Notes under the pieces: generated by a model | Database searches by the model: none | What the model saw: only the letters and a program-made list of their open reading frames with translations | What the model was told of the DNA's origin: nothing | Position numbers and translations under genes: made by a program | Source: Vagococcus jeotgali | GTDB taxonomy: Bacteria; Bacillota; Bacilli; Lactobacillales; Vagococcaceae | Reading direction: 5' to 3' | DNA length: 64,000 bases | Assembly: GCF_035918315.1 (NCBI RefSeq) | Contig: NZ_CP142146.1 | Location: 310,001 to 374,000, forward strand | In this document: positions 1 to 64,000 of the stretch, in pieces | How the letters are laid out: each line of letters begins with the position of its first letter | How positions within the stretch are numbered: the first letter of the stretch is position 1

Positions 1-2790
1 TCTAGTGGTAAAGAAGAAGCGCAATACAAGAAAGTATCAGAGGTTGGTCAAAAAATTTATGATTTGCTTCAACTATCTGCTAGTCAATTTTCTCAAATTG
101 TGATGTTACCTCAAGGTGCTTTCCAACAGTTTTTACAATCAGACAGTGATAGCAAAGAGAAAATATTACGTCAAATTTTTAGAACAGGTTTCTATCAAGA
201 ATTAAGTACTCAAGTAAAAGAGAAAAAAAAGAAGCAGGAGACAGCCTTAAAAAAAGAGTATCATACATTGAATACTCTACTGACACAATTAATTTGGGAA
301 GAAGGATTTCAAAGTGACGTGACACAAGAGATGCCTCTTGATGCACTACTTGCTAAGTATAGTGAGCAAAAATCAACCTGTTTAGCATATGAGCAGACAA
401 TGAATACACAGCTAGAAAATCAGATGAAGCAAGTAGAAGAGGTTGAAGAAAAACTTCGACTAGCGCTACAATTAGAAAAACAGTTCACTGAGTATGATCA
501 TATTAGAGATAGATACCAATTACTAGAGAAACAACGACCTCAAATCGACTTGTTGAAAAAAAAGATAGCCGACTTTAAATTAAGACAACCACTTATTGCT
601 GTAGCAAAAGAAGAGCAAAAAATTCAAGTACTTCACCGTGATTTATTGGATGAACAAGAAGAGTTACAATCATCATACAAATTTAAAGAAAAGGCAGCCA
701 AGGAAATTAATGCTACATTGGAAACACTGTATCAGCAAGCAAATGAGATGAGTAAGAAAAGAGAGGAAATCTCACAAATTGAGCTTATTTTACCTTTAGT
801 AGATCAACAAATGATGTTGTCTGAAGAGATAACAAAAGTCAATGAGACAATAAAGGTGAATGAGTCATCACTAAATACAATATCCCATCAGAAAAAAGAA
901 CTGCTAGATAATATAGAAAAAAGTGAAACATTACTCAAAACTCAACCTGACATTTTAAAAGAAGCATATGCTGTAGAAGAGAAACTTCGTGTATTAAAAG
1001 AGTTACAAATGGATATCGTTACATATGAGGCACTCAAAGCTAAACAAGAAGAGCTAACTAATGGATTAAAAGAAAGTAAACTTCATATACAACAAGTATT
1101 AAAAGATATCTCACTACTTGAAGAGGAGCATACCTTAACTAAAGATAAATGGGCGAGAGGGCAAATCGCAAAATTAAGTTTGTCACTAATTGATGGTGAG
1201 ATGTGTCCAGTTTGTGGTGCTAAAGATCACCCATCGCCAGCTCACTATGATGATTTATCTGAGCAAGAATTAGTTGATTTAGACAAGCGAATTGAGCAAA
1301 TAGATTTAAAACGAGAAGAATTAAATTTAGAAATAGGGAAAGAACAAACAAAAACAAGTTTATTACAACATGAGTTTGAAAATGTAGTTATAAAAAAAGA
1401 AGAGTTAGAAAAATCTATTCAAACAATTATTTTACAACTCAGCAACCAAAATTTACTTACTCAAGCATTGTGGCAAGAGTATAGCCAAATAGAAATTGAT
1501 AAATATAAACAAGTAAAAAAAGAACTTGATAAGCAACAATTAGACTTACAAAAACTATCAGAAAGTCTACCTCAAAAGCAATCAGAGGCATTAATACTTG
1601 AGGATCAGACAACTAAATTATCAACTAGCATTCAAACACTTAAAGAAAAAGAAGTAGGTTTTATGGCAGAGTTAAATCAAATAAAATCTCAGCTTGCTAG
1701 TAAGTGGAGTGAGATCGATGATAAACTGGCATATAAAAAACAATTAGAGCGTGATGTTAGTGATTATGACAAGCTGATTAGCACACATCAAGAGTACTCA
1801 ATTCAGGTAGATAAAGATATTGTTAAATTAGAAGCAGATTTAGAAAATAAACAAAAGCGCTTATTAGAAGTATCTGAAGAGTTAAAAGAGTTAGCTCGGT
1901 CAAAAGAAGAGCAGTTAATCAAATTAGATAGTACACTAGATGAATTAGAACAGTGGATAAGACAAGAGTATGATGAGACAAAAGACACCTCACTTGTTCA
2001 AAAATTTGAAAAAGAAGCCTATGCCATTATACAAAACAAAGAAAAATTAGATATAGAATTAGAGAATAAAGAAAAACCAGATATTGAAGAAATACGACAA
2101 GCTACTTCTCAAGCTAAGCACAAATTAGATAAGTTAAAAGAGGAGAAACAGAAAAGACAATATCAAATGGAAAAAAATGATCAAATTATGAAGCAAGTTA
2201 ACAAGATACAAAAAGGTATAGAAGAGGATATTGAGACTCTTGATGAATTAACGACTTTATCTAATGTTTTAAATGGAGATGGGGACAACAAGTTAAGTAT
2301 AGAGCGATATGTATTACAACATTATCTTCAAAGTATCTTAAAAGTGGCTAATGAACAATTTAGTAGATTAACTAATGGTCGCTATCAGTTTGAATTAAAA
2401 AAGGAACAACAATCCTCTAAGAAAAAAACCGGGCTTGAAATCAATATTTTTGATGATAATGTTGGTCTTTTACGTGGCGTTAATACTTTATCAGGAGGGG
2501 AGAGTTTTATAGCTTCTCTGACATTAGCCTTAGCTTTAGCAGAAGTTATTCAAGCAGAATCTGGAGGAGTAAAAATAGATGCGATGTTTATTGATGAAGG
2601 TTTTGGTTCTCTAGATGAAGAATCTTTAGAGGTTGCTATTAGAGCTTTGGAATCAATGGAAGACACTGGTCGATTAATAGGTATTATTTCTCATGTTAGT
2701 GAGTTAAAAGAAAGAATTCCTCAACAATTAAAAATTACAGTTTCTACAGAAGGTAAGAGCCATGTAACACCACAAATGGAGTTTACCTAA
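1..2790 (+). CDS. sbcC: Exonuclease SbcCD subunit C (5' end outside window)
   Basis: ATPase subunit of the SbcCD (Rad50-Mre11 type) nuclease, which trims DNA ends and opens hairpins in the cytoplasm. The frame is open from base 1, so the N-terminus with the Walker A motif lies upstream; 929 codons remain of a usual length near 1,050. What is visible: long coiled-coil arms on both sides of a zinc hook (CPVCGAKDHP, fragment residues about 402-411), the ABC signature LSGGES near 830, and Walker B FIDEGFGSLDEE near 862. The SNF2 gene follows after 11 bp with its own ribosome site, so the two are probably co-transcribed. sbcD is expected just upstream but cannot be seen. Confidence 0.95.
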   Translation, partial: SSGKEEAQYKKVSEVGQKIYDLLQLSASQFSQIVMLPQGAFQQFLQSDSDSKEKILRQIFRTGFYQELSTQVKEKKKKQETALKKEYHTLNTLLTQLIWEEGFQSDVTQEMPLDALLAKYSEQKSTCLAYEQTMNTQLENQMKQVEEVEEKLRLALQLEKQFTEYDHIRDRYQLLEKQRPQIDLLKKKIADFKLRQPLIAVAKEEQKIQVLHRDLLDEQEELQSSYKFKEKAAKEINATLETLYQQANEMSKKREEISQIELILPLVDQQMMLSEEITKVNETIKVNESSLNTISHQKKELLDNIEKSETLLKTQPDILKEAYAVEEKLRVLKELQMDIVTYEALKAKQEELTNGLKESKLHIQQVLKDISLLEEEHTLTKDKWARGQIAKLSLSLIDGEMCPVCGAKDHPSPAHYDDLSEQELVDLDKRIEQIDLKREELNLEIGKEQTKTSLLQHEFENVVIKKEELEKSIQTIILQLSNQNLLTQALWQEYSQIEIDKYKQVKKELDKQQLDLQKLSESLPQKQSEALILEDQTTKLSTSIQTLKEKEVGFMAELNQIKSQLASKWSEIDDKLAYKKQLERDVSDYDKLISTHQEYSIQVDKDIVKLEADLENKQKRLLEVSEELKELARSKEEQLIKLDSTLDELEQWIRQEYDETKDTSLVQKFEKEAYAIIQNKEKLDIELENKEKPDIEEIRQATSQAKHKLDKLKEEKQKRQYQMEKNDQIMKQVNKIQKGIEEDIETLDELTTLSNVLNGDGDNKLSIERYVLQHYLQSILKVANEQFSRLTNGRYQFELKKEQQSSKKKTGLEINIFDDNVGLLRGVNTLSGGESFIASLTLALALAEVIQAESGGVKIDAMFIDEGFGSLDEESLEVAIRALESMEDTGRLIGIISHVSELKERIPQQLKITVSTEGKSHVTPQMEFT

Positions 2791-2801
2791 GGAGTGATAA
2801 A

Positions 2802-5800
2802 ATGAAGTGGTCAATACCTGAGAGAGTTATTGAAGAAGGTAGGAGTTTAGCTAAAGAATACAAGGTGTTATCTTTTACCAGAGATGATGAGAGACGAATT
2901 TGGTATGGTGAAGTAATGGATTCAGATATGTATTATGTTGAGTTAGATGGAACAGCTAAGGAAGATGATGTTTGTCAGTGTCTTTACTGGCAACAATATG
3001 GTTATTGTAAGCATACTGTAGCAGTCGAACTTTTTATGAGAGAAGAAGGGGTGTCACGTTTTATCCCTAAGACTGTCTCTACTGAAAATCAAGAGTTAAA
3101 GAGTAAGCAAGACGTTAAGACAGTTTCTCCGGCTATGGTTTTTACGAAGGGTTTTGAAAGGTTACAGGATGCTGAATTAAAGCGAATTATCAAAGAATCA
3201 GATAATTTAGACATTTTCCTTGGTTTAGATATTGTAAGAACATCAGAGTTTCACTTAGAGCAATCTGTGATTGGATTATATATTCGTCTTGGGCGTAAGA
3301 GTATGCCTGGGAAATCTTATATTATAAAGCAACTAGATGAATTTTTAGAAGCTTATATGGAAGAGCGAGATATTCGTTTAAATACTCAATTATGGCATAT
3401 TTCCCCAATTGCTTTTAGTAAGCAACAGCAAAAACTTATTGAGAAAATGATTGCTATAAAAGAAGAACAAGATATTGTAGGCCAAACGCTGATAGCCACT
3501 AAGACTAATGTTAATAAACGATACTTAGTATTAAATAATGAACAGGTACGATTTTTTATTAAGGAGTCTAGTTATACAGATTTAAGGTTAGTAGGTGAGG
3601 GGTTAGATATTAGAGATATGACAATTCATCAAGGAAAGTTACCTTTATCAGTCGAATTAAGACCTGTTGGATTAAAAGATTATGATCTAAGAATAAATGA
3701 TCCTTTTCCTGTTTATTTAGAACACTACCAATGGGCTATTGGAAAAGTTGGAATTTATGAGTTATCTAATGAACAAGCTCCTATTTATCAAGTGCTGAGA
3801 CAGATGTTGAAACGCTTAAGTGAGCCGGTTATTCACTACACTGAACAAGAAGTTAGTTCTTTGTTTTCATATGTCTTACCACAACTTGCCATACTAAGTG
3901 ATTTTGATTTACCAGAATCCCTTGATCATGAGGTGATTAGGGAGTCGTTGAAGGCCCATTTGTTTTTCGAAAGACATCATACTTTATTGAAAGTTAGAGC
4001 AGAATTTCATTACGGAAAATATATATTTTCAAATGACCCCACAACAGAATCAACTTACGGCGAAGAAGGAGCTGTGCTCCGTGATAAAGTCCAAGAGGAG
4101 CGTTTGATTTTATTATTGAGACATTTTGGTTATGGGACTTATGGTGTAGATTATAATAAGGTATTTCCTGATCATTACGAGCGGTATCGTTTTTTTACAA
4201 CAGAAATCCCGACGTTTGAAACATATGCTACGGTCCATTTATCACCAGAGATTGAAAGGTTATACTTGAACCCAGAAACGCATCAACCAAGAGCTAATAT
4301 TACAGAAAACGGATCATGGTTTGATATTGAATTTGATATTTCATCTGTTGACGAGTCTGAGGTCAATGATGTGTTACTTAGCCTGATAAAAAATGAGCCA
4401 TATCACCAATTGAATGATGGACAAGTTTTGTTACTAGATGATGAAGCTTATAAAGAGACTAGTGATGTGTTAAGGCAGTTAAGAGAAGATATTCAGTTTA
4501 AACATCATCACATAGAAGTCCCAACCTACCGTGGTTTATTATTAAATGATACTTTGGCCAAGTTATCATCAGTTGAAACGTCTACAAGTTTTGAAAGTAT
4601 GGTGGAGGAGTTGACTCAGCCAAACCATGACACAACTCATTTGCCAAAAGGTTTAAAAACAAGTTTGCGTGATTATCAAGTTGTAGGCTTTAACTGGTTT
4701 AAAACTTTAAGTAAATACCAATTCGGCGGTATTCTAGCTGATGATATGGGGTTAGGTAAAACAGTTCAAACCATTACTTATTTGTTATCAGAAAAAGTAG
4801 CAGGACATCTAAATCAACCGAGTTTAATTATTGCTCCAGCTAGTTTAATTTACAACTGGAAACTAGAGTTTAAACGCTTTGCACCTGATTTGTTAGTTGA
4901 TGTTGTAGTGGGAGCAAAAAAAGAGAGGGTTGAACAAATTAGCAAGACCTCACGTGCTGATGTTGTTATTGTCTCTTATGCAACATTAAGGCAAGATGTA
5001 TCATTATTTAAAAAGCAAAGTTATCATAGTATTATTTTAGATGAGGCTCAAATGATAAAGAATGCTTCTACAAAAACTTTTCAAGCTATTGTTAGTTTGA
5101 CATCTAATCGAAAATTTGCATTAAGTGGTACACCAATTGAAAACCGTTTAGAAGAATTATGGGCGATTTTTAAATTTTTAATGCCAGGATTTTTTCCGTC
5201 TCTTAGAAAATTTAAGCAACTGGAAACGTCAGTTATTGCGACAATGATTCAACCATTTGTGTTAAGACGAGTGAAAAAAGATGTATTAGATGACTTGCCA
5301 GACAAGATTGAAACAGATCTTTACAGTCAATTAACTGAAGAACAAAAAATCTTATACGTGGCTCATTTAAAACAAATGCAAGAAACATTATCTAGTATGT
5401 CCTCAGGTGACTTTAACAAGCAACGTTTGTCTATTTTAGCAGGACTGACAAGGCTTAGACAAATTTGTTGTGATCCAACCTTGTTTATGGAGGACTATGA
5501 AGGTGGTTCTGGTAAATTGGACCAAGCACTAGAATTAATTGAACAGGCTAGAAGTAATGGCAGGAGAATGTTATTATTTTCTCAATTTACAGGTATGCTA
5601 TCAATTATTGAAAAAGAGCTTGATAAACGTGGTATCAGTTCATTTTATTTAAGAGGAAGTACTCCAGTGAAAGAGCGCCAGTATTTAGTAGACAGATTTA
5701 ACCGAGGAGAAAAAGATGTCTTTTTAATATCTTTAAAAGCCGGTGGGACTGGGCTTAATCTAACAGGAGCAGATACTGTTATTTTATATGATTTATGGTG

Positions 5801-6038
5801 GAATCCAGCTGTTGAAGAACAGGCTACTGGAAGAGCGCACAGAATTGGTCAAACCAAAAAAGTTGAAGTGTGGCGTTTGATGGCTGAGGGTACTATTGAA
5901 GAGAAGATGAATCAACTTCAATTAGAGAAGAAAAAACTCTTTCAACAAGTCCTTCATTCAGAAGATACGAAAGAATTGTCATCTATGAGTATGGAAGACA
6001 TTCAACATATTTTAGAATTTGGTGAGGCACAAGAATAA
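2802..6038 (+). CDS. SNF2-family DEAD/DEAH-box helicase with SWIM zinc finger
   Basis: A 1,078-residue bacterial SNF2/Rad54-type ATPase, a family of ATP-driven DNA or nucleoprotein translocases whose bacterial substrates are mostly unknown. The N-terminus carries a SWIM zinc finger (CQC...YCKH, residues about 58-72), followed by a long region that the family usually has. The helicase core starts near residue 620: Walker A DDMGLGKT near 646, the DEAQ box near 746, SGTPIEN, and helicase C motifs GGTGLNLTGAD and the arginine-finger segment ATGRAHRIGQ near 980-1015. The start has GGAG about 8 bases upstream. Its place behind sbcC suggests a role in DNA repair or DNA topology; that is inference. 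Confidence 0.93.
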   Translation: MKWSIPERVIEEGRSLAKEYKVLSFTRDDERRIWYGEVMDSDMYYVELDGTAKEDDVCQCLYWQQYGYCKHTVAVELFMREEGVSRFIPKTVSTENQELKSKQDVKTVSPAMVFTKGFERLQDAELKRIIKESDNLDIFLGLDIVRTSEFHLEQSVIGLYIRLGRKSMPGKSYIIKQLDEFLEAYMEERDIRLNTQLWHISPIAFSKQQQKLIEKMIAIKEEQDIVGQTLIATKTNVNKRYLVLNNEQVRFFIKESSYTDLRLVGEGLDIRDMTIHQGKLPLSVELRPVGLKDYDLRINDPFPVYLEHYQWAIGKVGIYELSNEQAPIYQVLRQMLKRLSEPVIHYTEQEVSSLFSYVLPQLAILSDFDLPESLDHEVIRESLKAHLFFERHHTLLKVRAEFHYGKYIFSNDPTTESTYGEEGAVLRDKVQEERLILLLRHFGYGTYGVDYNKVFPDHYERYRFFTTEIPTFETYATVHLSPEIERLYLNPETHQPRANITENGSWFDIEFDISSVDESEVNDVLLSLIKNEPYHQLNDGQVLLLDDEAYKETSDVLRQLREDIQFKHHHIEVPTYRGLLLNDTLAKLSSVETSTSFESMVEELTQPNHDTTHLPKGLKTSLRDYQVVGFNWFKTLSKYQFGGILADDMGLGKTVQTITYLLSEKVAGHLNQPSLIIAPASLIYNWKLEFKRFAPDLLVDVVVGAKKERVEQISKTSRADVVIVSYATLRQDVSLFKKQSYHSIILDEAQMIKNASTKTFQAIVSLTSNRKFALSGTPIENRLEELWAIFKFLMPGFFPSLRKFKQLETSVIATMIQPFVLRRVKKDVLDDLPDKIETDLYSQLTEEQKILYVAHLKQMQETLSSMSSGDFNKQRLSILAGLTRLRQICCDPTLFMEDYEGGSGKLDQALELIEQARSNGRRMLLFSQFTGMLSIIEKELDKRGISSFYLRGSTPVKERQYLVDRFNRGEKDVFLISLKAGGTGLNLTGADTVILYDLWWNPAVEEQATGRAHRIGQTKKVEVWRLMAEGTIEEKMNQLQLEKKKLFQQVLHSEDTKELSSMSMEDIQHILEFGEAQE

Positions 6039-6061
6039 AGATATGGAGTGATAAAAAGTGA

Positions 6062-6099
6062 CTAGTCTAAGTCATCTTTGTGGTGATTTCTTGGACTAG
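6062..6099. other. Long intergenic hairpin
   Basis: CTAGTCTAAG (6062-6071) pairs with CTTGGACTAG (6090-6099) with one G-U pair. Inside it TCATC (6072-6076) pairs with GGTGA (6082-6086). No T-run follows, so it is not an ordinary intrinsic terminator. It may be an RNA processing or stability element between the SNF2 gene and the ABC gene; its function is unknown. Confidence 0.45.
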
Positions 6100-7263
6100 A
6101 GTACTGCTATCAGACTCCTTATCTTTTATTTATTTATTTTGGAGGAGAAAGTATGTTTAAACGTTTTTTCATGTATTACAGGCCTTACAAGAAGCTTTTT
6201 ATTTTAGATTTTTCTTGTGCTGTCATTGCAGCACTTCTTGAGTTAGCATTTCCAGTAATCGTAAATAATGTGATTGATAACATTATGCCATCTAAAAATT
6301 TAAAACTAATTATTGTGGTTTGTGCTGCCCTTTTTGGTTTTTATATCATTAATACGGCCCTTCAATATGTAGTGGTATATTTCGGTCACAAGCTAGGAGT
6401 GAATATTGAAACAGATATGAGAGATGAGTTGTTTGCTCATTTGCAGGAACAACCTTATGAATATTATGATAATCAAAAAACTGGGAAATTAATGACTCGT
6501 TTAACGACTGATTTATTTGAAATATCAGAACTAGCTCACCACGGACCAGAAGATGTCTTTATTACGATTATGACTTTAGTAGGTTCATTTTTCTTAATGT
6601 ATCATATCCATCCTCAACTAGCCTTTATTACAGCTTTAATGGTACCTTTCATTACCATTGCATTAGCTTTCTTTAATTCTAAAATGACCCAAGTTAATAC
6701 AACAATTTATGAAAATCTAGGGGAATTTAGTGCGGGCATTGAAGCTAGTGTGAGCGGTATTCGTGTGACCCAAGCTTTTGCTAATGAAGCGTTTGAAAAA
6801 ACTAAATTTAGTCAGCTAAATCAGCAGTATCGTAACTCAAAACTAGCTTTTTATAAAACTATGGCCTTAAGCTCTTCATATAATTATTTAATAATTCGTT
6901 TGATTAGTTTATTTGCCTTATTGTTTGGGGCTTACTATACTATTCGAGGAGAAATTACTAATGGGAATTTTGTAAGTTTTATTTTATTATCCAATGTTTT
7001 TGCTAGACCGATTGAAAAGATTAATGTCATGATTGAGAGCTATCCGAAAGGTTTTGCTGGTTTTAAACGATTTATTGAAGAAATTGACAAGGTTCCCAGT
7101 ATTCAAAATAAATCAGAAGCTATTGATGTTGGTGTGTTGTCTGGAGATATTATTTATGATCAAGTTTCTTTTAGTTATAGTGATGGGTGAATAGGTTACA
7201 CTTAGTTGAACAATAAAGATAAGGTGTCTATACTTAATAAAAAACAAAGTAGGAGCTTATTTC

Positions 7264-7554
7264 ATGACAACTAACAGAAAACCAAGACGGACCTTCAAAG
7301 AATCATTTAAGAAACAAATGGTGGAACTGCATAAATCAGGAAAACCTAGAAAAGATATTTTAAGAGAATATGACCTGACACCATCAACCTTTGATAAATG
7401 GGTAAAACAATATAATCAGTCAGGATCATTCAAAGAGAAAGATAATTTGACACCAGAAGAAAAAGAGTTGCGTGAATGACGAAAACTAAATAAAGAACTG
7501 ATGATGGAGAATGATATTTTAAAGCAAGCGGCGCTGATATTCGGACGAAAGTAG
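7264..7554 (+). pseudogene. IS3-family OrfA (helix-turn-helix subunit) with in-frame TGA
   Basis: Encodes the N-terminal DNA-binding part of an IS150-type transposase: a helix-turn-helix (about residues 8-50, DLTPSTFDKWVKQY) and then a leucine-zipper-like segment. The frame is broken by TGA at 7477-7479. The same frame continues with RKLNKELMMENDILKQAA to the expected TAG at 7552-7554, so the TGA most likely replaced a leucine codon. A 71-residue truncated protein results, and frameshifting into orfB downstream of the stop is no longer possible. This copy is therefore probably not self-mobile. Confidence 0.8.
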
Positions 7555-7595
7555 AAGTTGTTAGGGAAAACAAAAAGAAGTATAGTGTATCAGCG

Positions 7596-8393
7596 ATGTG
7601 TCGAAAATTAGAAATTTCTCGTGGGGCTTATTATTATGAAGTCAAAAGAAAAAAATCAGAAGCTATTGTTGAAAAAGCAGTCATTGAGTCATTTACAGAT
7701 AGCCGTAACTCCTACGGAGCAAGAAGAATTAAAGATGATTTAAACGATCAAGGATTAATTGTTTCAAGAAGAAGGATACGACGAATCATGAATAAGTTTA
7801 ATTTCATTTCAAGCTACACAACACTGAAATTTAAACCTCAAGCAACGACTAAAAATGAACAGAAAATCGATAATGTTTTATCACGTCAATTTGATAAAAT
7901 GCAACCTATGGAAGCTTTAGTGACAGATTTAACCTATGTTAAAGTAGGCAAAAAGTGGCATTATGTCTGCTTTATTCTCGATTTGTTCAATCGAGAAATA
8001 GTTGGGCATTCTAGTGGTCCTAACAAATCTGTGGACCTTGTGCTACAGGCAATCGGAACGATTGAACAGCCATTAGATGATGTTGAAATTTTTCATACAG
8101 ACCGAGGAAAAGAATTTGATAACCAAAGTATTGATGAATTATTGGATGTGTTTCAGATAAAACGGTCTTTATCACGTCCTGGCTGCCCCTATGACAACGC
8201 TGTGGCAGAAGCAACCTATCGAGCTTTTAAAATTGAGTTTATTTACCAACAATCTTTTGACTCATTGTTTGAACTACAATATGAGTTAATGGATTATGTC
8301 AATTGGTGGAACAAGTTTAGAAAACATGGCAAGCTTGGCTATCAATCCCCGATTAATTACCGTTTAGATTGGGAGTTGAAACAGGTTATTTAG
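7596..8393 (+). CDS. IS3-family OrfB, DDE integrase domain
   Basis: Catalytic half of the IS150-like transposase, 265 residues from the first ATG. The frame is open further upstream (from about 7540), as expected for a product normally made by -1 frameshifting from orfA. The HTH_21-type region (SYGARRIKDDL) comes first, then the rve integrase core. The DDE triad is visible in VTDLTYV, FHTDRGKEF and NAVAEATYRAFK. The domain itself is complete, but the nonsense codon in orfA should prevent the OrfAB fusion. Confidence 0.88.
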   Translation: MCRKLEISRGAYYYEVKRKKSEAIVEKAVIESFTDSRNSYGARRIKDDLNDQGLIVSRRRIRRIMNKFNFISSYTTLKFKPQATTKNEQKIDNVLSRQFDKMQPMEALVTDLTYVKVGKKWHYVCFILDLFNREIVGHSSGPNKSVDLVLQAIGTIEQPLDDVEIFHTDRGKEFDNQSIDELLDVFQIKRSLSRPGCPYDNAVAEATYRAFKIEFIYQQSFDSLFELQYELMDYVNWWNKFRKHGKLGYQSPINYRLDWELKQVI

Positions 8394-9197
8394 CAGAACA
8401 TAGAATAACTATCTAAATAAAATAAAGACCTTATAATTTTTGTACAGAAAAGTGTTGCCAATTCAGGGACACAAGTTTTTAATGAGTTGTCATTAACTAT
8501 TAAAAAAGGGGAAACAGTGGCTTTTGTTGGGCCAAGTGGTGCTGGTAAAACGACATTATGTCACTTGTTGCCAAGGTTTTATGACATCAACTCAGGTGAG
8601 ATCTTAATCGATGGGTATAATATTCAAGATTTAAGTTTAACATCCTTAAGAGAGCAAATTGGCTTAGTTCAGCAAGATGTTTTTTTATTTCCTGGAACAA
8701 TTAAGGATAATATTTTATATGGTAAGTTAAGTGCTAGTGATCATGAGGTAGCTGAGGCTATTAAGTTAGCTCATTTGGAACAAGTTATTGAAGAATTACC
8801 AGAAGGGCTTGATACGCTCATTGGTGAGCGAGGAATTAAATTATCTGGTGGACAAAAACAACGTGTTGCCATTGCTAGAATGTTTTTAAAAAACCCGCCG
8901 ATTTTAATATTAGATGAGGCAACAAGTGCTCTTGATACAGAAACAGAAACAGTGATTCAAGACTCACTAGCCTCTTTATCAAAAGGGAGAACAACTTTAA
9001 TTATTGCTCATAGACTTGCTACAATTAAAGATGCTACAAGAATTGTAGTAGTAGATACAACAGGAATTGTTGAAATAGGAAGTCATGATGAGCTGATGGC
9101 ATTAAACGGAGCTTATAAGCAGTTATACGATGCTCAGTTTAGATGAGATTGAAAAAATAAAGTTTCTATTTTCATCTGTTAGCGATTCCTTTGCTTA

Positions 9198-10408
9198 GTT
9201 GTAAAATCAAGTTAGCCACTCTAAAATAATAAAAAAACACCATGGTAAAAATTCGTGTATCATTGAAGTAACTACCCAACAACGAAAGGAATTTTTATCA
9301 TGGTGAAAATTAAGAATAACACAAAGACATCTAGTTATAAACATCTTTCCTTAAAGGAAAGGCAGCTTATTGAAGTTTGGCATAATATGGGAGACTCTAA
9401 TAGAGAAATTGGTAGACGATTAGACCGACACCATCAAACAATAAGTAATGAGCTTAAACGAGGAACGACCACGCAAATCAAAGAAAATAAGAAACCTAAA
9501 CAACTCTATTTTGCTGATACGGGGCAAGCTAAATACATAGAAAACAGGAAACGCTGTGGTTCGAAATCTAAGCTAGTTAGTGCTGTTGATTTTATTAATT
9601 ATGCTTGTAAACAAATGATAGACTTTAATTGGTCACCAGATGCAATTGTTGGCTTTATCAAGTCTTTAGGGACTTGGGATAAACCTATTGTTTCTACTAA
9701 GACACTTTATAACTATATTGATAAAGGTTTTTTACCAGTCAGAAATCATCATCTCAAGATGAAAGTTAGACTATCACCTAAAAAGAAAAGAAGTCGTCAG
9801 CATAAAAAAGCTCTTGGAAAATCAATTGATGAACGACCTAGCAAAATTGATTCTAGACAAGAGTTTGGTCATTGGTTCAAAATCTAAAGATGATAATGCT
9901 CTACTTACACTTGTTGAAAGAAAAACTCGCTACATGATTACTGTTGTTCTAGATGATCATACTGAAGAGTCTGTTAGTTACGCTATTAAACAGTTAAAAT
10001 ATGAGTTTGGAAGAGCCCGATTTAGTAGCATATTTCAATCGATTACTGCTGATAATGGCAGTGAATTTAGCTCACTTGATGATACTCTGCAACAAATGAC
10101 TGATATCTACTTTGCTCACCCTTATTCATCTTGGGAACGAGGAACAAACGAAAGACATAATGGTTTATTACGGCAATTTGTTCCGAAAGGAACGCCTATC
10201 TGTCACTACTCAAAGCAGTTCATACAACTGGCTACTGAAAAAGTTAATCTTTTGCCGCGTAAAATTTTAGACTATAGACAACCAGCAACATTATTTTTAG
10301 AAGACATTCAAAATCTAAAGATCAAAACATGTTGGTAAGTAAGGGGTTCAATAAAATAACACTGATATTTAGATATTTTTACCAGAGTGGCTAACTTAAT
10401 GTTGCAAT
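9198..10408 (+). mobile_element. IS30-family insertion sequence, about 1.2 kb
   Basis: The ends are 25-bp imperfect inverted repeats (21 of 25 match by eye). The left starts GTTGTAAAATCAAGTTAGCC at 9198; the right, read inward from 10408, starts ATTGCAACATTAAGTTAGCC. A 3-bp TTA flanks both sides (9195-9197, 10409-10411). The element lies between the broken ABC gene and the ECF S-component gene. With the element removed, a 13-bp sequence TAGCGATTCCTTT appears twice in tandem with a 20-bp period (now 9180-9192 and 10414-10426), so the insertion hit the middle of this repeat. The exact ends are my best alignment. Confidence 0.8.
9300..10338 (+). pseudogene. IS30-family transposase, frameshifted, first catalytic Asp lost
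   Basis: The N-terminal 195 codons (9300-9887) hold the IS30-type helix-turn-helix (LSLKERQLIEVWHNMGDSNREIG is the start of it, given by its first and last residues at about 17-40) and end in GHWFKI. The second frame (from about 9865 to 10338) continues SKSKDDNALLTLVERK and holds the second Asp (TADNGSEF) and the Glu (GTNERHNG). IS30 transposases normally read GHWEIDTVIG here, where the Asp is the first catalytic residue. A deletion of roughly 20 bases, probably between short GTCATTGG-like repeats, removed it and shifted the frame. This copy should be inactive. Confidence 0.87.
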
Positions 10409-10431
10409 TTAGATAGCGATTCCTTTATACT
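10402..10431 (+). promoter_or_regulatory. Hybrid promoter: IS30 end supplies -35
   Basis: TTGCAA (10402-10407) and TATACT (10426-10431) are separated by 18 bp and point at the ECF gene 45 bp downstream. The -35 hexamer lies inside the right inverted repeat of the IS30 element and the -10 lies in the original flank. Outward -35 boxes in IS30-family ends are known from other members; activity here is inferred. Confidence 0.55.
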
Positions 10432-10475
10432 GAGAACAACAATTTATGAAAAGATAAAAATCAAAGGAGGCTGAC

Positions 10476-10967
10476 ATGAAAATAGTTAGAGAGAAATTAA
10501 CAGTGTTATCTATGCTAACAGCTTTAACAGTTGTTTTGGCAATGTTTTTTACAATCCCTGTTCCAATGACAAAAGGGTATGTAAACTTTCTAGAAGTGGG
10601 TATTTACACAGCTGCAATGCTTTATGGTGGGGTAGCAGGTCTTTTAGTTGGTGCCATTAGTGGTGGTATGCTCGATATGTTACTAGGTTATCCTCAGTGG
10701 ATTATATTTTCAGTATTAATCCACGGTGCACAAGGTTATATTGCAGGGAAATGGACAGTAGGTAAATCTTACAAAGTTCGCTTGTTTTGGTTAAGTCTAG
10801 CATCACTTATTATGGTAGTTGGGTACTTTTTTGCTGGAGCCTTACTCTACGGATACGGAGCAAGTTTAGCATCTATTCCTGGAAATATTATTCAAGTTAT
10901 ATTTGGAACTTTTGCATCATTGATGGTCGTAGGTATTTTAGAAAAACGCTCGCTAGTTAAACCATAA
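10476..10967 (+). CDS. ECF transporter S component (vitamin or precursor uptake)
   Basis: A 163-residue membrane protein with about five to six hydrophobic helices, matching the substrate-binding S components of energy-coupling factor transporters. Family-like features are the N-terminal TALTVVLAMF helix, the small-residue segment GGVAGLLVGAISGGMLDML, and the PGNIIQVIFG motif near the C-terminus seen in group II S components. It would work with the shared EcfAA'T module, which is not in this window. The substrate (riboflavin, pyrimidine precursor or another) cannot be told from the sequence, and no riboswitch is visible upstream. The start has AAAGGAGG 5-6 bases upstream. Its promoter appears to be rebuilt by the IS30 end. 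Confidence 0.8.
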   Translation: MKIVREKLTVLSMLTALTVVLAMFFTIPVPMTKGYVNFLEVGIYTAAMLYGGVAGLLVGAISGGMLDMLLGYPQWIIFSVLIHGAQGYIAGKWTVGKSYKVRLFWLSLASLIMVVGYFFAGALLYGYGASLASIPGNIIQVIFGTFASLMVVGILEKRSLVKP

Positions 10968-11194
10968 AAACATTTAATCTCAGATATTTCTTTCTTTTTA
11001 TGATAGAATAGATTTAACATAATCCGTGGAAAATCTATTGCTGGTTGTTTGCACCAGATAAAAAGTAATGAGGTAAATTAAATAGAATAAGTTATCATTA
11101 TTTTTTTATGCAATAACCTAGTTAGTGAAACATAATGGAGTAAATTAAAAAGAAAGAAATCATTTTTTAAATGATATGATGAGGTGGAAAATAA

Positions 11195-12868
11195 GTGAGT
11201 GAAGTGAAAATTGTCCCATTAGGTGGGGTTAGAGAAAATGGAAAAAGTATTTATGTAACAGAAGTTGAAGAAGAGATCTTTGTTTTAGACTGTGGACTGA
11301 AATATCCAGAAGATGAACAACTTGGTATTGACATGGTTATTCCTGATTTTTCATATTTAATCGAGCGAAAAGATAAGATTGCTGGTGTTTTTTTAACACA
11401 TGGACATGCTGATGCAATTGGTGCACTACCTTACTTTTTAGAAGAAATACCAGTGCCAGTATTTGGATCAGAGTTGACCATTGAATTAGCTAAAATTTAT
11501 GTCAAAGATTATCCTAAAACTCGTGATTTTAATGATTTTCATATTATTAATGAAAAAACAATTATTGAGTTTTCTAAAGCAGAAGTAAGCTTTTTTAGAA
11601 CAACGCATACTGTTCCTGATTCAATGGGAATTGTCGTCAGTTCTGATGAGGGTAATATTGTTTATACTGGAGACTTTACTTTTGACCAAAGTGCTAGTCC
11701 AATGTATCACACAGACTTTGCCAGACTAGCAGAAATTGGAAAACAAGGTGTGTTAGCTCTTTTAAGTGATTCAACCAATGCTGAGAGTAGTGCTCTAGCT
11801 GCTTCAGAAAATAAAGTTTTCGATGATATCTATGATACGTTTAGAGATTGGGATGGTAGAATCATTGTGGCTGGTGTAGCTAGTAATCTACAACGAATCC
11901 AACAAATTTTTGATGCGGCTTATAAGTGTGATCGTGTTGTTGTGCTAACAGGTAAAGACGTAGAAAAAATTGTTGATACAGCGATTAAATTAGGGAAATT
12001 AACCTTACCAAGTGATGAGTTAATTATTACTGAAAAACAAATGAAATCAAAAAATAAACAAGATTTAATTATACTAGAGACAGGACGCATGGGTGAGCCA
12101 CTTCATACCTTACAAAAAATGGCTAGTAAACGTCACCGTTTTATTCGAATTGAAGAAGGTGATCTCGTGTATATTACAACAAGTAAAACTAGTGCCATAG
12201 AAACAACATTGGCTAAAACTGAAGATATGGTATACCGTGCTGGTGGTGTCGTTCAAACCATCACAGATCGTCTACATGTCTCAGGGCATGCCAATCAAAA
12301 TGATTTGAAACTAATGCTTAACTTAATGAAACCAAAATACTTTATTCCTGTTCAAGGAGAGTATTATGTTTTAGCAAAACATGCAGAACTTGCTAATGAA
12401 GTGGGAATTGATTATAAAAATATCTTTATTACTGATAGAGGCGATATTTTAGAGTTTGAAAATGGTCGTTTGAGAATGACAGGAACAACTGAAGTTGAAA
12501 ATGTTTTAATTGATGGTTTAGGTGTGGGAGATGTTGGAAATATTGTGTTAAGAGATCGTAAAATTCTTTCAGAAGATGGGATTTTTATTGTGGCAATTAC
12601 GATTAATCGACGTGAGAAAAAAATTATCTCTCCAGCTAGAATCACCTCACGTGGTTTTGTTTATATGAAATCAAGTAATAATTTGATGAATGAAAGTGCT
12701 GTGATTGTGGAGGAAGTTGTCCTACTTAATTTAGAAAAGCAAGATTTTGATTGGGGCGTTTTAAAACAAGAAATAAGAGATCAATTAAGTCGTTATTTAT
12801 ATGATCAAACAAAACGTAGACCGGTAATCTTGCCAGTTATTATGGAATCAAGTCAAAAGAGGAAATAG
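11195..12868 (+). CDS. rnjB: Ribonuclease J2
   Basis: A 557-residue metallo-beta-lactamase/beta-CASP ribonuclease that works with RNase J1 in mRNA turnover. The metal motif reads HGHADAIGAL (residues about 68-77) instead of the HGHEDHIGG of RNase J1. That degenerate form is typical of the J2 paralogue, which has weak activity alone and supports J1. The beta-CASP region and the SGHANQNDLKLML motif are present, followed by the C-terminal domain. The start is GTG at 11195 with GAGGTGG about 8 bases upstream. The 227 bp before it contain no gene that I can see. A strong terminator follows. Confidence 0.9.
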   Translation: MSEVKIVPLGGVRENGKSIYVTEVEEEIFVLDCGLKYPEDEQLGIDMVIPDFSYLIERKDKIAGVFLTHGHADAIGALPYFLEEIPVPVFGSELTIELAKIYVKDYPKTRDFNDFHIINEKTIIEFSKAEVSFFRTTHTVPDSMGIVVSSDEGNIVYTGDFTFDQSASPMYHTDFARLAEIGKQGVLALLSDSTNAESSALAASENKVFDDIYDTFRDWDGRIIVAGVASNLQRIQQIFDAAYKCDRVVVLTGKDVEKIVDTAIKLGKLTLPSDELIITEKQMKSKNKQDLIILETGRMGEPLHTLQKMASKRHRFIRIEEGDLVYITTSKTSAIETTLAKTEDMVYRAGGVVQTITDRLHVSGHANQNDLKLMLNLMKPKYFIPVQGEYYVLAKHAELANEVGIDYKNIFITDRGDILEFENGRLRMTGTTEVENVLIDGLGVGDVGNIVLRDRKILSEDGIFIVAITINRREKKIISPARITSRGFVYMKSSNNLMNESAVIVEEVVLLNLEKQDFDWGVLKQEIRDQLSRYLYDQTKRRPVILPVIMESSQKRK

Positions 12869-12871
12869 TAC

Positions 12872-12910
12872 AAATAACCGTTAAGTCCATACTTAACGGT
12901 TATTTGTTGT
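12872..12910 (+). terminator. Intrinsic terminator after rnjB
   Basis: Perfect 15-bp stem 12872-12886 / 12891-12905 (core AACCGTTAAGT) with loop CCAT, ending in ATTTGTTG. The A-rich and T-rich outer stem could work in both directions. Confidence 0.85.
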
Positions 12911-12944
12911 GTTAATGAATAGTTGATAGGAGGGAGTGTAAGTC

Positions 12945-14369
12945 ATGGGAAAAGTAGTAGGTCATAAACATCGTTGGTGGATATTAGTTGCTGTAGGGTT
13001 ATTCACCTTTATGTCTACCTTAGATGGTAGTATTGTGAATATTGCCTTACCAATTATCTCTGATGATTTAGGTGTGAATATGAATCAGGCAGAGTGGGTT
13101 GTATCTGTTTATTTGATGGAAATTTGTGTATTTTTACTATTTTTTGGTAAAGTTGGAGATAGTATTGGTAAAATAAAAATCTTTAAAATTGGAACGTTAG
13201 TATTTGTTTTTGGATCATTTTTATGTGGAATACCTGGTAGTTTACCACTTCTTTTAGTCGCTAGAGTTATTCAAGCGATTGGTGCTAGTATGACTATGGC
13301 AACTAATAATGGTATTATTACAGAAATTTTTCCTTTTGAAGAAAGAGGTAGAGCCTTAGGTTTAATGGGATCTTTTGTGTCTTTAGGAGCCATTGCAGGA
13401 CCTGGTTTAGGTGGAATTATTTTAGCTCATTTTAGTTGGTCCTATATTTTTTGGATAAATGTACCAGTGGGAATTGTGACGATTTTATTTGGATGGTATC
13501 TATTACCTAAGTCAGAAATTAAAACTCATCAAAAAATTGATGTGGGAGGCTTCTTGTTGTTTGGTTTGTTTATCTGTTTGTTTTTTGGTGGGATTTTCAT
13601 TGGACAAGAGATTGGTTTTAATTCAATAGTTGTCTGGTTGATGTTAGTATTATCTGTTGTGTCGATTATAAGTTTCTATTATTATGAAAAACGTCAAGAG
13701 GTACCTTTAGTACAATTTGAGTTATTCCATAATCAACTGTTCACTATTAGTTTAATAACAGCTATGCTTATTTTTGTTACTAACTTCTTTTCAAATGTCG
13801 TGACACCTTTTTATTTACAAGAAGTAAGGGGATTAAACCCAAGTATGACTGGTCTTTTAATGATGATATATCCTGTCATTATGGTGATAGGAGCTCCTAT
13901 TAGTGGCTACTTTACAGATAAAAAAGGGCCACACATTGTAACTCTCTTAGGGTTGATTACTATTACTATTGCTCAAATGAGTTATTTATTACTAAACCAA
14001 CAAACTACTCTATGGCTATTTGGAATGATTATGGTCTTAGTAGGTATTGGAAATGCTATGTTTGGAGCGCCAAATAATACAATTATTATGTCGAGTGTTG
14101 AGAAAAAAGATTTAGGTGTGGCAGGGAGTATGAATGCTTTAGCTAGAAACTTTGGTATGATAGTAGGGGTGACTTTATCCACAACAGTTTTATATCAATC
14201 TATGAGTTATAAAATGAGTGAAAAAGTGACAGGTTATGTAGCAGATAGACCAGATGTTTTCATTTATGGGATGCATGTTACTTATATAATGGCTGTCTGT
14301 ATTTGTTTATTTGCAACGCTGTTGACTATTTTTAGATTAAAAAAATCTAAAAAAGGGACTAATAGCTAA
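12945..14369 (+). CDS. MFS drug exporter, DHA2 (EmrB/QacA) family, 14 helices
   Basis: A 474-residue, very hydrophobic permease, length typical of the 14-helix DHA2 group of proton-driven drug exporters. Helix 1 carries FMSTLDGSIVNIALP with the acidic residue common in this group. Motif A is the GKVGDSIGKIKIF loop (residues about 66-78), and the antiporter motif C is GAIAGPGLGGIIL in helix 5. The basic tail LKKSKKGTNS faces the cytoplasm. The start ATG has GGAGGGAG about 9 bases upstream. It stands alone between the rnjB terminator and the ytoI-nrnA pair; substrate unknown. Confidence 0.9.
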   Translation: MGKVVGHKHRWWILVAVGLFTFMSTLDGSIVNIALPIISDDLGVNMNQAEWVVSVYLMEICVFLLFFGKVGDSIGKIKIFKIGTLVFVFGSFLCGIPGSLPLLLVARVIQAIGASMTMATNNGIITEIFPFEERGRALGLMGSFVSLGAIAGPGLGGIILAHFSWSYIFWINVPVGIVTILFGWYLLPKSEIKTHQKIDVGGFLLFGLFICLFFGGIFIGQEIGFNSIVVWLMLVLSVVSIISFYYYEKRQEVPLVQFELFHNQLFTISLITAMLIFVTNFFSNVVTPFYLQEVRGLNPSMTGLLMMIYPVIMVIGAPISGYFTDKKGPHIVTLLGLITITIAQMSYLLLNQQTTLWLFGMIMVLVGIGNAMFGAPNNTIIMSSVEKKDLGVAGSMNALARNFGMIVGVTLSTTVLYQSMSYKMSEKVTGYVADRPDVFIYGMHVTYIMAVCICLFATLLTIFRLKKSKKGTNS

Positions 14370-14501
14370 TAACCCATCACGACACAGTTAATCTAAGGAG
14401 TAATTAAAGGTGTTTTTTATACGATGGAATGCTAGAATAACATATAGATGATAGACTAAATATTAGATAAAAGAGAAAGTATTTAGGTGATGCAGATGAG
14501 T

Positions 14502-15818
14502 ATGACAAAACATGAGCAAATACTTGAACATATTGAACTATTACCAGTAGGAGAAAAGATTTCTGTTCGAGGTATTGCAAAGAACTTAGATGTCAGCGAA
14601 GGGACAGCATATAGAGCGATTAAGGAAGCAGAAGCAATCGGATTAGTTTCAACGATTGAACGTGTCGGCACGATTCGGATTGAAAAAAAAGCTACAGATC
14701 AATTGGAGCGGTTATCTTTTAATGAGCTAGTTAAAATTATAGATGGGGACGTTTTAGCCGGTCATACAGGCTTGGATAAAATTTTAGATCGTTTTGTGAT
14801 TGGGGCTATGACAGAAAAAAGTATGGAGCGCTATATTACGCCCGGTGCTTTAATGATTGTAGGAGATAGAGAAGGGGTCCAACGTCTTGCTTTGATGCAA
14901 GGAGCAGCAGTGTTATTGACAGGTGGATTTGATGTGTCAGATAGTGTTAAAGGACTAGCTGATGAGTTGGCGTTACCAATTTTAAGAACAGCTTATGACA
15001 CGTTTACAGTTGCCACGATGATTAACCGTGCGATTAGTGATCAAATGATAAAAAAAGATATGACTTTAGTAGAAGATTTACAAATACCTTTATCTAGAAC
15101 TTATTATTTAACTACTAAAAACACTATTTCAGATTATCATCAGTTGGTTGAAAATACTCACTTCACAAGATTTCCAGTGGTCAATAAAGCACATCGTTTA
15201 GTAGGGATGGTCACTACTAAAGATGTTGCTAAAAAACAAGACTCACAATCGATTGAAACAGTCATGACCAAAGAACCTCGTTATGCCAAATCACATATGA
15301 GTGTGGCAAGTGTTGGACATCAGATGATTTGGGATGGTTTAGAGATTGTTCCAGTGGTTGAAGATAGTTTAAATTTAATTGGTATTATCTCAAGGCGAGA
15401 TGTGATGAAGTCTATGCAATCCTCTCAGGAACAACCACAAATGCCGCATAAATTAACAGATCAAATTGCTAATCAGATTGTAAAAAAAGAACGTAGTGGA
15501 CAAGAAGAACCTGTGTTTACTTTTATAGTATCACCTCAAATGGTTAATAATTTAGGGACACTATCTTTTGGTGTGTTAAACCAAATTATTTCTCATGTTG
15601 TTAGACAAACTATTTTAGCTAAACATAATTATCATTCAGTGATTGAGCAAATTAGTTTGTATTATTTTCAATTAATTCAAATGGATAGTGAAATTGAGAT
15701 AGATGCTCAAATTATTGAAGTAGGAAGACGTTCAGCAAAACTGGATGTGTGTGTTACCAAAGATAATATGATGGCATCAAAAGCGATAGTAGTGACTCAA
15801 TTAATGGATCCAGTATAG
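14502..15818 (+). CDS. YtoI-like regulator: HTH-DRTGG-CBS-CBS-hotdog
   Basis: A multidomain protein of the YtoI/SpxR type. Domain order: N-terminal helix-turn-helix (about residues 1-60, KISVRGIAKNLDVSEGTAYRAIKEAE is its extent), DRTGG domain (about 70-185), two CBS domains (about 190-305; FPVVNKAHRLVGMVTTKDVA is the first repeat's end) and a C-terminal hotdog thioesterase-like domain. CBS domains commonly bind adenosyl nucleotides, so the protein is a likely nucleotide-sensing regulator; targets are unknown. In-frame starts exist at 14487 (GTG), 14490, 14496 and 14502. I chose 14502 (MTKHEQIL) because related proteins begin with this motif, with AGGTGA 11 bases upstream. nrnA follows 12 bp later, a pairing also seen in Bacillus. 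Confidence 0.85.
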   Translation: MTKHEQILEHIELLPVGEKISVRGIAKNLDVSEGTAYRAIKEAEAIGLVSTIERVGTIRIEKKATDQLERLSFNELVKIIDGDVLAGHTGLDKILDRFVIGAMTEKSMERYITPGALMIVGDREGVQRLALMQGAAVLLTGGFDVSDSVKGLADELALPILRTAYDTFTVATMINRAISDQMIKKDMTLVEDLQIPLSRTYYLTTKNTISDYHQLVENTHFTRFPVVNKAHRLVGMVTTKDVAKKQDSQSIETVMTKEPRYAKSHMSVASVGHQMIWDGLEIVPVVEDSLNLIGIISRRDVMKSMQSSQEQPQMPHKLTDQIANQIVKKERSGQEEPVFTFIVSPQMVNNLGTLSFGVLNQIISHVVRQTILAKHNYHSVIEQISLYYFQLIQMDSEIEIDAQIIEVGRRSAKLDVCVTKDNMMASKAIVVTQLMDPV

Positions 15819-15830
15819 GGGGGAAAAATA

Positions 15831-16784
15831 ATGCCAATTAAACAAGAAATAATAGATGTGATTAAAGAGTACCAAACGATTATGATTCATAGACATCAAA
15901 GTCCAGATCCAGATGCACTAGGCTCTCAAGGAGGACTGGCTGACATTATACGCAGGACTTATCCTGATAAAAAAGTGTATACTGTTGGTGGTGAGGTTGG
16001 GGATTTAAGTTACCTTAATACTATGGATAATGTGACAAATGAGATGTATCAAGGTGCGCTAGTGATTGTAACAGATACAGCCAACGCTCCTAGAATTAGC
16101 GGGGAACAATATTCTTTAGGAGAAAAACTAATTAAAATAGATCATCATCCAGACGATGAGCCGTACGGGGATATTTCATGGGTTGAACCATCAGCTAGTA
16201 GTACTAGTGAGATGATTTATGATCTTTACGAAGCTAATTCAGAGGAGTTAGTGATGCCAAGTGAAGCAGCCAGGCTACTTTATGCGGGAATTGTAGGAGA
16301 TACAGGTAGGTTTTTATATCCTGCCACAACAGCACATACTCTAGAAGTAGCTAGTAAATTAAGACGATATGATTTTGACGCTGCTAAGTTAAGTCGTTTT
16401 ATGGATGAGGTAGATGAGAAAATTGCCCGTTTAACAGGTTATGTTTATGATAATTTAATTATTGATGATAGTGGTGCAGCGATGATTATTTTATCAAACG
16501 AGTTGATGCAGGAGTATGATATTGAAGACAGTGACACACATGCCCTAGTTCCTCTTCCTGGTAGAATTCACGGTATTATTAGTTGGGGTATTTTTGTGGA
16601 GCAACCTTTAGGAGGTTACCGAGTTCGCTTACGCTCTAAAGGCCCAGTGATTAATGGGATTGCTAAGCGTCACCATGGTGGTGGGCACCCTCTTGCAAGT
16701 GGAGCTAAAGCAGTAGATAAAGAAGAGATAGAGGTTATTTTTCAAGAATTAATAACAGTTGCTACAGAAGCAGCTATTTTTTAA
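15831..16784 (+). CDS. nrnA: Bifunctional oligoribonuclease / pAp phosphatase NrnA
   Basis: A DHH/DHHA1 phosphodiesterase that degrades 2-5 nt nanoRNAs to mononucleotides and dephosphorylates 3'-phosphoadenosine-5'-phosphate. It has 317 residues, normal for the family. Visible motifs: HQSPDPDALGS near the N-terminus (metal site), DTAN, the DHH signature KIDHHPDD with D104-H105-H106, and the C-terminal DHHA1 loop GGGHPLASGA near 283. The start has GGGGGG 5-6 bases upstream. It is in a two-gene operon with the YtoI-like gene and ends at a large shared terminator. Confidence 0.95.
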   Translation: MPIKQEIIDVIKEYQTIMIHRHQSPDPDALGSQGGLADIIRRTYPDKKVYTVGGEVGDLSYLNTMDNVTNEMYQGALVIVTDTANAPRISGEQYSLGEKLIKIDHHPDDEPYGDISWVEPSASSTSEMIYDLYEANSEELVMPSEAARLLYAGIVGDTGRFLYPATTAHTLEVASKLRRYDFDAAKLSRFMDEVDEKIARLTGYVYDNLIIDDSGAAMIILSNELMQEYDIEDSDTHALVPLPGRIHGIISWGIFVEQPLGGYRVRLRSKGPVINGIAKRHHGGGHPLASGAKAVDKEEIEVIFQELITVATEAAIF

Positions 16785-16788
16785 AACA

Positions 16789-16847
16789 TATAGTAAACAA
16801 AAAGAACTGAAATCAAATTATGATTTCAGTTCTTTTTGTTTACTATA
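16789..16847. terminator. Bidirectional terminator, nrnA / araC-type gene
   Basis: Perfect 27-bp inverted repeat 16789-16815 / 16821-16847 around the loop AATTA, with the core AAAAAGAACTGAAATCA. Runs of A and T in the arms let it serve both convergent genes. The last nine codons and the stop of the minus-strand gene lie in its right arm and loop. Confidence 0.88.
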
Positions 16848-17648
16848 TTCTCTAGGTGAGATCCCTGTGTATTTTTTGAATAATTTACTAAAATGGTAAG
16901 CATCTTGATAACCAACAGCCTCAGAAACTTCTTTGATCGTTAATTGTTGTTGGCTTAATAATTCTTTAGCCCTTTTCATTCTAACGCTAATCAGATAATT
17001 AATCGGACTCTCCCCAGTTTCTTCTTTAAACAGTTTTGAAATATAAGTTGGGCTGACGTACATAGAATTTGAGAGACTATCTAAGCTGATTTCCTCTGAA
17101 TGGTGAGTTTCTAAATAATACTTAATGGATGTTGCCATGTCTTTTTTAGAAGAAATCATAGGTCTCACTGGGGTGATAGATAATTTATGTTGAGTGATTT
17201 GACGTAATAAATAAACCCATAACTTCATGACTAATTGTTGGAACGCTAGCTCTTGATAGGGTTGTTGTTCTTCTTTTTCCTTTAAAATATCAAAGATAAT
17301 TTTTTGGAATTCCGGGTGCTCACTTAAATGAATAATAGGATCAGTTAAGGGGAAGGTATTTGGGGTGTAGCCAGTAAATTGTAAATGGTCAATGCCTATA
17401 TGTAAGTGATGACTGTGATCTGTATTTTGTATTTCATTGTGCATCATATCTGGATTAATAAAGATAACGTCTCCTGTGTCAAGGTGATGGAGAGTATTAT
17501 CTAAGCTATAAGTTGTAGAACCTTGTAAAATAATGCTAATTTCTAAAAATTTATGATAGTGATATTTTGTGTGAGTATTTTCTTGTAAAAAGCCGTCAAT
17601 CACGTATAAAACATTAGGCTGAAAGTTAGTGGTTCCAATATCTAACAT
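16818..17648 (-). CDS. AraC-family transcriptional regulator with cupin sensor domain
   Basis: A 276-residue regulator. The N-terminal half is a cupin-like effector domain (HYHKFLEISIILQG, then GDVIFINPDMMHNE). The C-terminal 100 residues contain the two AraC helix-turn-helices: ISLDSLSNSMYVSPTYISKL, then TIKEVSEAVGYQDAYHFSKL, ending in the family signature FKKYTGISPREY. It is divergent from the ABC exporter gene that starts at 17765, with 116 bp between them, so it probably controls that pair; this is inferred from layout. The ligand cannot be told. It lacks a signal peptide and is cytoplasmic. Confidence 0.9.
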   Translation of the reverse strand: MLDIGTTNFQPNVLYVIDGFLQENTHTKYHYHKFLEISIILQGSTTYSLDNTLHHLDTGDVIFINPDMMHNEIQNTDHSHHLHIGIDHLQFTGYTPNTFPLTDPIIHLSEHPEFQKIIFDILKEKEEQQPYQELAFQQLVMKLWVYLLRQITQHKLSITPVRPMISSKKDMATSIKYYLETHHSEEISLDSLSNSMYVSPTYISKLFKEETGESPINYLISVRMKRAKELLSQQQLTIKEVSEAVGYQDAYHFSKLFKKYTGISPREYSKQKELKS

Positions 17649-17764
17649 ATAGTCAACTCCCTTGGTATCTTGTCTAATATACTACATGAATTGGATAGGA
17701 TATGCCATGTTTTTATTCTATTTGAGTGGTAAGATAGTCATAAATTTAAAGAGGAGGAGTAGAG

Positions 17765-19492
17765 ATGAATCAAATAAAATGGATTGCCCAATATGTGAAA
17801 CCTTACTGGCTTAAAGAAGTTATCGCTCTTATATTTTTAATTCTAAGTTCAGCCTTACAGATTATTAATCCTATTATTATTGGTATATTGGTTAACCGAA
17901 TGATTCAAGGTGACGCAACCCAGCATCTAATGCGGTATTTATTTATCATGATAGCTGTAACTATCGCTAGAATCATTACGCGCTATATTTATCAAAATGT
18001 TTTTGAAAAGGTAGGCCAAAACGTTTTATATGATCTAAGAAATGACTTATATCAAAAAATTCACGAGTTAGATTTTAACTACTTTAACCATAACCGTGTA
18101 GGAGACTTATTAGCAAGAATGACAGGGGATATGGATATTATTCGCCATTTTGTGTCATGGGTAGCACCTAGTTTTTTAGAAAATGTTTTGTGGTTTATTT
18201 TAGCTGTTATTGTGATGTTTCAAATTGATGTGTGGTTGACACTGATGATGTTAGCTGTGACACCATTTATTTATATATTAACTAAAAAATTATCCAAGGA
18301 AAGCTATCCTTTATTTTTTGATATTAGAGAGTCTTTTGCTAAATTAAATTCGACAGTAGAAGAGAATATTGGTGGTAACAGGGTTGTTAAAGCTTTTGCT
18401 AGAGAGGATTTTGAAATAGAAAAGTTTAATGATGTCAATGAAGCTTATATGAATAAAAATTTGGAATCGGTTGATGTCTCTGCTAAATATTTACCAGGTT
18501 TAGAATTTTTATCTGGATTTTTATCTGTATTAACTTTAGTTTTTGGTGGTATTTTTACAATTCAAGGAAACATGACAATTGGCTCTTTAGTAACTTTTAG
18601 TAATTATTTATGGATGTTAAATAATCCATTACGTAATAGTGGTTGGATTGTTAGTGATACTCAGCGATTTTTTGCAAGTTGTGTTAAAATTCGCCAACTA
18701 TTAGATGAAAAAGTAGACATTGAATCAACAGCAATAGATACACACGAAAAAATTAAAGGTGATGTGACGTTTGATCATGTTAGTTTTGCCTTTCCAGATA
18801 ATCCTGATAACTTAATTTTAGAGGATATCTCATTTTCTGTTAAGCAAGGAGCTGTTGTAGGGATATTAGGTCAGACAGGTTCAGGGAAGAGTACACTAGT
18901 TAGCCTACTTGCTAGATTTTATGATGCCACAGAAGGTGTTATTTATTTGGGTGGTAAACCAATTCAAGATTGGTCAGTGAGGCAATTAAGAGAAAATATC
19001 TCTATAGTTATGCAAGAACCATTCTTATTTTCAAATACGATTATTGAAAATATTGGTTTTGGTTTAGGTGACTACAAACAAGATTATGTGAAACAAGTAG
19101 CACAAGTTGCAGATGCTCATCAATTCATTGAACGCATGCCAGATGGTTATAACACATTAGTTGGCGAGCGTGGAGTTGGGCTTTCTGGTGGACAAAAACA
19201 GCGGATTTCTTTAGCTAGATCTTTAGTGATGCAGCCTTCTATTTTGATTTTAGATGACACAACGTCAGCTGTGGATATGGAAACAGAACATAAAATCCAA
19301 ACTGGACTAAAAGATATTATCAAAGATAGCACGACCTTCACTATTGCCCATAGAATTAGCTCAGTCAAAGACGCTGACTTAATTTTAGTATTAGATGATG
19401 GGAAAATTATTGAACGTGGTACTCATGAGGAATTAATAGCAAAAGAAGGTCAATACTATGAAACGTACCAAAAACAAGTAGGTCACCAGTAG
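17765..19492 (+). CDS. ABC multidrug exporter subunit, degenerate ATP site (heterodimer partner 1)
   Basis: A 575-residue half-transporter: six predicted membrane helices (about residues 15-300), then an ATPase with Walker A GQTGSGKS, Q-loop MQEPFLFSN, signature LSGGQKQR and Walker B ILILDDTTSAVD. The catalytic Glu after Walker B is Asp (LDD rather than LDE). That is the mark of the degenerate-site subunit in heterodimeric exporters such as BmrCD, LmrCD and EfrCD. The partner gene starts 16 bp downstream and supplies the catalytic Glu, but it is destroyed by an ISL3 element, so this protein is probably an orphan unless it pairs with itself. GAGGAGG precedes the start. A divergent AraC-type gene lies upstream. 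Confidence 0.92.
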   Translation: MNQIKWIAQYVKPYWLKEVIALIFLILSSALQIINPIIIGILVNRMIQGDATQHLMRYLFIMIAVTIARIITRYIYQNVFEKVGQNVLYDLRNDLYQKIHELDFNYFNHNRVGDLLARMTGDMDIIRHFVSWVAPSFLENVLWFILAVIVMFQIDVWLTLMMLAVTPFIYILTKKLSKESYPLFFDIRESFAKLNSTVEENIGGNRVVKAFAREDFEIEKFNDVNEAYMNKNLESVDVSAKYLPGLEFLSGFLSVLTLVFGGIFTIQGNMTIGSLVTFSNYLWMLNNPLRNSGWIVSDTQRFFASCVKIRQLLDEKVDIESTAIDTHEKIKGDVTFDHVSFAFPDNPDNLILEDISFSVKQGAVVGILGQTGSGKSTLVSLLARFYDATEGVIYLGGKPIQDWSVRQLRENISIVMQEPFLFSNTIIENIGFGLGDYKQDYVKQVAQVADAHQFIERMPDGYNTLVGERGVGLSGGQKQRISLARSLVMQPSILILDDTTSAVDMETEHKIQTGLKDIIKDSTTFTIAHRISSVKDADLILVLDDGKIIERGTHEELIAKEGQYYETYQKQVGHQ

Positions 19493-19825
19493 AAAGAGGA
19501 GGGATATTATGGCTAAAAAAAATACATACCAAACAGATGAAGAATTACTTCAATCTTTTAATATGGGACATTTTAAGCGCTTAGGTGTCTACATTTCTCC
19601 TCATAAAAAAGGGCTGTTGGCTATTTTAAGTTTAATAGTAATCACAAATATTGTTGCCATGCTTGGACCGTATTTGATGAAGTTATCTATTGATCAGTTT
19701 ATTCCAGATGCTAATGTTAATAAACTGATCATCTCAGGGGTTATTTATACAATATCACTGGTGTTTATTGCTTGGAGTTTAAGGTATAGAACGCTGCATA
19801 TGACAAAAATTGGTCAAGATATTTT

Positions 19826-21316
19826 GGCTCTTCGTCAAATCGTGTTGATATTTAAAAATTGATAAAATAAGGGCATTAGAAGAAGGGGGATTTTTCCTCC
19901 TTCTTCTTTTTAATTAAATTGAAATGATTGACCTTGAATAAGGAAAATCCGTCGCTTAAAAGTTAAGAAATTTCGGTAACCATAGGCTGTTCGTTTGATA
20001 GCTTTGATTCGGTTGTTAATTCCTTCTAAAAAACCATTTGAATAAGAATAATTTAAAGCATTGGTAACACCTTGCCTGAAGGTTTGGAATGTTTTGAATT
20101 TGGCTTTAAATTCCTTAGGAAGCTCATTAGAGATAGAATGAGTTAATTCTAAAAATAAGTCTGAATCCTTTGTTTCATAAGCATATTTTAACTCTTGTAT
20201 ATAATCATATGCGATTTTTATAGTTGAGTTATAGGAAAGAAGTTCTTCAATGACACCAACTTGTGTCATACTTTTATTGAAAAGAGGATAATTACTATAT
20301 GTAGTGGCACTTAATTGACTAGAGTCTTTTAAAAATAGTTTCCAATATTTTTTTATTCTCCGGTATTGTTTTGCTTCTTCATTATCATAACGTTTTAATT
20401 GATTCATTTCTTTTATTCTTAGTTGATTAAAAGAACGATTGATATGCTGAATGATATGGAATCTATCTGTCACAATCTCTGCATGTGGAAATACAGTTTT
20501 AAGAAGGCCACCGTAGTTGGCATTCATATCCATGACGAGAAACTTCACTTTTAACCGCTCTTTTCTGGAGTATTTCAGGAAGTACTTAATAAGAGAGAAG
20601 AGACGTCTATCTGGTAAAATATCAATAATCTTTTTACTTTCAGCATCAGCACAAATAAAGCTCATACCAGATTGACATGACTTAGTTGATTTAAATTCAT
20701 CGACACATAGTACTTTTGGTAGATGTTGAAAGTTGGTTAGACAGTGGTTGGTAAAGTCGTATAAAACACGTTGTACCGTGTTATCAGAAACATGATGGAA
20801 TCTAGCGATCTCTTTTCTTGAACGATCTTCTTTCAAATCTAAGGCGATTTGATACTTTAATGTTTTCGATATATGACAATAGTCATCGACTAACGCAGTA
20901 TCAGCACTGAATGTTGTATGACATTCTTTACATAGATATCGTTCTCTTTTAAGTTCTAAATAAGTTGTGACCCTATTAAACTCTGGTAGTTGTGTTTTAG
21001 TAGTATAAGTACCATTTTTAACACACGTATTCTGATGACAAGAGGGGCATATTCTGTCTGGAGACGTTAGTCTTCCCCTTATTATATTTGAGCGTCTACC
21101 TCTAATAGTAGCCTCAGTTAACCAATCTTTTTCAAAAATAATAGATTTGTCTGTTAAATTAAGTAATTTTCTAGTATGATTATCCATGGGAACATCCTCC
21201 TAATAATTTGGTTTTTGTCGACTTTATTTTATCATGTTTGGATGTTCCTTTTTGTATTTAAAAACAAAAAATCGTATTAATGGAAACTATCCATCAACAC
21301 GATTTATTATAGACCC
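19826..21316 (-). mobile_element. ISL3-family insertion sequence, 1,491 bp
   Basis: Inverted ends: the left begins GGCTCTTCGTCAAATCGTGT and the right, reverse-complemented, begins GGGTCTATAATAAATCGTGT. It is flanked by an exact 8-bp duplication GATATTTT (19818-19825, 21317-21324), the size typical of ISL3 elements. It holds one transposase gene on the minus strand with a complete frame. The exact duplication and intact transposase make this the best candidate for a recently active element in the window, together with the IS256 copy in gnd. Confidence 0.95.
19910..21187 (-). CDS. ISL3-family transposase, apparently intact
   Basis: A 425-residue transposase of the ISL3 group (IS1167-like). The N-terminus has zinc-ribbon-like cysteine pairs (ICPSCHQNTC and YLCKECHTTF), followed by a helix-turn-helix (SRKEIARFHHVSDNTVQRVL). 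The catalytic domain has VDEFKSTK and LVMDMNANYGG, with a C-terminal EGINNRIKAIKRTAYGYRNF block that holds the Glu. No stop or frameshift is visible, and AGGAGG lies upstream of the ATG at 21187. It reads against the exporter gene that it interrupts. Confidence 0.93.
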   Translation of the reverse strand: MDNHTRKLLNLTDKSIIFEKDWLTEATIRGRRSNIIRGRLTSPDRICPSCHQNTCVKNGTYTTKTQLPEFNRVTTYLELKRERYLCKECHTTFSADTALVDDYCHISKTLKYQIALDLKEDRSRKEIARFHHVSDNTVQRVLYDFTNHCLTNFQHLPKVLCVDEFKSTKSCQSGMSFICADAESKKIIDILPDRRLFSLIKYFLKYSRKERLKVKFLVMDMNANYGGLLKTVFPHAEIVTDRFHIIQHINRSFNQLRIKEMNQLKRYDNEEAKQYRRIKKYWKLFLKDSSQLSATTYSNYPLFNKSMTQVGVIEELLSYNSTIKIAYDYIQELKYAYETKDSDLFLELTHSISNELPKEFKAKFKTFQTFRQGVTNALNYSYSNGFLEGINNRIKAIKRTAYGYRNFLTFKRRIFLIQGQSFQFN

Positions 21317-22795
21317 GATATTTTAAAAGATATGCGTTTAGATATTTTTTCACATTTACAAACATTATCTTTTTCTTATTATGATAGTAGACCTCATGGT
21401 AAGATTTTAATTCGAGTAGTGAATTATATTAATAGCTTAAGTGATTTATTAAGTAATAGTTTAAACAATTTTTTCTTTGATATCGTTAATATGCTCATTA
21501 CTTTATGTGTGATGTTTTTAATTAATGCAAAGCTAGCACTGTATAGTTTAATTCTCTTACCGGTGCTAGGATTAGTGACATGGGGCATTCAAAAGCTACA
21601 AAAAAAAGCTTATCAGGAATTAAGTAATAAGCAATCAAACCTAACAGCCTACACTCATGAAAGTATTGCTGGAGTAAAGGTGACGCAATCTTTCACTCAG
21701 GAATATCAAAAGCAAGAGGTATTAGAAGATTTATCTGGCCAATATAAAAAGTCATGGATGAAGGCTGTTTATATTGTGAGATTATTATGGCCAGCAGTGG
21801 AGTTAATTTCAATTTTAACTACCTGTCTACTATATTATGCGGGGATCAAACAAATCGGAATTGAAGTAAGTGTTGGGACTTTAGTTGCTTTTATGGCTTA
21901 TATTTCTAATTTTTGGAACCCAGTTATTAATATTGGTAACTTTTATAATCAATTAGTCACAGCGACAGCTTATCTAGAGCGTATTTTTGAAACATTAGAT
22001 GAAGTACCAGATATTCAAGATAAAAAGGGTGCTATTGTTTTACCACCAGTCAAAGGTGAGGTAGATTTTGATCATGTTTATTTTCGTTATGAAAAAGATG
22101 GTCCTAATATTTTAGATGATGTGACTTTTCATGTGTCACCTGGTGAGAGTATTGCCTTAGTTGGGCCTACAGGATCAGGTAAAACTACAATTGTGAATCT
22201 TATTAACCGATTTTATGATGTTAGTAGTGGGGCTGTTAACATTGATGGTTATGACATTCGTGATGTCACGATTAATTCTTTAAGAAGCCAAGTCGGCGTG
22301 ATGTTACAAGATCCGTTTATTTTTTCAGGTACTATTTTAGAAAATATTGGTTATGGGAAATTAGATGCTACTCGTGAGGAAATTATTGAAGCTAGTAAAA
22401 TTGTTAGAGCTCATGACTTCATTGAAAAGTTACCAAAGGGCTATGATACAGTAGTCGAAGAGCGTGGGAGTACATTATCATCTGGACAGCGTCAATTAAT
22501 TTCATTTGCTAGAGTGTTATTAGCTGATCCAAAAATCCTAATATTAGATGAAGCCACGTCAAATATCGATACACAAACTGAAGAATTACTTCAAGCAGGT
22601 ATTAATCAATTATTACGCAATAGGACATCATTTATTATTGCACACCGTTTGTCGACTATAAAGCATTGTTCTTCCATTTTTGTGATTGATAGAGGTCAGA
22701 TTAAAGAAGTAGGAACTCATGAAGACTTGCTTAGACAAGATGGTCATTATGCTATGTTACATAAGGCGCAATTTGATTCTATGTCTTAGTCTCAT

Positions 22796-22839
22796 AACAA
22801 TAAAAAACTCAGCCGATTTTGGCTGAGTTTTTTATTGTT
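22796..22839. terminator. Bidirectional terminator, ABC gene / acetyltransferase
   Basis: Perfect 19-bp stem 22796-22814 / 22821-22839 (core AAAAACTCAGCC) with loop GATTTT. The T-run in the right arm serves the plus strand and the A-run in the left arm serves the minus strand. The acetyltransferase stop codon touches its right edge. Confidence 0.9.
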
Positions 22840-23353
22840 AAATATGTTTTACAAACAAAATTTGTTCATAAGTATCTGTTTTAGTGACCTCTTTAGTCAT
22901 AAAATCTTCTTTTTCAAAGAAGTATCTGGCTACAGTATTTGGTACTGGACATAATAACTCAATAGTATCTGTACCTGTATCACTAACTGTTTTTTCTAAA
23001 GCTTTATAGAGTTGATTAGCTAGATCTGTTCCACGGTATTCTTTTTCCAAGACAAATTCACCAATGATACCAGTTCCTTTTTCAGGTGTGTCTTCAATCC
23101 AATCAATAAACCCTATTAATTTCTTGTCATCAAAAATACCATACATGTATTTTTGAGAAGCAGAGGTATTAGTAGGTAGAGAAGTGAAAAATTTCTTAGC
23201 TTCTGCTGTTGAAGGTGTGTGATCTGTATAAGCAGTAAAATAGTCATTCGTGTTGATTAGTAATTGTTTAAATGCCTCTATCTGCTCAGTATTTGCTCCA
23301 TCTAATAATTGAATATGAATTGATGGAAAGTTTTCATGGTTAAATTGTTTCAT
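22838..23353 (-). CDS. GNAT-family N-acetyltransferase
   Basis: A 171-residue acetyl-CoA-dependent acetyltransferase of unknown substrate. The GNAT core is visible: GFIDWIEDTPEKGTGIIGEF (strands 3-4), then the acetyl-CoA loop LEKEYRGTDLANQLYKALEK in place of the usual QxxGxG/A, and CPVPNTVARYFFEKEDF as the C-terminal strand-helix with the conserved N..A..FFEK pattern. Its ATG overlaps the stop of the upstream acetyltransferase pseudogene (ATGA). The two genes were therefore once translationally coupled, and this one has probably lost part of its expression. Confidence 0.85.
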   Translation of the reverse strand: MKQFNHENFPSIHIQLLDGANTEQIEAFKQLLINTNDYFTAYTDHTPSTAEAKKFFTSLPTNTSASQKYMYGIFDDKKLIGFIDWIEDTPEKGTGIIGEFVLEKEYRGTDLANQLYKALEKTVSDTGTDTIELLCPVPNTVARYFFEKEDFMTKEVTKTDTYEQILFVKHI

Positions 23354-23723
23354 AGCGAGTCGGTAATCTCCTTTTTATTGTGATAGAGTCCCACAAGATC
23401 TAAATCCTTAAACTCTGTCATATGTTGTTTTTTATACCAAACAATGATTGGTTGGTTATCTTTTTGTCCATCAGTGATTAATAGACATTGCCTAATATGG
23501 GTAGATTTTTTTTAAGACATGAAGAAGTAGTTTAGTACCAATCCCCGTCCCAGGCACTAATAACAAGTTCACTTTGTGTTATCAATCTAGATAAATCATC
23601 AAAGTCATCCGTGTATGATGTCCAACCTACTGAGAGATACAAAGAACGTAAGTCTTGATCAAGTAAATCTTTACTAGATTGATATGTTATTTCCAAAGAT
23701 AACACCTCTTTTTCATATACCAA
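23350..23723 (-). pseudogene. GNAT acetyltransferase remnant
   Basis: Starts at ATG 23723 (MVYEKEVLSLEITYQSS) and reads through LYLSVGWTSYTDDF to SAWDGD, the usual start of a small GNAT enzyme. It then loses its frame: the next recognisable piece, IGTKLLLHVLKK, is the acetyl-CoA loop, which normally lies some 30 residues further on, so a segment is deleted. After a run of eight A (on the minus strand) the frame shifts again and resumes THIRQCLLITDGQKDNQP, ending in a TGA that overlaps the next gene. At least two lesions, so it cannot make the full protein. Confidence 0.85.
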
Positions 23724-23780
23724 TAGAATAGCGTATTCTACCTATAAAGAAAAGGAAAATTTTTAAGGAGTAGCTGTTTC

Positions 23781-24005
23781 TATCATTCGAAAGTGATAAT
23801 GTCCTAAGTAGGTCGAAAGACAAAATGTCCCAAAATGATAAAATAACTTTATGAAAAGGATAAATCTAACAATGAATGAAACCAAAAAGTATCAAGTTAT
23901 TAAAGCTGTCGCTGAAAATAAAAAACAAAAAAAGAGAGCTAGTATTGAACTTAATTTATCTAAATGTGAGCCCTCATTTTGGGACATTTTTCTGTTCGAT
24001 TGACA
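23781..24005 (+). mobile_element. Internally deleted IS1202-like element, 225 bp (MITE-like)
   Basis: Both ends match the full IS1202-like element at 41464-43052, in the opposite orientation: the left end starts TATCATTCGAAAGTGATAAT and the right end is ...TTCTGTTCGATTGACA. Between them lie only the first 37 codons of the transposase (from ATG 23851, MKRINLTMNETKKYQ), fused to the far end of the element, giving a 50-codon relic that stops at 24003. About 1.36 kb of interior is missing. No long target duplication is visible at its borders. It could still be moved in trans if the ends work. Confidence 0.88.
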
Positions 24006-24141
24006 GTGAATAAATTTCATTTTTTTAGAATAATTGAAAATTATTGTAGCTTTCAAGAATATTTTCAGATATAGTAACATAGTGTGAAACGGACGAGTTC
24101 ATTAATGAATAAGGATAAGTAAGAGAGGATGAAGATGTGTT

Positions 24142-24933
24142 ATGGCACAACACTCAGAATTGATGGCAAAAATTGATGCCTCAATTGAGAAAAAAAATGA
24201 ATTGATTCAAAAAGATTTTAAGAGGTATGCAGTACGTTCCATTTTAGCTACTTTGTATTTAGCACTAGGATCAGCGATTGCGATTACTTTAGGTTTGAAA
24301 TTTGACGGAGCTCCAGGAAAGTTGATGTATGCTTTTGCATTTGGTTTAGGACTTGTTTTAATTATATTTTTAAATGCAGAACTTGGTACGTCAAACATGA
24401 TGTATATGACAGTGGCAACTTATCGTAAGAAATTATCAGCTTCTCGTGCTTTTAAGATTTTAATGGTTTGTGTGTTGTTTAATATCATTGGGGCTATTTT
24501 GGTAGCTTACCTATTAACATTAACAGGAGCGTTTAGTAATCTAGGGCCTGATAATTTTTTAACTCACATTGTTGAAGGGAAATTTGAAAAAGGTGCTGTA
24601 CAAACTTTTATTGAAGCGATGTTTGCTAATATCATTGTTAACTTAGCTGTGTTAATGTCGATGCGAATCAAAGAAGATATCGGTAAAATTGTTGGTGTGA
24701 TTTTGGTGATTTTCATTTTTACTTTTTTAGGTTTTGAGCATGTTATCGCCAATTTTGTTTACTTCCCACTAGCTTACTTTTCAACAGGTGGTGCTATTGC
24801 AGGAATGACAATGGGTGCTTTAACACAAAATATCATCTTGGCCTTCTTAGGGAACTTTGTAGGTGGGGGATTAGTTGTTGGTTTAACTTATGCTTGGTTA
24901 AATAACGATGAATCACTTGAGTATTTAGATTAA
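24142..24933 (+). CDS. Formate/nitrite transporter (FNT) family channel
   Basis: A 263-residue membrane protein with six predicted helices, the size and layout of FocA/NirC pentameric channels for formate, nitrite or related small anions. Family motifs: AELGTSNMMYM in the helix-2/3 region and GFEHVIANFVYFPLAYF in the fifth helix, which holds the conserved pore histidine. The N-terminal 40 residues are charged and cytoplasmic. GAGG lies 13 bases before the ATG, which is long. The upstream 136 bp border the IS1202 remnant, so its original promoter region may have changed. In a fermenting lactic acid bacterium formate export is the likely role, but the substrate is not shown by the sequence. Confidence 0.88.
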   Translation: MAQHSELMAKIDASIEKKNELIQKDFKRYAVRSILATLYLALGSAIAITLGLKFDGAPGKLMYAFAFGLGLVLIIFLNAELGTSNMMYMTVATYRKKLSASRAFKILMVCVLFNIIGAILVAYLLTLTGAFSNLGPDNFLTHIVEGKFEKGAVQTFIEAMFANIIVNLAVLMSMRIKEDIGKIVGVILVIFIFTFLGFEHVIANFVYFPLAYFSTGGAIAGMTMGALTQNIILAFLGNFVGGGLVVGLTYAWLNNDESLEYLD

Positions 24934-24945
24934 TAATGAAGTTAT

Positions 24946-24981
24946 AAAAAACGAGGGAGACGCTAGTCTCCCTCGTTTTTT
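24946..24981. terminator. Bidirectional terminator, FNT gene / def
   Basis: Perfect 15-bp stem 24946-24960 / 24967-24981 (AAAAAACGAGGGAGA and its complement) with loop CGCTAG. The T-run in the right arm serves the FNT gene and the A-run serves def on the minus strand. Confidence 0.9.
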
Positions 24982-24989
24982 ACTTATTT

Positions 24990-25553
24990 TCAGCTTAATA
25001 ATTGTAAACCATCTGGTGCGTACAGAGGGTTTTCTTTATTAATATGATCATAAAACATAATCCCGTTTAAATGATCGATCTCATGCTGAATCACAATAGC
25101 ATCATAACCTTTTAAGCGCATTTTTTGTGTCTCACCGTTTTTATCTTGGTAAGTAATGGTTATACGAGCATGTCTAATCACGTAACCAGGTACATGGCGA
25201 TCAACAGATAAACAGCCTTCCCCTTCTTCGATACAAGCTTGCTGTACGGAGTGAGAAATAATTTTTGGGTTATACATGACGGTACTAATATGTGGCACAT
25301 CACTATCTTCATCTAAACTAGGGACCTCAATGGCAATCATACGTTTTGAGGCGTCTAACTGAGGAGCGGCAATCCCAACTCCACCGCGTAATCCGTATTT
25401 TTCAGCCATTTCAGGATCTTGGCTGTTTTTTAAAAACTCTTGCATTTTCTCACCTAAGGCTAAGTCCTCTTCACTTAGTGGAAAGGGAACTTCCTCAGCA
25501 ACAAGTCGTAAAGTAGGGTGTCCTTCACGAATAATATCTTCCATTTTAATCAT
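24990..25553 (-). CDS. def: Peptide deformylase
   Basis: Removes the formyl group from the initiator methionine of nascent proteins at the ribosome. The 187-residue protein is a type 2 (Gram-positive) deformylase, recognised by its insertions and length. The three active-site motifs are complete: GVGIAAPQ (residues 58-65), EGCLS with metal-binding C114, and HEIDH (157-161) with the two metal histidines and the catalytic Glu. AAAGGATGA precedes the ATG; an alternative ATG three codons in gives MEDIIREGH. It is monocistronic here. Confidence 0.96.
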
Positions 25554-26511
25554 TATATGTGGTCATCCTTTCGAAACTGTTTCTTTATTCCAACTATTTT
25601 AGCATAAAAGATACATAAGATAAATACATAGAGATTGTCACTAAATGATTATTAAATTAAATAGTCAAAAAAATAATAAAGGTAAAAAAAACATTATTAA
25701 TATTGGATTTTAGCATGTTTTTATCAAATAACTTATGCTATGATAAATCACTGTAAGCCTAGGCTATGTGTCAAGGGCATTGATAAATTAGGGGGAATTT
25801 TGGGATGTTAAAGCAAGACGTTGGAATGGTAGGTTTAGGTGTTATGGGGAGAAACCTAGCCTTGAATATGGAAAATAAGGGATACCGTGTTTCTGTTTAT
25901 AGCCATTTTAATGAGGAAACAGAAAAATTTATAGTTCATCAATCACAAAAAAAGCTAAAAGGTGTATTATGATGATGGTCACAGCTGGAGAAGTAACAGA
26001 TAAGGTGATTGATTGCTTGACGCCTTATTTGGAGCCAAGGGATATATTAATTGATGGAGGTAACACATATTTTCAAGATACACTAACTAGAAGTGATAGA
26101 TTAGCTGAAAAAGGTATTCATTTTATTGGAACTGGTGTGTCAGGTGGTGAAGAAGGTGCGTTAAACGGGCCTTCTCTTATGCCTGGAGGACAAAAAGAAG
26201 CTTATGAGTTGATTCAACCAATCTTTGAAAGCATTGCAGCAAAAGCAAGTGATGATACACCTTGTGTGACGTATGTTGGAGAAGACGGTGCTGGTCATTA
26301 TGTCAAGATGGTACACAATGGAATCGAGTACGGGGACATGCAGTTGATTGCTGAAGCATATGACTGGTTGACTAAAGTACTACATCTTTCAGTGAAGGAA
26401 GTCGCTGATATTTTTAGAGAGTGGAACAAGGGCGAGTTAAATAGTTATTTAATGGAGATAACTTCTGATATATTAACAAGAAAAGATGATTTAGAAACTG
26501 ACAAACCTATA

Positions 26512-27839
26512 GATAGCGTAAAATATTTTGTGTAAATAGAAATTTAGGGTAGAAAAAAAGAAAGTCCATTCTGTAAAATTAAAGTTACCACACAAAAATT
26601 TTATAGGAGGACTTTCTCATGAATAATTTTACTACAGAAATTATGGAAACACTAATCAATAAAGGTGATTTGGATGATTTGTTTCGCCATCATCTAGAGC
26701 TAGCTATTAATTCATTATTAAAAGCTGAACTGACAGCATTTCTTGACTATGAAAAATATGATAGATCTGGATTTAATTCAGGTAATTCCCGAAATGGGAA
26801 TTATTCACGTTCATTTAAAACGGAGTATGGAGAACTAAATTTAGTAATCCCTAGAGATAGGAATGGTGAGTTTTCTCAACAAACATTACCTGCTTATAAA
26901 AGAACCAATGACTCTTTAGAAACGACTATTATTCAGCTATTTCAAAAAGGAATAACGATGTCTGAAATCTCTGATTTAATTGAAAAGATGTATGGTCATT
27001 ATTACACGCCACAAACTATTTCAAACATAAGTAAAATTGTATCTGAAGATGTTTTAGCTTTTAAAGAAAGAACTTTAGAGGCTAAATACTCAGTTATTTT
27101 TATGGATGCTACTCATATTCCAGTAAAAAGGAAAACCGTAGCAAAAGAAGCTATTTACATAGTAATTGGTATCCGGTTAGATGGAACCAAAGAAGTTCTA
27201 GGATTTACTATTGCTCCAACTGAATCTGCCTACATTTGGAAAGAGATACTTCAAGACCTAAAAGACCGTGGTTTAGAAGAGGTTTTATTAGTTGTAACTG
27301 ATGGTTTAAACGGTATTCACGATAGCATCCATAGTGTCTATCCAAATGCTCAATTTCAACAATGTTGTGTTCATGTCTCTAGAAATATTGCTCATAAAGT
27401 TCGTGTTAAGGATAGAAAAGAAATCTGTGATGATTTTAAAACTGTCTATCAAGCTCTTTCAAAAGAGGAAGCAATTGAACAAGTAACTTTTATGACAGAA
27501 AAATGGAAAAAGCAGTATCCACGAGTTGTGAAGTTACTCATGAATCCTGCTATATTAACTTTCTATAACTTCCCGCCATCAATCAGAAGAACTATCTACT
27601 CAACTAACTTGATTGAGGGATTCAATAAACAGTTAAAAAAATATACAAAGAGAAAAGAACAATTTCCTAATGAAGAATCTCTGGAGAGATTCCTTGTTTC
27701 TCAGTTCAATGAATATAACCAAAAGTTTTTAGGTAGAGTGCATAAAGGATTTAAGGAAATTCAAGATACATTAGAATCAATGTTTTAACTTAAAATAATG
27801 GAATGGATTTTCCATTTACACATAATTCTTGACGCAACC
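26512..27839 (+). mobile_element. IS256-family insertion sequence, copy A, 1,328 bp
   Basis: The left end begins GATAGCGTAAAATATTTTGT and the right end, reverse-complemented, begins GGTTGCGTCAAGAATTATGT; they form a 26-bp imperfect inverted repeat ending GTGTAAAT. The flanking 8-bp duplication AACCTATA (26504-26511, 27840-27847) is exact, as expected for IS256. The transposase frame is intact. A second copy in opposite orientation lies at 44702-46028. Confidence 0.95.
26619..27788 (+). CDS. IS256-family transposase, apparently intact
   Basis: A 389-residue mutator-type transposase, full length for IS256. The DDE residues are visible in VIFMDATHIPVKR, LLVVTDGLNGI and NLIEGFNKQLKK, with the cysteine-histidine segment FQQCCVHVSRNI between the second Asp and the Glu, typical of the family. 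AGGAGG stands 10 bases upstream of the ATG. Comparison with copy B shows that this is the undamaged version. Confidence 0.95.
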   Translation: MNNFTTEIMETLINKGDLDDLFRHHLELAINSLLKAELTAFLDYEKYDRSGFNSGNSRNGNYSRSFKTEYGELNLVIPRDRNGEFSQQTLPAYKRTNDSLETTIIQLFQKGITMSEISDLIEKMYGHYYTPQTISNISKIVSEDVLAFKERTLEAKYSVIFMDATHIPVKRKTVAKEAIYIVIGIRLDGTKEVLGFTIAPTESAYIWKEILQDLKDRGLEEVLLVVTDGLNGIHDSIHSVYPNAQFQQCCVHVSRNIAHKVRVKDRKEICDDFKTVYQALSKEEAIEQVTFMTEKWKKQYPRVVKLLMNPAILTFYNFPPSIRRTIYSTNLIEGFNKQLKKYTKRKEQFPNEESLERFLVSQFNEYNQKFLGRVHKGFKEIQDTLESMF

Positions 27840-28691
27840 AACCTATAGTTGATGTGATTTTAGATGTCGCAGGAAACAAAGGGACTGGAAAGTGGACGAG
27901 TCAAAATGCTCTTGATTTAGGCACACCACTACCTCTTGTAACAGAAGCAGTCTTTGCTAGATTTATCTCTACATTAAAAGATGAGCGCAAGCTTGCAAGT
28001 CGTTTAATTCCTGAACCTAAATTTGAAGTGTTTGAGGGAGATAAAACACAAATAATAGAATCCATCAGACAAGCTTTATATTTTAGTAAAATCATGAGTT
28101 ATGCTCAAGGTTTTGCTCAAATGAAAATGGCTAGTGAAGAGTATGGTTGGGAGTTAAACTATGGTAATATTGCTAAGATTTTCCGTGGTGGCTGTATTAT
28201 TAGGGCTCAGTTTTTACAAAAAATTACGGAGGCTTTTAACAAAAAATCATCTCTGAAAAATTTAATGTTAGATGAGTATTTTTTGACAATTACTTCGAAT
28301 TATCAAGAGTCAGTTAGAGAAGTTGTCTGTCTAGGAGTAAATTCAGGTGTGGCTATACCAACGTTTTCTTCAGCGATTGCTTATTACGATTCATATCGAA
28401 GTGAAGATTTACCAGCAAATATTATTCAGGCTCAAAGAGATTACTTCGGGGCACATACTTATCAGAGAAAAGACAGAGAAGGTATGTTTCATTATGACTG
28501 GTATAACAGCAAGAACTAAAGTGTGAAAAATAGTCAGTTATCTATTAAAATCTCATTTTAATTCTTGCTTTTACACTTGAAATCATGTAAAGTACAACAT
28601 GTGTGACAAAGTCATACGACCTATTTCTGGGTTTACCGAATCACCAACGGTTTACTAAGATTTAGGCAAATAAAAAGAAGAGGTGAAACAC

Positions 28692-28961
28692 ATGGCAATT
28701 ACAAAAGAACGTAAAAACGAAATCATCAAAGAATACGCACGTCATGAAGGGGATACAGGTTCTTCAGAAGTACAAATCGCAGTATTAACAGCTGAGATTA
28801 ATGCACTTAATGAGCATGCTCAAATGCATAAAAAAGACCACCATTCATACCGTGGATTAATGAAAAAAATTGGACACCGTCGTAATTTATTAGCTTACTT
28901 ACGTAAGACAGATGTTCAAAGCTACCGTGAATTAATTCAACGTCTAGGATTACGTCGTTAA
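28692..28961 (+). CDS. rpsO: 30S ribosomal protein S15
   Basis: An 89-residue primary 16S rRNA-binding protein of the 30S platform. The sequence is complete and typical: [55 protein letters not shown] and the [12 protein letters not shown] end. The ATG at 28692 follows GAGGTG at the usual distance; a GTG three codons upstream is less likely. The 170-base leader contains GTGTGAC-AAA-GTCATAC, a short hairpin. S15 autoregulates through its leader in several bacteria, but I cannot recognise a known S15 leader fold here. pnp follows, a common pairing. Confidence 0.96.
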
Positions 28962-28987
28962 TCTGTTTATTTTGAAAATAAGAGGAT

Positions 28988-29018
28988 AAGTGAGGTCGAG
29001 GGATCTCACTTTTCTTTT
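28988..29018 (+). terminator. Terminator between rpsO and pnp
   Basis: AAGTGAG (28988-28994) pairs with CTCACTT (29005-29011), followed by TTCTTTT. The stem is short, so it may be only partial and allow some read-through into pnp. Confidence 0.6.
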
Positions 29019-29024
29019 AAAAAA

Positions 29025-29114
29025 AACCGGGAGTAACCCTGTTGTCTACTATGCAAATATGAGTTTTTTCATGTAGAAAATTGATATTTGTTTAGTAGTA
29101 GAGCTACCTCGGTT
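29025..29114 (+). promoter_or_regulatory. Long structured 5' leader of pnp
   Basis: CTACTA (29046-29051) and CAAATAT (29054-29060) pair with ATATTTG (29084-29090) and TAGTAG (29093-29098), leaving a 2x2 mismatch. An outer, weaker arm joins AACCGGGAGTA (29025-29035) to TACCTCGGTT (29105-29114). The stem ends about 20 bases before the pnp start. In E. coli a long pnp leader hairpin is cut by RNase III and used for PNPase autoregulation; a similar role here is inference. Confidence 0.6.
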
Positions 29115-29135
29115 ATATTAAAGGAGAAACAAATC

Positions 29136-31289
29136 ATGCAAAGTGAAAAACATGTATTCGAGACAACTTGGGGCGGACGCCCACTATCAGTTGAGATTGG
29201 TCAACTAGCAAAACAAGCTAATGGTGCTGTTTTAGTAAGATACGGAGATACTGTTGTTTTATCAGCAGCTGTGGCTTCAAAACAAGCCAAAGATGTAGAC
29301 TTTTTCCCATTAACAGTCAATTATGAGGAAAAAATGTATGCCGTTGGTAAAGTACCAGGTGGATTTATCAAGCGTGAAGGTCGTCCAAGTGAGAAAGCGA
29401 CACTAACAGCCCGGTTAATTGACCGTCCACTACGTCCAATGTTCGCTGAAGGATTCCGTAATGAAGTTCAAATTACTAATACAGTGATGAGTGTGGATCA
29501 AGACTGTCCACCAGATATGGCAGCAATGCTTGGTTCTTCTCTTGCTTTATGTGTATCAGATGTTCCTTTTAACGGACCTATTGCAGGTGTTGAAGTAGGA
29601 CGCATTCATGGTGAGTACATCATTAACCCAACTGTTGAACAAGCAGAATTAACAGATATTGAACTAACAGTTGCTGGTACAAAAGATGCGATTAACATGG
29701 TAGAAAGTGGTGCTAAAGAAGTATCAGAAGAAGATATGTTAGGAGCTCTTTTATTTGGTCATGCTGAAATCAAACGTTTAGTTGAATTCCAAGAAATGAT
29801 TGCCAAGGAAATTGGTAAAGAGAAAATGGAAGTTGAGCTATTAAAAGTTGATGCTGATTTAGAAAAAGAAATCAACGATGCTTACAAAGCCCGTATGATT
29901 GAAGCGATTCAAACAGAAGAAAAATTAGCTCGTGAGGATAATATTTCAGCTTTAAAAGAAGAAATCACAACTTTATATGAAAAAAAATCAATTAATAGTG
30001 ACGACGCAGCTAAAATGATGAAAGAAGTACGTCAAATTTTAGAAGACATGGAAAAAAATGAAGTACGTCGTCTAATCACAGTTGCTAAAGTTCGCCCAGA
30101 TGGTCGACAAATCGATGAAATTAGACCACTTGCCTCAGAAGTAGCGATCTTGCCTCGCGTTCACGGTTCTGGATTATTTACTCGTGGACAAACACAAGCA
30201 TTATCAGTTTGTACTCTAGCACCACTTGGGGAGCATCAAATTATTGATGGTCTTGGCGTGGAAGATAGTAAGAGGTTTATTCACCACTATAACTTCCCAC
30301 AATACTCTGTAGGCTCAACAGGACCTACAAGAGGGCCAGGACGTCGTGAAATTGGTCACGGTGCTTTAGGTGAGCGTGCTATGGCTCAAGTCATTCCTGA
30401 TGAATCAGAATTCCCGTACACAATTCGTGTGGTATCTGAGGTGTTAGAATCAAATGGATCTTCTTCTCAAGCAAGTATTTGTGCAGGTATCTTAGCCTTA
30501 ATGGATGCTGGTGTTCCGATTAAATCACCTGTTGCAGGGATTGCTATGGGTCTTGTGATGGACGAGGAAGATTATACTATCTTAACAGATATCCAAGGTA
30601 TGGAAGACCACCTAGGTGATATGGACTTTAAAGTAGCTGGTACAAAAGATGGTATCACAGCTCTTCAAATGGACATTAAAATCGAAGGTATTACTGAAGC
30701 GATTTTAACAGAAGCTCTAACACAAGCTAAAAAAGCTCGTATGGAATTATTAGATGAATTAACGTCAACTATTTCTGAGCCTAGAGCAGAATTAAGTAAA
30801 TACGCTCCGAAAATTGAAATGATTCAAATTAAACCTGAGAAAATCAAAGACGTGATTGGTAAGGGTGGGGAGACTATCAACAAGATTATCGAAGAAACTG
30901 ATGTTAAAATTGATATTGATCAAGAAGGTAATGTTAGTATTGCCCATTCTGATAAAGAAAAAATTGATCGTGCGATTGAGATCATCAGTGACTTAGTTAG
31001 AGAAGCTGAAGTAGGCCAAGTTTACACTGCTAAAGTTGTTCGTATTGAAAAATTTGGTGCTTTTGTTAACCTATTTAAAGGTAAAGATGCCTTAGTACAT
31101 ATTTCTCAAATTTCACATGACCGTGTGAATAAAGTGGAAGATGTAGTCAGCTTAGGTGATGAAATTGATGTTAAAATCACTGAAATCGATCGTCAAGGTC
31201 GTGTTAATGCATCACGTAAAGCATTAATTGAAAAACCAAAAGAAGAAAAAGCAGTAGAAGATAAAAAAGAAACAGAAGAAACTAAATAA
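29136..31289 (+). CDS. pnp: Polyribonucleotide nucleotidyltransferase (PNPase)
   Basis: A phosphorolytic 3'-5' exoribonuclease of the mRNA degradation machinery. It has 717 residues in the usual order: first RNase PH-like domain, an all-helical linker ([17 protein letters not shown] region), second RNase PH-like domain with the phosphate-site segment [13 protein letters not shown] and [14 protein letters not shown], then a KH domain ([15 protein letters not shown]) and an S1 domain ([16 protein letters not shown]), and an acidic/lysine-rich tail. The start is ATG 29136 with AAAGGAG 8-9 bases upstream. An upstream in-frame ATG at 29088 lies in the leader hairpin and is unlikely. Confidence 0.96.
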
Positions 31290-31297
31290 TATGTTTT

Positions 31298-31332
31298 AGA
31301 CCAGCCTTTATCATGAAGGTTGGTCTTTCTTA
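31298..31332 (+). terminator. Terminator after pnp
   Basis: AGACCAGCCTT (31298-31308) pairs with AAGGTTGGTCT (31316-31326), with one A-C/G-T type exception, loop TATCATG, then TTCTTATT. Confidence 0.8.
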
Positions 31333-31369
31333 TTGGTTTGTAAATTACTTGTAAGATATGAAAAAATGG

Positions 31370-31398
31370 TTGTATTATGGATGAAAAAAGTCTATAAT
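31370..31398 (+). promoter_or_regulatory. Promoter of Rrf2-type gene
   Basis: TTGTAT (31370-31375), a 17-bp spacer and a perfect TATAAT (31393-31398). It lies 31 bp before the chosen GTG start of the regulator, and its -10 lies inside the longer open frame that starts at 31333. This supports the downstream start. Confidence 0.75.
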
Positions 31399-31428
31399 GA
31401 CTTTTTGAAAGTTAAAGAGGTGACTAAT

Positions 31429-31911
31429 GTGAAATTGACAAATGCAACAGAACAAGCTTTGGCTGTCATGGCAATGTTATCTACTCAAGAAGAAGCTATT
31501 CCTTTGTCTTCTGTTGCCATTTATCAAAAACTATCTGTTTCGTCTTCTTATATGAGTAAATTACTTAGAAAATTAGTCGTAGCAGAAGTGATTGAAGGTG
31601 TATCTGGCAAAAGTGGTGGGTTTTATATTAAAAAAGATTTATCTCAGATTACATTGTTAGATATTGTAGAAGCAATCGAAGGACCTTTTCATTCTTTTCC
31701 TCATTCTGGAGTGTTAGAGAGAGCGTTTAGTGACTTTACAGAGATTGCACAAAATGGTGATAAACTAATAGCTGATTATTTTCATCGAGCTGATGATTAT
31801 TGGTCAGAAGAATTAGAAAGTGTTTGTATTAAGGATGTTTTGATTAATGTCTTTCAAGTATATGGTGAGATTCCAAAAAGAAATTGGAATGACTATTTAG
31901 AAGGTGAGTGA
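31429..31911 (+). CDS. Rrf2-family transcriptional regulator
   Basis: A 160-residue winged-helix regulator of the Rrf2 group. The HTH covers about residues 5-60 (LSSVAIYQKLSVSSSYMSKLLRKL), followed by the wing GVSGKSGGFYIKK and the dimerisation helix LLDIVEAIEGPF, all family-typical. The [Fe-S]-binding cysteines of IscR/NsrR-type members are absent; only one Cys is seen, near the C-terminus, so it probably senses something else or is a redox-independent repressor. I chose GTG 31429, which has AGAGGTGA upstream and fits the promoter position. The stop overlaps the start region of the YhgE gene, so the two form an operon, and the regulator may control the membrane protein. Confidence 0.85.
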   Translation: MKLTNATEQALAVMAMLSTQEEAIPLSSVAIYQKLSVSSSYMSKLLRKLVVAEVIEGVSGKSGGFYIKKDLSQITLLDIVEAIEGPFHSFPHSGVLERAFSDFTEIAQNGDKLIADYFHRADDYWSEELESVCIKDVLINVFQVYGEIPKRNWNDYLEGE

Positions 31912-31919
31912 CGCTAAGG

Positions 31920-34622
31920 ATGAAAAAACGTATAAAAAAAGTTCTAGAGCTATTTGCCCTAGACTGGAAAAGAATTTATAAAAATAAGCTGACTTTTTTG
32001 CTTATTTTAGCTTTGATGGTTATACCATCTTTATATGCTTGGTTTAATATTGCCGCATTGTGGGATCCTTATTCAAATACGGGAGATATCAAAATAGGGG
32101 TCTATTCAGACGATAAGACAGTGAAACTGCAAGGTAAAGAAATCAACATTGGTCATGATTTAGTTGATAATTTAAAAAATAATGACACATTAGGTTGGCA
32201 ATTTGTGACTTCTAAAGAAGAATTAGATAAAAAGGTTAAAAGTGGGGACTATTATGCCGGGATATATATTCCCTCTAATTTTTCTGATAATTTATTAAGT
32301 TTTGTGGATGGTAAAATTAAGTATCCTGAAATCGATTATCAAGTCAATCAGAAAATCAATGCCATTGCACCAAAAATTTCTGATAAAGGGGCTAGTACTC
32401 TGCAAGAGACTATAACGACAGAGTTTGTTGAAACTGCAAGTAAGACTCTTTTAGAAGTCTTTAATGAAGTAGGTTTTAATTTAGATGCTAATCTGCCATC
32501 GATTAGAAAAGTAACAAGTAAATTACTATTGGTTGATGATAATTTAGATGTGATTGATGATTATACAAAAGATGTTTTAGAGCTAAAGAAAAAAATGCCT
32601 GAATACAAAGATAAGCTAAACTTGGCTAATGAGTTTGTTGATTACTTCCCTGAACTAAATAAAATGACAGATAAAGTGGTTGATTTAAATGGGAGATTAC
32701 CAGAAATTGCACAATATGGTCAAGTGGTTTATGACGTACAAGGTAATATTCCAAATATTAAAAATGCAGGGGCTCAGTTAAATAAAGCAGATCAAGACAT
32801 GGGTAGAATTGTTAAGATGATGGATGATGCAGTCACAGAGGCGACTCAAGGTCTTGAAGTTATTCAAACAGCACAGGAAGTGTTACCTGATGTGACTCAG
32901 CTAATCAATACAACAGATCATATGATCCCAGAGTTACAACAACAAATTAGTGATGTTTCAGATGCCTTACCTCAAATTACAGCAGGTTTAATTGAAGGTC
33001 TAAAAGTATTAGATACACTCTCGAAAGCATCAGCTAGACTTGCTGCTGATATTGCTTCGATAAATACAGAAGAACAAGCAGCTCACGTTCAAGATCAATT
33101 AGTCAAATTAGATGCGCAACTTGCTTCTCAAGTACAGATGATTGATACGCTAATTCAAACACTAACTGATATAGCTAACTTACCTAATGGACCTGATATG
33201 TCTGGGCCAATCCAGAGTCTAGAGTATATGAAAACTCAAGTCTTACAAGTGAAATCTCAAGTAGAGGACATATTAGCTAACTGGCCAGCTTACGCAGCAG
33301 CCCCAGGTCAATTACAAGCCCGTCTTGAAGAGGTGAGTCGTGAGTTAGGTGAGATTGTGATGAATGTTGACCCGCAAGAAATTGAAAATTCTGTGAGTCA
33401 CACGATTAGTGATATTCAGGACATGCTAAATTCTGCTAAAAATATCACAGGAACAATTATCGCTGATGGCACGATGAGTACATTAGATCAATTACTGAAA
33501 AATACAACAGTAACGATTAATGAAGCAATCCAATTTTTAAAAGAATACCAACAAGAAATGCCTGCTATTCAAGAGGAAGTTCATGCAGCAAATACATTGT
33601 TAAATAGTAATATGGATTTGATTATTGGTGGAATTAATGATGGAGCTAGCTTCTTTAGAAATGATTTTCCTAAAGTACAAGATAAGATGGGTCGAGCTAC
33701 TGATTTTATCAAATCAGACTTACCAGGAATTGAAGATGATATTAAAGAAACCATGGGGAAAGTCAATGATAAAATGCCATTGTTAGATGAAGCGCTAGAT
33801 GCTGCTGAAACCATGATTAAGGAAGATTGGCCAAATATTAAAGATGGGATTCATAAAGCCTCAGATGCTATTCGTAAGGGTGAAGAGACAGTTGACTTGG
33901 AGGATGTGATCAAGTTTTTAAAACGTGATGTGAATGCTGAGAGTGACTTTATCTCTAGCCCGATTAAGCTAAAACAAATTGATGTCTACCCTGTACCAAA
34001 TTATGGTTCAGCAAGCACACCATTTTATACTGCGCTTTGTTTATGGGTAGGAGCTGTATTATTCTCAAGTATTGCGTCTACGAAATTTTATTTTGAAGAA
34101 GATCAAAAAGGTAAATATTCTAAACGTCAACAGTTTCTAGCTAGAATGGGTACTTTTTTAGTTGTAGGATTCTTCCAAACGCTAATTGTGGTTTTAGGGA
34201 ATCAATTTTTACTAGGAACGTACACAAAAAATCCGGTTTTAAATGTATTGTTTGCTCTATTAATAGGTCAAACCTTCATGGTAATGGTTTATGTTTTAGT
34301 CGCTTTATTTGATAATCTAGGTAAAGGGATAGCGATTATTATTCTTGTGCTTTCCATTTCAGCTGGGGGTGGTAATTTCCCAATTGAGATGTCAGGGCCA
34401 TTCTTTAGATGGGTTAATCCTTATATTCCATTTACTCATGCCGTTGATTTGCTTAGAGAGTCTGTGGGCGGGGTTTACTGGCCAACTGCTTGGAAAGAAA
34501 TTGTGATTTTAGTGTGTGTGACTATCGGATTTTTCATCGTAGGCTATGTCTTATATCCACGTGCTGAGAGATTATTTAAAAAAGTAGATGAGAATTTAAA
34601 AGAAGGACGTATCCTTCACTAA
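31920..34622 (+). CDS. YhgE/Pip-family membrane protein
   Basis: A roughly 900-residue protein of the phage-infection-protein (Pip)/YhgE family. It has one N-terminal helix (LTFLLILALMVIPSLYAWFN), a very long extracytoplasmic stalk of about 650 residues with heptad-rich, coiled-coil-like segments, and about five C-terminal helices that resemble an ABC-2 permease domain (from GSASTPFYTALCLWVGAVLF to the end). In Lactococcus Pip is a phage receptor, and related EsaA is part of type VII secretion; the role here is not known. The start may be GTG 31908 or ATG 31920; AAGGTGA upstream suits both. Co-transcribed with the Rrf2 regulator. Confidence 0.88.
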   Translation: MKKRIKKVLELFALDWKRIYKNKLTFLLILALMVIPSLYAWFNIAALWDPYSNTGDIKIGVYSDDKTVKLQGKEINIGHDLVDNLKNNDTLGWQFVTSKEELDKKVKSGDYYAGIYIPSNFSDNLLSFVDGKIKYPEIDYQVNQKINAIAPKISDKGASTLQETITTEFVETASKTLLEVFNEVGFNLDANLPSIRKVTSKLLLVDDNLDVIDDYTKDVLELKKKMPEYKDKLNLANEFVDYFPELNKMTDKVVDLNGRLPEIAQYGQVVYDVQGNIPNIKNAGAQLNKADQDMGRIVKMMDDAVTEATQGLEVIQTAQEVLPDVTQLINTTDHMIPELQQQISDVSDALPQITAGLIEGLKVLDTLSKASARLAADIASINTEEQAAHVQDQLVKLDAQLASQVQMIDTLIQTLTDIANLPNGPDMSGPIQSLEYMKTQVLQVKSQVEDILANWPAYAAAPGQLQARLEEVSRELGEIVMNVDPQEIENSVSHTISDIQDMLNSAKNITGTIIADGTMSTLDQLLKNTTVTINEAIQFLKEYQQEMPAIQEEVHAANTLLNSNMDLIIGGINDGASFFRNDFPKVQDKMGRATDFIKSDLPGIEDDIKETMGKVNDKMPLLDEALDAAETMIKEDWPNIKDGIHKASDAIRKGEETVDLEDVIKFLKRDVNAESDFISSPIKLKQIDVYPVPNYGSASTPFYTALCLWVGAVLFSSIASTKFYFEEDQKGKYSKRQQFLARMGTFLVVGFFQTLIVVLGNQFLLGTYTKNPVLNVLFALLIGQTFMVMVYVLVALFDNLGKGIAIIILVLSISAGGGNFPIEMSGPFFRWVNPYIPFTHAVDLLRESVGGVYWPTAWKEIVILVCVTIGFFIVGYVLYPRAERLFKKVDENLKEGRILH

Positions 34623-34625
34623 TAC

Positions 34626-34672
34626 AAAAGACAAGAAGGTAAGTTAAGAGATACCTTCTTGTCTTTTTTTTA
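34626..34672. terminator. Bidirectional terminator, YhgE gene / dhaS
   Basis: Perfect 16-bp stem 34626-34641 / 34652-34667 (core AAGACAAGAAGGTA) and a T-run on the plus side. The stop codon of the minus-strand dhaS gene lies in the loop. Confidence 0.9.
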
Positions 34673-35189
34673 ATTGGTTTAATTGTCTGATAAATAAGGT
34701 GGCTAATGTTTCTGAGTTGGCGTGCTTAGGTGTAGATAACCAGTCTTTTGTCATGTGAGTGATACCATAAGCAAAGAAAAGTGCATCTTCTTTAACCTGA
34801 GCCTGATGTGGGTGCGTTTGGTCTTGAATGATGTATAAAATAAAGTGATTGAGTTGTTTGGTTACTACAGTACTAAAGACGTTATCATTGTTCATTGTTT
34901 TTTGGTAAAAGTTAGCTTGTTTTTCAAAATGAGCTAGCAGGCGGTGGAAAATCTGCTCCCATGATTCATAATTTATAAAATGTTCCACTACTTCTTGTAG
35001 TTCTTGTTGGTATATCCAAGTTAGTAAATCTTGTTTGTCAGTGAAATGGTCATAAAAGGTTTGTCTTCTATAATCGGCATGATCCATAATATGTTTAATT
35101 GAAATTTTGTCATAAGGGGTATCTTTTAATAGGTCTTTTAAGGAGTAGGCGATGATTTTTTTAGTGATTAATGAGCCTGTTGTTACCAT
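34644..35189 (-). CDS. dhaS: TetR-like regulator DhaS (activator of dihydroxyacetone operon)
   Basis: A 181-residue TetR-fold protein. N-terminal HTH: KKIIAYSLKDLLKDTPYDKI, SIKHIMDHADYRRQTFYDHF, then FTDKQDLLTWIYQQEL. In Lactococcus DhaS is an unusual TetR protein that activates the dha genes together with the coactivator DhaQ loaded with dihydroxyacetone. Here it is divergent from dhaK, and a DhaS-type operator (35270-35291) lies between them. A dhaQ-like gene closes the locus. The identity rests on this context plus length; the sequence alone would only say TetR family. AAGGAGG precedes the ATG. Confidence 0.85.
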   Translation of the reverse strand: MVTTGSLITKKIIAYSLKDLLKDTPYDKISIKHIMDHADYRRQTFYDHFTDKQDLLTWIYQQELQEVVEHFINYESWEQIFHRLLAHFEKQANFYQKTMNNDNVFSTVVTKQLNHFILYIIQDQTHPHQAQVKEDALFFAYGITHMTKDWLSTPKHANSETLATLFIRQLNQLKKRQEGIS

Positions 35190-35269
35190 AATAACCTCCT
35201 TAGTTATCTCTTTTATTTAGAATATCAAGGAAGAGAAGAAAAGACAACAGATACACCATTTTTGTAAGC

Positions 35270-35291
35270 GGACACATTAGAGGAAGTGTCC
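35270..35291. promoter_or_regulatory. DhaS operator upstream of dhaK
   Basis: GGACACAT (35270-35277), six bases, AAGTGTCC (35284-35291). The lactococcal DhaS site is described as GGACACAT-N6-ATTTGTCC, so the left half and the spacing are identical. Two possible -10 boxes follow: TATAAT at 35294-35299 and TATAAT at 35316-35321. The second would put the operator centre near -47, an activating position. Confidence 0.8.
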
Positions 35292-35350
35292 ATTATAATG
35301 GAAGTATTTTCATTATATAATATAAATAGACAAAAATTGGAGGGAACAAA

Positions 35351-36337
35351 ATGAAAAAAGTAATCAATCAACCAGAAGATGTACTAAATGACATGTTAGA
35401 TGGATTAAGTTTTGCTTATGCTGATATTGTGGAGCGTGTTCCAGAGACTGATGTAGTAGTTAAAGTAGACAAAGAAGATGGAAAAGTTGGGCTTGTAAGT
35501 GGTGGGGGAAGTGGTCATGAGCCATCCCACGCAGGTTTTGTTGGGCGAGGTATGTTGAGTGCTGCAGTGTGTGGTGAAGTATTTACCTCTCCAACACCAG
35601 ATCAAGTTCTTGAGGGAATTAAAGCAGCAGATTCAGGTAAAGGTGTATTTTTAGTCATTAAAAATTACTCAGGTGATGTGATGAATTTTGAAATGGCAAA
35701 AGATTTAGCAGAAATGGAAGATATTCCAGTTGAGATGGTTATTGTTGATGATGATATTGCTGTAGAAGATAGTACCTATACTGCAGGACGACGAGGTGTA
35801 GCTGGTACAATCCTGGTACATAAAATTTTAGGTCATGCAGCAGAAAAAGGTCAATCACTTGAAGAGATCAAAGCTTTAGCTGATGCTTTAGTACCAAATA
35901 TTAAAACTTTAGGGGTTGCTTTAACAGGCGCTACAACACCTGCTGTAGGTCACCCTGGTTTTGTCTTAGAAGAAGATGAAATTGAATTTGGAGTTGGGAT
36001 TCACGGAGAACCAGGCTACCGCAAAGAAAAATTACAACCATCTAAAGAGTTAGCTAAAGAAATTGTGGGTCGTCTTAAAAAAGAATTTAAGTGGGAAAAA
36101 GGTGAGCATTTTGGCATAATGGTTAACGGTTTAGGTGCCACACCTTTAATGGAGCAATTTATCTTTACAAATGATGTAAAAGAAATCCTTGAATCAGAAG
36201 GATTAGTCATTGATTTCAAAAAAGTTGGGGATATTATGACAGCGATTGATATGGCAGGTCTGTCACTAACAATGATACGTTTAAATAAAGAGTATGAGGA
36301 AGCATTAAAAGCAAGTGTGAATACAATAGCTTGGTAG
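35351..36337 (+). CDS. dhaK: Dihydroxyacetone kinase subunit DhaK
   Basis: Substrate-binding subunit of the PTS-dependent dihydroxyacetone kinase, 328 residues. The substrate is held covalently by a histidine as a hemiaminal; the motif GVGIHGEPGYRKE places it at H218. The phosphate-loop motif GGGSGHEPSHAGFVG lies near residues 52-66. It starts the dhaKLM operon, with GGAGGG 8 bases before the ATG; dhaL follows after 13 bp. Transcription is probably from the DhaS-controlled promoter just upstream. Confidence 0.96.
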   Translation: MKKVINQPEDVLNDMLDGLSFAYADIVERVPETDVVVKVDKEDGKVGLVSGGGSGHEPSHAGFVGRGMLSAAVCGEVFTSPTPDQVLEGIKAADSGKGVFLVIKNYSGDVMNFEMAKDLAEMEDIPVEMVIVDDDIAVEDSTYTAGRRGVAGTILVHKILGHAAEKGQSLEEIKALADALVPNIKTLGVALTGATTPAVGHPGFVLEEDEIEFGVGIHGEPGYRKEKLQPSKELAKEIVGRLKKEFKWEKGEHFGIMVNGLGATPLMEQFIFTNDVKEILESEGLVIDFKKVGDIMTAIDMAGLSLTMIRLNKEYEEALKASVNTIAW

Positions 36338-36350
36338 AAGGAGAACAGAT

Positions 36351-36932
36351 ATGAATACTGAAAATGTGATGAAGTGGTTACAATTATTTACTGATAAAGT
36401 GGTAGAAAATAAGGTGTACCTAAGTGATTTAGATAGTGCTATTGGGGACGGGGATCATGGTGCTAATATGGCCCGAGGTACAACAGAGATGATGGCAGCT
36501 CTTCTAGCTAAAAATCCAGAGACGCCAGCAGATATTTTTAAATTAGCTGCGATGACTTTGATTAGTAAAGTGGGCGGAGCATCTGGTCCTTTGTATGGTT
36601 CAGCTTTTCTTGGTATGGCAAAAGTTGCCAAAAATTCAGATGATATAGTTGTTATCTTAGAAGGCGGTATGGCTGAGATTGAAAAGCGTGGAAAAAGTAG
36701 CGTTGGTGAGAAAACTATGCTAGACATATGGGGTCCTGTTATTGATGCTTTAAAAGCTGGAGATTTATCGATTGAAAAAATTGAAACGATTGCAGAAGCG
36801 ACAAAAAATATAAAAGCGACAAAAGGACGAGCTTCTTATTTAGGAGATCGCTCTATTGGTCACCTTGACCCAGGAGCAGTCTCTAGTGCTTACTTATTTG
36901 AAACAATGATTGAGGCAGGTGTTGTGTCATGA
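36351..36932 (+). CDS. dhaL: Dihydroxyacetone kinase subunit DhaL
   Basis: ADP-binding subunit, 193 residues. The ADP stays bound as a coenzyme, is rephosphorylated by DhaM and passes its phosphate to dihydroxyacetone on DhaK. The metal/ADP aspartates are in LDSAIGDGDHGANMARG (near residues 27-43). The substrate-side loops GGASGPLYGSAFLGMA and KGRASYLGDRSIGHLDPGA are complete. The stop overlaps the dhaM start by four bases (ATGA), which suggests translational coupling. Confidence 0.96.
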   Translation: MNTENVMKWLQLFTDKVVENKVYLSDLDSAIGDGDHGANMARGTTEMMAALLAKNPETPADIFKLAAMTLISKVGGASGPLYGSAFLGMAKVAKNSDDIVVILEGGMAEIEKRGKSSVGEKTMLDIWGPVIDALKAGDLSIEKIETIAEATKNIKATKGRASYLGDRSIGHLDPGAVSSAYLFETMIEAGVVS

Positions 36933-37297
36933 GTCTAGGTATTGTGATGGTATCTCACGTATCAGAAATTGTTGTGGGTGTGCAGCGTTTGATTGATGAG
37001 GTGGCTAAAGATGTGCCGGTTACAGTGGCTGGTGGTCTAGAAGACAACGGTGTAGGGACGAGTTTTGAGAAGATAATGGGAGCATTCGCTGAGAATGAAG
37101 CAGATGTTATATTAGCTTTTTATGATTTAGGTAGTGCAAAGATGAATTTAGAGATGGTAATGGAGATGTCAGATAAAGAGGTTTATCTATATGACACAGC
37201 GTTAGTTGAGAGTGCCTATACAGCTGCAGCTCTTATTCAAGCAGGTGCTGATAAGGAAGCGATTGAAGAACAACTAGCACCCTTAGTAGTAAAATAA
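36929..37297 (+). CDS. dhaM: PTS-dependent dihydroxyacetone kinase phosphotransferase DhaM
   Basis: A 122-residue EIIA-mannose-like protein that carries phosphate from HPr to DhaL-bound ADP. The phosphorylated histidine is H10 in GIVMVSHVSEIV. It is the short, single-domain form typical of Firmicutes, without the HPr and EI-like domains of the E. coli protein. The conserved DLGSAKMNLEM segment is present. A terminator follows about 65 bp downstream, before the dhaQ-like gene. Confidence 0.94.
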   Translation: MSLGIVMVSHVSEIVVGVQRLIDEVAKDVPVTVAGGLEDNGVGTSFEKIMGAFAENEADVILAFYDLGSAKMNLEMVMEMSDKEVYLYDTALVESAYTAAALIQAGADKEAIEEQLAPLVVK

Positions 37298-37362
37298 TAA
37301 AATTAAAGTGAATCGAAAATTGTTTTTTTTTATAGGAGAAAACGTTTAACTCCTATCTATCA

Positions 37363-37396
37363 TAAGGGCTGATAATACAAACAGCCCTTATTTTTA
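37363..37396 (+). terminator. Terminator after dhaKLM
   Basis: TAAGGGCTG (37363-37371) pairs with CAGCCCTTA (37382-37390), then a T-run. Just upstream, ATAGGAG and CTCCTAT form a second inverted repeat around AAAACGTTTA, of unknown role. Confidence 0.85.
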
Positions 37397-37467
37397 GTCT
37401 AAAGGTAATCTAGCTAGGGTTAAGTAGTTAATAGGTTATTTTACTAAGAATTAGAGGAGAGTATAGT

Positions 37468-38460
37468 ATGACACGTATGATCAATAAACAAAAAGACATA
37501 GTGTCACAAGTTTTAAATGGTGTGACTTATATATATAAAGATCGTTTAACAAGGATACCTAAAACAGGAATAGTTCTTAAAAAAAAATTGGTGAAAAATA
37601 AAGTCGCTTTAATTAGTGGTGGTGGTAGTGGTCATGAACCTGCTCATTTTGGGTATATAGGTAATGGTATGTTAGATGGGACAATTAGTGGTCCAGTTTT
37701 TACACCACCAAGTGCTAAAGAAATTTTAGAAGCTATTCAATTAGCAGATCAAGGGTGTGGTACGTTATTAATTATTAAAAATTTTGAGGCAGATAGAACA
37801 AATTTTTTAGAAGCTCAAAAACAAGCTAAATTACTTGGTTATAAAGTTGATCATGTAATTGTAGATGATGATTGTTCAGTTGTAAGTGATAGAGGGGAGT
37901 ACTCCCCAAGACGACGTGGTGTAGCAGGTAGTGTCTTTGTTCATAAGATATTAGGTCAAGCCGCTAAAGAAGGAAGAAATCTTGAAGAATTAGTTAAACT
38001 AGGTAAGGAAGTTGTTTCATCATTAAATACATTAGGTGTCGCTTTTTCCAGTGGTACAGATATGGAAACTAATGAACCTTTATTTAATATGAATCAGCAT
38101 GTAGTCTCTTTTGGTATTGGTATTCACGGAGAACAAGGGTATCGTGAAGAGGTGTTTTATTCATCTGAGCACTTAGCAAATGAATTGATTAATAAATTGT
38201 TGAATCAGTACCAAGATGATGATAGGTTTGCTGTATTAGTCAATGGTACAGGATCAAGTACATTGATGGAGCAATATATTTTTGCTAATGATGTGGATAG
38301 GTTGCTTAAACTCCAACAAAAAGAATCGGCTTTTCAGCTTTGTGGTGAATTTATGACGTCAACAGACATGAAGGGGGTATCCCTTAGTTTATTAAGTTTA
38401 AAGGAAGAATATTGGCTGGATTATTTACAAGCTGATACCGATGCTTTTGCATGGCGTTAA
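37468..38460 (+). CDS. dhaQ: DhaK paralogue, probable coactivator DhaQ
   Basis: A 330-residue DhaK-like protein. It keeps the loop GGGSGHEPAHFGYIG and the covalent-binding histidine in GIGIHGEQGYREE (H220), but differs strongly from DhaK elsewhere and has no dhaL of its own. In Lactococcus, DhaQ binds dihydroxyacetone covalently without phosphorylating it and then stimulates DhaS. The presence of dhaS, a matching operator and dhaKLM makes the same role likely. A second kinase subunit is the alternative. It lies 170 bp after dhaM behind a terminator, so it may have its own promoter, which I could not define. GAGGAG precedes the ATG. Confidence 0.82.
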   Translation: MTRMINKQKDIVSQVLNGVTYIYKDRLTRIPKTGIVLKKKLVKNKVALISGGGSGHEPAHFGYIGNGMLDGTISGPVFTPPSAKEILEAIQLADQGCGTLLIIKNFEADRTNFLEAQKQAKLLGYKVDHVIVDDDCSVVSDRGEYSPRRRGVAGSVFVHKILGQAAKEGRNLEELVKLGKEVVSSLNTLGVAFSSGTDMETNEPLFNMNQHVVSFGIGIHGEQGYREEVFYSSEHLANELINKLLNQYQDDDRFAVLVNGTGSSTLMEQYIFANDVDRLLKLQQKESAFQLCGEFMTSTDMKGVSLSLLSLKEEYWLDYLQADTDAFAWR

Positions 38461-38487
38461 TTATATGAGAAAATATGTCATATTTAT

Positions 38488-38516
38488 TTGCAGTTCTTAT
38501 TATTTTATGATATAGT
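38488..38516 (+). promoter_or_regulatory. Promoter of cold-shock gene with long 5' leader
   Basis: TTGCAG (38488-38493), a 17-bp spacer and TATAGT (38511-38516). It predicts a leader of about 120 bases before the ATG at 38644, which contains the hairpin GCGTAC-GAA-GTTACGC. Long leaders are usual for cold-shock mRNAs, where they adjust translation with temperature. Confidence 0.7.
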
Positions 38517-38643
38517 ATCTATTGTAGTATATTTGATACGTTTTAGGAAAATTAAAGTTCTATGTAGATTTCTCCTATTAAGCGTCAACATCTATTGCAC
38601 TATAAAGCGTACGAAGTTACGCACTAATAAGGAGGAAATACAA

Positions 38644-38844
38644 ATGGCTCAAGGAACAGTAAAATGGTTTAACGCAGAAAAAGGTTTCGGTTTCATCACT
38701 CAAGAAGACGGTGAAGATGTGTTCGCACATTTCTCAGCAATCCAAGGTGACGGATTCAAAACTTTAGAAGAAGGTCAAGAAGTTACTTTTGAAATTGAAG
38801 AAGGACAACGTGGACTTCAAGCAGTTAACATCGAAAAAGCTTAA
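38644..38844 (+). CDS. Cold-shock protein (CspA family)
   Basis: A 66-residue single-domain OB-fold RNA chaperone. Both RNA-binding motifs are present: KGFGFIT (RNP1, about residues 13-19) and VFAHF (RNP2, about 25-29). The start is ATG 38644, preceded by AAGGAGG at the normal distance; the frame is open further upstream through the leader but has no ribosome site there. Codons are unusually biased towards those of highly expressed genes compared with neighbours. It is a single-gene unit with its own promoter and terminator. Confidence 0.97.
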
Positions 38845-38858
38845 TTCTAACTAAAGTC

Positions 38859-38896
38859 AAACACTACTAGGAATTTTCTTAGTAGTGTTTTTTTAT
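38859..38896 (+). terminator. Terminator after cold-shock gene
   Basis: AAACACTACTA (38859-38869) pairs with TAGTAGTGTTT (38880-38890), followed by a T-run. Confidence 0.88.
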
Positions 38897-38908
38897 TTTG
38901 TTTTTAAA

Positions 38909-38930
38909 TAGTTAGTTTAAGTGCTAACTA
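38909..38930. promoter_or_regulatory. Candidate MarR operator
   Basis: Inverted repeat TAGTTAG (38909-38915), eight bases, CTAACTA (38924-38930), followed by further CTAA repeats and a possible -10 TATAAA at 38937-38942. It lies 75 bp before the MarR gene, where autoregulatory operators usually sit. Binding is inferred. Confidence 0.55.
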
Positions 38931-39004
38931 ACTAACTATAAAGTGGTATTATTTGTTTTGTTAGAAGAGAAATAAACTAAATAAATAGAAAAGAGGAAAT
39001 AAAC

Positions 39005-39613
39005 ATGTACGAAACACATATTTTAAATCAATTAGCACTGCTATCACGTCAACCGTTTTTAATGTTTACTCATCAGATGGAAAGTAAACAAGATAATACA
39101 TTTAAAACCTTGAAATTTTTAGCTAATAAAGAACAAGTAACCGCAGGGATGATTTCAGAATTTTTAGACGTGAAGCCTTCTAGTGTCACACAGATTATAA
39201 AAAAATTAGAGGAAGCAGGAACTGCTAAACGAGTGAAGTCAAAAGAAGATGCTAGAGTCACGCTTGTTGAAATAACAGAAAAAGGTAGTCAAGTGTTAGA
39301 AGATAAAAAAGATTTTTCTGACAGCTTATATGATGAATTATTTAAAGGATTTAGTGAGGAAGATTTAGAAAAATTAGATTGTTATTTAAGTATGTTAATA
39401 GATAATTTATCAAATGAGAAGTTGACCAAAGAAATGAGTGATTTTTTCTCTAATGATGAGAGATGGCAACATTTTGAACAAATGTCTTCTCGTTTTGGTA
39501 GAGCAAGAGGGCAAATGATGGACGGGGTAGATTTTGATATGAGAAAACATCATCATATGGATCGTGATAATAGAGGTCCTAAAGGATTTGGTGGATGGAA
39601 AAGGGGCAAGTAA
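39005..39613 (+). CDS. MarR-family transcriptional regulator with His-rich tail
   Basis: A 202-residue winged-helix regulator. The HTH lies around residues 40-75 (TAGMISEFLDVKPSSVTQII) with the wing KSKEDARVTLVEITEKG (about 78-94), all MarR-typical. The protein is longer than the usual 140-160 residues because of a tail rich in His, Gly and basic residues (RKHHHMDRDNRGPKGF), which could bind metal; that is speculation. The stop codon directly abuts the ATG of the ABC exporter gene, so the two are translated from one mRNA and the regulator probably represses the exporter. GAGGAAA precedes the ATG. Confidence 0.9.
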   Translation: MYETHILNQLALLSRQPFLMFTHQMESKQDNTFKTLKFLANKEQVTAGMISEFLDVKPSSVTQIIKKLEEAGTAKRVKSKEDARVTLVEITEKGSQVLEDKKDFSDSLYDELFKGFSEEDLEKLDCYLSMLIDNLSNEKLTKEMSDFFSNDERWQHFEQMSSRFGRARGQMMDGVDFDMRKHHHMDRDNRGPKGFGGWKRGK

Positions 39614-41380
39614 ATGGAAGAACGTGGAGGTTACAGAGTGGAGGGCAGTGAGAAATCTTTTTCTCTAAAAGCTTTTTTACAATTAATCCAAAAAACAAAA
39701 CCTAAATATTTACTATTAGTCATAGGAATGCTACTACTTATGGTGTCATCAGGTATACAAGTATATGTACCAAAACTTGCTGCAACTCTTGTTGATGGCT
39801 TTGCAACTGGGATTAATCAATCTTTATTGATTAAGGTAGTTATCTTATTTGTTTTATCAGCAATAGTATCAGCTATTGGAGGTACAATCTTAGGTGTCTT
39901 TGGTGAAGATGTGATTAAAAAATTAAGAAATATGCTATGGAATAAATTGCTTACTTTAAAAGTTAGTTATTATGATACAGTAAAAGCAGGAGAGACTTCA
40001 AGTCGCTTAGTTAATGATACTGCACAAGTGAAACACTTATTAGCCACTGTTTTTCCTCAGACTCTATCTAGTTTAATTTTAGTGATAGGATCAGTTTATA
40101 TGATGTTTCGTATGGACTGGAGAATGAGTGTTGCTATGTTGGTAGTTGTACCAATTGTTGTGATTATTATGATTCCTATTTTTAAATTTGGTTCAAAAGT
40201 AGGACGTTTAAGACAAGATTCTTTAGCTGGATTTAATGGTGTTGCCAGTGAGACTTTTAGTGAAATTAGATTAGTTAAAACATCAAATGCTGAAAAACAA
40301 ACAGAAAAAAAAGCTCAAAAAGAAATCAATACTTTATTTAGTGTTGGGAAAAAAGAAGCCATTTTTGATGCGATTATGCAACCAATGATGATGATGATTA
40401 TGATGAGTATGATTTTTGGTTTACTTGCATATGGAATGTATCGTATTTCTAAGGGAGAAATGGAAATTGGTACTTTACTAAGTTTTTTAATGTATTTGTT
40501 TAATTTAATTGGAGCCTTACCAAGCATTGCGACATTATTTAGTGAATTAGCTAAAGCATCTGGCTCTACAGAAAGAGTGCAAGGGATTTTAGATGAAGAA
40601 TCTGAGGATTATACATCTGGTATTAATGTCGATTTGAGTGGTGATACACTAAAAATGAATCATGTTAATTTTTCTTATGAAGACAGTGATTCTATTCTAA
40701 AAAATATTTCTATTGAGGCAAAACCCAATCAAGTAATTGCTTTTGCTGGTCCTAGTGGTGGTGGAAAATCAACTCTCTTTGGTTTAATAGAAAGATTTTA
40801 TGAGCCAGATAGTGGTGAGATTATGATTGGAAACACCAATATTAAAGACATTAATTTACTTGATTACCGTAGTCAAATCGGCTATGTTGCTCAAGATAGC
40901 TCTATTATGTCAGGGACTATTCGTGATAATTTAATTTTTGGTTTAGAAGGTGAATTTTCAGATGAGAAACTATGGCAAGTGTTGGAACTGGCTTATGCTA
41001 AAGTTTTTGTAAAAGAGATGCCTAATCAGTTAGATACTGAAGTTGGTGAACGTGGTGTGAAAATTTCTGGAGGTCAACGTCAACGATTAGCGATTGCTAG
41101 AGCCTTTTTAAGAGATCCAAAGTTATTGATGTTAGATGAAGCAACAGCAAGTCTTGATAGCGAATCAGAGATGATGGTTCAAAAAGCCCTTGCTAATTTA
41201 ATGGAGAATAGAACGACGCTTGTGATTGCACATAGATTATCAACGATTGTAGATAGTGATGTGATTTACTTTATTGAAAAAGGTACTATTACAGGTAGTG
41301 GAAATCACGAAAATTTAGTAGCTGAGCATAAGACGTACGCAAGGTATGTTAGTGAGCAGTTTAAACTTAATCAAGATTAA
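39614..41380 (+). CDS. ABC multidrug exporter, homodimer type (BmrA/LmrA-like)
   Basis: A half-transporter of up to 588 residues: six predicted membrane helices (about 35-320) and an ATPase with Walker A GPSGGGKST, Q-loop AQDSSIMSG, signature ISGGQRQRLA, Walker B LLMLDEATASLD and switch VIAHRLST. All catalytic residues are canonical, so it can work as a homodimer. Two starts are possible: ATG 39614, which abuts the MarR stop, and GTG 39638, which has a better GGAGG seven bases upstream. Among the three ABC exporter loci in the window it is the only one without an IS in it. Substrate unknown. Confidence 0.93.
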   Translation: MEERGGYRVEGSEKSFSLKAFLQLIQKTKPKYLLLVIGMLLLMVSSGIQVYVPKLAATLVDGFATGINQSLLIKVVILFVLSAIVSAIGGTILGVFGEDVIKKLRNMLWNKLLTLKVSYYDTVKAGETSSRLVNDTAQVKHLLATVFPQTLSSLILVIGSVYMMFRMDWRMSVAMLVVVPIVVIIMIPIFKFGSKVGRLRQDSLAGFNGVASETFSEIRLVKTSNAEKQTEKKAQKEINTLFSVGKKEAIFDAIMQPMMMMIMMSMIFGLLAYGMYRISKGEMEIGTLLSFLMYLFNLIGALPSIATLFSELAKASGSTERVQGILDEESEDYTSGINVDLSGDTLKMNHVNFSYEDSDSILKNISIEAKPNQVIAFAGPSGGGKSTLFGLIERFYEPDSGEIMIGNTNIKDINLLDYRSQIGYVAQDSSIMSGTIRDNLIFGLEGEFSDEKLWQVLELAYAKVFVKEMPNQLDTEVGERGVKISGGQRQRLAIARAFLRDPKLLMLDEATASLDSESEMMVQKALANLMENRTTLVIAHRLSTIVDSDVIYFIEKGTITGSGNHENLVAEHKTYARYVSEQFKLNQD

Positions 41381-41384
41381 ATCT

Positions 41385-41435
41385 CAGGAGCTAAAGTCTA
41401 CTCTTGTAATAAGACTTTTGATCTCCTGTTTTTTT
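41385..41435 (+). terminator. Terminator after MarR-ABC operon
   Basis: CAGGAG (41385-41390) and AAAGTCT (41393-41399) pair with AGACTTT (41412-41418) and CTCCTG (41423-41428), then a T-run. The IS1202-like target duplication starts three bases after it. Confidence 0.78.
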
Positions 41436-41463
41436 ATCTTTGAAATAAATAATGAAAAATATG

Positions 41464-43052
41464 TGTCAATCGAACATAAAAATGTCCCAAAATGAGGGCT
41501 CACATTAGCGCAATCTTTACTGCGTAAAACTTGCACTAATGTGACCATTATTGGTAAAATAAGGTACTTTTTGTTTCAGGCTGTTTTTTCAGCCTCATAT
41601 TCTTCGATAGTACGGTCAATACTTTGAAGATACCTTTTGAAAGACTCAAGTTTCCACGGATGTGACTGTGGTGGAATGTACTTGCGTCTTTCTTTTTTTA
41701 TATCTGAAGAAACCCCATCAAACTCTTTTGAATAGGTCTCGTGGGTTTTTAATCGTCTAGTAGGATAAATTTTTTCTGCTATATTAACATAAATCTCCCC
41801 GTTAAAAGCTTTTATAATTAATGCTTTTGTTTTTCTTGTAAAATATTTGTCGCTACTACCTTCCATTGGAAGATAAAATTTATTTTGATACTTAATATGA
41901 TGGCCATTATCGACTATACGATGAGAGACAGTAGCTAGTAATAAATTAATTTCAGCTGTTGTAGGAGAAGTTTCATAAACACTTTCTGCAGTTTTGTGAC
42001 CAAATTGTCGATTAAACTTTCGAATCCATACAGATAGAAATTGATTAGCCTCCTCTATAGAATGTATATTTGCTATCTCAAGATCAACAGGCAATCTTGA
42101 TTGCACTGTCCCATTTAAACGTTCTACACGACCTTTCGCTTGAGGAATAGAGGATGTTTTTATGTCAATACCTAATTGATGACAAGCAAACCCAAACTGC
42201 GTGAACGTATCTTCTTCTACAGCTTTTGTTGATTTTCTGTTGTACTCAAAGACGGTTCGTTTATCTGTTAGAAAAGTGGCAGGAATCCCTTGTTTTGTCA
42301 GAATTTGATGAAGAACATGGTAATAACCATTGAGCGTTTCCTGTTGGTCAAAATAAGCGCCAACAATATTACCTGATGCGTCGTCAATAGCTAAATGAAG
42401 ATGAGTTATTTGATTTCCAAACCAATTATATGAACTAGCATCTAATTGAATTAATTCTCCTTTGTATTTTTTTCTAGGTCGACTAGGATGGGTCTTTTCA
42501 GGGAGTTCTAGGTAGTCTTCAGCTCTTGGAACCAATAGGTTCTCTGATTGTTTGGTTTATTGACCTTCTTGCTTTATTAATTGTTTGAGTCTTCTTTTTG
42601 TCTTTTTTTGAGCCTTTGGTGAAAGTATTTTTGCTTTGTACAGGATGCTTCTAATTGTAGTATCTGTATAACAGATATGATGGTCGTTTTTCAGTATTTC
42701 AGTAAAATGCCTAATATTTGGTTTAATACTAAACGATTGATAACTAGTGATTATTTGTTGTTTTACTTTTTCAGGCACAGAGTGCTTATTTTTTCTCCCT
42801 CGATTTTTATGGACAAATGCTGATTTACCATTTTCCCTGTATGATTTCACTAAACGGTTAATTTGTCGTATAGATAAATTAAGTTCAACACTAGCTCTCT
42901 TTTTTTGTTTTTTATTTTCAGCGACAGCTTTAATAACTTGATACTTTTTGGTTTCATTCATTGTTAGATTTATCCTTTTCATAAAGTTATTTTATCATTT
43001 TGGGACATTTTGTCTTTCGACCTACTTAGGACATTATCACTTTCGAATGATA
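41464..43052 (-). mobile_element. IS1202-like insertion sequence (ISNCY/IS1202 group), 1,589 bp
   Basis: The ends are imperfect inverted repeats: the left begins TGTCAATCGAACATAAAAAT and the right, reverse-complemented, begins TATCATTCGAAAGTGATAAT. It is flanked by a 26-bp exact direct repeat (41438-41463 and 43053-43078, starting CTTTGAAATAAATAATG). Target duplications of about 27 bp are the hallmark of IS1202 relatives. The right copy of the duplication ends immediately before the -35 box of the infC promoter. It carries one transposase gene on the minus strand, interrupted by a stop codon. Confidence 0.92.
41576..42982 (-). pseudogene. IS1202-like transposase with in-frame TAA
   Basis: Reads from ATG 42982 through an N-terminal helix-turn-helix region (residues about 1-75, KRASVELNLSIRQINRLVKS) and a second HTH-like segment, to TAA at 42557-42559. 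The same frame then continues without another stop to 41576. The downstream part holds the DDE catalytic core: IQLDASSYNWFG, FLTDKRTVFEYN and QAKGRVERLNGTVQ. Related transposases are one continuous protein of about 460 residues, so the TAA is most likely a nonsense mutation of Leu or Gln. The second part has only a TTG (42535) as possible start and would lack DNA binding. Confidence 0.87.
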
Positions 43053-43078
43053 CTTTGAAATAAATAATGAAAAATATG

Positions 43079-43107
43079 TTGACTTTCAATCATATCTTTC
43101 GTATACT
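43079..43107 (+). promoter_or_regulatory. Promoter of infC-rpmI-rplT
   Basis: TTGACT (43079-43084), a 17-bp spacer, TATACT (43102-43107): a strong sigma-A-type promoter. The IS1202-like target duplication ends at 43078, directly against the -35 box. Everything upstream of the duplicated 26 bp is therefore element sequence. Confidence 0.85.
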
Positions 43108-43112
43108 AATGG

Positions 43113-43250
43113 AGTTGAGAAATTGAAGCAGAAGCACCCGCTTCTCGCCTGAGTAATATGATATTACTGGGCTAGATAGATGAATTTTGATAGTTTTATC
43201 AAAAATTATGTTGGTGCGGGGTCTTTATTCAAATAAAGAACTCGTTTTTT
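43113..43250 (+). ncRNA. Ribosomal protein L20-type leader with attenuator
   Basis: The 5' leader of infC forms AGAAGC-ACCC-GCTTCT (43130-43145), AGTAATAT-G-ATATTACT (43152-43168), and a terminator-like hairpin TCTTTATT / AATAAAGA (43222-43240) followed by a run of seven T. In Firmicutes L20 represses this operon by binding a leader that mimics its 23S rRNA site and causes early termination. Position and fold order match that model; the assignment as an L20 leader is from memory and is not aligned. Confidence 0.7.
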
Positions 43251-43282
43251 TCTGTGTTTTTCTCTAAAAAATTCGGAGGTGA

Positions 43283-43804
43283 ATGACCATAGCAAAAGAT
43301 ATTATGGTGAACGACGGCATTCGTGCAAGAGAACTACGTTTAATTGCAGCAGACGGAGAGCAGTTAGGTGTCAAAACTAAAGCTGAAGCCCTAGATATTG
43401 CTGCCAAAGCAAATTTAGATTTAGTAGTAGTGGCTCCAACAGCTAAGCCCCCAGTTGCAAAAGTAATGGATTATGGAAAATTCCGTTTTGAGCAACAGAA
43501 AAAGGAACGCGAAGCCCGTAAAAAACAAAAAGTCATTAATGTTAAAGAAGTACGACTAAGTCCAACGATTGATATCAATGATTTTAATACCAAATTGCGT
43601 AATGCGCGTAAATTCCTTGAAAAGGGCGATAAAGTGAAAGCTTCAATCCGTTTTAAAGGTCGTGCGATTACTCATAAAGAAATTGGTCAGAAAGTCTTGG
43701 AACGCTTAGCTGAAGAAACGAAAGATATTTCTAACGTGGAACAGAAAGCGAAAATGGATGGTCGTAGCATGTTTATCATGTTAGCACCAAAAACAGATAA
43801 GTAG
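43283..43804 (+). CDS. infC: Translation initiation factor IF-3
   Basis: Controls start-codon fidelity and keeps 30S subunits free. 173 residues: N-terminal domain ([21 protein letters not shown]), a lysine-rich linker ([19 protein letters not shown]) and the C-terminal domain ending MLAPKTDK. The AUG at 43283 is only two bases from the strong ribosome site GGAGGT, which is too close. An in-frame AUA at 43289, eight bases away, is better placed. IF-3 genes often use rare starts (AUU in several species) for autoregulation, so the true start may be 43289. First gene of infC-rpmI-rplT. Confidence 0.95.
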
Positions 43805-43829
43805 TATAGGATTTGAGGAGGAAAATATC

Positions 43830-44030
43830 ATGCCAAAAATGAAAACTCACCGCGGACTAGCTAAACGTGTTAAACGTACTGGTAGCGGAAAATTAAAGAG
43901 ACATCATGCGTTTACAAGTCACCGTTTCCACGGGAAAACTAAAAAACAACGTCGTCAATTACGTCGTCCAGCAATGGTTTCAGCAGGAGACTACAAACGT
44001 ATCCGTCAACAATTGACTCGTATGAAATAA
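43830..44030 (+). CDS. rpmI: 50S ribosomal protein L35
   Basis: A 66-residue, highly basic ribosomal protein. It begins [18 protein letters not shown] and contains the conserved [21 protein letters not shown] segment. GAGGAGG lies 8 bases upstream of the ATG. It lies 25 bp after infC and 70 bp before rplT in the usual three-gene order. Confidence 0.97.
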
Positions 44031-44100
44031 TTTTTTAGTTGCTGATAATAACTAAAAACTTCAAAGAATTATAAAGTGAACAACTCAAGGAGGAATTATC

Positions 44101-44460
44101 ATGGCACGTGTAAAAGGTGGAAAAGTATCACGTAAGCGTCGTAAAAAGGTACTTAAGTTAGCTAAAGGCTATTACGGCTCAAAACATAGATTATATAGAA
44201 CAGCGAAAGAACAAGTGATGAAATCTCATACTTATGCATTTAGAGATCGTCGTCAAACAAAACGTAACTTCCGTAAATTATGGATTGCTCGTATTAACGC
44301 AGCAGCTCGTATTAACGGTTTAAGCTACTCTAAATTCATGCATGGATTAAAATTAGCAAACATTGATATGAATCGTAAAATGTTAGCTGACATCGCTATT
44401 TCTGACCCAGCTGCTTTTGCAAGCTTAGCAGAAACAGCTAAAGCAGAATTAGCTAAATAA
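44101..44460 (+). CDS. rplT: 50S ribosomal protein L20
   Basis: A 119-residue early-assembly protein of the large subunit. It begins [20 protein letters not shown] with the usual long basic N-terminal arm, followed by the globular part [19 protein letters not shown] and [13 protein letters not shown]20 is also the expected repressor of its own operon through the infC leader. A terminator follows 8 bases after the stop. Confidence 0.97.
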
Positions 44461-44467
44461 TGAAATG

Positions 44468-44500
44468 AAAAAACCTTACCAGTGATGGTGAGGTTTTTTA
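44468..44500 (+). terminator. Terminator after rplT
   Basis: AAAAAACCT-T-ACC (44468-44480) pairs with TGGT-G-AGGTTTTTT (44486-44499), loop AGTGA. The 200 bp after it, up to the IS256 copy at 44702, are very AT-rich and hold no gene that I can support. Confidence 0.85.
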
Positions 44501-44701
44501 TTGTTTTATGATATTTACTTAAACTAGGTAAAATATATTCTGCTTGATTTATCCTATATAGTGCTTGTTATACATCGTATAACGATTATTTTTGGCTATC
44601 ATTTATGTTTATAACTATATTTTCACTCATTATATTAATTTTTCACTATTATGTTTGTTTTAGTGTATATATACGTAATTAAATATGTATGTAGTTTGAA
44701 A

Positions 44702-46028
44702 GGTTGCGTCAAGAATTATGTGTAAATGGAAAATCCATTCCATTATTTTAAGTTAAAACATTGATTCTAATGTATCTTGAATTTCCTTAAATCCTTTATG
44801 ACTCTACCTAAAAACTTTTGGTTATATTCATTGAATTGAGAAACAAGGAATCTCTCCAGAGATTCTTCATTAGGAAATTGTTCTTTTCTCTTTTTATATT
44901 TTTTAACTGTTTATTGAATCCCTCAATCAAGTTAGTTGAGTAGATAGTTCTTCTGATTGATGGCGGGAAGTTATAGAAAGTTAATATAGCAGGATTCATG
45001 AGTAACTTCACAACTCGTGGATACTGCTTTTTCCATTTTTCTGTCATAAAAGTTACTTGTTCAATTGCTTCCTCTTTTGAAAGAGCTTGATAGACAGTTT
45101 TAAAATCATCACAGATTTCTTTTCTATCCTTAACACGAACTTTATGAGCAATATTTCTAGAGACATGAACACAACATTGTTGAAATTGAGCATTTGGATA
45201 GACACTATGGATGCTATCCGTGAATACTGCTTAAACCATCAGTTACAACTAATAAAACCTCTTCTAAACCACGGTCTTTTAGGTCTTGAAGTATCTCTTT
45301 CCAAATGTAGGCAGATTCAGTTGGAGTAGTAGTAAATCCTAGAACTTCTTTGGTTCCATCTAACCGGATACCAATTACTATGTAAATAGCTTCTTTTGCT
45401 ACGGTTTTCCTTTTTACTGGAATATGAGTAGCATCCATAAAAATAACTGAGTATTTAGCCTCTAAAGTTCTTTCTTTAAAAGCTAAAACATCTTCAGATA
45501 CAATTTTACTTATGTTTGAAATAGTTTGTGGCGTGTAATAATGACCATACATCTTTTCAATTAAATCAGAGATTTCAGACATCGTTATTCCTTTTTGAAA
45601 TAGCTGAATAATAGTCGTTTCTAAAGAGTCATTGGTTCTTTTATAAGCAGGTAATGTTTGTTGAGAAAACTCACCATTCCTATCTCTAGGGATTACTAAA
45701 TTTAGTTCTCCATACTCCGTTTTAAATGAACGTGAATCATTCCCATTTCGGGAATTACCTGAATTAACTCCAGATCTATCATATTTTTCATAGTCAAGAA
45801 ATGCTGTCAGTTCAGCTTTTAATAATGAATTAATAGCTAGCTCTAGATGATGGCGAAACAAATCATCCAAATCACCTTTATTGATTAGTGTTTCCATAAT
45901 TTCTGTAGTAAAATTATTCATGAGAAAGTCTTCCTGTAAAATTTCTGTGTGGTAACTTTAATTTTACAGAATGGACTTTCTTTTTTTCTACCCTAAATTT
46001 TTATTTACACAAAATATTTTATGCTATC
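44702..46028 (-). mobile_element. IS256-family insertion sequence, copy B, decayed
   Basis: Same element as copy A in opposite orientation: the left end begins GGTTGCGTCAAGAATTATGT and the right end is ...ATTTTATGCTATC. Unlike copy A there is no target duplication (left flank GTTTGAAA, right flank TGAGAATA). The gene fragment on its right has no counterpart on its left. An adjacent deletion after insertion explains both. The transposase has several frameshifts. Confidence 0.92.
44753..45921 (-). pseudogene. IS256-family transposase, frameshifted
   Basis: Nearly identical to the intact transposase at 26619-27788 for its first 232 codons, including VIFMDATHIPVKR. An extra G then gives GTATTCACGGATAGC instead of GTATTCACGATAGC, and the protein ends at 45214. 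Further one-base losses occur in the A-rich run near 44905 and near 44803, so the C-terminal part with the catalytic Glu is also out of frame. It cannot make an active enzyme but could be moved by copy A. Confidence 0.92.
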
Positions 46029-46308
46029 TGAGAATAAGTGGGAAGAAAAGAAAAAATTTACCATTGAAAAAGATTAGGCCAAAGAATTAAATGATACTGC
46101 TGCTCTTGATGAAAAACCGGCCCCTTTCCCGTGGATGACTGTGGCTTTAATTGCGATACTATTAGCCTTTATCTTGCTTGCTTTTTACCTCATAAGAAAA
46201 AACCGGAAATTACATGAAAAATCAGCTAAACAAAATAAATCTAAAAAAAGTAAAAAAGGTAAAAAATCATTAGCATCAAAAAGACGAAACCGTACAAAAA
46301 ATAAATGA
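46029..46308 (+). pseudogene. C-terminal stump of a WxL-associated (DUF916/DUF3324-type) surface protein
   Basis: The first bases after the IS256 copy encode ENKWEEKKKFTIEKD, then TAG at 46075-46077, then AKELNDTAALDEKPAPFPW, a membrane helix (MTVALIAILLAFILLAFYLI) and a long lysine-rich tail to TGA at 46306-46308. The order short beta-like end, FTI..D.A..LN, single helix, basic tail is that of the C-terminus of DUF3324 proteins from WxL gene clusters of enterococci. More than 80% of the gene is gone and there is a nonsense codon, so it is a relic. Family assignment is by pattern only. Confidence 0.6.
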
Positions 46309-46341
46309 TTTTAATTAGATGAAAATTTCACAAAATAATAT

Positions 46342-46380
46342 AAAAAAGCTTACTAGATAGGGGAGTAAGCTTTTTTTTTG
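46342..46380 (+). terminator. Terminator of the lost WxL-associated gene
   Basis: AAAAAAGCTTACT (46342-46354) pairs with AGTAAGCTTTTTT (46364-46376) and extends into a T-run. It now insulates nrdDG from upstream. Confidence 0.88.
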
Positions 46381-46404
46381 TGTTTTAAATATTTACAAGA
46401 AGAA

Positions 46405-46457
46405 ACTATATATAGTTGTCAATGGTTTTTTTATATAAATATAATACTATATATAGA
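46405..46457 (+). promoter_or_regulatory. nrdDG promoter with two NrdR-like boxes
   Basis: TTGTCA (46416-46421), an 18-bp spacer and TATAAT (46440-46445). ACTATATATAGT (46405-46416) touches the -35, and ACTATATATAGA (46446-46457) directly follows the -10. Both resemble the NrdR consensus (CWATATWTWG-like palindrome). Their starts are 41 bp apart, close to four helical turns, as expected for cooperative NrdR binding. Repression of ribonucleotide reductase genes by NrdR is established; the sites here are inferred. Confidence 0.75.
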
Positions 46458-46528
46458 TTTATCTAGTTGAAAAAAAGGAGGGGATACTATATGATAGGTA
46501 TTGAGAATAAAGAAGGAGTTAGGTGAGC

Positions 46529-48721
46529 ATGATAGAAATAAACCGACTAAATACACGTGAAAAAAGTAACGAAAAACTAACAGAAACCATTCAGGTGATT
46601 AAACGCGATGGACGTACAGTTAGTTTTGAAGAGGGGAAAATTACTTCAGCGCTACTAAAAGCAGAGTCAAAAATTAATGGTGAAATAAGCCCATTGTCAT
46701 TACAAAAAATAGAGATGCTAGTTACTAAAATTGTGAATGAGATAAAAAGTAGATTTAAAACAGACATTAAAATTTATGAAATTCAAAATATTGTGGAACA
46801 TACTTTACTAGAAAATAGAGAATATGATTTAGCCAAGGAGTATATTAACTACCGAACAAATCGTGATTTTGCTAGAAGTCAGTCCACTGACATCAACGTG
46901 ACGATTGATAAGCTTCTTAATAAAGACTCTAGACTAGTCAATGAAAATGCCAATAAAGATAGTAATGTATTTAACACACAACGTGATCTAACAGCCGGGA
47001 TAGTCGGTAAATCAGTTGGGTTAAAACTATTACCAGCTCATGTATCTAATGCTCATCAAAAAGGGGATATTCATTATCATGATTTAGACTATCATCCGTA
47101 TTCACCTATGACAAATTGCTGCTTAATTGATTTTAAAGGCATGCTAAATAATGGCTTTAAAATTGGAAATGCTGAAGTGGAATCACCTAAATCGATTCAA
47201 ACGGCTACAGCTCAAATTTCTCAAATTATTGCTAATGTGGCTTCAAGTCAATACGGAGGATGTTCAGCAGATAGAATTGATGAATTTTTAGCGCCATTTG
47301 CTAAGAAGAATTATGACAAGCATCTAAGTGATGCTAAAGAGTGGATTGAAGATACGAGTAAGCATGATGCTTATGCCAAAGAAAAAACACAAAAAGATAT
47401 TTATGATGCGATGCAAAGTCTGGAATATGAGATTAATACACTATTCACATCAAATGGGCAAACTCCCTTTACATCATTAGGATTTGGCCTTGGAACAAAT
47501 TGGTTCGAGCGAGAAATTCAGCGTGCGATTTTTCTAAATAGAATTAAAGGGCTGGGGGGAGAACATCGTACAGCGATTTTCCCAAAATTAATCTTTACTA
47601 TTAAAGATGGTGTCAATCTTAAAGATAGTGATCCTAATTATGATATTAAAGAATTAGCCTTAGAGTGTGCCACTAAAAGAATGTACCCTGATATTTTAAA
47701 CTATGACAAACTAGTTGAGCTGACTGGTAGTTTTAAAGTACCGATGGGGTGCAGGTCTTTCTTACAAGGTTGGAAAAATGATCAAGGGGAAGAAGTAAAT
47801 GCTGGACGTATGAACTTAGGTGTTGTGACACTTAATTTACCTAGAATAGCTCTTGAAGCAAGTGGTGATATGGAGAAATTTTGGTCAATTTTAGATGAAC
47901 GTTTAGAGATTGCTGAAGATGCGTTGTTGTTTAGAGTGAATCGCTGTAAAGAAGCCATCCCAGAAAATGCACCGATTCTTTATATGTACGGAGCATTTGG
48001 TGAAAGACTGAAAAAAAATCAATCGGTCGATGAACTGTTTAAGCATAGACGAGCAACAGTATCTCTTGGTTACATTGGACTTTATGAAGTGGCCTCAGCC
48101 TTTTACGGAGGAGACTGGGAAGACAACCCAGAAGCGAAAGAGTTTACTATTAATATCTTAAAATATTTAAAACGTCAAACAGACTCTTGGAGTGATGAGT
48201 ATGATTATCACTTTAGCGTATATTCGACACCTAGTGAGAGTCTAACAGATCGATTCTGCCGAATTGATACGGAAAAATTTGGTGTAGTCGAAAATATTAC
48301 TGATAAAGACTATTATACAAATAGTTTTCATTATGATGTGAGAAAAAATCCAACACCATTTGAGAAGTTATCTTTTGAAAAAGATTACCCAGAGTTTTGT
48401 TCAGGAGGTTTTATTCATTACTGTGAATATCCTGTTTTGCAACAAAATAGGAAGGCTCTAGAAGCTGTTTGGGATTATTCTTATGACAAAGTAGGTTATC
48501 TTGGAACCAACACCCCAATTGATCGTTGTTATGAGTGTGGGTTTGAAGGAGATTTTAATCCGACTGAACGTGGTTTTGAATGTCCAAATTGTCACAATAG
48601 AGATCCAAAAACTTGTGATGTGGTGAAAAGAACATGTGGTTATTTGGGTAACCCACAAGCTCGTCCAATGGTTCAAGGTCGCCATAAAGAAATCTCAGCT
48701 CGTGTGAAACATATGAAGTGA
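46529..48721 (+). CDS. nrdD: Anaerobic (class III) ribonucleoside-triphosphate reductase
   Basis: An oxygen-sensitive glycyl-radical enzyme that makes deoxynucleotides during anaerobic growth; about 730 residues. An N-terminal ATP-cone (QVIKRDGRTVSFEEGKI) binds allosteric nucleotides. The core holds MTNCCLIDF and GRMNLGVVTLNLPR. The C-terminal zinc site is CYECGFEGDF...CPNCHNRDPKTC, and the radical glycine is in RTCGYLG near the end. Starts at 46523 (GTG) and 46529 (ATG) are both possible; AAGGAG lies 10 bases before the ATG. The activase gene nrdG follows. The promoter carries two NrdR-like boxes. Confidence 0.96.
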   Translation: MIEINRLNTREKSNEKLTETIQVIKRDGRTVSFEEGKITSALLKAESKINGEISPLSLQKIEMLVTKIVNEIKSRFKTDIKIYEIQNIVEHTLLENREYDLAKEYINYRTNRDFARSQSTDINVTIDKLLNKDSRLVNENANKDSNVFNTQRDLTAGIVGKSVGLKLLPAHVSNAHQKGDIHYHDLDYHPYSPMTNCCLIDFKGMLNNGFKIGNAEVESPKSIQTATAQISQIIANVASSQYGGCSADRIDEFLAPFAKKNYDKHLSDAKEWIEDTSKHDAYAKEKTQKDIYDAMQSLEYEINTLFTSNGQTPFTSLGFGLGTNWFEREIQRAIFLNRIKGLGGEHRTAIFPKLIFTIKDGVNLKDSDPNYDIKELALECATKRMYPDILNYDKLVELTGSFKVPMGCRSFLQGWKNDQGEEVNAGRMNLGVVTLNLPRIALEASGDMEKFWSILDERLEIAEDALLFRVNRCKEAIPENAPILYMYGAFGERLKKNQSVDELFKHRRATVSLGYIGLYEVASAFYGGDWEDNPEAKEFTINILKYLKRQTDSWSDEYDYHFSVYSTPSESLTDRFCRIDTEKFGVVENITDKDYYTNSFHYDVRKNPTPFEKLSFEKDYPEFCSGGFIHYCEYPVLQQNRKALEAVWDYSYDKVGYLGTNTPIDRCYECGFEGDFNPTERGFECPNCHNRDPKTCDVVKRTCGYLGNPQARPMVQGRHKEISARVKHMK

Positions 48722-48801
48722 TTTGCTTATAAATTAAATATTCGCAAAATTAAGTGGGGTGACGCGTTGTCAACCCTCTTATTTTTAGGAGGATTAGAAA
48801 G

Positions 48802-49380
48802 ATGAAAAATCCCAAGCCTAAAGAGTGGCTGGCAAGTCAGTATAGCCAAAGCTATATTGCTGATTATAAACCTTTTATGTTTGTTGATGGTGAAGGAGTC
48901 AGATGCAGTATTTATGTGAGTGGTTGTTTGTTTGCTTGCAAGGGTTGTTTTAATAAAGCCATTCAAAATTTTAAATACGGCTCGCCTTATACTAAAGAAT
49001 TAGAAGATCAGATTATCGAAGATTTGAGTCAAGATTACGTCCAAGGGTTGACCTTACTTGGCGGAGAACCTTTTTTAAATACAGGTGTTTGTCTATCATT
49101 AGTAAAGCGTGTTAAAGAAGAGTTAGGGGATACTAAAGATATTTGGTCGTGGACAGGTTATACTTTTGAGGAATTGTTACAAGAGTCAGAGGATAAATTG
49201 GAGTTGCTTTCTTTAGTTGATGTGTTAGTAGACGGGAGATTTGAACTTGAAAAGCGTGATTTATCCCTGCAGTTTAGAGGAAGCAGTAATCAGCGTTTAA
49301 TTGATGTGAAAAAATCTCTAAGAAAAGGCAGTGCTGTGATTTGGGAAAAATGTATTGATCAGGAAGCGTATGAGAGGTGA
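48802..49380 (+). CDS. nrdG: Anaerobic ribonucleotide reductase activating protein
   Basis: A 192-residue radical-SAM enzyme that installs the glycyl radical on NrdD. The iron-sulfur motif CxxxCxxC is C42-C46-C49 in SGCLFACKGCF. The SAM-binding segment LTLLGGEPFLNTG follows, and WSWTGYTFEEL is typical of NrdG. AGGAGG stands 10-11 bases before the ATG. It lies 80 bp after nrdD with no terminator between, so the two form an operon. Confidence 0.95.
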   Translation: MKNPKPKEWLASQYSQSYIADYKPFMFVDGEGVRCSIYVSGCLFACKGCFNKAIQNFKYGSPYTKELEDQIIEDLSQDYVQGLTLLGGEPFLNTGVCLSLVKRVKEELGDTKDIWSWTGYTFEELLQESEDKLELLSLVDVLVDGRFELEKRDLSLQFRGSSNQRLIDVKKSLRKGSAVIWEKCIDQEAYER

Positions 49381-49508
49381 GCAAGGTATTTTATGGGACA
49401 TGATTAAAATAGAATTTAGCATTGAAAGGCTTAATTCTATTATTTAAATAGAAGATATTAATTGGGACTTCAATACGCATGAAAAGGATTTTTAAATCTA
49501 ATAATAGT

Positions 49509-49545
49509 AAAACATATCAATGAATTTGGTTGATATGTTTTTTTA
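49509..49545 (+). terminator. Terminator between nrdG and PTS operon
   Basis: AAAACATATCAA (49509-49520) pairs with TTGATATGTTTT (49530-49541) and a T-run follows. The 128 bp between nrdG and this hairpin show nothing else that I recognise. Confidence 0.85.
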
Positions 49546-49559
49546 TTTTTATAAAAAAG

Positions 49560-49588
49560 TTGACAATATTATAGAAAGGGTTTACACT
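49560..49588 (+). promoter_or_regulatory. Promoter of amino-sugar PTS operon
   Basis: TTGACA (49560-49565), a 17-bp spacer and TACACT (49583-49588). It lies 12 bp upstream of a large palindrome (49601-49620), which would cover the start of transcription. Confidence 0.75.
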
Positions 49589-49600
49589 TTATTTAAGTGG

Positions 49601-49620
49601 TTACTACCAGTTGGTAGTAA
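49601..49620. promoter_or_regulatory. Probable operator of the operon's GntR regulator
   Basis: TTACTACCA-GT-TGGTAGTAA, two perfect 9-base arms with a 2-base centre, placed just after the -10 box. Binding there would block transcription. The HutC-type GntR regulator encoded in the same operon (52773-53501) is the natural candidate. No second perfect copy was noticed in the window. Confidence 0.7.
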
Positions 49621-49644
49621 CAATACAATTAAGGAGATGAAAAA

Positions 49645-50076
49645 ATGTTTAATGCCATAATTACAGGTCATGGTACATTTTCAATAGGTATGTTAAATGC
49701 TTTAGAGATGATTGCTGGTAGTCAAGAAAAAATGAAAGCCATTCCATTCTTAGAAGACGATTCATTAGAAAATTATCAAAATAAGATAATAGATCACATG
49801 GATGAACTGACTAAAGGTGAGGAAACGCTAATTGTATTTACTGATTTATTAGGTGGTACACCATTTAACACATCAATGTTATTAAGCTCAGATAAGCCTA
49901 ATATTTTTGTGATTGCTGGGACAAATTTACCAATTCTTTTAGAGTTCGTTGTACAGCGTTGGGCAGATGATGAACCTAAAGAAGTATTAACTAAATTAAT
50001 AGAAACATCTAAATTAGGAACAGTGCTAGGTGACATACCAAAGGAAATTATTGTTGAAGAGGAAGATGGTATCTGA
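49645..50076 (+). CDS. PTS mannose-family EIIA component (amino-sugar type)
   Basis: A 143-residue cytoplasmic phosphocarrier that takes phosphate from HPr. The phosphorylated histidine is H9 in NAIITGHGTFS, and the family segment VFTDLLGGTPFN is present. It opens an operon of IIA, YajC-like, IIB, IIC and IID genes followed by a regulator and catabolic enzymes. AAGGAGATG precedes the ATG. Closest in layout to the AgaF-type IIA of N-acetylgalactosamine and hyaluronate-disaccharide systems. Confidence 0.93.
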   Translation: MFNAIITGHGTFSIGMLNALEMIAGSQEKMKAIPFLEDDSLENYQNKIIDHMDELTKGEETLIVFTDLLGGTPFNTSMLLSSDKPNIFVIAGTNLPILLEFVVQRWADDEPKEVLTKLIETSKLGTVLGDIPKEIIVEEEDGI

Positions 50077-50353
50077 TATGTGGCAAAATATTTTATATTC
50101 ATCAATAGCAGTGATCATTATTATCGTACTAATCATTTTAGTTGTGTATTTAGTAAACATGAGAAACATGAAGCAACAGAAAAATCATTATCGTGAGATT
50201 CATGAAAACCTAAAAATTGGTAATAAAGTCATTGTCTTAAATGGTATTTATGGTAGCGTTGACAAAATAAATGAAGATACCATTGATTTAAAAGTTAAAT
50301 CAGGTGCAATCATAGAGGTATCAAGGTATAGCATTACAAAAATAATTAAATAA
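50066..50353 (+). CDS. YajC-family small membrane protein in PTS operon
   Basis: About 95 residues: one N-terminal membrane helix (SIAVIIIIVLIILVVYLV), then a small cytoplasmic domain (HENLKIGNKVIVLNGIYGSVDKI) that matches YajC, the accessory subunit of the SecDF-YajC translocase. It is probably a paralogue of the housekeeping yajC. Similar genes occur in streptococcal hyaluronate/amino-sugar PTS operons, usually at the end; its job there is unknown. The start overlaps the EIIA stop (ATG 50066, or 50078 just after it), so translation is coupled. Confidence 0.85.
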   Translation: MVSDMWQNILYSSIAVIIIIVLIILVVYLVNMRNMKQQKNHYREIHENLKIGNKVIVLNGIYGSVDKINEDTIDLKVKSGAIIEVSRYSITKIIK

Positions 50354-50372
50354 TAAATTGGAGGAATTACAA

Positions 50373-50849
50373 ATGGCAAATATTCTATTAACAAGAATAG
50401 ATAATCGATTAATTCACGGACAAGTAGCAACTCAGTGGTGCGGCACTATTGGGGCGAATTTAATCTTAGTAGCAAATGACAAAGTGGCAAATGATAAGGT
50501 TAGGCAAGGTTTGATGGATATGGCAGCTCCAACAGGGGTCGCTACAAGATATTTTTCAATTCAAAAAACAATTGATGTTATTGGTAAGGCTGCTGATAGA
50601 CAAAAAATTTTTATTATAGTCGAAACACCTGAAGATGCTTTGAAGCTAGTTGAAGGTGGGGTAGATATTAAAAAAGTTAATATTGGAAATATGCATATGG
50701 CAGAAGGTAAACGCCAAGTTGCAACAACTGTAGCAGTTGATGAAGCAGATATACAAGCATTTCGTAAGTTAGAAGAGGAGGGTGTTAAATTAGAGATTCA
50801 ACGAGTTCCATCAACAGCTGTAGAAGATATTTCTAAACTATATAAATAG
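50373..50849 (+). CDS. PTS mannose-family EIIB component
   Basis: A 158-residue cytoplasmic protein that passes phosphate from IIA to the sugar. The phosphorylated histidine is H15 in LTRIDNRLIHGQVATQW. The conserved segment VNIGNMHMAEGKRQV is present, as in GalNAc-type (AgaV/AgaB) IIB proteins. GGAGG lies 8-9 bases before the ATG. The gene sits between the YajC-like gene and IIC. Confidence 0.95.
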   Translation: MANILLTRIDNRLIHGQVATQWCGTIGANLILVANDKVANDKVRQGLMDMAAPTGVATRYFSIQKTIDVIGKAADRQKIFIIVETPEDALKLVEGGVDIKKVNIGNMHMAEGKRQVATTVAVDEADIQAFRKLEEEGVKLEIQRVPSTAVEDISKLYK

Positions 50850-50863
50850 AAAGGAAGTTTATA

Positions 50864-51667
50864 ATGGATTACTCATTTATGCAGATTTTATTAATATTTA
50901 TTTTTACATTTATTGTTGCCATTGATCAATTCAATTTTTTGGAATCATTGTATCAACCGATTGTAACTGGTCCAGTTATTGGATTAATTTTGGGAGATGT
51001 TCAAACAGGTCTGATTGTTGGAGGGACTTATCAATTAATGACAATTGGTAATATGCCAGTAGGTGGAGCACAACCGCCTAATGCTGTTATTGGAGGGATT
51101 ATGGCAAGTATCTTGTCAATTACACTAAAACTTGATTCGACTGCTGCCGTAGCAACAGCAATACCATTTTCTTTATTAGGGCAATATGCAGTAACGTTGA
51201 TCTTCTCGTTAATGTCACCTGTTATGTCAGTTGCAGATAAATATGCTGAAAAAGCTGATACGAAAGGTATTGATAGAATTAACTATTTATCTATGGGGGC
51301 TGTTGGTTTATTCTTTGGTGTTATTGTTACTTTATTCTTTATTGGTGGAGCAACATTTGGAGACACAGTGGTAAACATGATTCCTGAATGGTTTATGGGA
51401 GGATTAAGTGCTGCTGGAGGTATGATGCGTTATGTTGGTTTTGCAATACTTATGAAAGTTATGTTATCTAAGGATCTATGGGGATTCTTATTTGCAGGTT
51501 TTGCCTTAGCGACAATCATTATGGCTGTACCAAGCTTGGGTGGACCGGCACTTATTATCCTAGCGTTCATTGGATTTGCTATTGCATTCTGGGATTTCCA
51601 AATCCAAACAAAATTTAAAACACAAAGTGCAAATAGTTATGATGGAGGAGAAGAAGATGGCATATAA
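50864..51667 (+). CDS. PTS mannose-family EIIC component
   Basis: A 267-residue membrane permease subunit, many hydrophobic helices, with the family motif GLILGDVQTGLIVGGTYQLM and GGAQPPNAVIGGIMAS near the N-terminus. Together with IID it forms the sugar channel. The last residues are hydrophilic (TKFKTQSANSYDGGEEDGI), and the stop overlaps the IID start by 11 bases. Confidence 0.94.
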   Translation: MDYSFMQILLIFIFTFIVAIDQFNFLESLYQPIVTGPVIGLILGDVQTGLIVGGTYQLMTIGNMPVGGAQPPNAVIGGIMASILSITLKLDSTAAVATAIPFSLLGQYAVTLIFSLMSPVMSVADKYAEKADTKGIDRINYLSMGAVGLFFGVIVTLFFIGGATFGDTVVNMIPEWFMGGLSAAGGMMRYVGFAILMKVMLSKDLWGFLFAGFALATIIMAVPSLGGPALIILAFIGFAIAFWDFQIQTKFKTQSANSYDGGEEDGI

Positions 51668-52685
51668 TATTCCAGATAATTACAAAGATACTCAGCCAGC
51701 AGCGCAGTTGGATAAAAAGACACTTAATAAAATGGTTTGGCGTTCTTTATTCTTACAAGCATCTTTTAACTATGAACGTATGCAAGCTGGTGGGTGGTTA
51801 TATTCAATCTTACCTGGTTTGAAAAAAATACATACCAACGATGATGATTTATCAGCTTCAATGAGTCACAACTTAGAGTTTTTTAATACACATCCCTTCT
51901 TAGTTAACTTTGTTATGGGGATTGTTTTATCGATGGAACAAAACAAAGCAGATATACCAACAATTAGGGCTGTTCGTGTGGCTGCTATGGGGCCACTTGG
52001 GGGAATTGGAGATGCTCTATTCTGGTTTACTCTTGTGCCAATTACAGCAGGTATTACAGCTAACATGGCTATAAGTGGTAATATCGCAGCACCTTTTATT
52101 TTCCTTTTAATTTTTAATGGGGCTCAGTTTGCTTTAAGATTTTTCCTAATGCATTGGTCTTATAAAGTGGGAACTAATGCAATTGGAATTTTAACTGCAA
52201 ATGCTAAGGAGTTTACCAGAGCTGCTAGTATTTTAGGTATTTTTATTGTTGGCTCTTTAATCTCTGTTTATGGTGCTACAAAAATAGAAGTAAACATTCC
52301 TAATGGAACGACTAATGAAGTTAGACATGTGACAACGGTCGTTCCTTCTGAAGAAGCGTTAAAAAATTATGAATCCCAATTGTACGAGACAGATGAGAGT
52401 GGAAATTTAACAGAAGCATTTCAAGAGGGAACTAGTATTACACCATTAGAAAATGGTGAATATGAGGTTGTTTTTGCACAAAACGAAGAAAAAGATGTAT
52501 CAATTAATATTCAAGAAATACTAGATGGTATACTACCGCAGTTAATACCACTAGCTATTTCATTATTACTATACTTTTTATTAGCAAAACGTGGTTGGAC
52601 ACCACTTAAATGTATCGGATTAGTCTTGATTCTAGGCTTATTAGGTTCAGGACTAGGTATTTGGCCTTCTATTTGGCCGATGTAA
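51657..52685 (+). CDS. PTS mannose-family EIID component with enlarged outer loop
   Basis: The second membrane subunit. Family motifs: KMVWRSLFLQASFNYERMQAGG is the extent of the N-terminal signature, then GPLGGIGDALFW. It has 342 residues, whereas IID proteins usually have about 270-300. The surplus is in a hydrophilic loop of about 80 residues (208-288, from KIEVNIPNG to KDVSINIQEI) before the last two helices, richer in Glu and Thr than the rest. The start is ATG 51657 within GAGGAGAAGAAGATG, overlapping IIC. Confidence 0.92.
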   Translation: MAYNIPDNYKDTQPAAQLDKKTLNKMVWRSLFLQASFNYERMQAGGWLYSILPGLKKIHTNDDDLSASMSHNLEFFNTHPFLVNFVMGIVLSMEQNKADIPTIRAVRVAAMGPLGGIGDALFWFTLVPITAGITANMAISGNIAAPFIFLLIFNGAQFALRFFLMHWSYKVGTNAIGILTANAKEFTRAASILGIFIVGSLISVYGATKIEVNIPNGTTNEVRHVTTVVPSEEALKNYESQLYETDESGNLTEAFQEGTSITPLENGEYEVVFAQNEEKDVSINIQEILDGILPQLIPLAISLLLYFLLAKRGWTPLKCIGLVLILGLLGSGLGIWPSIWPM

Positions 52686-52698
52686 GGATTAACAGATT

Positions 52699-52726
52699 TT
52701 TGCCCAATAAAATTAAGTGATATAAT
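52699..52726 (+). promoter_or_regulatory. Possible internal promoter before the GntR gene
   Basis: TTTGCC (52699-52704), a 16-bp spacer and a perfect TATAAT (52721-52726), 46 bp before the regulator start. The -35 is weak. It would give the regulator and catabolic genes a basal level independent of the main promoter. Confidence 0.45.
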
Positions 52727-52772
52727 CAATGTTATTGAATATCTAGTAAATATATTGAGGAGAACTTAATTA

Positions 52773-53501
52773 ATGGAAAATAAAAAACAGTCTTTATATG
52801 GTCAATTGGTAGATAAAATTAGAGAACAAATAGAGCAAGAGATGTCGCCTCATGATTTGTTACCATCAGAACGAGAATTATCAGAAATTCATGATGTTAG
52901 CCGAACAACAGTTAGACAAGCTTTACAAGAATTAGAGAACTTGGGATATATTTATAAAAAACCTGGTAAAGGAACATTTGTATCTAATATATCAACCAGT
53001 ATTACAAATTTATCAGGTTCTTATAGCTTTACAGAACAGATGCGTTCTATAGGGAAAACACCTGAATCTAAAATTTTAGAATTTGAAATTTTAGAAAGTA
53101 ATAGATATTTTAGCGAGCATTTAGGGATACATTTCGGAGAAAAAATCTATAAAGTGAAGCGTCTAAGACTTGCAGATGATGAACCGATGATGGTTGAAAG
53201 ATCGTATTTACCATATAAAAAATTTCCAACATTAACTGCTGAACGTTTGGAACAAAAACCGATGTATGATATTTTTCCGGATGACTACGAACAACATATA
53301 AAATATGCTGAGGAAGAGTTTTATGCTAGTTTAGTTACTCAAAAAGATTCGAAATTGATAGATGTTCCAAAAAATTCAGCAGTGTTAAATTTAACAAGAA
53401 AAACATACAATCAAAATAATGAAATTATTGAGTATACCTTAAGTGTTGCTAAAGCAGATCAATTTAAATATAAGGTACTTCACAATAGGAGTAATAAGTA
53501 G
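52773..53501 (+). CDS. GntR-family (HutC/UTRA type) transcriptional regulator
   Basis: A 242-residue regulator. Winged HTH at about residues 10-72 (LPSERELSEIHDVSRTTVRQ, wing KPGKGTFV), then a UTRA effector domain (from about 85) that in this subfamily binds phosphorylated amino sugars or related ligands. It probably represses the operon through the palindrome at 49601-49620 and releases it when the sugar phosphate appears; inferred from position. GAGGAG precedes the ATG, and agaS follows after 10 bp. Confidence 0.9.
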   Translation: MENKKQSLYGQLVDKIREQIEQEMSPHDLLPSERELSEIHDVSRTTVRQALQELENLGYIYKKPGKGTFVSNISTSITNLSGSYSFTEQMRSIGKTPESKILEFEILESNRYFSEHLGIHFGEKIYKVKRLRLADDEPMMVERSYLPYKKFPTLTAERLEQKPMYDIFPDDYEQHIKYAEEEFYASLVTQKDSKLIDVPKNSAVLNLTRKTYNQNNEIIEYTLSVAKADQFKYKVLHNRSNK

Positions 53502-53511
53502 GAGGATTATT

Positions 53512-54669
53512 ATGCTACGTTGGTCACAAGATAAATTAGAAAAAAACAATGCAGATATTACAACCAGAGAGATTTTACAACAGCCGAAGTTATGGGAAGA
53601 AGTTTTAGATATTTATAAGGAAAATGAGCACAAAGTTAATAAATTCTTACATGATTTTAGTGAAGAAACTGGTAAGAAAGTTAGAGTGATTTTTACAGGT
53701 GCTGGAACATCAGCTTATGCTGGAGATGTTGTTAGACCACATTTAATTCGTTATGGAGATACTGATAAATATATATTTGAAGCTATTCCCACAACTGATA
53801 TTGTCTCTGCACCATATAATTATTTAAAAGAAGATATTCCTACAGTTTTAGTGTCATTTGCTAGAAGTGGTAATAGTCCAGAAAGTGTTGCTGCTATTGA
53901 GTTAGCAAATGAAGTTGTTAGGGAAATCAGACACTTGATTATTAGTTGTGCCCCAGAAGGTAAATTAGCTCAAAATACTAAAGACGATCCACATTCGTAT
54001 CTTATTTTAATGCCAGAATTATCGAATGACCAAGGGTTTGCAATGACGGGTAGTTTTACCTGTATGACATTAACATCTTTATTTATTTTTGATGAGAAGC
54101 ATAAAGATCATAAAGAAATAGTTGATGCTATGGTTAGTATGGGAAATCAAGTGAGTGATTTAGAAGAAAACATTGATTTAATATTGAATGGAGATTTTAA
54201 CCGAGTTGTTTATTTAGGTTCTGCTAGTTTGGGTGCACTGACTAGAGAAGCACAATTAAAGTTACTTGAGCTGACTGCTGGAAAAGTCTCGACTTCATAC
54301 GATACATCTCTAGGTTTCAGACATGGGCCTAAATCATTTGTTGATGAACAGACATTAGTATTTACATTTATTAGCAATGATTTATATACGTCTAAATATG
54401 ATGTTGATATTTTAGAAGAGATAAAAGGAAATGATATCGCTCAATCGGTAGTTGGTATTGCTCAGAACAAAACAAGCTATACAGGAGATAGTTTACTGCT
54501 AGATGAAGATTACATACTAAGCGATGCTTATTTGGCACTTCCATATGTGATGATAGCACAAGTAGTTAGTTTGTTAACAGCTGTTAAAGTAGGGAATAAA
54601 CCAGATACACCATCCCCAACAGGTACAGTGAACAGAGTAGTTCAAGGTGTGACAATACATAAATTATAA
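53512..54669 (+). CDS. agaS: Galactosamine-6-phosphate deaminase/isomerase (AgaS type)
   Basis: A 385-residue protein with two SIS (sugar isomerase) domains (about 45-205 and 215-370). It converts galactosamine-6-phosphate to tagatose-6-phosphate and ammonia. The first domain has FTGAGTSAYAGDVV and SFARSGNSPESVAA, the sugar-phosphate loop. The AgaS-typical FRHGPKSFVDEQTLV follows in the second. AGGAGG lies 7 bases before the ATG. The presence of nagA, lacC and lacD on the same mRNA supports the assignment over a plain glucosamine enzyme. Confidence 0.9.
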   Translation: MLRWSQDKLEKNNADITTREILQQPKLWEEVLDIYKENEHKVNKFLHDFSEETGKKVRVIFTGAGTSAYAGDVVRPHLIRYGDTDKYIFEAIPTTDIVSAPYNYLKEDIPTVLVSFARSGNSPESVAAIELANEVVREIRHLIISCAPEGKLAQNTKDDPHSYLILMPELSNDQGFAMTGSFTCMTLTSLFIFDEKHKDHKEIVDAMVSMGNQVSDLEENIDLILNGDFNRVVYLGSASLGALTREAQLKLLELTAGKVSTSYDTSLGFRHGPKSFVDEQTLVFTFISNDLYTSKYDVDILEEIKGNDIAQSVVGIAQNKTSYTGDSLLLDEDYILSDAYLALPYVMIAQVVSLLTAVKVGNKPDTPSPTGTVNRVVQGVTIHKL

Positions 54670-54686
54670 AAAAGAGGTGTATGTGT

Positions 54687-55835
54687 ATGACCTACTATAT
54701 TAAAGCTAAAAAAATATTTTTAGAAAACCGTGAGGTAACAGATGCTTATTTAGAGATAACGGATGGTTTTTTTGGAAAAGTTGTTAAAGAAGTTAGCCCT
54801 GATGCTCAAGTAGTCGATTATGGTGATAATTATATTATTCCAGGATTAGTAGATACTCATATTCATGGGTTTAATAATTTTGATGTTATGGATAATTCTG
54901 TTGAAAGTATCAATGAAATATCAAAAGGAATACTCAGCTGTGGTGTGACAAGCTTTTTACCAACGACATTAACAGCTTCATTTGATGAGCTTAATGATGT
55001 TGCCAAGACTATTAGTCAATGTCTTACCACTATTAAGGGGGCTAAAATCCAAGGCATATTTTTTGAAGGTCCTTATTTTACAGAAAAACATAAAGGAGCC
55101 CAAAATCCAAGTTATTTCAAAGACCCATCTCTAAATGAATTTAATGAATGGCAAGCAAGTGCTAATGGACTAATCAAGAAAATAGCAATAGCTCCTGAGC
55201 GTGAACAAGCTAATGAATTTACTCAAGATCTTGTCTCAAAAGGTGTAGCTGTGGCTTTAGCACATAGTGATGCTACTTATGATCAGGCCCAATCTGTAGT
55301 AGATGCCGGAGCGACTATTTTTGTTCACACATTTAATGGGATGAGTGGCTTAAATCACCGTGATCCTGGTATGGTTGGTTGTGCCATGTACAACAAAAAT
55401 ACAGTCAGTGAATTAATTTGTGATGGGCATCATGTACATCCTGTCGCTGCTGATATTTTAATTAATACCAAAACAACTAAAAATATAGCTCTTATCACAG
55501 ATTGTATGCGTGCAGGCGGTATGGTAGATGGGCACTATTTTTTAGGTGAATTTCCGGTAAAAGTAGAAAACGGGGCAGCACGACTTGAATCAAATGGCTC
55601 GTTAGCAGGAAGTGTTCTACATTTGATAGATGGTGTGAAAAATGTAGTGGATTGGGATATTACTACACTTACTGAAGCTATTAAAATGGGGTCAGAGATT
55701 CCTGCAAAAAGTGTCGGTATATTTGATAAATGTGGAAGTATTAGACAAGGCAAAGCAGCTGATTTTTTAGTAATAACACCTGAAATTAAATTATTAGAAA
55801 CATATATTGATGGCAAAAGTGTTTATAAAAAATAA
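54687..55835 (+). CDS. nagA: N-acetylglucosamine/galactosamine-6-phosphate deacetylase
   Basis: An amidohydrolase-superfamily TIM barrel, 382 residues, that removes acetate from N-acetyl-hexosamine-6-phosphate. Metal and active-site motifs: VDTHIHGFNN, FFEGPYF (metal Glu), ALAHSDAT, HTFNGMSGLNHRDPG, ICDGHHVHP and the catalytic Asp in LITDCMRAGG. In this operon the substrate is probably N-acetylgalactosamine-6-phosphate (the AgaA role). Two starts are possible: ATG 54681 and ATG 54687; AAGAGG is nine bases before the second, which I prefer. Confidence 0.92.
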   Translation: MTYYIKAKKIFLENREVTDAYLEITDGFFGKVVKEVSPDAQVVDYGDNYIIPGLVDTHIHGFNNFDVMDNSVESINEISKGILSCGVTSFLPTTLTASFDELNDVAKTISQCLTTIKGAKIQGIFFEGPYFTEKHKGAQNPSYFKDPSLNEFNEWQASANGLIKKIAIAPEREQANEFTQDLVSKGVAVALAHSDATYDQAQSVVDAGATIFVHTFNGMSGLNHRDPGMVGCAMYNKNTVSELICDGHHVHPVAADILINTKTTKNIALITDCMRAGGMVDGHYFLGEFPVKVENGAARLESNGSLAGSVLHLIDGVKNVVDWDITTLTEAIKMGSEIPAKSVGIFDKCGSIRQGKAADFLVITPEIKLLETYIDGKSVYKK

Positions 55836-55848
55836 GGAGTTATGACAA

Positions 55849-56838
55849 ATGACTATGACAGAGAAAAAAAGACGTTCTATGAAACAATTATCGACAAAAG
55901 ATGGGTTTATTGCAGCGCTAGCTATTGATCAGCGCGGGGCACTGAAAAAAATGCTTGCTAAAGAAGGATTTACAGGAGATGAAACTAAAGCAATTATTGA
56001 GTTTAAAGAGTTAGTTTCAAAAGAATTAACACCGTATTCTTCATCTATTTTACTAGATCCAGAATACGGCTTACAGGCTTCGAAAGTACGTGATGCTGAT
56101 GCAGGATTACTGCTTGCTTATGAGCAAACAGGATATGATACAACAGAAGTGGGACGATTCCCAGATCTTATTACGGATTTGTCAGTTCTTAGAATTCGTG
56201 AAGAAAATGCTGATGCAGTTAAATTCTTACTATACTATGATGTAGATGAAGATAAAGAAATCAATGAACGTAAACATGCTTTTGTTGAGCGTATTGGATC
56301 AGAATGTGTGGCAGAAGATATTCCGTTTTACCTAGAATTATTATCATATGATGCTAAAAATGATGATAATAGTAGTAAGGAATTTGCAAAATTAAAGCCA
56401 CGTAAAGTTAATGAGATGATGAAAGAATTTTCAAAAGATCGTTATCATGTAGATGTATTAAAAGTAGAAGTACCTGTTAACATGAATTATGTGGAGGGAT
56501 TTGCTGAAAATGATACTGACGTGGTTTATACACGTGAGGAAGCTCTAGCTCACTTTAAAGATCAAAGTGATATCACTGATTTGCCATTTATTTTCCTAAG
56601 TGCAGGAGTGAGTGCTGAATTATTCCAAGAAACACTACGCTTTGCTAAAGAAGCTGATTCAACATTTAATGGTGTTTTATGCGGTCGTGCTACTTGGAAA
56701 GACGGTGTTGCTGTATATGTAAAAGATGGTCCAGATGCTGCTGTAGAATGGTTACGTACTCAAGGACGCCAAAATATTGAAGAACTAAATGAAGTTATTA
56801 ATGACACAGCAACTTCTTGGGAAACAAAAGTCAAGTAA
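55849..56838 (+). CDS. lacD: Tagatose 1,6-diphosphate aldolase
   Basis: A class I (Schiff-base) aldolase of the LacD type, 329 residues. It splits tagatose-1,6-bisphosphate into dihydroxyacetone phosphate and glyceraldehyde-3-phosphate. Visible: the N-terminal substrate loop [23 protein letters not shown], the lysine in [11 protein letters not shown] that forms the Schiff base, and the phosphate loop [19 protein letters not shown] precedes the ATG. It lies between nagA and lacC. Confidence 0.95.
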
Positions 56839-56849
56839 GGAGATAGCTC

Positions 56850-57788
56850 ATGATTTTAACGATAACTATGAATCCATCCGTTGATATATTTTACCGTTTA
56901 AATACTTTACACACGGATGATGTGAATCGTTGTAATGATTATCAAAAAACGGCTGGTGGAAAAGGACTAAATGTGACAAGGGTGATTCAACAAATGGATC
57001 AGCCTGTCATAGCTACAGGTCTAATCGGTGGTCCACTAGGTATATTTATTCAAGAAGAGTTAGATAAGCAGGGGATTTCTCATAAATTTTCTCATATTAG
57101 AGGATCTACAAGAAATTGTATTGCCATATTACATGATGAAGGAAAACAAACAGAAATTCTAGAATCAGGTCCTAGTGTTTCAGAAGTTGAGCAAGCAGAT
57201 TTTTTAACATTATATAGTGATTTAATCAAAAAATCAGAAGTAGTCACCATGTCTGGAAGTTTACCACAAGGTGTATCAAATACGTTTTATGCTGATTTAT
57301 TAAAATTGACTGCTGGTGAGACTAAAGTTATTTTAGATAGTTCAGGTGAGAGTTTAAAACAAGCCTTACTAGGTAAGAGTAAGCCTTACGCCATCAAACC
57401 TAATGAAACTGAGATTGCACAATTATTAAATGTATCTGCTGAGGATATGGAACATATTCCAGTAGTAGAATTATTGGAGGATTCTTTGTTTGAAGGTATT
57501 CCTTTAATTGTAGTATCAAAGGGAGCAGATGGGGCTTTGGTGAAATATCATGATGAGTTATTTGTTGTGTCTATTCCAAAAGTAAAAGCCATTAATCCTG
57601 TAGGTAGCGGGGATTCTACTGTAGCAGGACTTGCCATTGGTTTGTTACAAGATAAGTCAATTGAAGATGTGATCAAAACAGGAATGACTCTAGGTATTTT
57701 AAACGCCATGCAAGAGCAGACAGGATTTGTTAATCCAGCTCATTTTGATGAATTATTTTCAAAAATTAATGTAGATAAAATTGCTTAA
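56850..57788 (+). CDS. lacC: Tagatose-6-phosphate kinase
   Basis: A PfkB-family ATP-dependent sugar kinase, 312 residues, that forms tagatose-1,6-bisphosphate. Motifs: GGKGLNVTRVI (substrate side), MSGSLPQG, KPNETEI, and the ATP/catalytic loop NPVGSGDSTVAG, in which the Asp is the catalytic base. 1-phosphofructokinase is a close relative; the neighbour lacD decides for LacC. AAGGAG precedes the ATG. Last gene of the operon. Confidence 0.92.
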   Translation: MILTITMNPSVDIFYRLNTLHTDDVNRCNDYQKTAGGKGLNVTRVIQQMDQPVIATGLIGGPLGIFIQEELDKQGISHKFSHIRGSTRNCIAILHDEGKQTEILESGPSVSEVEQADFLTLYSDLIKKSEVVTMSGSLPQGVSNTFYADLLKLTAGETKVILDSSGESLKQALLGKSKPYAIKPNETEIAQLLNVSAEDMEHIPVVELLEDSLFEGIPLIVVSKGADGALVKYHDELFVVSIPKVKAINPVGSGDSTVAGLAIGLLQDKSIEDVIKTGMTLGILNAMQEQTGFVNPAHFDELFSKINVDKIA

Positions 57789-57792
57789 AACA

Positions 57793-57836
57793 AAAACACA
57801 CCTCTTGAAGTCATTAAAGAGGTGTGTTTTTTAAAT
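57793..57836 (+). terminator. Terminator after amino-sugar operon
   Basis: AAAACACACCTCTT (57793-57806) pairs with AAGAGGTGTGTTTT (57817-57830), then TTAAAT. The stop codon of the small minus-strand gene starts at its right edge, and the A-run of the left arm could terminate that gene too. Confidence 0.9.
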
Positions 57837-57935
57837 ACTTAACCAATGTAGTAGCTTTGGCATTAAAACAATGAGTATAAATAAAGCAATGATGATAAGT
57901 ATGACAATGGTGATAAATTCTATAATATTTTTCAT
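57831..57935 (-). CDS. Candidate 34-residue membrane peptide
   Basis: ATG at 57935 to TAA at 57831-57833. It is preceded by GGAGAGG at 6 bases, a good ribosome site. The peptide starts MKNIIEF and consists almost entirely of one hydrophobic helix (about residues 5-27, rich in Ile and Leu), followed by PKLLHWLSI. It has no signal for secretion and no resemblance that I can name. It sits in the 350-bp gap between lacC and the M42 peptidase gene. It could be a small membrane regulator, a toxin-like peptide, or chance in an AT-rich gap. The ribosome site and convergent terminator speak for a gene. Confidence 0.5.
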   Translation of the reverse strand: MKNIIEFITIVILIIIALFILIVLMPKLLHWLSI

Positions 57936-58141
57936 AAATAACCTCTCCTTCAATGTTTATCAAACTTAGTCCAGCTATAGTAGTATCATATCATCTTTAT
58001 GCTAGTAACTAATAGTGATATCTGAAAATTTAATAAATAAAATGATAAAAAAATGGTGTTTTCTTTAACTTTTTAATGTATTTTTCATTTTTTAGAAATG
58101 ATGTTATAATATAAAAGAAATAATTAAATGAGGTGAATGTA

Positions 58142-59227
58142 TTGTTAGAAGAAAAAGATGAATTATTTTTAAAAGAATTAACAGATGCCAATGGTGTTCC
58201 AGGAAATGAAGACCAAGTTAGAGATGTATTTAAAAAATATGCTGACCCATACGCTGATAAATATTTAATTGATGGTTTAGGTGGTATTAATGCTCGTCAT
58301 ATTGGTGATAAAGAAGGCCCACGTGTGTTAATTGCAGGACACATGGATGAAGTTGGCTTTATGGTGACAAAAGTCACTGATAAAGGTTTTGTGGAGTTTC
58401 AAACCCTTGGTGGTTGGTGGGGTCAAGTCATGCTCGCTCAACAAGTAACGATTACAACAAGTACTGGAAAAGAGATTCACGGTGTTATTGGTTCTAAACC
58501 ACCTCACGTATTATCTCAAGAAGCTCGTAAAGCGCCTTATGATATTAAAGATATGTTCATTGATATTGGTGCAACAAGTAAAGAAGAAGCTAGTGATTGG
58601 GGAGTGAAACCAGGAGATATGGTAACACCATTCATCGATTTTAAACGCATGAATGGCTCAAAATACTTGCTAGCTAAAGCCTGGGATAACCGTATCGGAA
58701 CAGCTGTATCCCTTAAAGTTTTAGAAAACTTAGCGACTGAAGGTCACCCTAATATTTTATTTGCTGGAAGTAATGTGCAAGAAGAAGTAGGTTTACGTGG
58801 AGCTCGTACAAGTACTCATATGATCAATCCAGATATTGCTTTTGCTCTTGATACAGGAACAGCAGGAGATACTCCAGGTATGACACCTAAAGAAGCTGAT
58901 TCAGTTTTAGGTGAAGGACCACAAATTTTAATCTTTGATGCTTCAATGATTCCACACCGCAAGTTACGTGATTTTGTAGTTGAAGTTGCTGAGGAGATGG
59001 AGATTCCTTTCCAATATACTGTCATTACTGGTGGTGGAACAGATGCTGGTATGCAACACGTATCACGTGATGGCGTCCCTTCACTTGCGATTACAGTACC
59101 AACACGTTACTTACATTCTCACACATCAATTATTCATGAAGATGATTATTTGAATACTGTGAAGCTTGTGACAGAAGTTGTTAAACGATTAGATGATAAA
59201 AAAGTTCAAGAATTAACGAGCTATTAA
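58142..59227 (+). CDS. M42-family metallo-aminopeptidase
   Basis: An about 360-residue cytoplasmic di-metal aminopeptidase of the glutamyl/TET-aminopeptidase type, used to finish peptide breakdown. Metal ligands and catalytic residues are seen in [42 protein letters not shown] and YLHSHTSI, all complete. The frame is open from GTG 58133. TTG 58142, with GAGG eight bases upstream, is the better start ([13 protein letters not shown]). A -10 box TATAAT lies about 35 bp upstream. Single gene with its own terminator. Confidence 0.93.
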
Positions 59228-59233
59228 TCAAGT

Positions 59234-59265
59234 AAAGACTAGCCAATATGGTTAGTCTTTTATTT
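59234..59265 (+). terminator. Terminator after M42 peptidase gene
   Basis: AAAGACTAGCC (59234-59244) pairs with GGTTAGTCTTT (59250-59260) with one G-T pair, loop AATAT, then a T-run. Confidence 0.85.
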
Positions 59266-59337
59266 ATACAAAATTGTATGCTAAAAAGACAACACATCTT
59301 GATATTTCATAAAAAAATAGAAATTAGGTAACTTTAG

Positions 59338-59366
59338 TTGTGTATTTAAGCGCTAACTTGTAACAT
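59338..59366 (+). promoter_or_regulatory. lplA promoter with candidate cre site in the spacer
   Basis: TTGTGT (59338-59343), a 17-bp spacer and TAACAT (59361-59366). The spacer holds TTTAAGCGCTAACT (59345-59358), which agrees with the CcpA cre consensus TGWAARCGYTWWCA at 12 of 14 positions. CcpA binding there would repress the gene in rich sugar; inferred. Confidence 0.45.
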
Positions 59367-59405
59367 GAGTTTATACATATTTATATTTTAAGGAGAGTGT
59401 CAGAT

Positions 59406-60413
59406 ATGATTTTTGTATCCAATGAGGGAATCACAGACCCACGTATTAATTTAGCGATTGAAACATACCTAGTTCAAAAAATGCCATTAGAAGAGCCAAT
59501 TCTACTATTTTATATTAATGAGCCTTCTATCATCATTGGTCGTAACCAAAATACCATTGAAGAAATTAATAAGGACTATGTTGAAGAAAAAGGTATTCAC
59601 GTTGTTCGCCGTTTAAGTGGTGGTGGGGCTGTGTACCACGATGAAGGGAATTTAAATTTTAGTTTCATTACGCCTGATGATGGTGATTCATTTAGAAACT
59701 TTAAAAAAGTCACTCAACCAATTGTAGATGCCCTGCATGATATGGGAATTGAAGGGGCTGAGCTTAAGGGGCGTAATGACTTAGTGATTGATGATAAAAA
59801 ATTCTCAGGAAATGCTATGTATGCGACAAATGGCCGGATGTTCGCTCATGGAACACTCATGTTTGATAGTGATGTGAATGAAGTAGTGAATGCTCTTAAG
59901 GTAAGAAAAGACAAGATTGAATCAAAAGGAATCAAGTCTATTCGCTCACGTGTAACAAATATCAAACCTTACTTAGCTGATGATCATCAACATATGTCAA
60001 CGAAAGACTTTAGACAAGAAATATTACTTAAAATATTTGAAACAGATAATATTGATGATATTAATGTTTATAAATTAACAGATGAGGACTGGAAGGAGAT
60101 TAATGATATTTCTGATGATCTGTATCGTAATTGGGACTGGAATTACGGTCGGTCACCTGAATTTGATATTGTTCGTCGTAAGCGTTTTTCAATTGGTTCT
60201 ATCGAAGCTAAAATGAATGTGACTCACGGTGAAATCAGAGATATTCGTATTTACGGTGACTTCTTTGGCTTAGGTGATATTAAAGACGTAGAGGAAACCT
60301 TAACAGGCGTGAAGTATGATCGTGATGCGATTGCTGCGGTTGTGAGACATATTGATGTGAAGAAATATTTTGGAAATATTGAAGCAGAAGATTTAGTAGA
60401 TTTATTATATTAA
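59406..60413 (+). CDS. lplA: Lipoate-protein ligase A
   Basis: Activates free lipoate with ATP and attaches it to E2/GcvH proteins. About 335 residues. The lipoyl-binding loop is RRLSGGGAVYHDEGNLNFSF (residues about 70-90), followed by GRNDLVIDDKKFSGNAMY with the catalytic lysine, and MFAHGTLMFD. The C-terminal accessory domain is present (about 250-335). The start is ATG 59406 with AAGGAG about 12 bases upstream; a GTG at 59397 is too close to it. No other lipoate gene is near. Confidence 0.93.
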   Translation: MIFVSNEGITDPRINLAIETYLVQKMPLEEPILLFYINEPSIIIGRNQNTIEEINKDYVEEKGIHVVRRLSGGGAVYHDEGNLNFSFITPDDGDSFRNFKKVTQPIVDALHDMGIEGAELKGRNDLVIDDKKFSGNAMYATNGRMFAHGTLMFDSDVNEVVNALKVRKDKIESKGIKSIRSRVTNIKPYLADDHQHMSTKDFRQEILLKIFETDNIDDINVYKLTDEDWKEINDISDDLYRNWDWNYGRSPEFDIVRRKRFSIGSIEAKMNVTHGEIRDIRIYGDFFGLGDIKDVEETLTGVKYDRDAIAAVVRHIDVKKYFGNIEAEDLVDLLY

Positions 60414-60428
60414 AATCACAAAGGAAGG

Positions 60429-60460
60429 CCTTTTATCTACAAAGAGATGAGAGGTTTTTT
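60429..60460 (+). terminator. Probable terminator after lplA
   Basis: CCTTTTATCT (60429-60438) pairs with AGATGAGAGG (60445-60454) using two G-T pairs, then six T. Moderate stem. Confidence 0.6.
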
Positions 60461-60475
60461 GCTATAGAAAAGGGG

Positions 60476-60829
60476 ATGGGAATGATTCATGTAGAATTGA
60501 CACGATTTAAGGTTAAAGAAGGTAAGTTTAGTAAAGTTGACGAATGGTTAGCATTTTTAAATAAAAACATGACAGAAACGTTATTGACCTTGGAGAAAGG
60601 AAAGATGTATGTTGAGACTATTTTTAGAGAAGTACTTAATGATGAGGAATATCTATATTGGTATTCAGTCCAAGGAGAAAATGGACAAGAAATAGAGGAT
60701 TCTAATTCTTGGATAGACAAACGACATTTACAATACTGGGATGAGTGTATTGATAAAGAATTTAGACCGGTAGATTTAGAAACAAAAGTGGTGATGATAC
60801 CAGAGTCTATTAAACAGCATATGACGTAA
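60476..60829 (+). CDS. DUF6176-like small protein
   Basis: A 117-residue soluble protein with the pattern MIHVELTRFKVKEGK...VDEWLAFLN...Y.ETIFRE..YLYWYSVQGENG, which I recognise as the DUF6176 type. These are small proteins of unknown function with a likely dimeric ferredoxin-like fold, perhaps related to monooxygenase-like domains. ATG 60476 and 60482 are both possible, and AAAGGGG touches the first. It lies 62 bp after lplA behind a probable terminator. No catalytic residues can be named. Confidence 0.7.
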   Translation: MGMIHVELTRFKVKEGKFSKVDEWLAFLNKNMTETLLTLEKGKMYVETIFREVLNDEEYLYWYSVQGENGQEIEDSNSWIDKRHLQYWDECIDKEFRPVDLETKVVMIPESIKQHMT

Positions 60830-60856
60830 GTAATAAAAAAGAAAGGAGCAAAAAAG

Positions 60857-61066
60857 ATGTCAGATAAAGAATTACTCAAAGCAGAAGAAATTCGTAAAAA
60901 GAATGATAAACTTCGAAAAGAAGGTAGAGAACCTAATACAGGATGGGGGAAACTAGTCAATACAACATTTGGTGGTGGGGCATCCAGCGGTGGTATGGCA
61001 GGCAATATTATGGCAAATGATAAAATGGAAGCAACAATTGAAGATATAGGACATAAAAATAGTTAA
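60857..61066 (+). CDS. DUF6366-like small protein
   Basis: A 69-residue protein: a charged N-terminal helix (SDKELLKAEEIRKKNDKLRK), then GREPNTGWGKLVNTTFGGGASSGGMAGNI, a glycine-rich middle, and a short hydrophilic end. The pattern is that of the DUF6366 family of Firmicutes; no function is known. AAAGGAG lies about 8 bases before the ATG. It lies 27 bp after the DUF6176-like gene, and the two are probably co-transcribed. Confidence 0.7.
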   Translation: MSDKELLKAEEIRKKNDKLRKEGREPNTGWGKLVNTTFGGGASSGGMAGNIMANDKMEATIEDIGHKNS

Positions 61067-61109
61067 TAAAAAGGCGATGTAGGTTGTTTCCCTACACCGT
61101 CTTTTTATT
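61065..61109. terminator. Bidirectional terminator, DUF6366 gene / clpP-like gene
   Basis: Nineteen-base arms 61065-61083 / 61091-61109 (core AATAAAAAGGCG and GTCTTTTTATT) that pair with two wobble positions, loop TTGTTTC. A- and T-runs are in the outer stem. Confidence 0.85.
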
Positions 61110-61114
61110 AACTA

Positions 61115-61681
61115 TTATTTGATATCATCAGAGTGTTTAGCTACGTGTGTGACAATACCGTATTCTTTGGCTTCATCTAGTGTCATCCAGTGATTACGAT
61201 CAGTGTCTTCTGCCACTTTTTCGTAAGTTTGCCCTGTTGCTTCAGCGATCAAAAGATTAATACGTTCGCGCATTTTGACAATTTCACGAGCCTCGATTTG
61301 AATCTCAGTACTTTGTCCTTGTATACCACCAGCCGGTTGATGAATCATGTAGCGTGTATTTGGTAGTGAGTAACGGTTCTCTTTTTTAGCACCTAAGAAA
61401 ATCGTAATCCCAGCACTTGCTACCCAGCCAGTTCCTACAACCTTAACATCAGGTTTAACAAACTTAATCATATCATGAATGGTATCTCCTGCTTCAACAT
61501 GCCCACCTTGACTATTGATAAAGATGGTAATGGGATCATCACTTAAAGATGCCAGTAGTAGTAATTGTCCACTCACTTCTTTAGCTAAATCTTGGTCGAT
61601 GCCTCCATAAATTAAAATAGTACGATTTTCAATCATTTTTTGTGTTAATAATGTGTTAATATCCATTTGTTTTTCAGCCAT
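61115..61681 (-). CDS. ClpP-like serine protease (second ClpP type)
   Basis: 188 residues, the length of a Clp proteolytic subunit. Catalytic triad in family positions: Ser89 in GWVASAG (classical ClpP has GMAAS), His114 in RYMIHQPAGG, Asp161 in DTDRNHWMT. The oxyanion-side INSQGGHVEAGDTIHDMI is a variant of the classical INSPGGSVTAG. These changes mark it as a divergent paralogue (ClpP2/Tsp-like) rather than the main ClpP. It may need a partner ClpP or ATPase; none is nearby. AGGAGG precedes the ATG. Monocistronic. Confidence 0.88.
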   Translation of the reverse strand: MAEKQMDINTLLTQKMIENRTILIYGGIDQDLAKEVSGQLLLLASLSDDPITIFINSQGGHVEAGDTIHDMIKFVKPDVKVVGTGWVASAGITIFLGAKKENRYSLPNTRYMIHQPAGGIQGQSTEIQIEAREIVKMRERINLLIAEATGQTYEKVAEDTDRNHWMTLDEAKEYGIVTHVAKHSDDIK

Positions 61682-61746
61682 ATATATGACCTCCTATAAT
61701 CTTTTCATCTAAATAATTGTAACATACTTAACAAGCTACTAAGACT

Positions 61747-62787
<1,041 letters not shown>

Positions 62788-62972
62788 TTAATAATAAATC
62801 CATTATACAAGAAGTAAGAGTGAAAAGGCGAATAAAGTCTCATATTTTAATCAATTATTCTAAAGAGATGAATAAAATAACGAATGTACAAATATGATTT
62901 TTTTGTGAATATTGTGAAGAAAATATTTTTTAAAGGTTTGAAACGTATAAAGAAAACAGATTAAAACGCCAT

Positions 62973-63060
62973 TTCTAGACAAAATGGCCTAGAATTTCCA
63001 ATTATTTTATAGTATACTTAATACATAGTAAAGGTTTTCCAAAAAGTTCGAAGACCTTTA
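62973..63060 (+). promoter_or_regulatory. spx upstream region: palindrome, -10 box and leader hairpin
   Basis: TTCTAG (62973-62978), ten bases, CTAGAA (62989-62994) form a palindrome at the place of the -35 box. TATACT (63013-63018) is a likely -10. The leader contains TAAAGGT (63029-63035) paired with ACCTTTA (63054-63060). The palindrome could bind a stress regulator; in Bacillus spx is under PerR and YodB, but this sequence is not a recognised site for either. Apart from these and the divergent trpS start, the 300-bp gap 62785-63088 holds no gene. Confidence 0.4.
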
Positions 63061-63088
63061 ATATAACTTGTGAAAAGGAGTGACATAG

Positions 63089-63487
63089 ATGCTAAAATTA
63101 TACACTTCACCTAGTTGTACTTCTTGTCGAAAAGCTCGTGCTTGGTTACAGGATAATCAAATAGAATTTGTTGAAAGAAACATTTTTTCTGAACCGTTAA
63201 CACAAGATGAGCTAAAAGAAATTTTAAGAATGACTGAAGATGGAACAGAAGAGATTATCTCAACTCGTTCTAAGGTTTTCCAAAAATTAGATATTGATTT
63301 AGATGAGTTATCACTTCCTGAATTATTAGATCTAGTCCAAGAAAATCCAGGTCTTCTAAGACGACCAATTATGATTGATGATAAAAGACTTCAAGTTGGA
63401 TTCAACGAAGATGAGATTCGTCGTTTCTTACCAAGAGAAGTACGCGCAATTGAGTTAAAACAAGCTCAATTAATGGCTGGAATCTAA
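63089..63487 (+). CDS. spx: Transcriptional regulator Spx
   Basis: A 132-residue ArsC-fold protein that binds the alpha C-terminal domain of RNA polymerase and switches on thiol-stress genes. The redox switch CxxC is C10-C13 in [10 protein letters not shown]. The conserved RRPIMID segment near 90-97 and [12 protein letters not shown] are present. GGAG precedes the ATG at the usual distance. mecA follows, as in many Firmicutes, which is fitting because Spx levels are set by Clp proteolysis. Confidence 0.95.
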
Positions 63488-63500
63488 AATAAAATTTTCT

Positions 63501-63530
63501 CGGCATACTTAACTTTAGTATGTCGATTTT
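63501..63530 (+). terminator. Terminator after spx
   Basis: CGGCATACT (63501-63509) pairs with AGTATGTCG (63517-63525) with one G-T pair, loop TAACTTT, then ATTTTTG. Confidence 0.75.
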
Positions 63531-63616
63531 TGTTATATTGAGTTGATTTTCTTTACTTTTTACTAATTTAGGCTACAATGAAGGTAGAATATAATGGAGA
63601 AATGGGGTGTAGCGAA

Positions 63617-64000
63617 ATGGAAATGGAGAGAATAAATGAAAATACCATTCGTGTATCAATTGCTAATGAGGATTTAGAAGAACGTGGTATTAGGGTATTA
63701 GATTTATTGGGAAATCAAAAAGAAATTGAAAATTTCTTTTATAGTATTTTAGAAGAGGTAGATATTGATAATCAATTTCAAGAAAATGACTCTATAACGT
63801 TCCAGGTGCTACCCAATTATGATGGGCTAGAGTTGTTTATTAGTAAAAGTAACATCATTAATCCACCAACTGATATGAATTCATATATGGAAAACCAAGT
63901 TGATGAATTTACTGATTTTCTAAAAAATCATATTGTCTCTCAAGAAGAAGATCAAGATATCTCAGTTGAAGTGTTAGATGAGAATGACATATATGCAGAT
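63617..64000 (+). CDS. mecA: Adaptor protein MecA (3' end outside window)
   Basis: Adaptor that brings substrates to ClpCP and activates ClpC. The frame is open from ATG 63617 (or 63623) to the window end, 128 codons of a usual 215-240. It begins MEMERINENTIRVSIANEDL with the family pattern ERGI.VLDLLGNQKEIENFFYSILEEVD (given by its first and last parts, about residues 22-50), then an acidic linker (SQEEDQDISVEVLDENDIY). The N-terminal substrate-binding domain is thus complete and the C-terminal ClpC-binding domain lies outside. GGGG lies about 12 bases before the ATG. Confidence 0.88.
   Translation, partial: MEMERINENTIRVSIANEDLEERGIRVLDLLGNQKEIENFFYSILEEVDIDNQFQENDSITFQVLPNYDGLELFISKSNIINPPTDMNSYMENQVDEFTDFLKNHIVSQEEDQDISVEVLDENDIYAD

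Follow-up and report, generated by a model that had tools for sequence, protein, structure and literature searches.

Insertion sequences (IS) of the long-duplication group of the IS1202 family very probably integrate in a targeted and oriented manner at σA/σ70 promoters (probability about 0.85, judged from sequence comparison). Specifically, of 109 non-redundant sites, 84 match the promoter consensus in 9 or more of its 12 bases directly after the target duplication, against 0.36 sites expected. It appears near certain that relatives of IS1202 target ordinary promoters at the upstream border of the −35 box, in one orientation. This is a known kind of behaviour, promoter targeting, found here in an unrelated family with its own geometry.

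The insertion at the infC promoter

In the window, a 64,000-nt stretch of the Vagococcus jeotgali genome, a 1,589-bp IS1202-family element occupies positions 41464-43052, upstream of infC. An exact direct repeat of 27 nt (41438-41464 and 43053-43079) brackets the element; the duplication is 26 nt when the T common to the TGT end of the element and the TTGACT box is counted once. The region is organized as follows.

41438-41463 (no strand): target duplication, left copy, 26 bp
41464-43052 (minus strand): IS1202-family element, 1,589 bp, transposase read leftwards, transposase-5′ end towards infC
43053-43078 (no strand): target duplication, right copy; native upstream DNA of the promoter, A+T-rich, UP-like
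43079-43084 (plus strand): −35 box TTGACT, directly after the right duplication copy
43102-43107 (plus strand): −10 box TATACT, spacer 17, with the −35 box 10/12 promoter-consensus bases
43120-43257 (plus strand): L20 leader RNA of the infC operon (Rfam RF00558, E 7e-12)
43283-43804 (plus strand): infC (IF-3), IF3 domains found
43830-44030 (plus strand): rpmI, named from sequence
44101-44460 (plus strand): rplT, named from sequence

Ten other full-length copies in the same genome align end to end with the infC copy at 99.9%, so both ends of the element are fixed independently. An exact repeat of 26–27 bp around a multicopy element is evidently not a matter of chance. As stated in the original prediction, the element is IS1202-like; its duplication is long, with the right copy ending at 43078; TTGACT starts at 43079, directly behind that copy; and an A+T-rich, UP-like stretch lies inside the duplication, beside the promoter. 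The promoter lies 13 nt upstream of the L20 leader. TTGACT-17-TATACT reads as the promoter of infC-rpmI-rplT, and it presumably still works after the insertion. A −35 box carried by the IS was considered and rejected, because TTGACT lies outside the element and the duplication, and the boxes differ between sites.

All 13 congeners searched have a box aligned with this one before infC, TTGAC in 12 and TTGCA in 1, and an IS at the infC promoter is absent from all of them. The alignment shows a promoter that apparently predates the IS at infC. Because the DNA further upstream of the box aligns poorly in these congeners, the comparison demonstrates that a promoter was there before, without providing an exact empty site. 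One congener (G010) has an IS copy about 1.2 kb upstream of its infC promoter, next to a cold-shock gene (L027).

Behind the upstream ABC transporter gene, inspection by eye showed an inverted repeat with a T run at 41385-41428 that resembles a terminator; the duplication begins just past it. A second transposase, in two frames on the minus strand and IS256-like by eye, lies at 44808-45921, just downstream of rplT.

Insertion sites of IS1202 relatives

Relatives were found by transposase or profile searches, and their transposases are between 98% and below 40% identical to one or other of two queries; in one relative search, the best 80 of 117 relatives were kept. Where hosts are named, they are almost exclusively Bacillota; the final set also contains one Spirochaetes and one Mollicutes bin. 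For each locus, an automated finder identified the longest direct repeat enclosing the transposase, used the TGT end as its anchor, and then examined the sequence from the base following the right copy. The score counts matches to TTGACA, 16-18 nt, TATAAT (12 bases) from the base directly after the duplication, and the background consists of 49,704 flank positions of the same DNA.

The first set started from 149 transposase hits, of which 92 had a duplication of at least 15 nt and a TGT start and 57 were dropped (37 with no duplication, 17 at a contig edge, 3 with no TGT). Removal of identical right flanks left 82, and 81 were used without L014 (tandem copies). For the second set, 46 loci were tried and 17 dropped; 28 of the 29 resulting sites were new, giving the total of 109. 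This set contains clean duplications only, and sites in one genome share an element. Fragments or contig ends (L048, L054-L057, L063 and L067) were left out of the count, as were L182, L184-L186, L188, L191, L223, L225, L236 and the plasmid loci; L182, L184, L188 and L191 were inspected, the places of L225 and L236 were retried as L254 and L255, and L184 repeats L149. L032, whose left end is probably mis-anchored, was kept in the set. The L032 relative is located ~80 nt ahead of a frame with a match to PF06782, to which the TnGBS-type promoter-targeting transposases belong.

At least 8 of the 12 bases are present in 97 of the 109 sites (2.17 expected), and at least 10 in 61 (0.05 expected). 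By offset, the sites with at least 9 matches number 84 at 0, 7 at −1, 6 at +1 and at most 3 elsewhere, and on the opposite strand no position rises above 6 sites at this threshold. The two sets are alike, with 59 of the 81 first sites and 25 of the 28 later-added sites scoring at least 9, and 40 of the 43 element left-end types are represented among the sites at this score. A score below 8 is found at 12 of the 109 sites, including three in the genome of the window.

The abutment at infC could be a coincidence, as promoter-like strings are frequent in the AT-rich DNA of the window (6 found, 7.8 in shuffles). However, the same abutment recurs in the 97 sites with at least 8 matches, and infC is hit again in another genome (G332; L090) by an element whose transposase is about 40% identical, which leaves coincidence with a negligible chance. 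The idea that infC mainly took a chance hit that happened to be tolerated gives way to promoter-edge integration as the habit of the element, and the tolerance of the insertion by an essential operon is likely a consequence of that habit.

The finder returned no duplication for the plasmid loci L209-L211, L242 (a Klebsiella short-duplication candidate) and L243. No relative was found in the viral contigs searched, and the phage records searched gave matches at 27-31% only. Among Streptococcus genomes, 6 of 247 have a match; in Streptococcus L183 and L189 (no duplication) and in L182, the promoter lies 27 nt from the IS end, by eye, and at L187 the box is four bases off.

Copies within the V. 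jeotgali genome

In the 2.0-Mb genome, the copies have 13 distinct contexts on the promoter side. Nine of these show 8 or more of the 12 promoter bases where they are expected (infC, rpoB (L010), an AspRS-type synthetase (L011), L012, L013, secG (L014), yceD (L016), rpsB (L018) and rpsD (L019)). The suggestion that other insertions would be found to prefer promoter edges therefore holds in this genome, as it does over all genomes. L013, L018 and L019 have no matching duplication, and their promoters were assessed at a distance of 26-27 nt from the IS end.

Four contexts stay below this score at the expected place: the L009-type site, L015, L017 and the remnant of a second copy in the window.

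23781-24005 (minus strand): remnant of second copy, both ends, most of the middle gone

The L009-type site occurs as a full site twice (L009 and L016) and as the left flank of L018, and scores 8 three bases off. The L015 insertion is inside an open frame, and the window remnant scores 7 at 27 nt. 

Random insertion followed by selection that spares promoters and genes is another conceivable origin of this pattern: an insertion upstream of an intact promoter should be mild, and the nine contexts spare the promoter, several of them at essential genes. Selection would, however, give a spread of distances and both orientations, whereas the surveyed sites peak at one base and on one strand. We consider this origin very improbable; selection is contradicted as a sufficient cause and may add to the pattern.

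Flanks are exchanged between L013 and L018, which points to recombination between copies. For both L013/L018 and window 23781-24005/L019, the exchange is between oppositely oriented copies, as inversions by recombination would give. Before secG, a tandem pair (L014:3098-6207) consists of an older internally deleted copy, then 29 bp, then an intact copy. The end of the second L014 copy abuts ATTGGCA, with the box after one base and no long duplication. The copy at L012:3026-5004 has an internal duplication of about 390 bp. From 0.03 to 0.83 Mb of the genome, all nine near-full or full copies are co-oriented, and the small window remnant is opposite. The shared orientation is as expected, since promoter targeting of co-directional genes would give it.

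Target promoters and duplications

TTG is present at the joint in 86 of the 109 sites. Position by position, the −35 T, T and G occur in 73, 74 and 68 of the 81 first sites, and −10 positions 2 (A) and 6 (T) in 66 and 68 of them. Spacers are 15-20 nt long, with 17 nt in 65 of the 81 readable sites, and an extended −10 G is found in 46% of sites versus 20% of 120 intergenic promoter-like controls. The averaged target is a σA promoter, more than a −35 motif.

The lengths of the duplications form two classes, 14-21 bp (mode 17) and 25-30 bp (mode 27), which differ by roughly one helical turn. Since the −35 box directly follows the duplication in either class, the join on the promoter side is constant, and it is the far join that shifts by a turn. 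In the 14-21-bp class (n=26), 21 sites come from a short-duplication branch, and 19 of these score at least 9; the sites of this class from outside the branch are L015, L030, L032, L160 and L187, L030 and L160 being long duplications with mismatches.

In the long-duplication sites, A+T is 0.82 versus 0.69 (p 1e-6) in two UP sub-sites, which were chosen after seeing the data, and 0.67 versus 0.68 elsewhere. Nine later sites agree, with A+T of 0.82 inside the UP sub-sites and 0.62 outside. The short-duplication class shows no such UP-like excess (0.72, p 0.15).

The frequent TTG at the joint and the A+T-rich upstream sub-sites of the long class are what would be seen if the transposase read promoter DNA directly (−35 box, phased A-tracts or curvature, −10 box), with no host protein. 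However, the −10 box 17 nt away is also conserved, and the range of spacers is that read by a σ factor. Moreover, a perfect TATAAT is present in 6 of the 18 first-set sites without TTG. Direct reading of the DNA is considered unlikely.

Ends and transposase of the element

The ends and the transposase of the infC copy comprise the following features.

41464-41489 (plus strand): left terminal repeat, TGTCAATCGAACATAAAAATGTCCC
41576-42535 (minus strand): transposase, rest of the same frame, with DDE core and C-terminus
42557-42982 (minus strand): transposase, first part, ends at in-frame TAA
42995-43020 (minus strand): inner motif at the promoter-facing end, complementary (85%) to the left terminal repeat
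43029-43052 (minus strand): outer motif of the promoter-facing end

The left end of the element, TGTCAATCGAAC..., carries TGT, and the right end, TATCATTCGAA, is imperfect and without TGT. The element has the IS1202-family trait of a TGT end with terminal repeats of about 23-29 bp. Of 27 elements compared by eye, 26 have two motif copies at the promoter-facing end and one at the other. Just inside the left end (41500-41544), there is a 21-bp inverted repeat with a 3-nt loop, 86% complementary.

The TAA at 42557-42559 breaks the transposase frame of the infC copy (41576-42982, minus strand). Ten other full-length copies are open there, so the infC copy probably cannot supply its own transposase. 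A frameshift in this copy was rejected, as both parts share a reading frame, interrupted by a stop codon that is absent from the other full copies. No second protein gene was found among the open frames of the 1,589-bp element.

The intact transposase of the L010 copy matches the NCBIfam ISNCY model NF033594 with 386.5 bits (cut-off 250). E286 and Q293 are invariant in the alignments, which places Q seven residues after the catalytic E; in the family description of PMC10132070, a Q at the seventh position after the catalytic E is a signature of the IS1202 family. Pfam searches with the two halves of the infC-copy transposase gave HTH matches only and no PF06782. The structure of the transposase was predicted with moderate confidence (mean pLDDT 77.5). 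The nearest solved folds are those of CAST TnsB and IS21 IstA (7svw, E 9e-14; 8b4h, E 7e-12), yet relative to CAST/Tn7 TnsB and IstA the overall TM-scores are about 0.3 and the domains are placed differently. The N-terminal part matches TnsB by profile (E 3.5e-5). The predicted transposase has a TnsB-like fold.

Proposed mechanism of integration

One position, one orientation and a full promoter logo lead us to propose that the transposase docks on promoter-bound RNA polymerase holoenzyme and not on naked DNA, which we regard as rather likely. Specifically, the transposase would recognize the holoenzyme on the promoter from the side of σ region 4 and the α-CTD. The position, the orientation, the two duplication classes and the repeated hits at housekeeping promoters are read directly from the sequences. 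For the integration step itself, whatever the docking partner, one strand is very probably joined where the −35 hexamer begins on its upstream side, the transposase-5′ end being turned towards the promoter, and the other strand about 27 bp (in another branch, about 17 bp) further upstream. Gap repair would copy the DNA between the two joins, so the promoter would keep its native upstream DNA, and the element would end up between the upstream gene and the intact promoter. The orientation of insertion may come from the asymmetry of the ends (two motif copies versus one). In the usual numbering, the duplicated 26-28 bp correspond to about −36 to −62, where the α C-terminal domains bind.

More tentatively, at somewhat less than even odds, the IS1202 family may consist of landmark-anchored integrases, each group docking on a DNA-bound host protein (XerC at dif, polymerase at promoters). 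The proximal join would then be at the edge of the protein site and the distal join whole helical turns further (5, 17 or 27 bp). If this is true, long duplications would measure the stretch beside the landmark, roughly the α-CTD/UP interval, with the promoter left alive, and the family would be a bacterial analogue of Ty3 with its Pol III gene targets, having arisen independently of TnGBS.

Comparison with known systems

By its 26-bp duplication, the element falls within the long-duplication half of the IS1202 family (group criterion 16-28 bp). Compared by description, the members of this half (IS1202 and ISSeq2; ISTde1, ISHahy13 and others with 16-17 bp; PMC10132070) likewise have an ISNCY transposase and a TGT end, and are also alike in length (1.4-2.0 kb), duplication classes, Q after E and a second motif near the end. 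The difference lies in the target. The account of targets in PMC10132070 places short-duplication relatives beside dif and reports that none could be found for the others, whereas here it is the −35 edge of promoters. The dif hunters of the ISAjo2 group share oriented insertion and a duplication abutting the site of a host protein (XerC), on the left-terminal-repeat side; their landmark, however, is dif and their duplication is 3-5 bp, against 26 bp at infC, which sets the infC element outside this group as described (PMC10132070).

As described in PMC3942029 and PMC4701971, TnGBS, ISLre2 and ISKra4 likewise insert in an oriented manner just upstream of σA promoters. TnGBS has an unrelated, Mutator-like transposase (PF06782), whereas that of the element here is ISNCY; in TnGBS-type elements the −35 box is 15-17 bp from the element end, versus 26 nt here, and the 17-bp branch comes close. 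Contact with polymerase is proposed for TnGBS-type elements in these two papers, and PMC3942029 attributes the orientation of TnGBS relatives to their asymmetric ends and reports, for IS256-type elements, no enrichment at any position.

PMC10045372 describes IS1202 duplications as grouped by length at intervals of one turn and leaves open how the long ones arise, and the passage of PMC10215258 on an IS1202 next to cfr(D) gives no target. A related element on an Enterococcus faecium plasmid (L209) has its transposase-5′ end turned towards cfr(D), and no duplication was found. Among the open-licence PubMed Central records searched, we found no report of promoter targeting by the IS1202 family.

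The present rule would provide a target for IS elements reported without one in the account of PMC10132070, and a handle on the long duplications described in PMC10045372. It would represent convergent promoter-directed transposition in bacteria, by an apparently single transposase, and it predicts where elements are located, namely at housekeeping promoters, which are left undestroyed. If polymerase is the docking partner, the transposase could map active promoters.

Genes downstream of the insertions

A downstream frame lies within 450 nt in 76 of the 81 first sites; 65 of these frames and those of L014, L018 and L019 were scanned (68 in all). In a plain tally, many of the 68 are housekeeping genes, and many others are transporters and metabolic genes. 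The housekeeping genes include S15, S10, S4, S6, L31, SecE, SecG, Cpn60, a cold-shock protein and tRNA synthetases, and SSB occurs twice. Five housekeeping promoters were hit twice, in different genomes.

infC promoter: window, L090
rpoB promoter: L010, L028
rpsB promoter: L018, L037
yceD promoter: L016, L091
rplK promoter: L025, L069

The more distant element in G332 accounts for the second hits at both infC and yceD. The two rpoB insertions, in two species, have different duplications, each exact.
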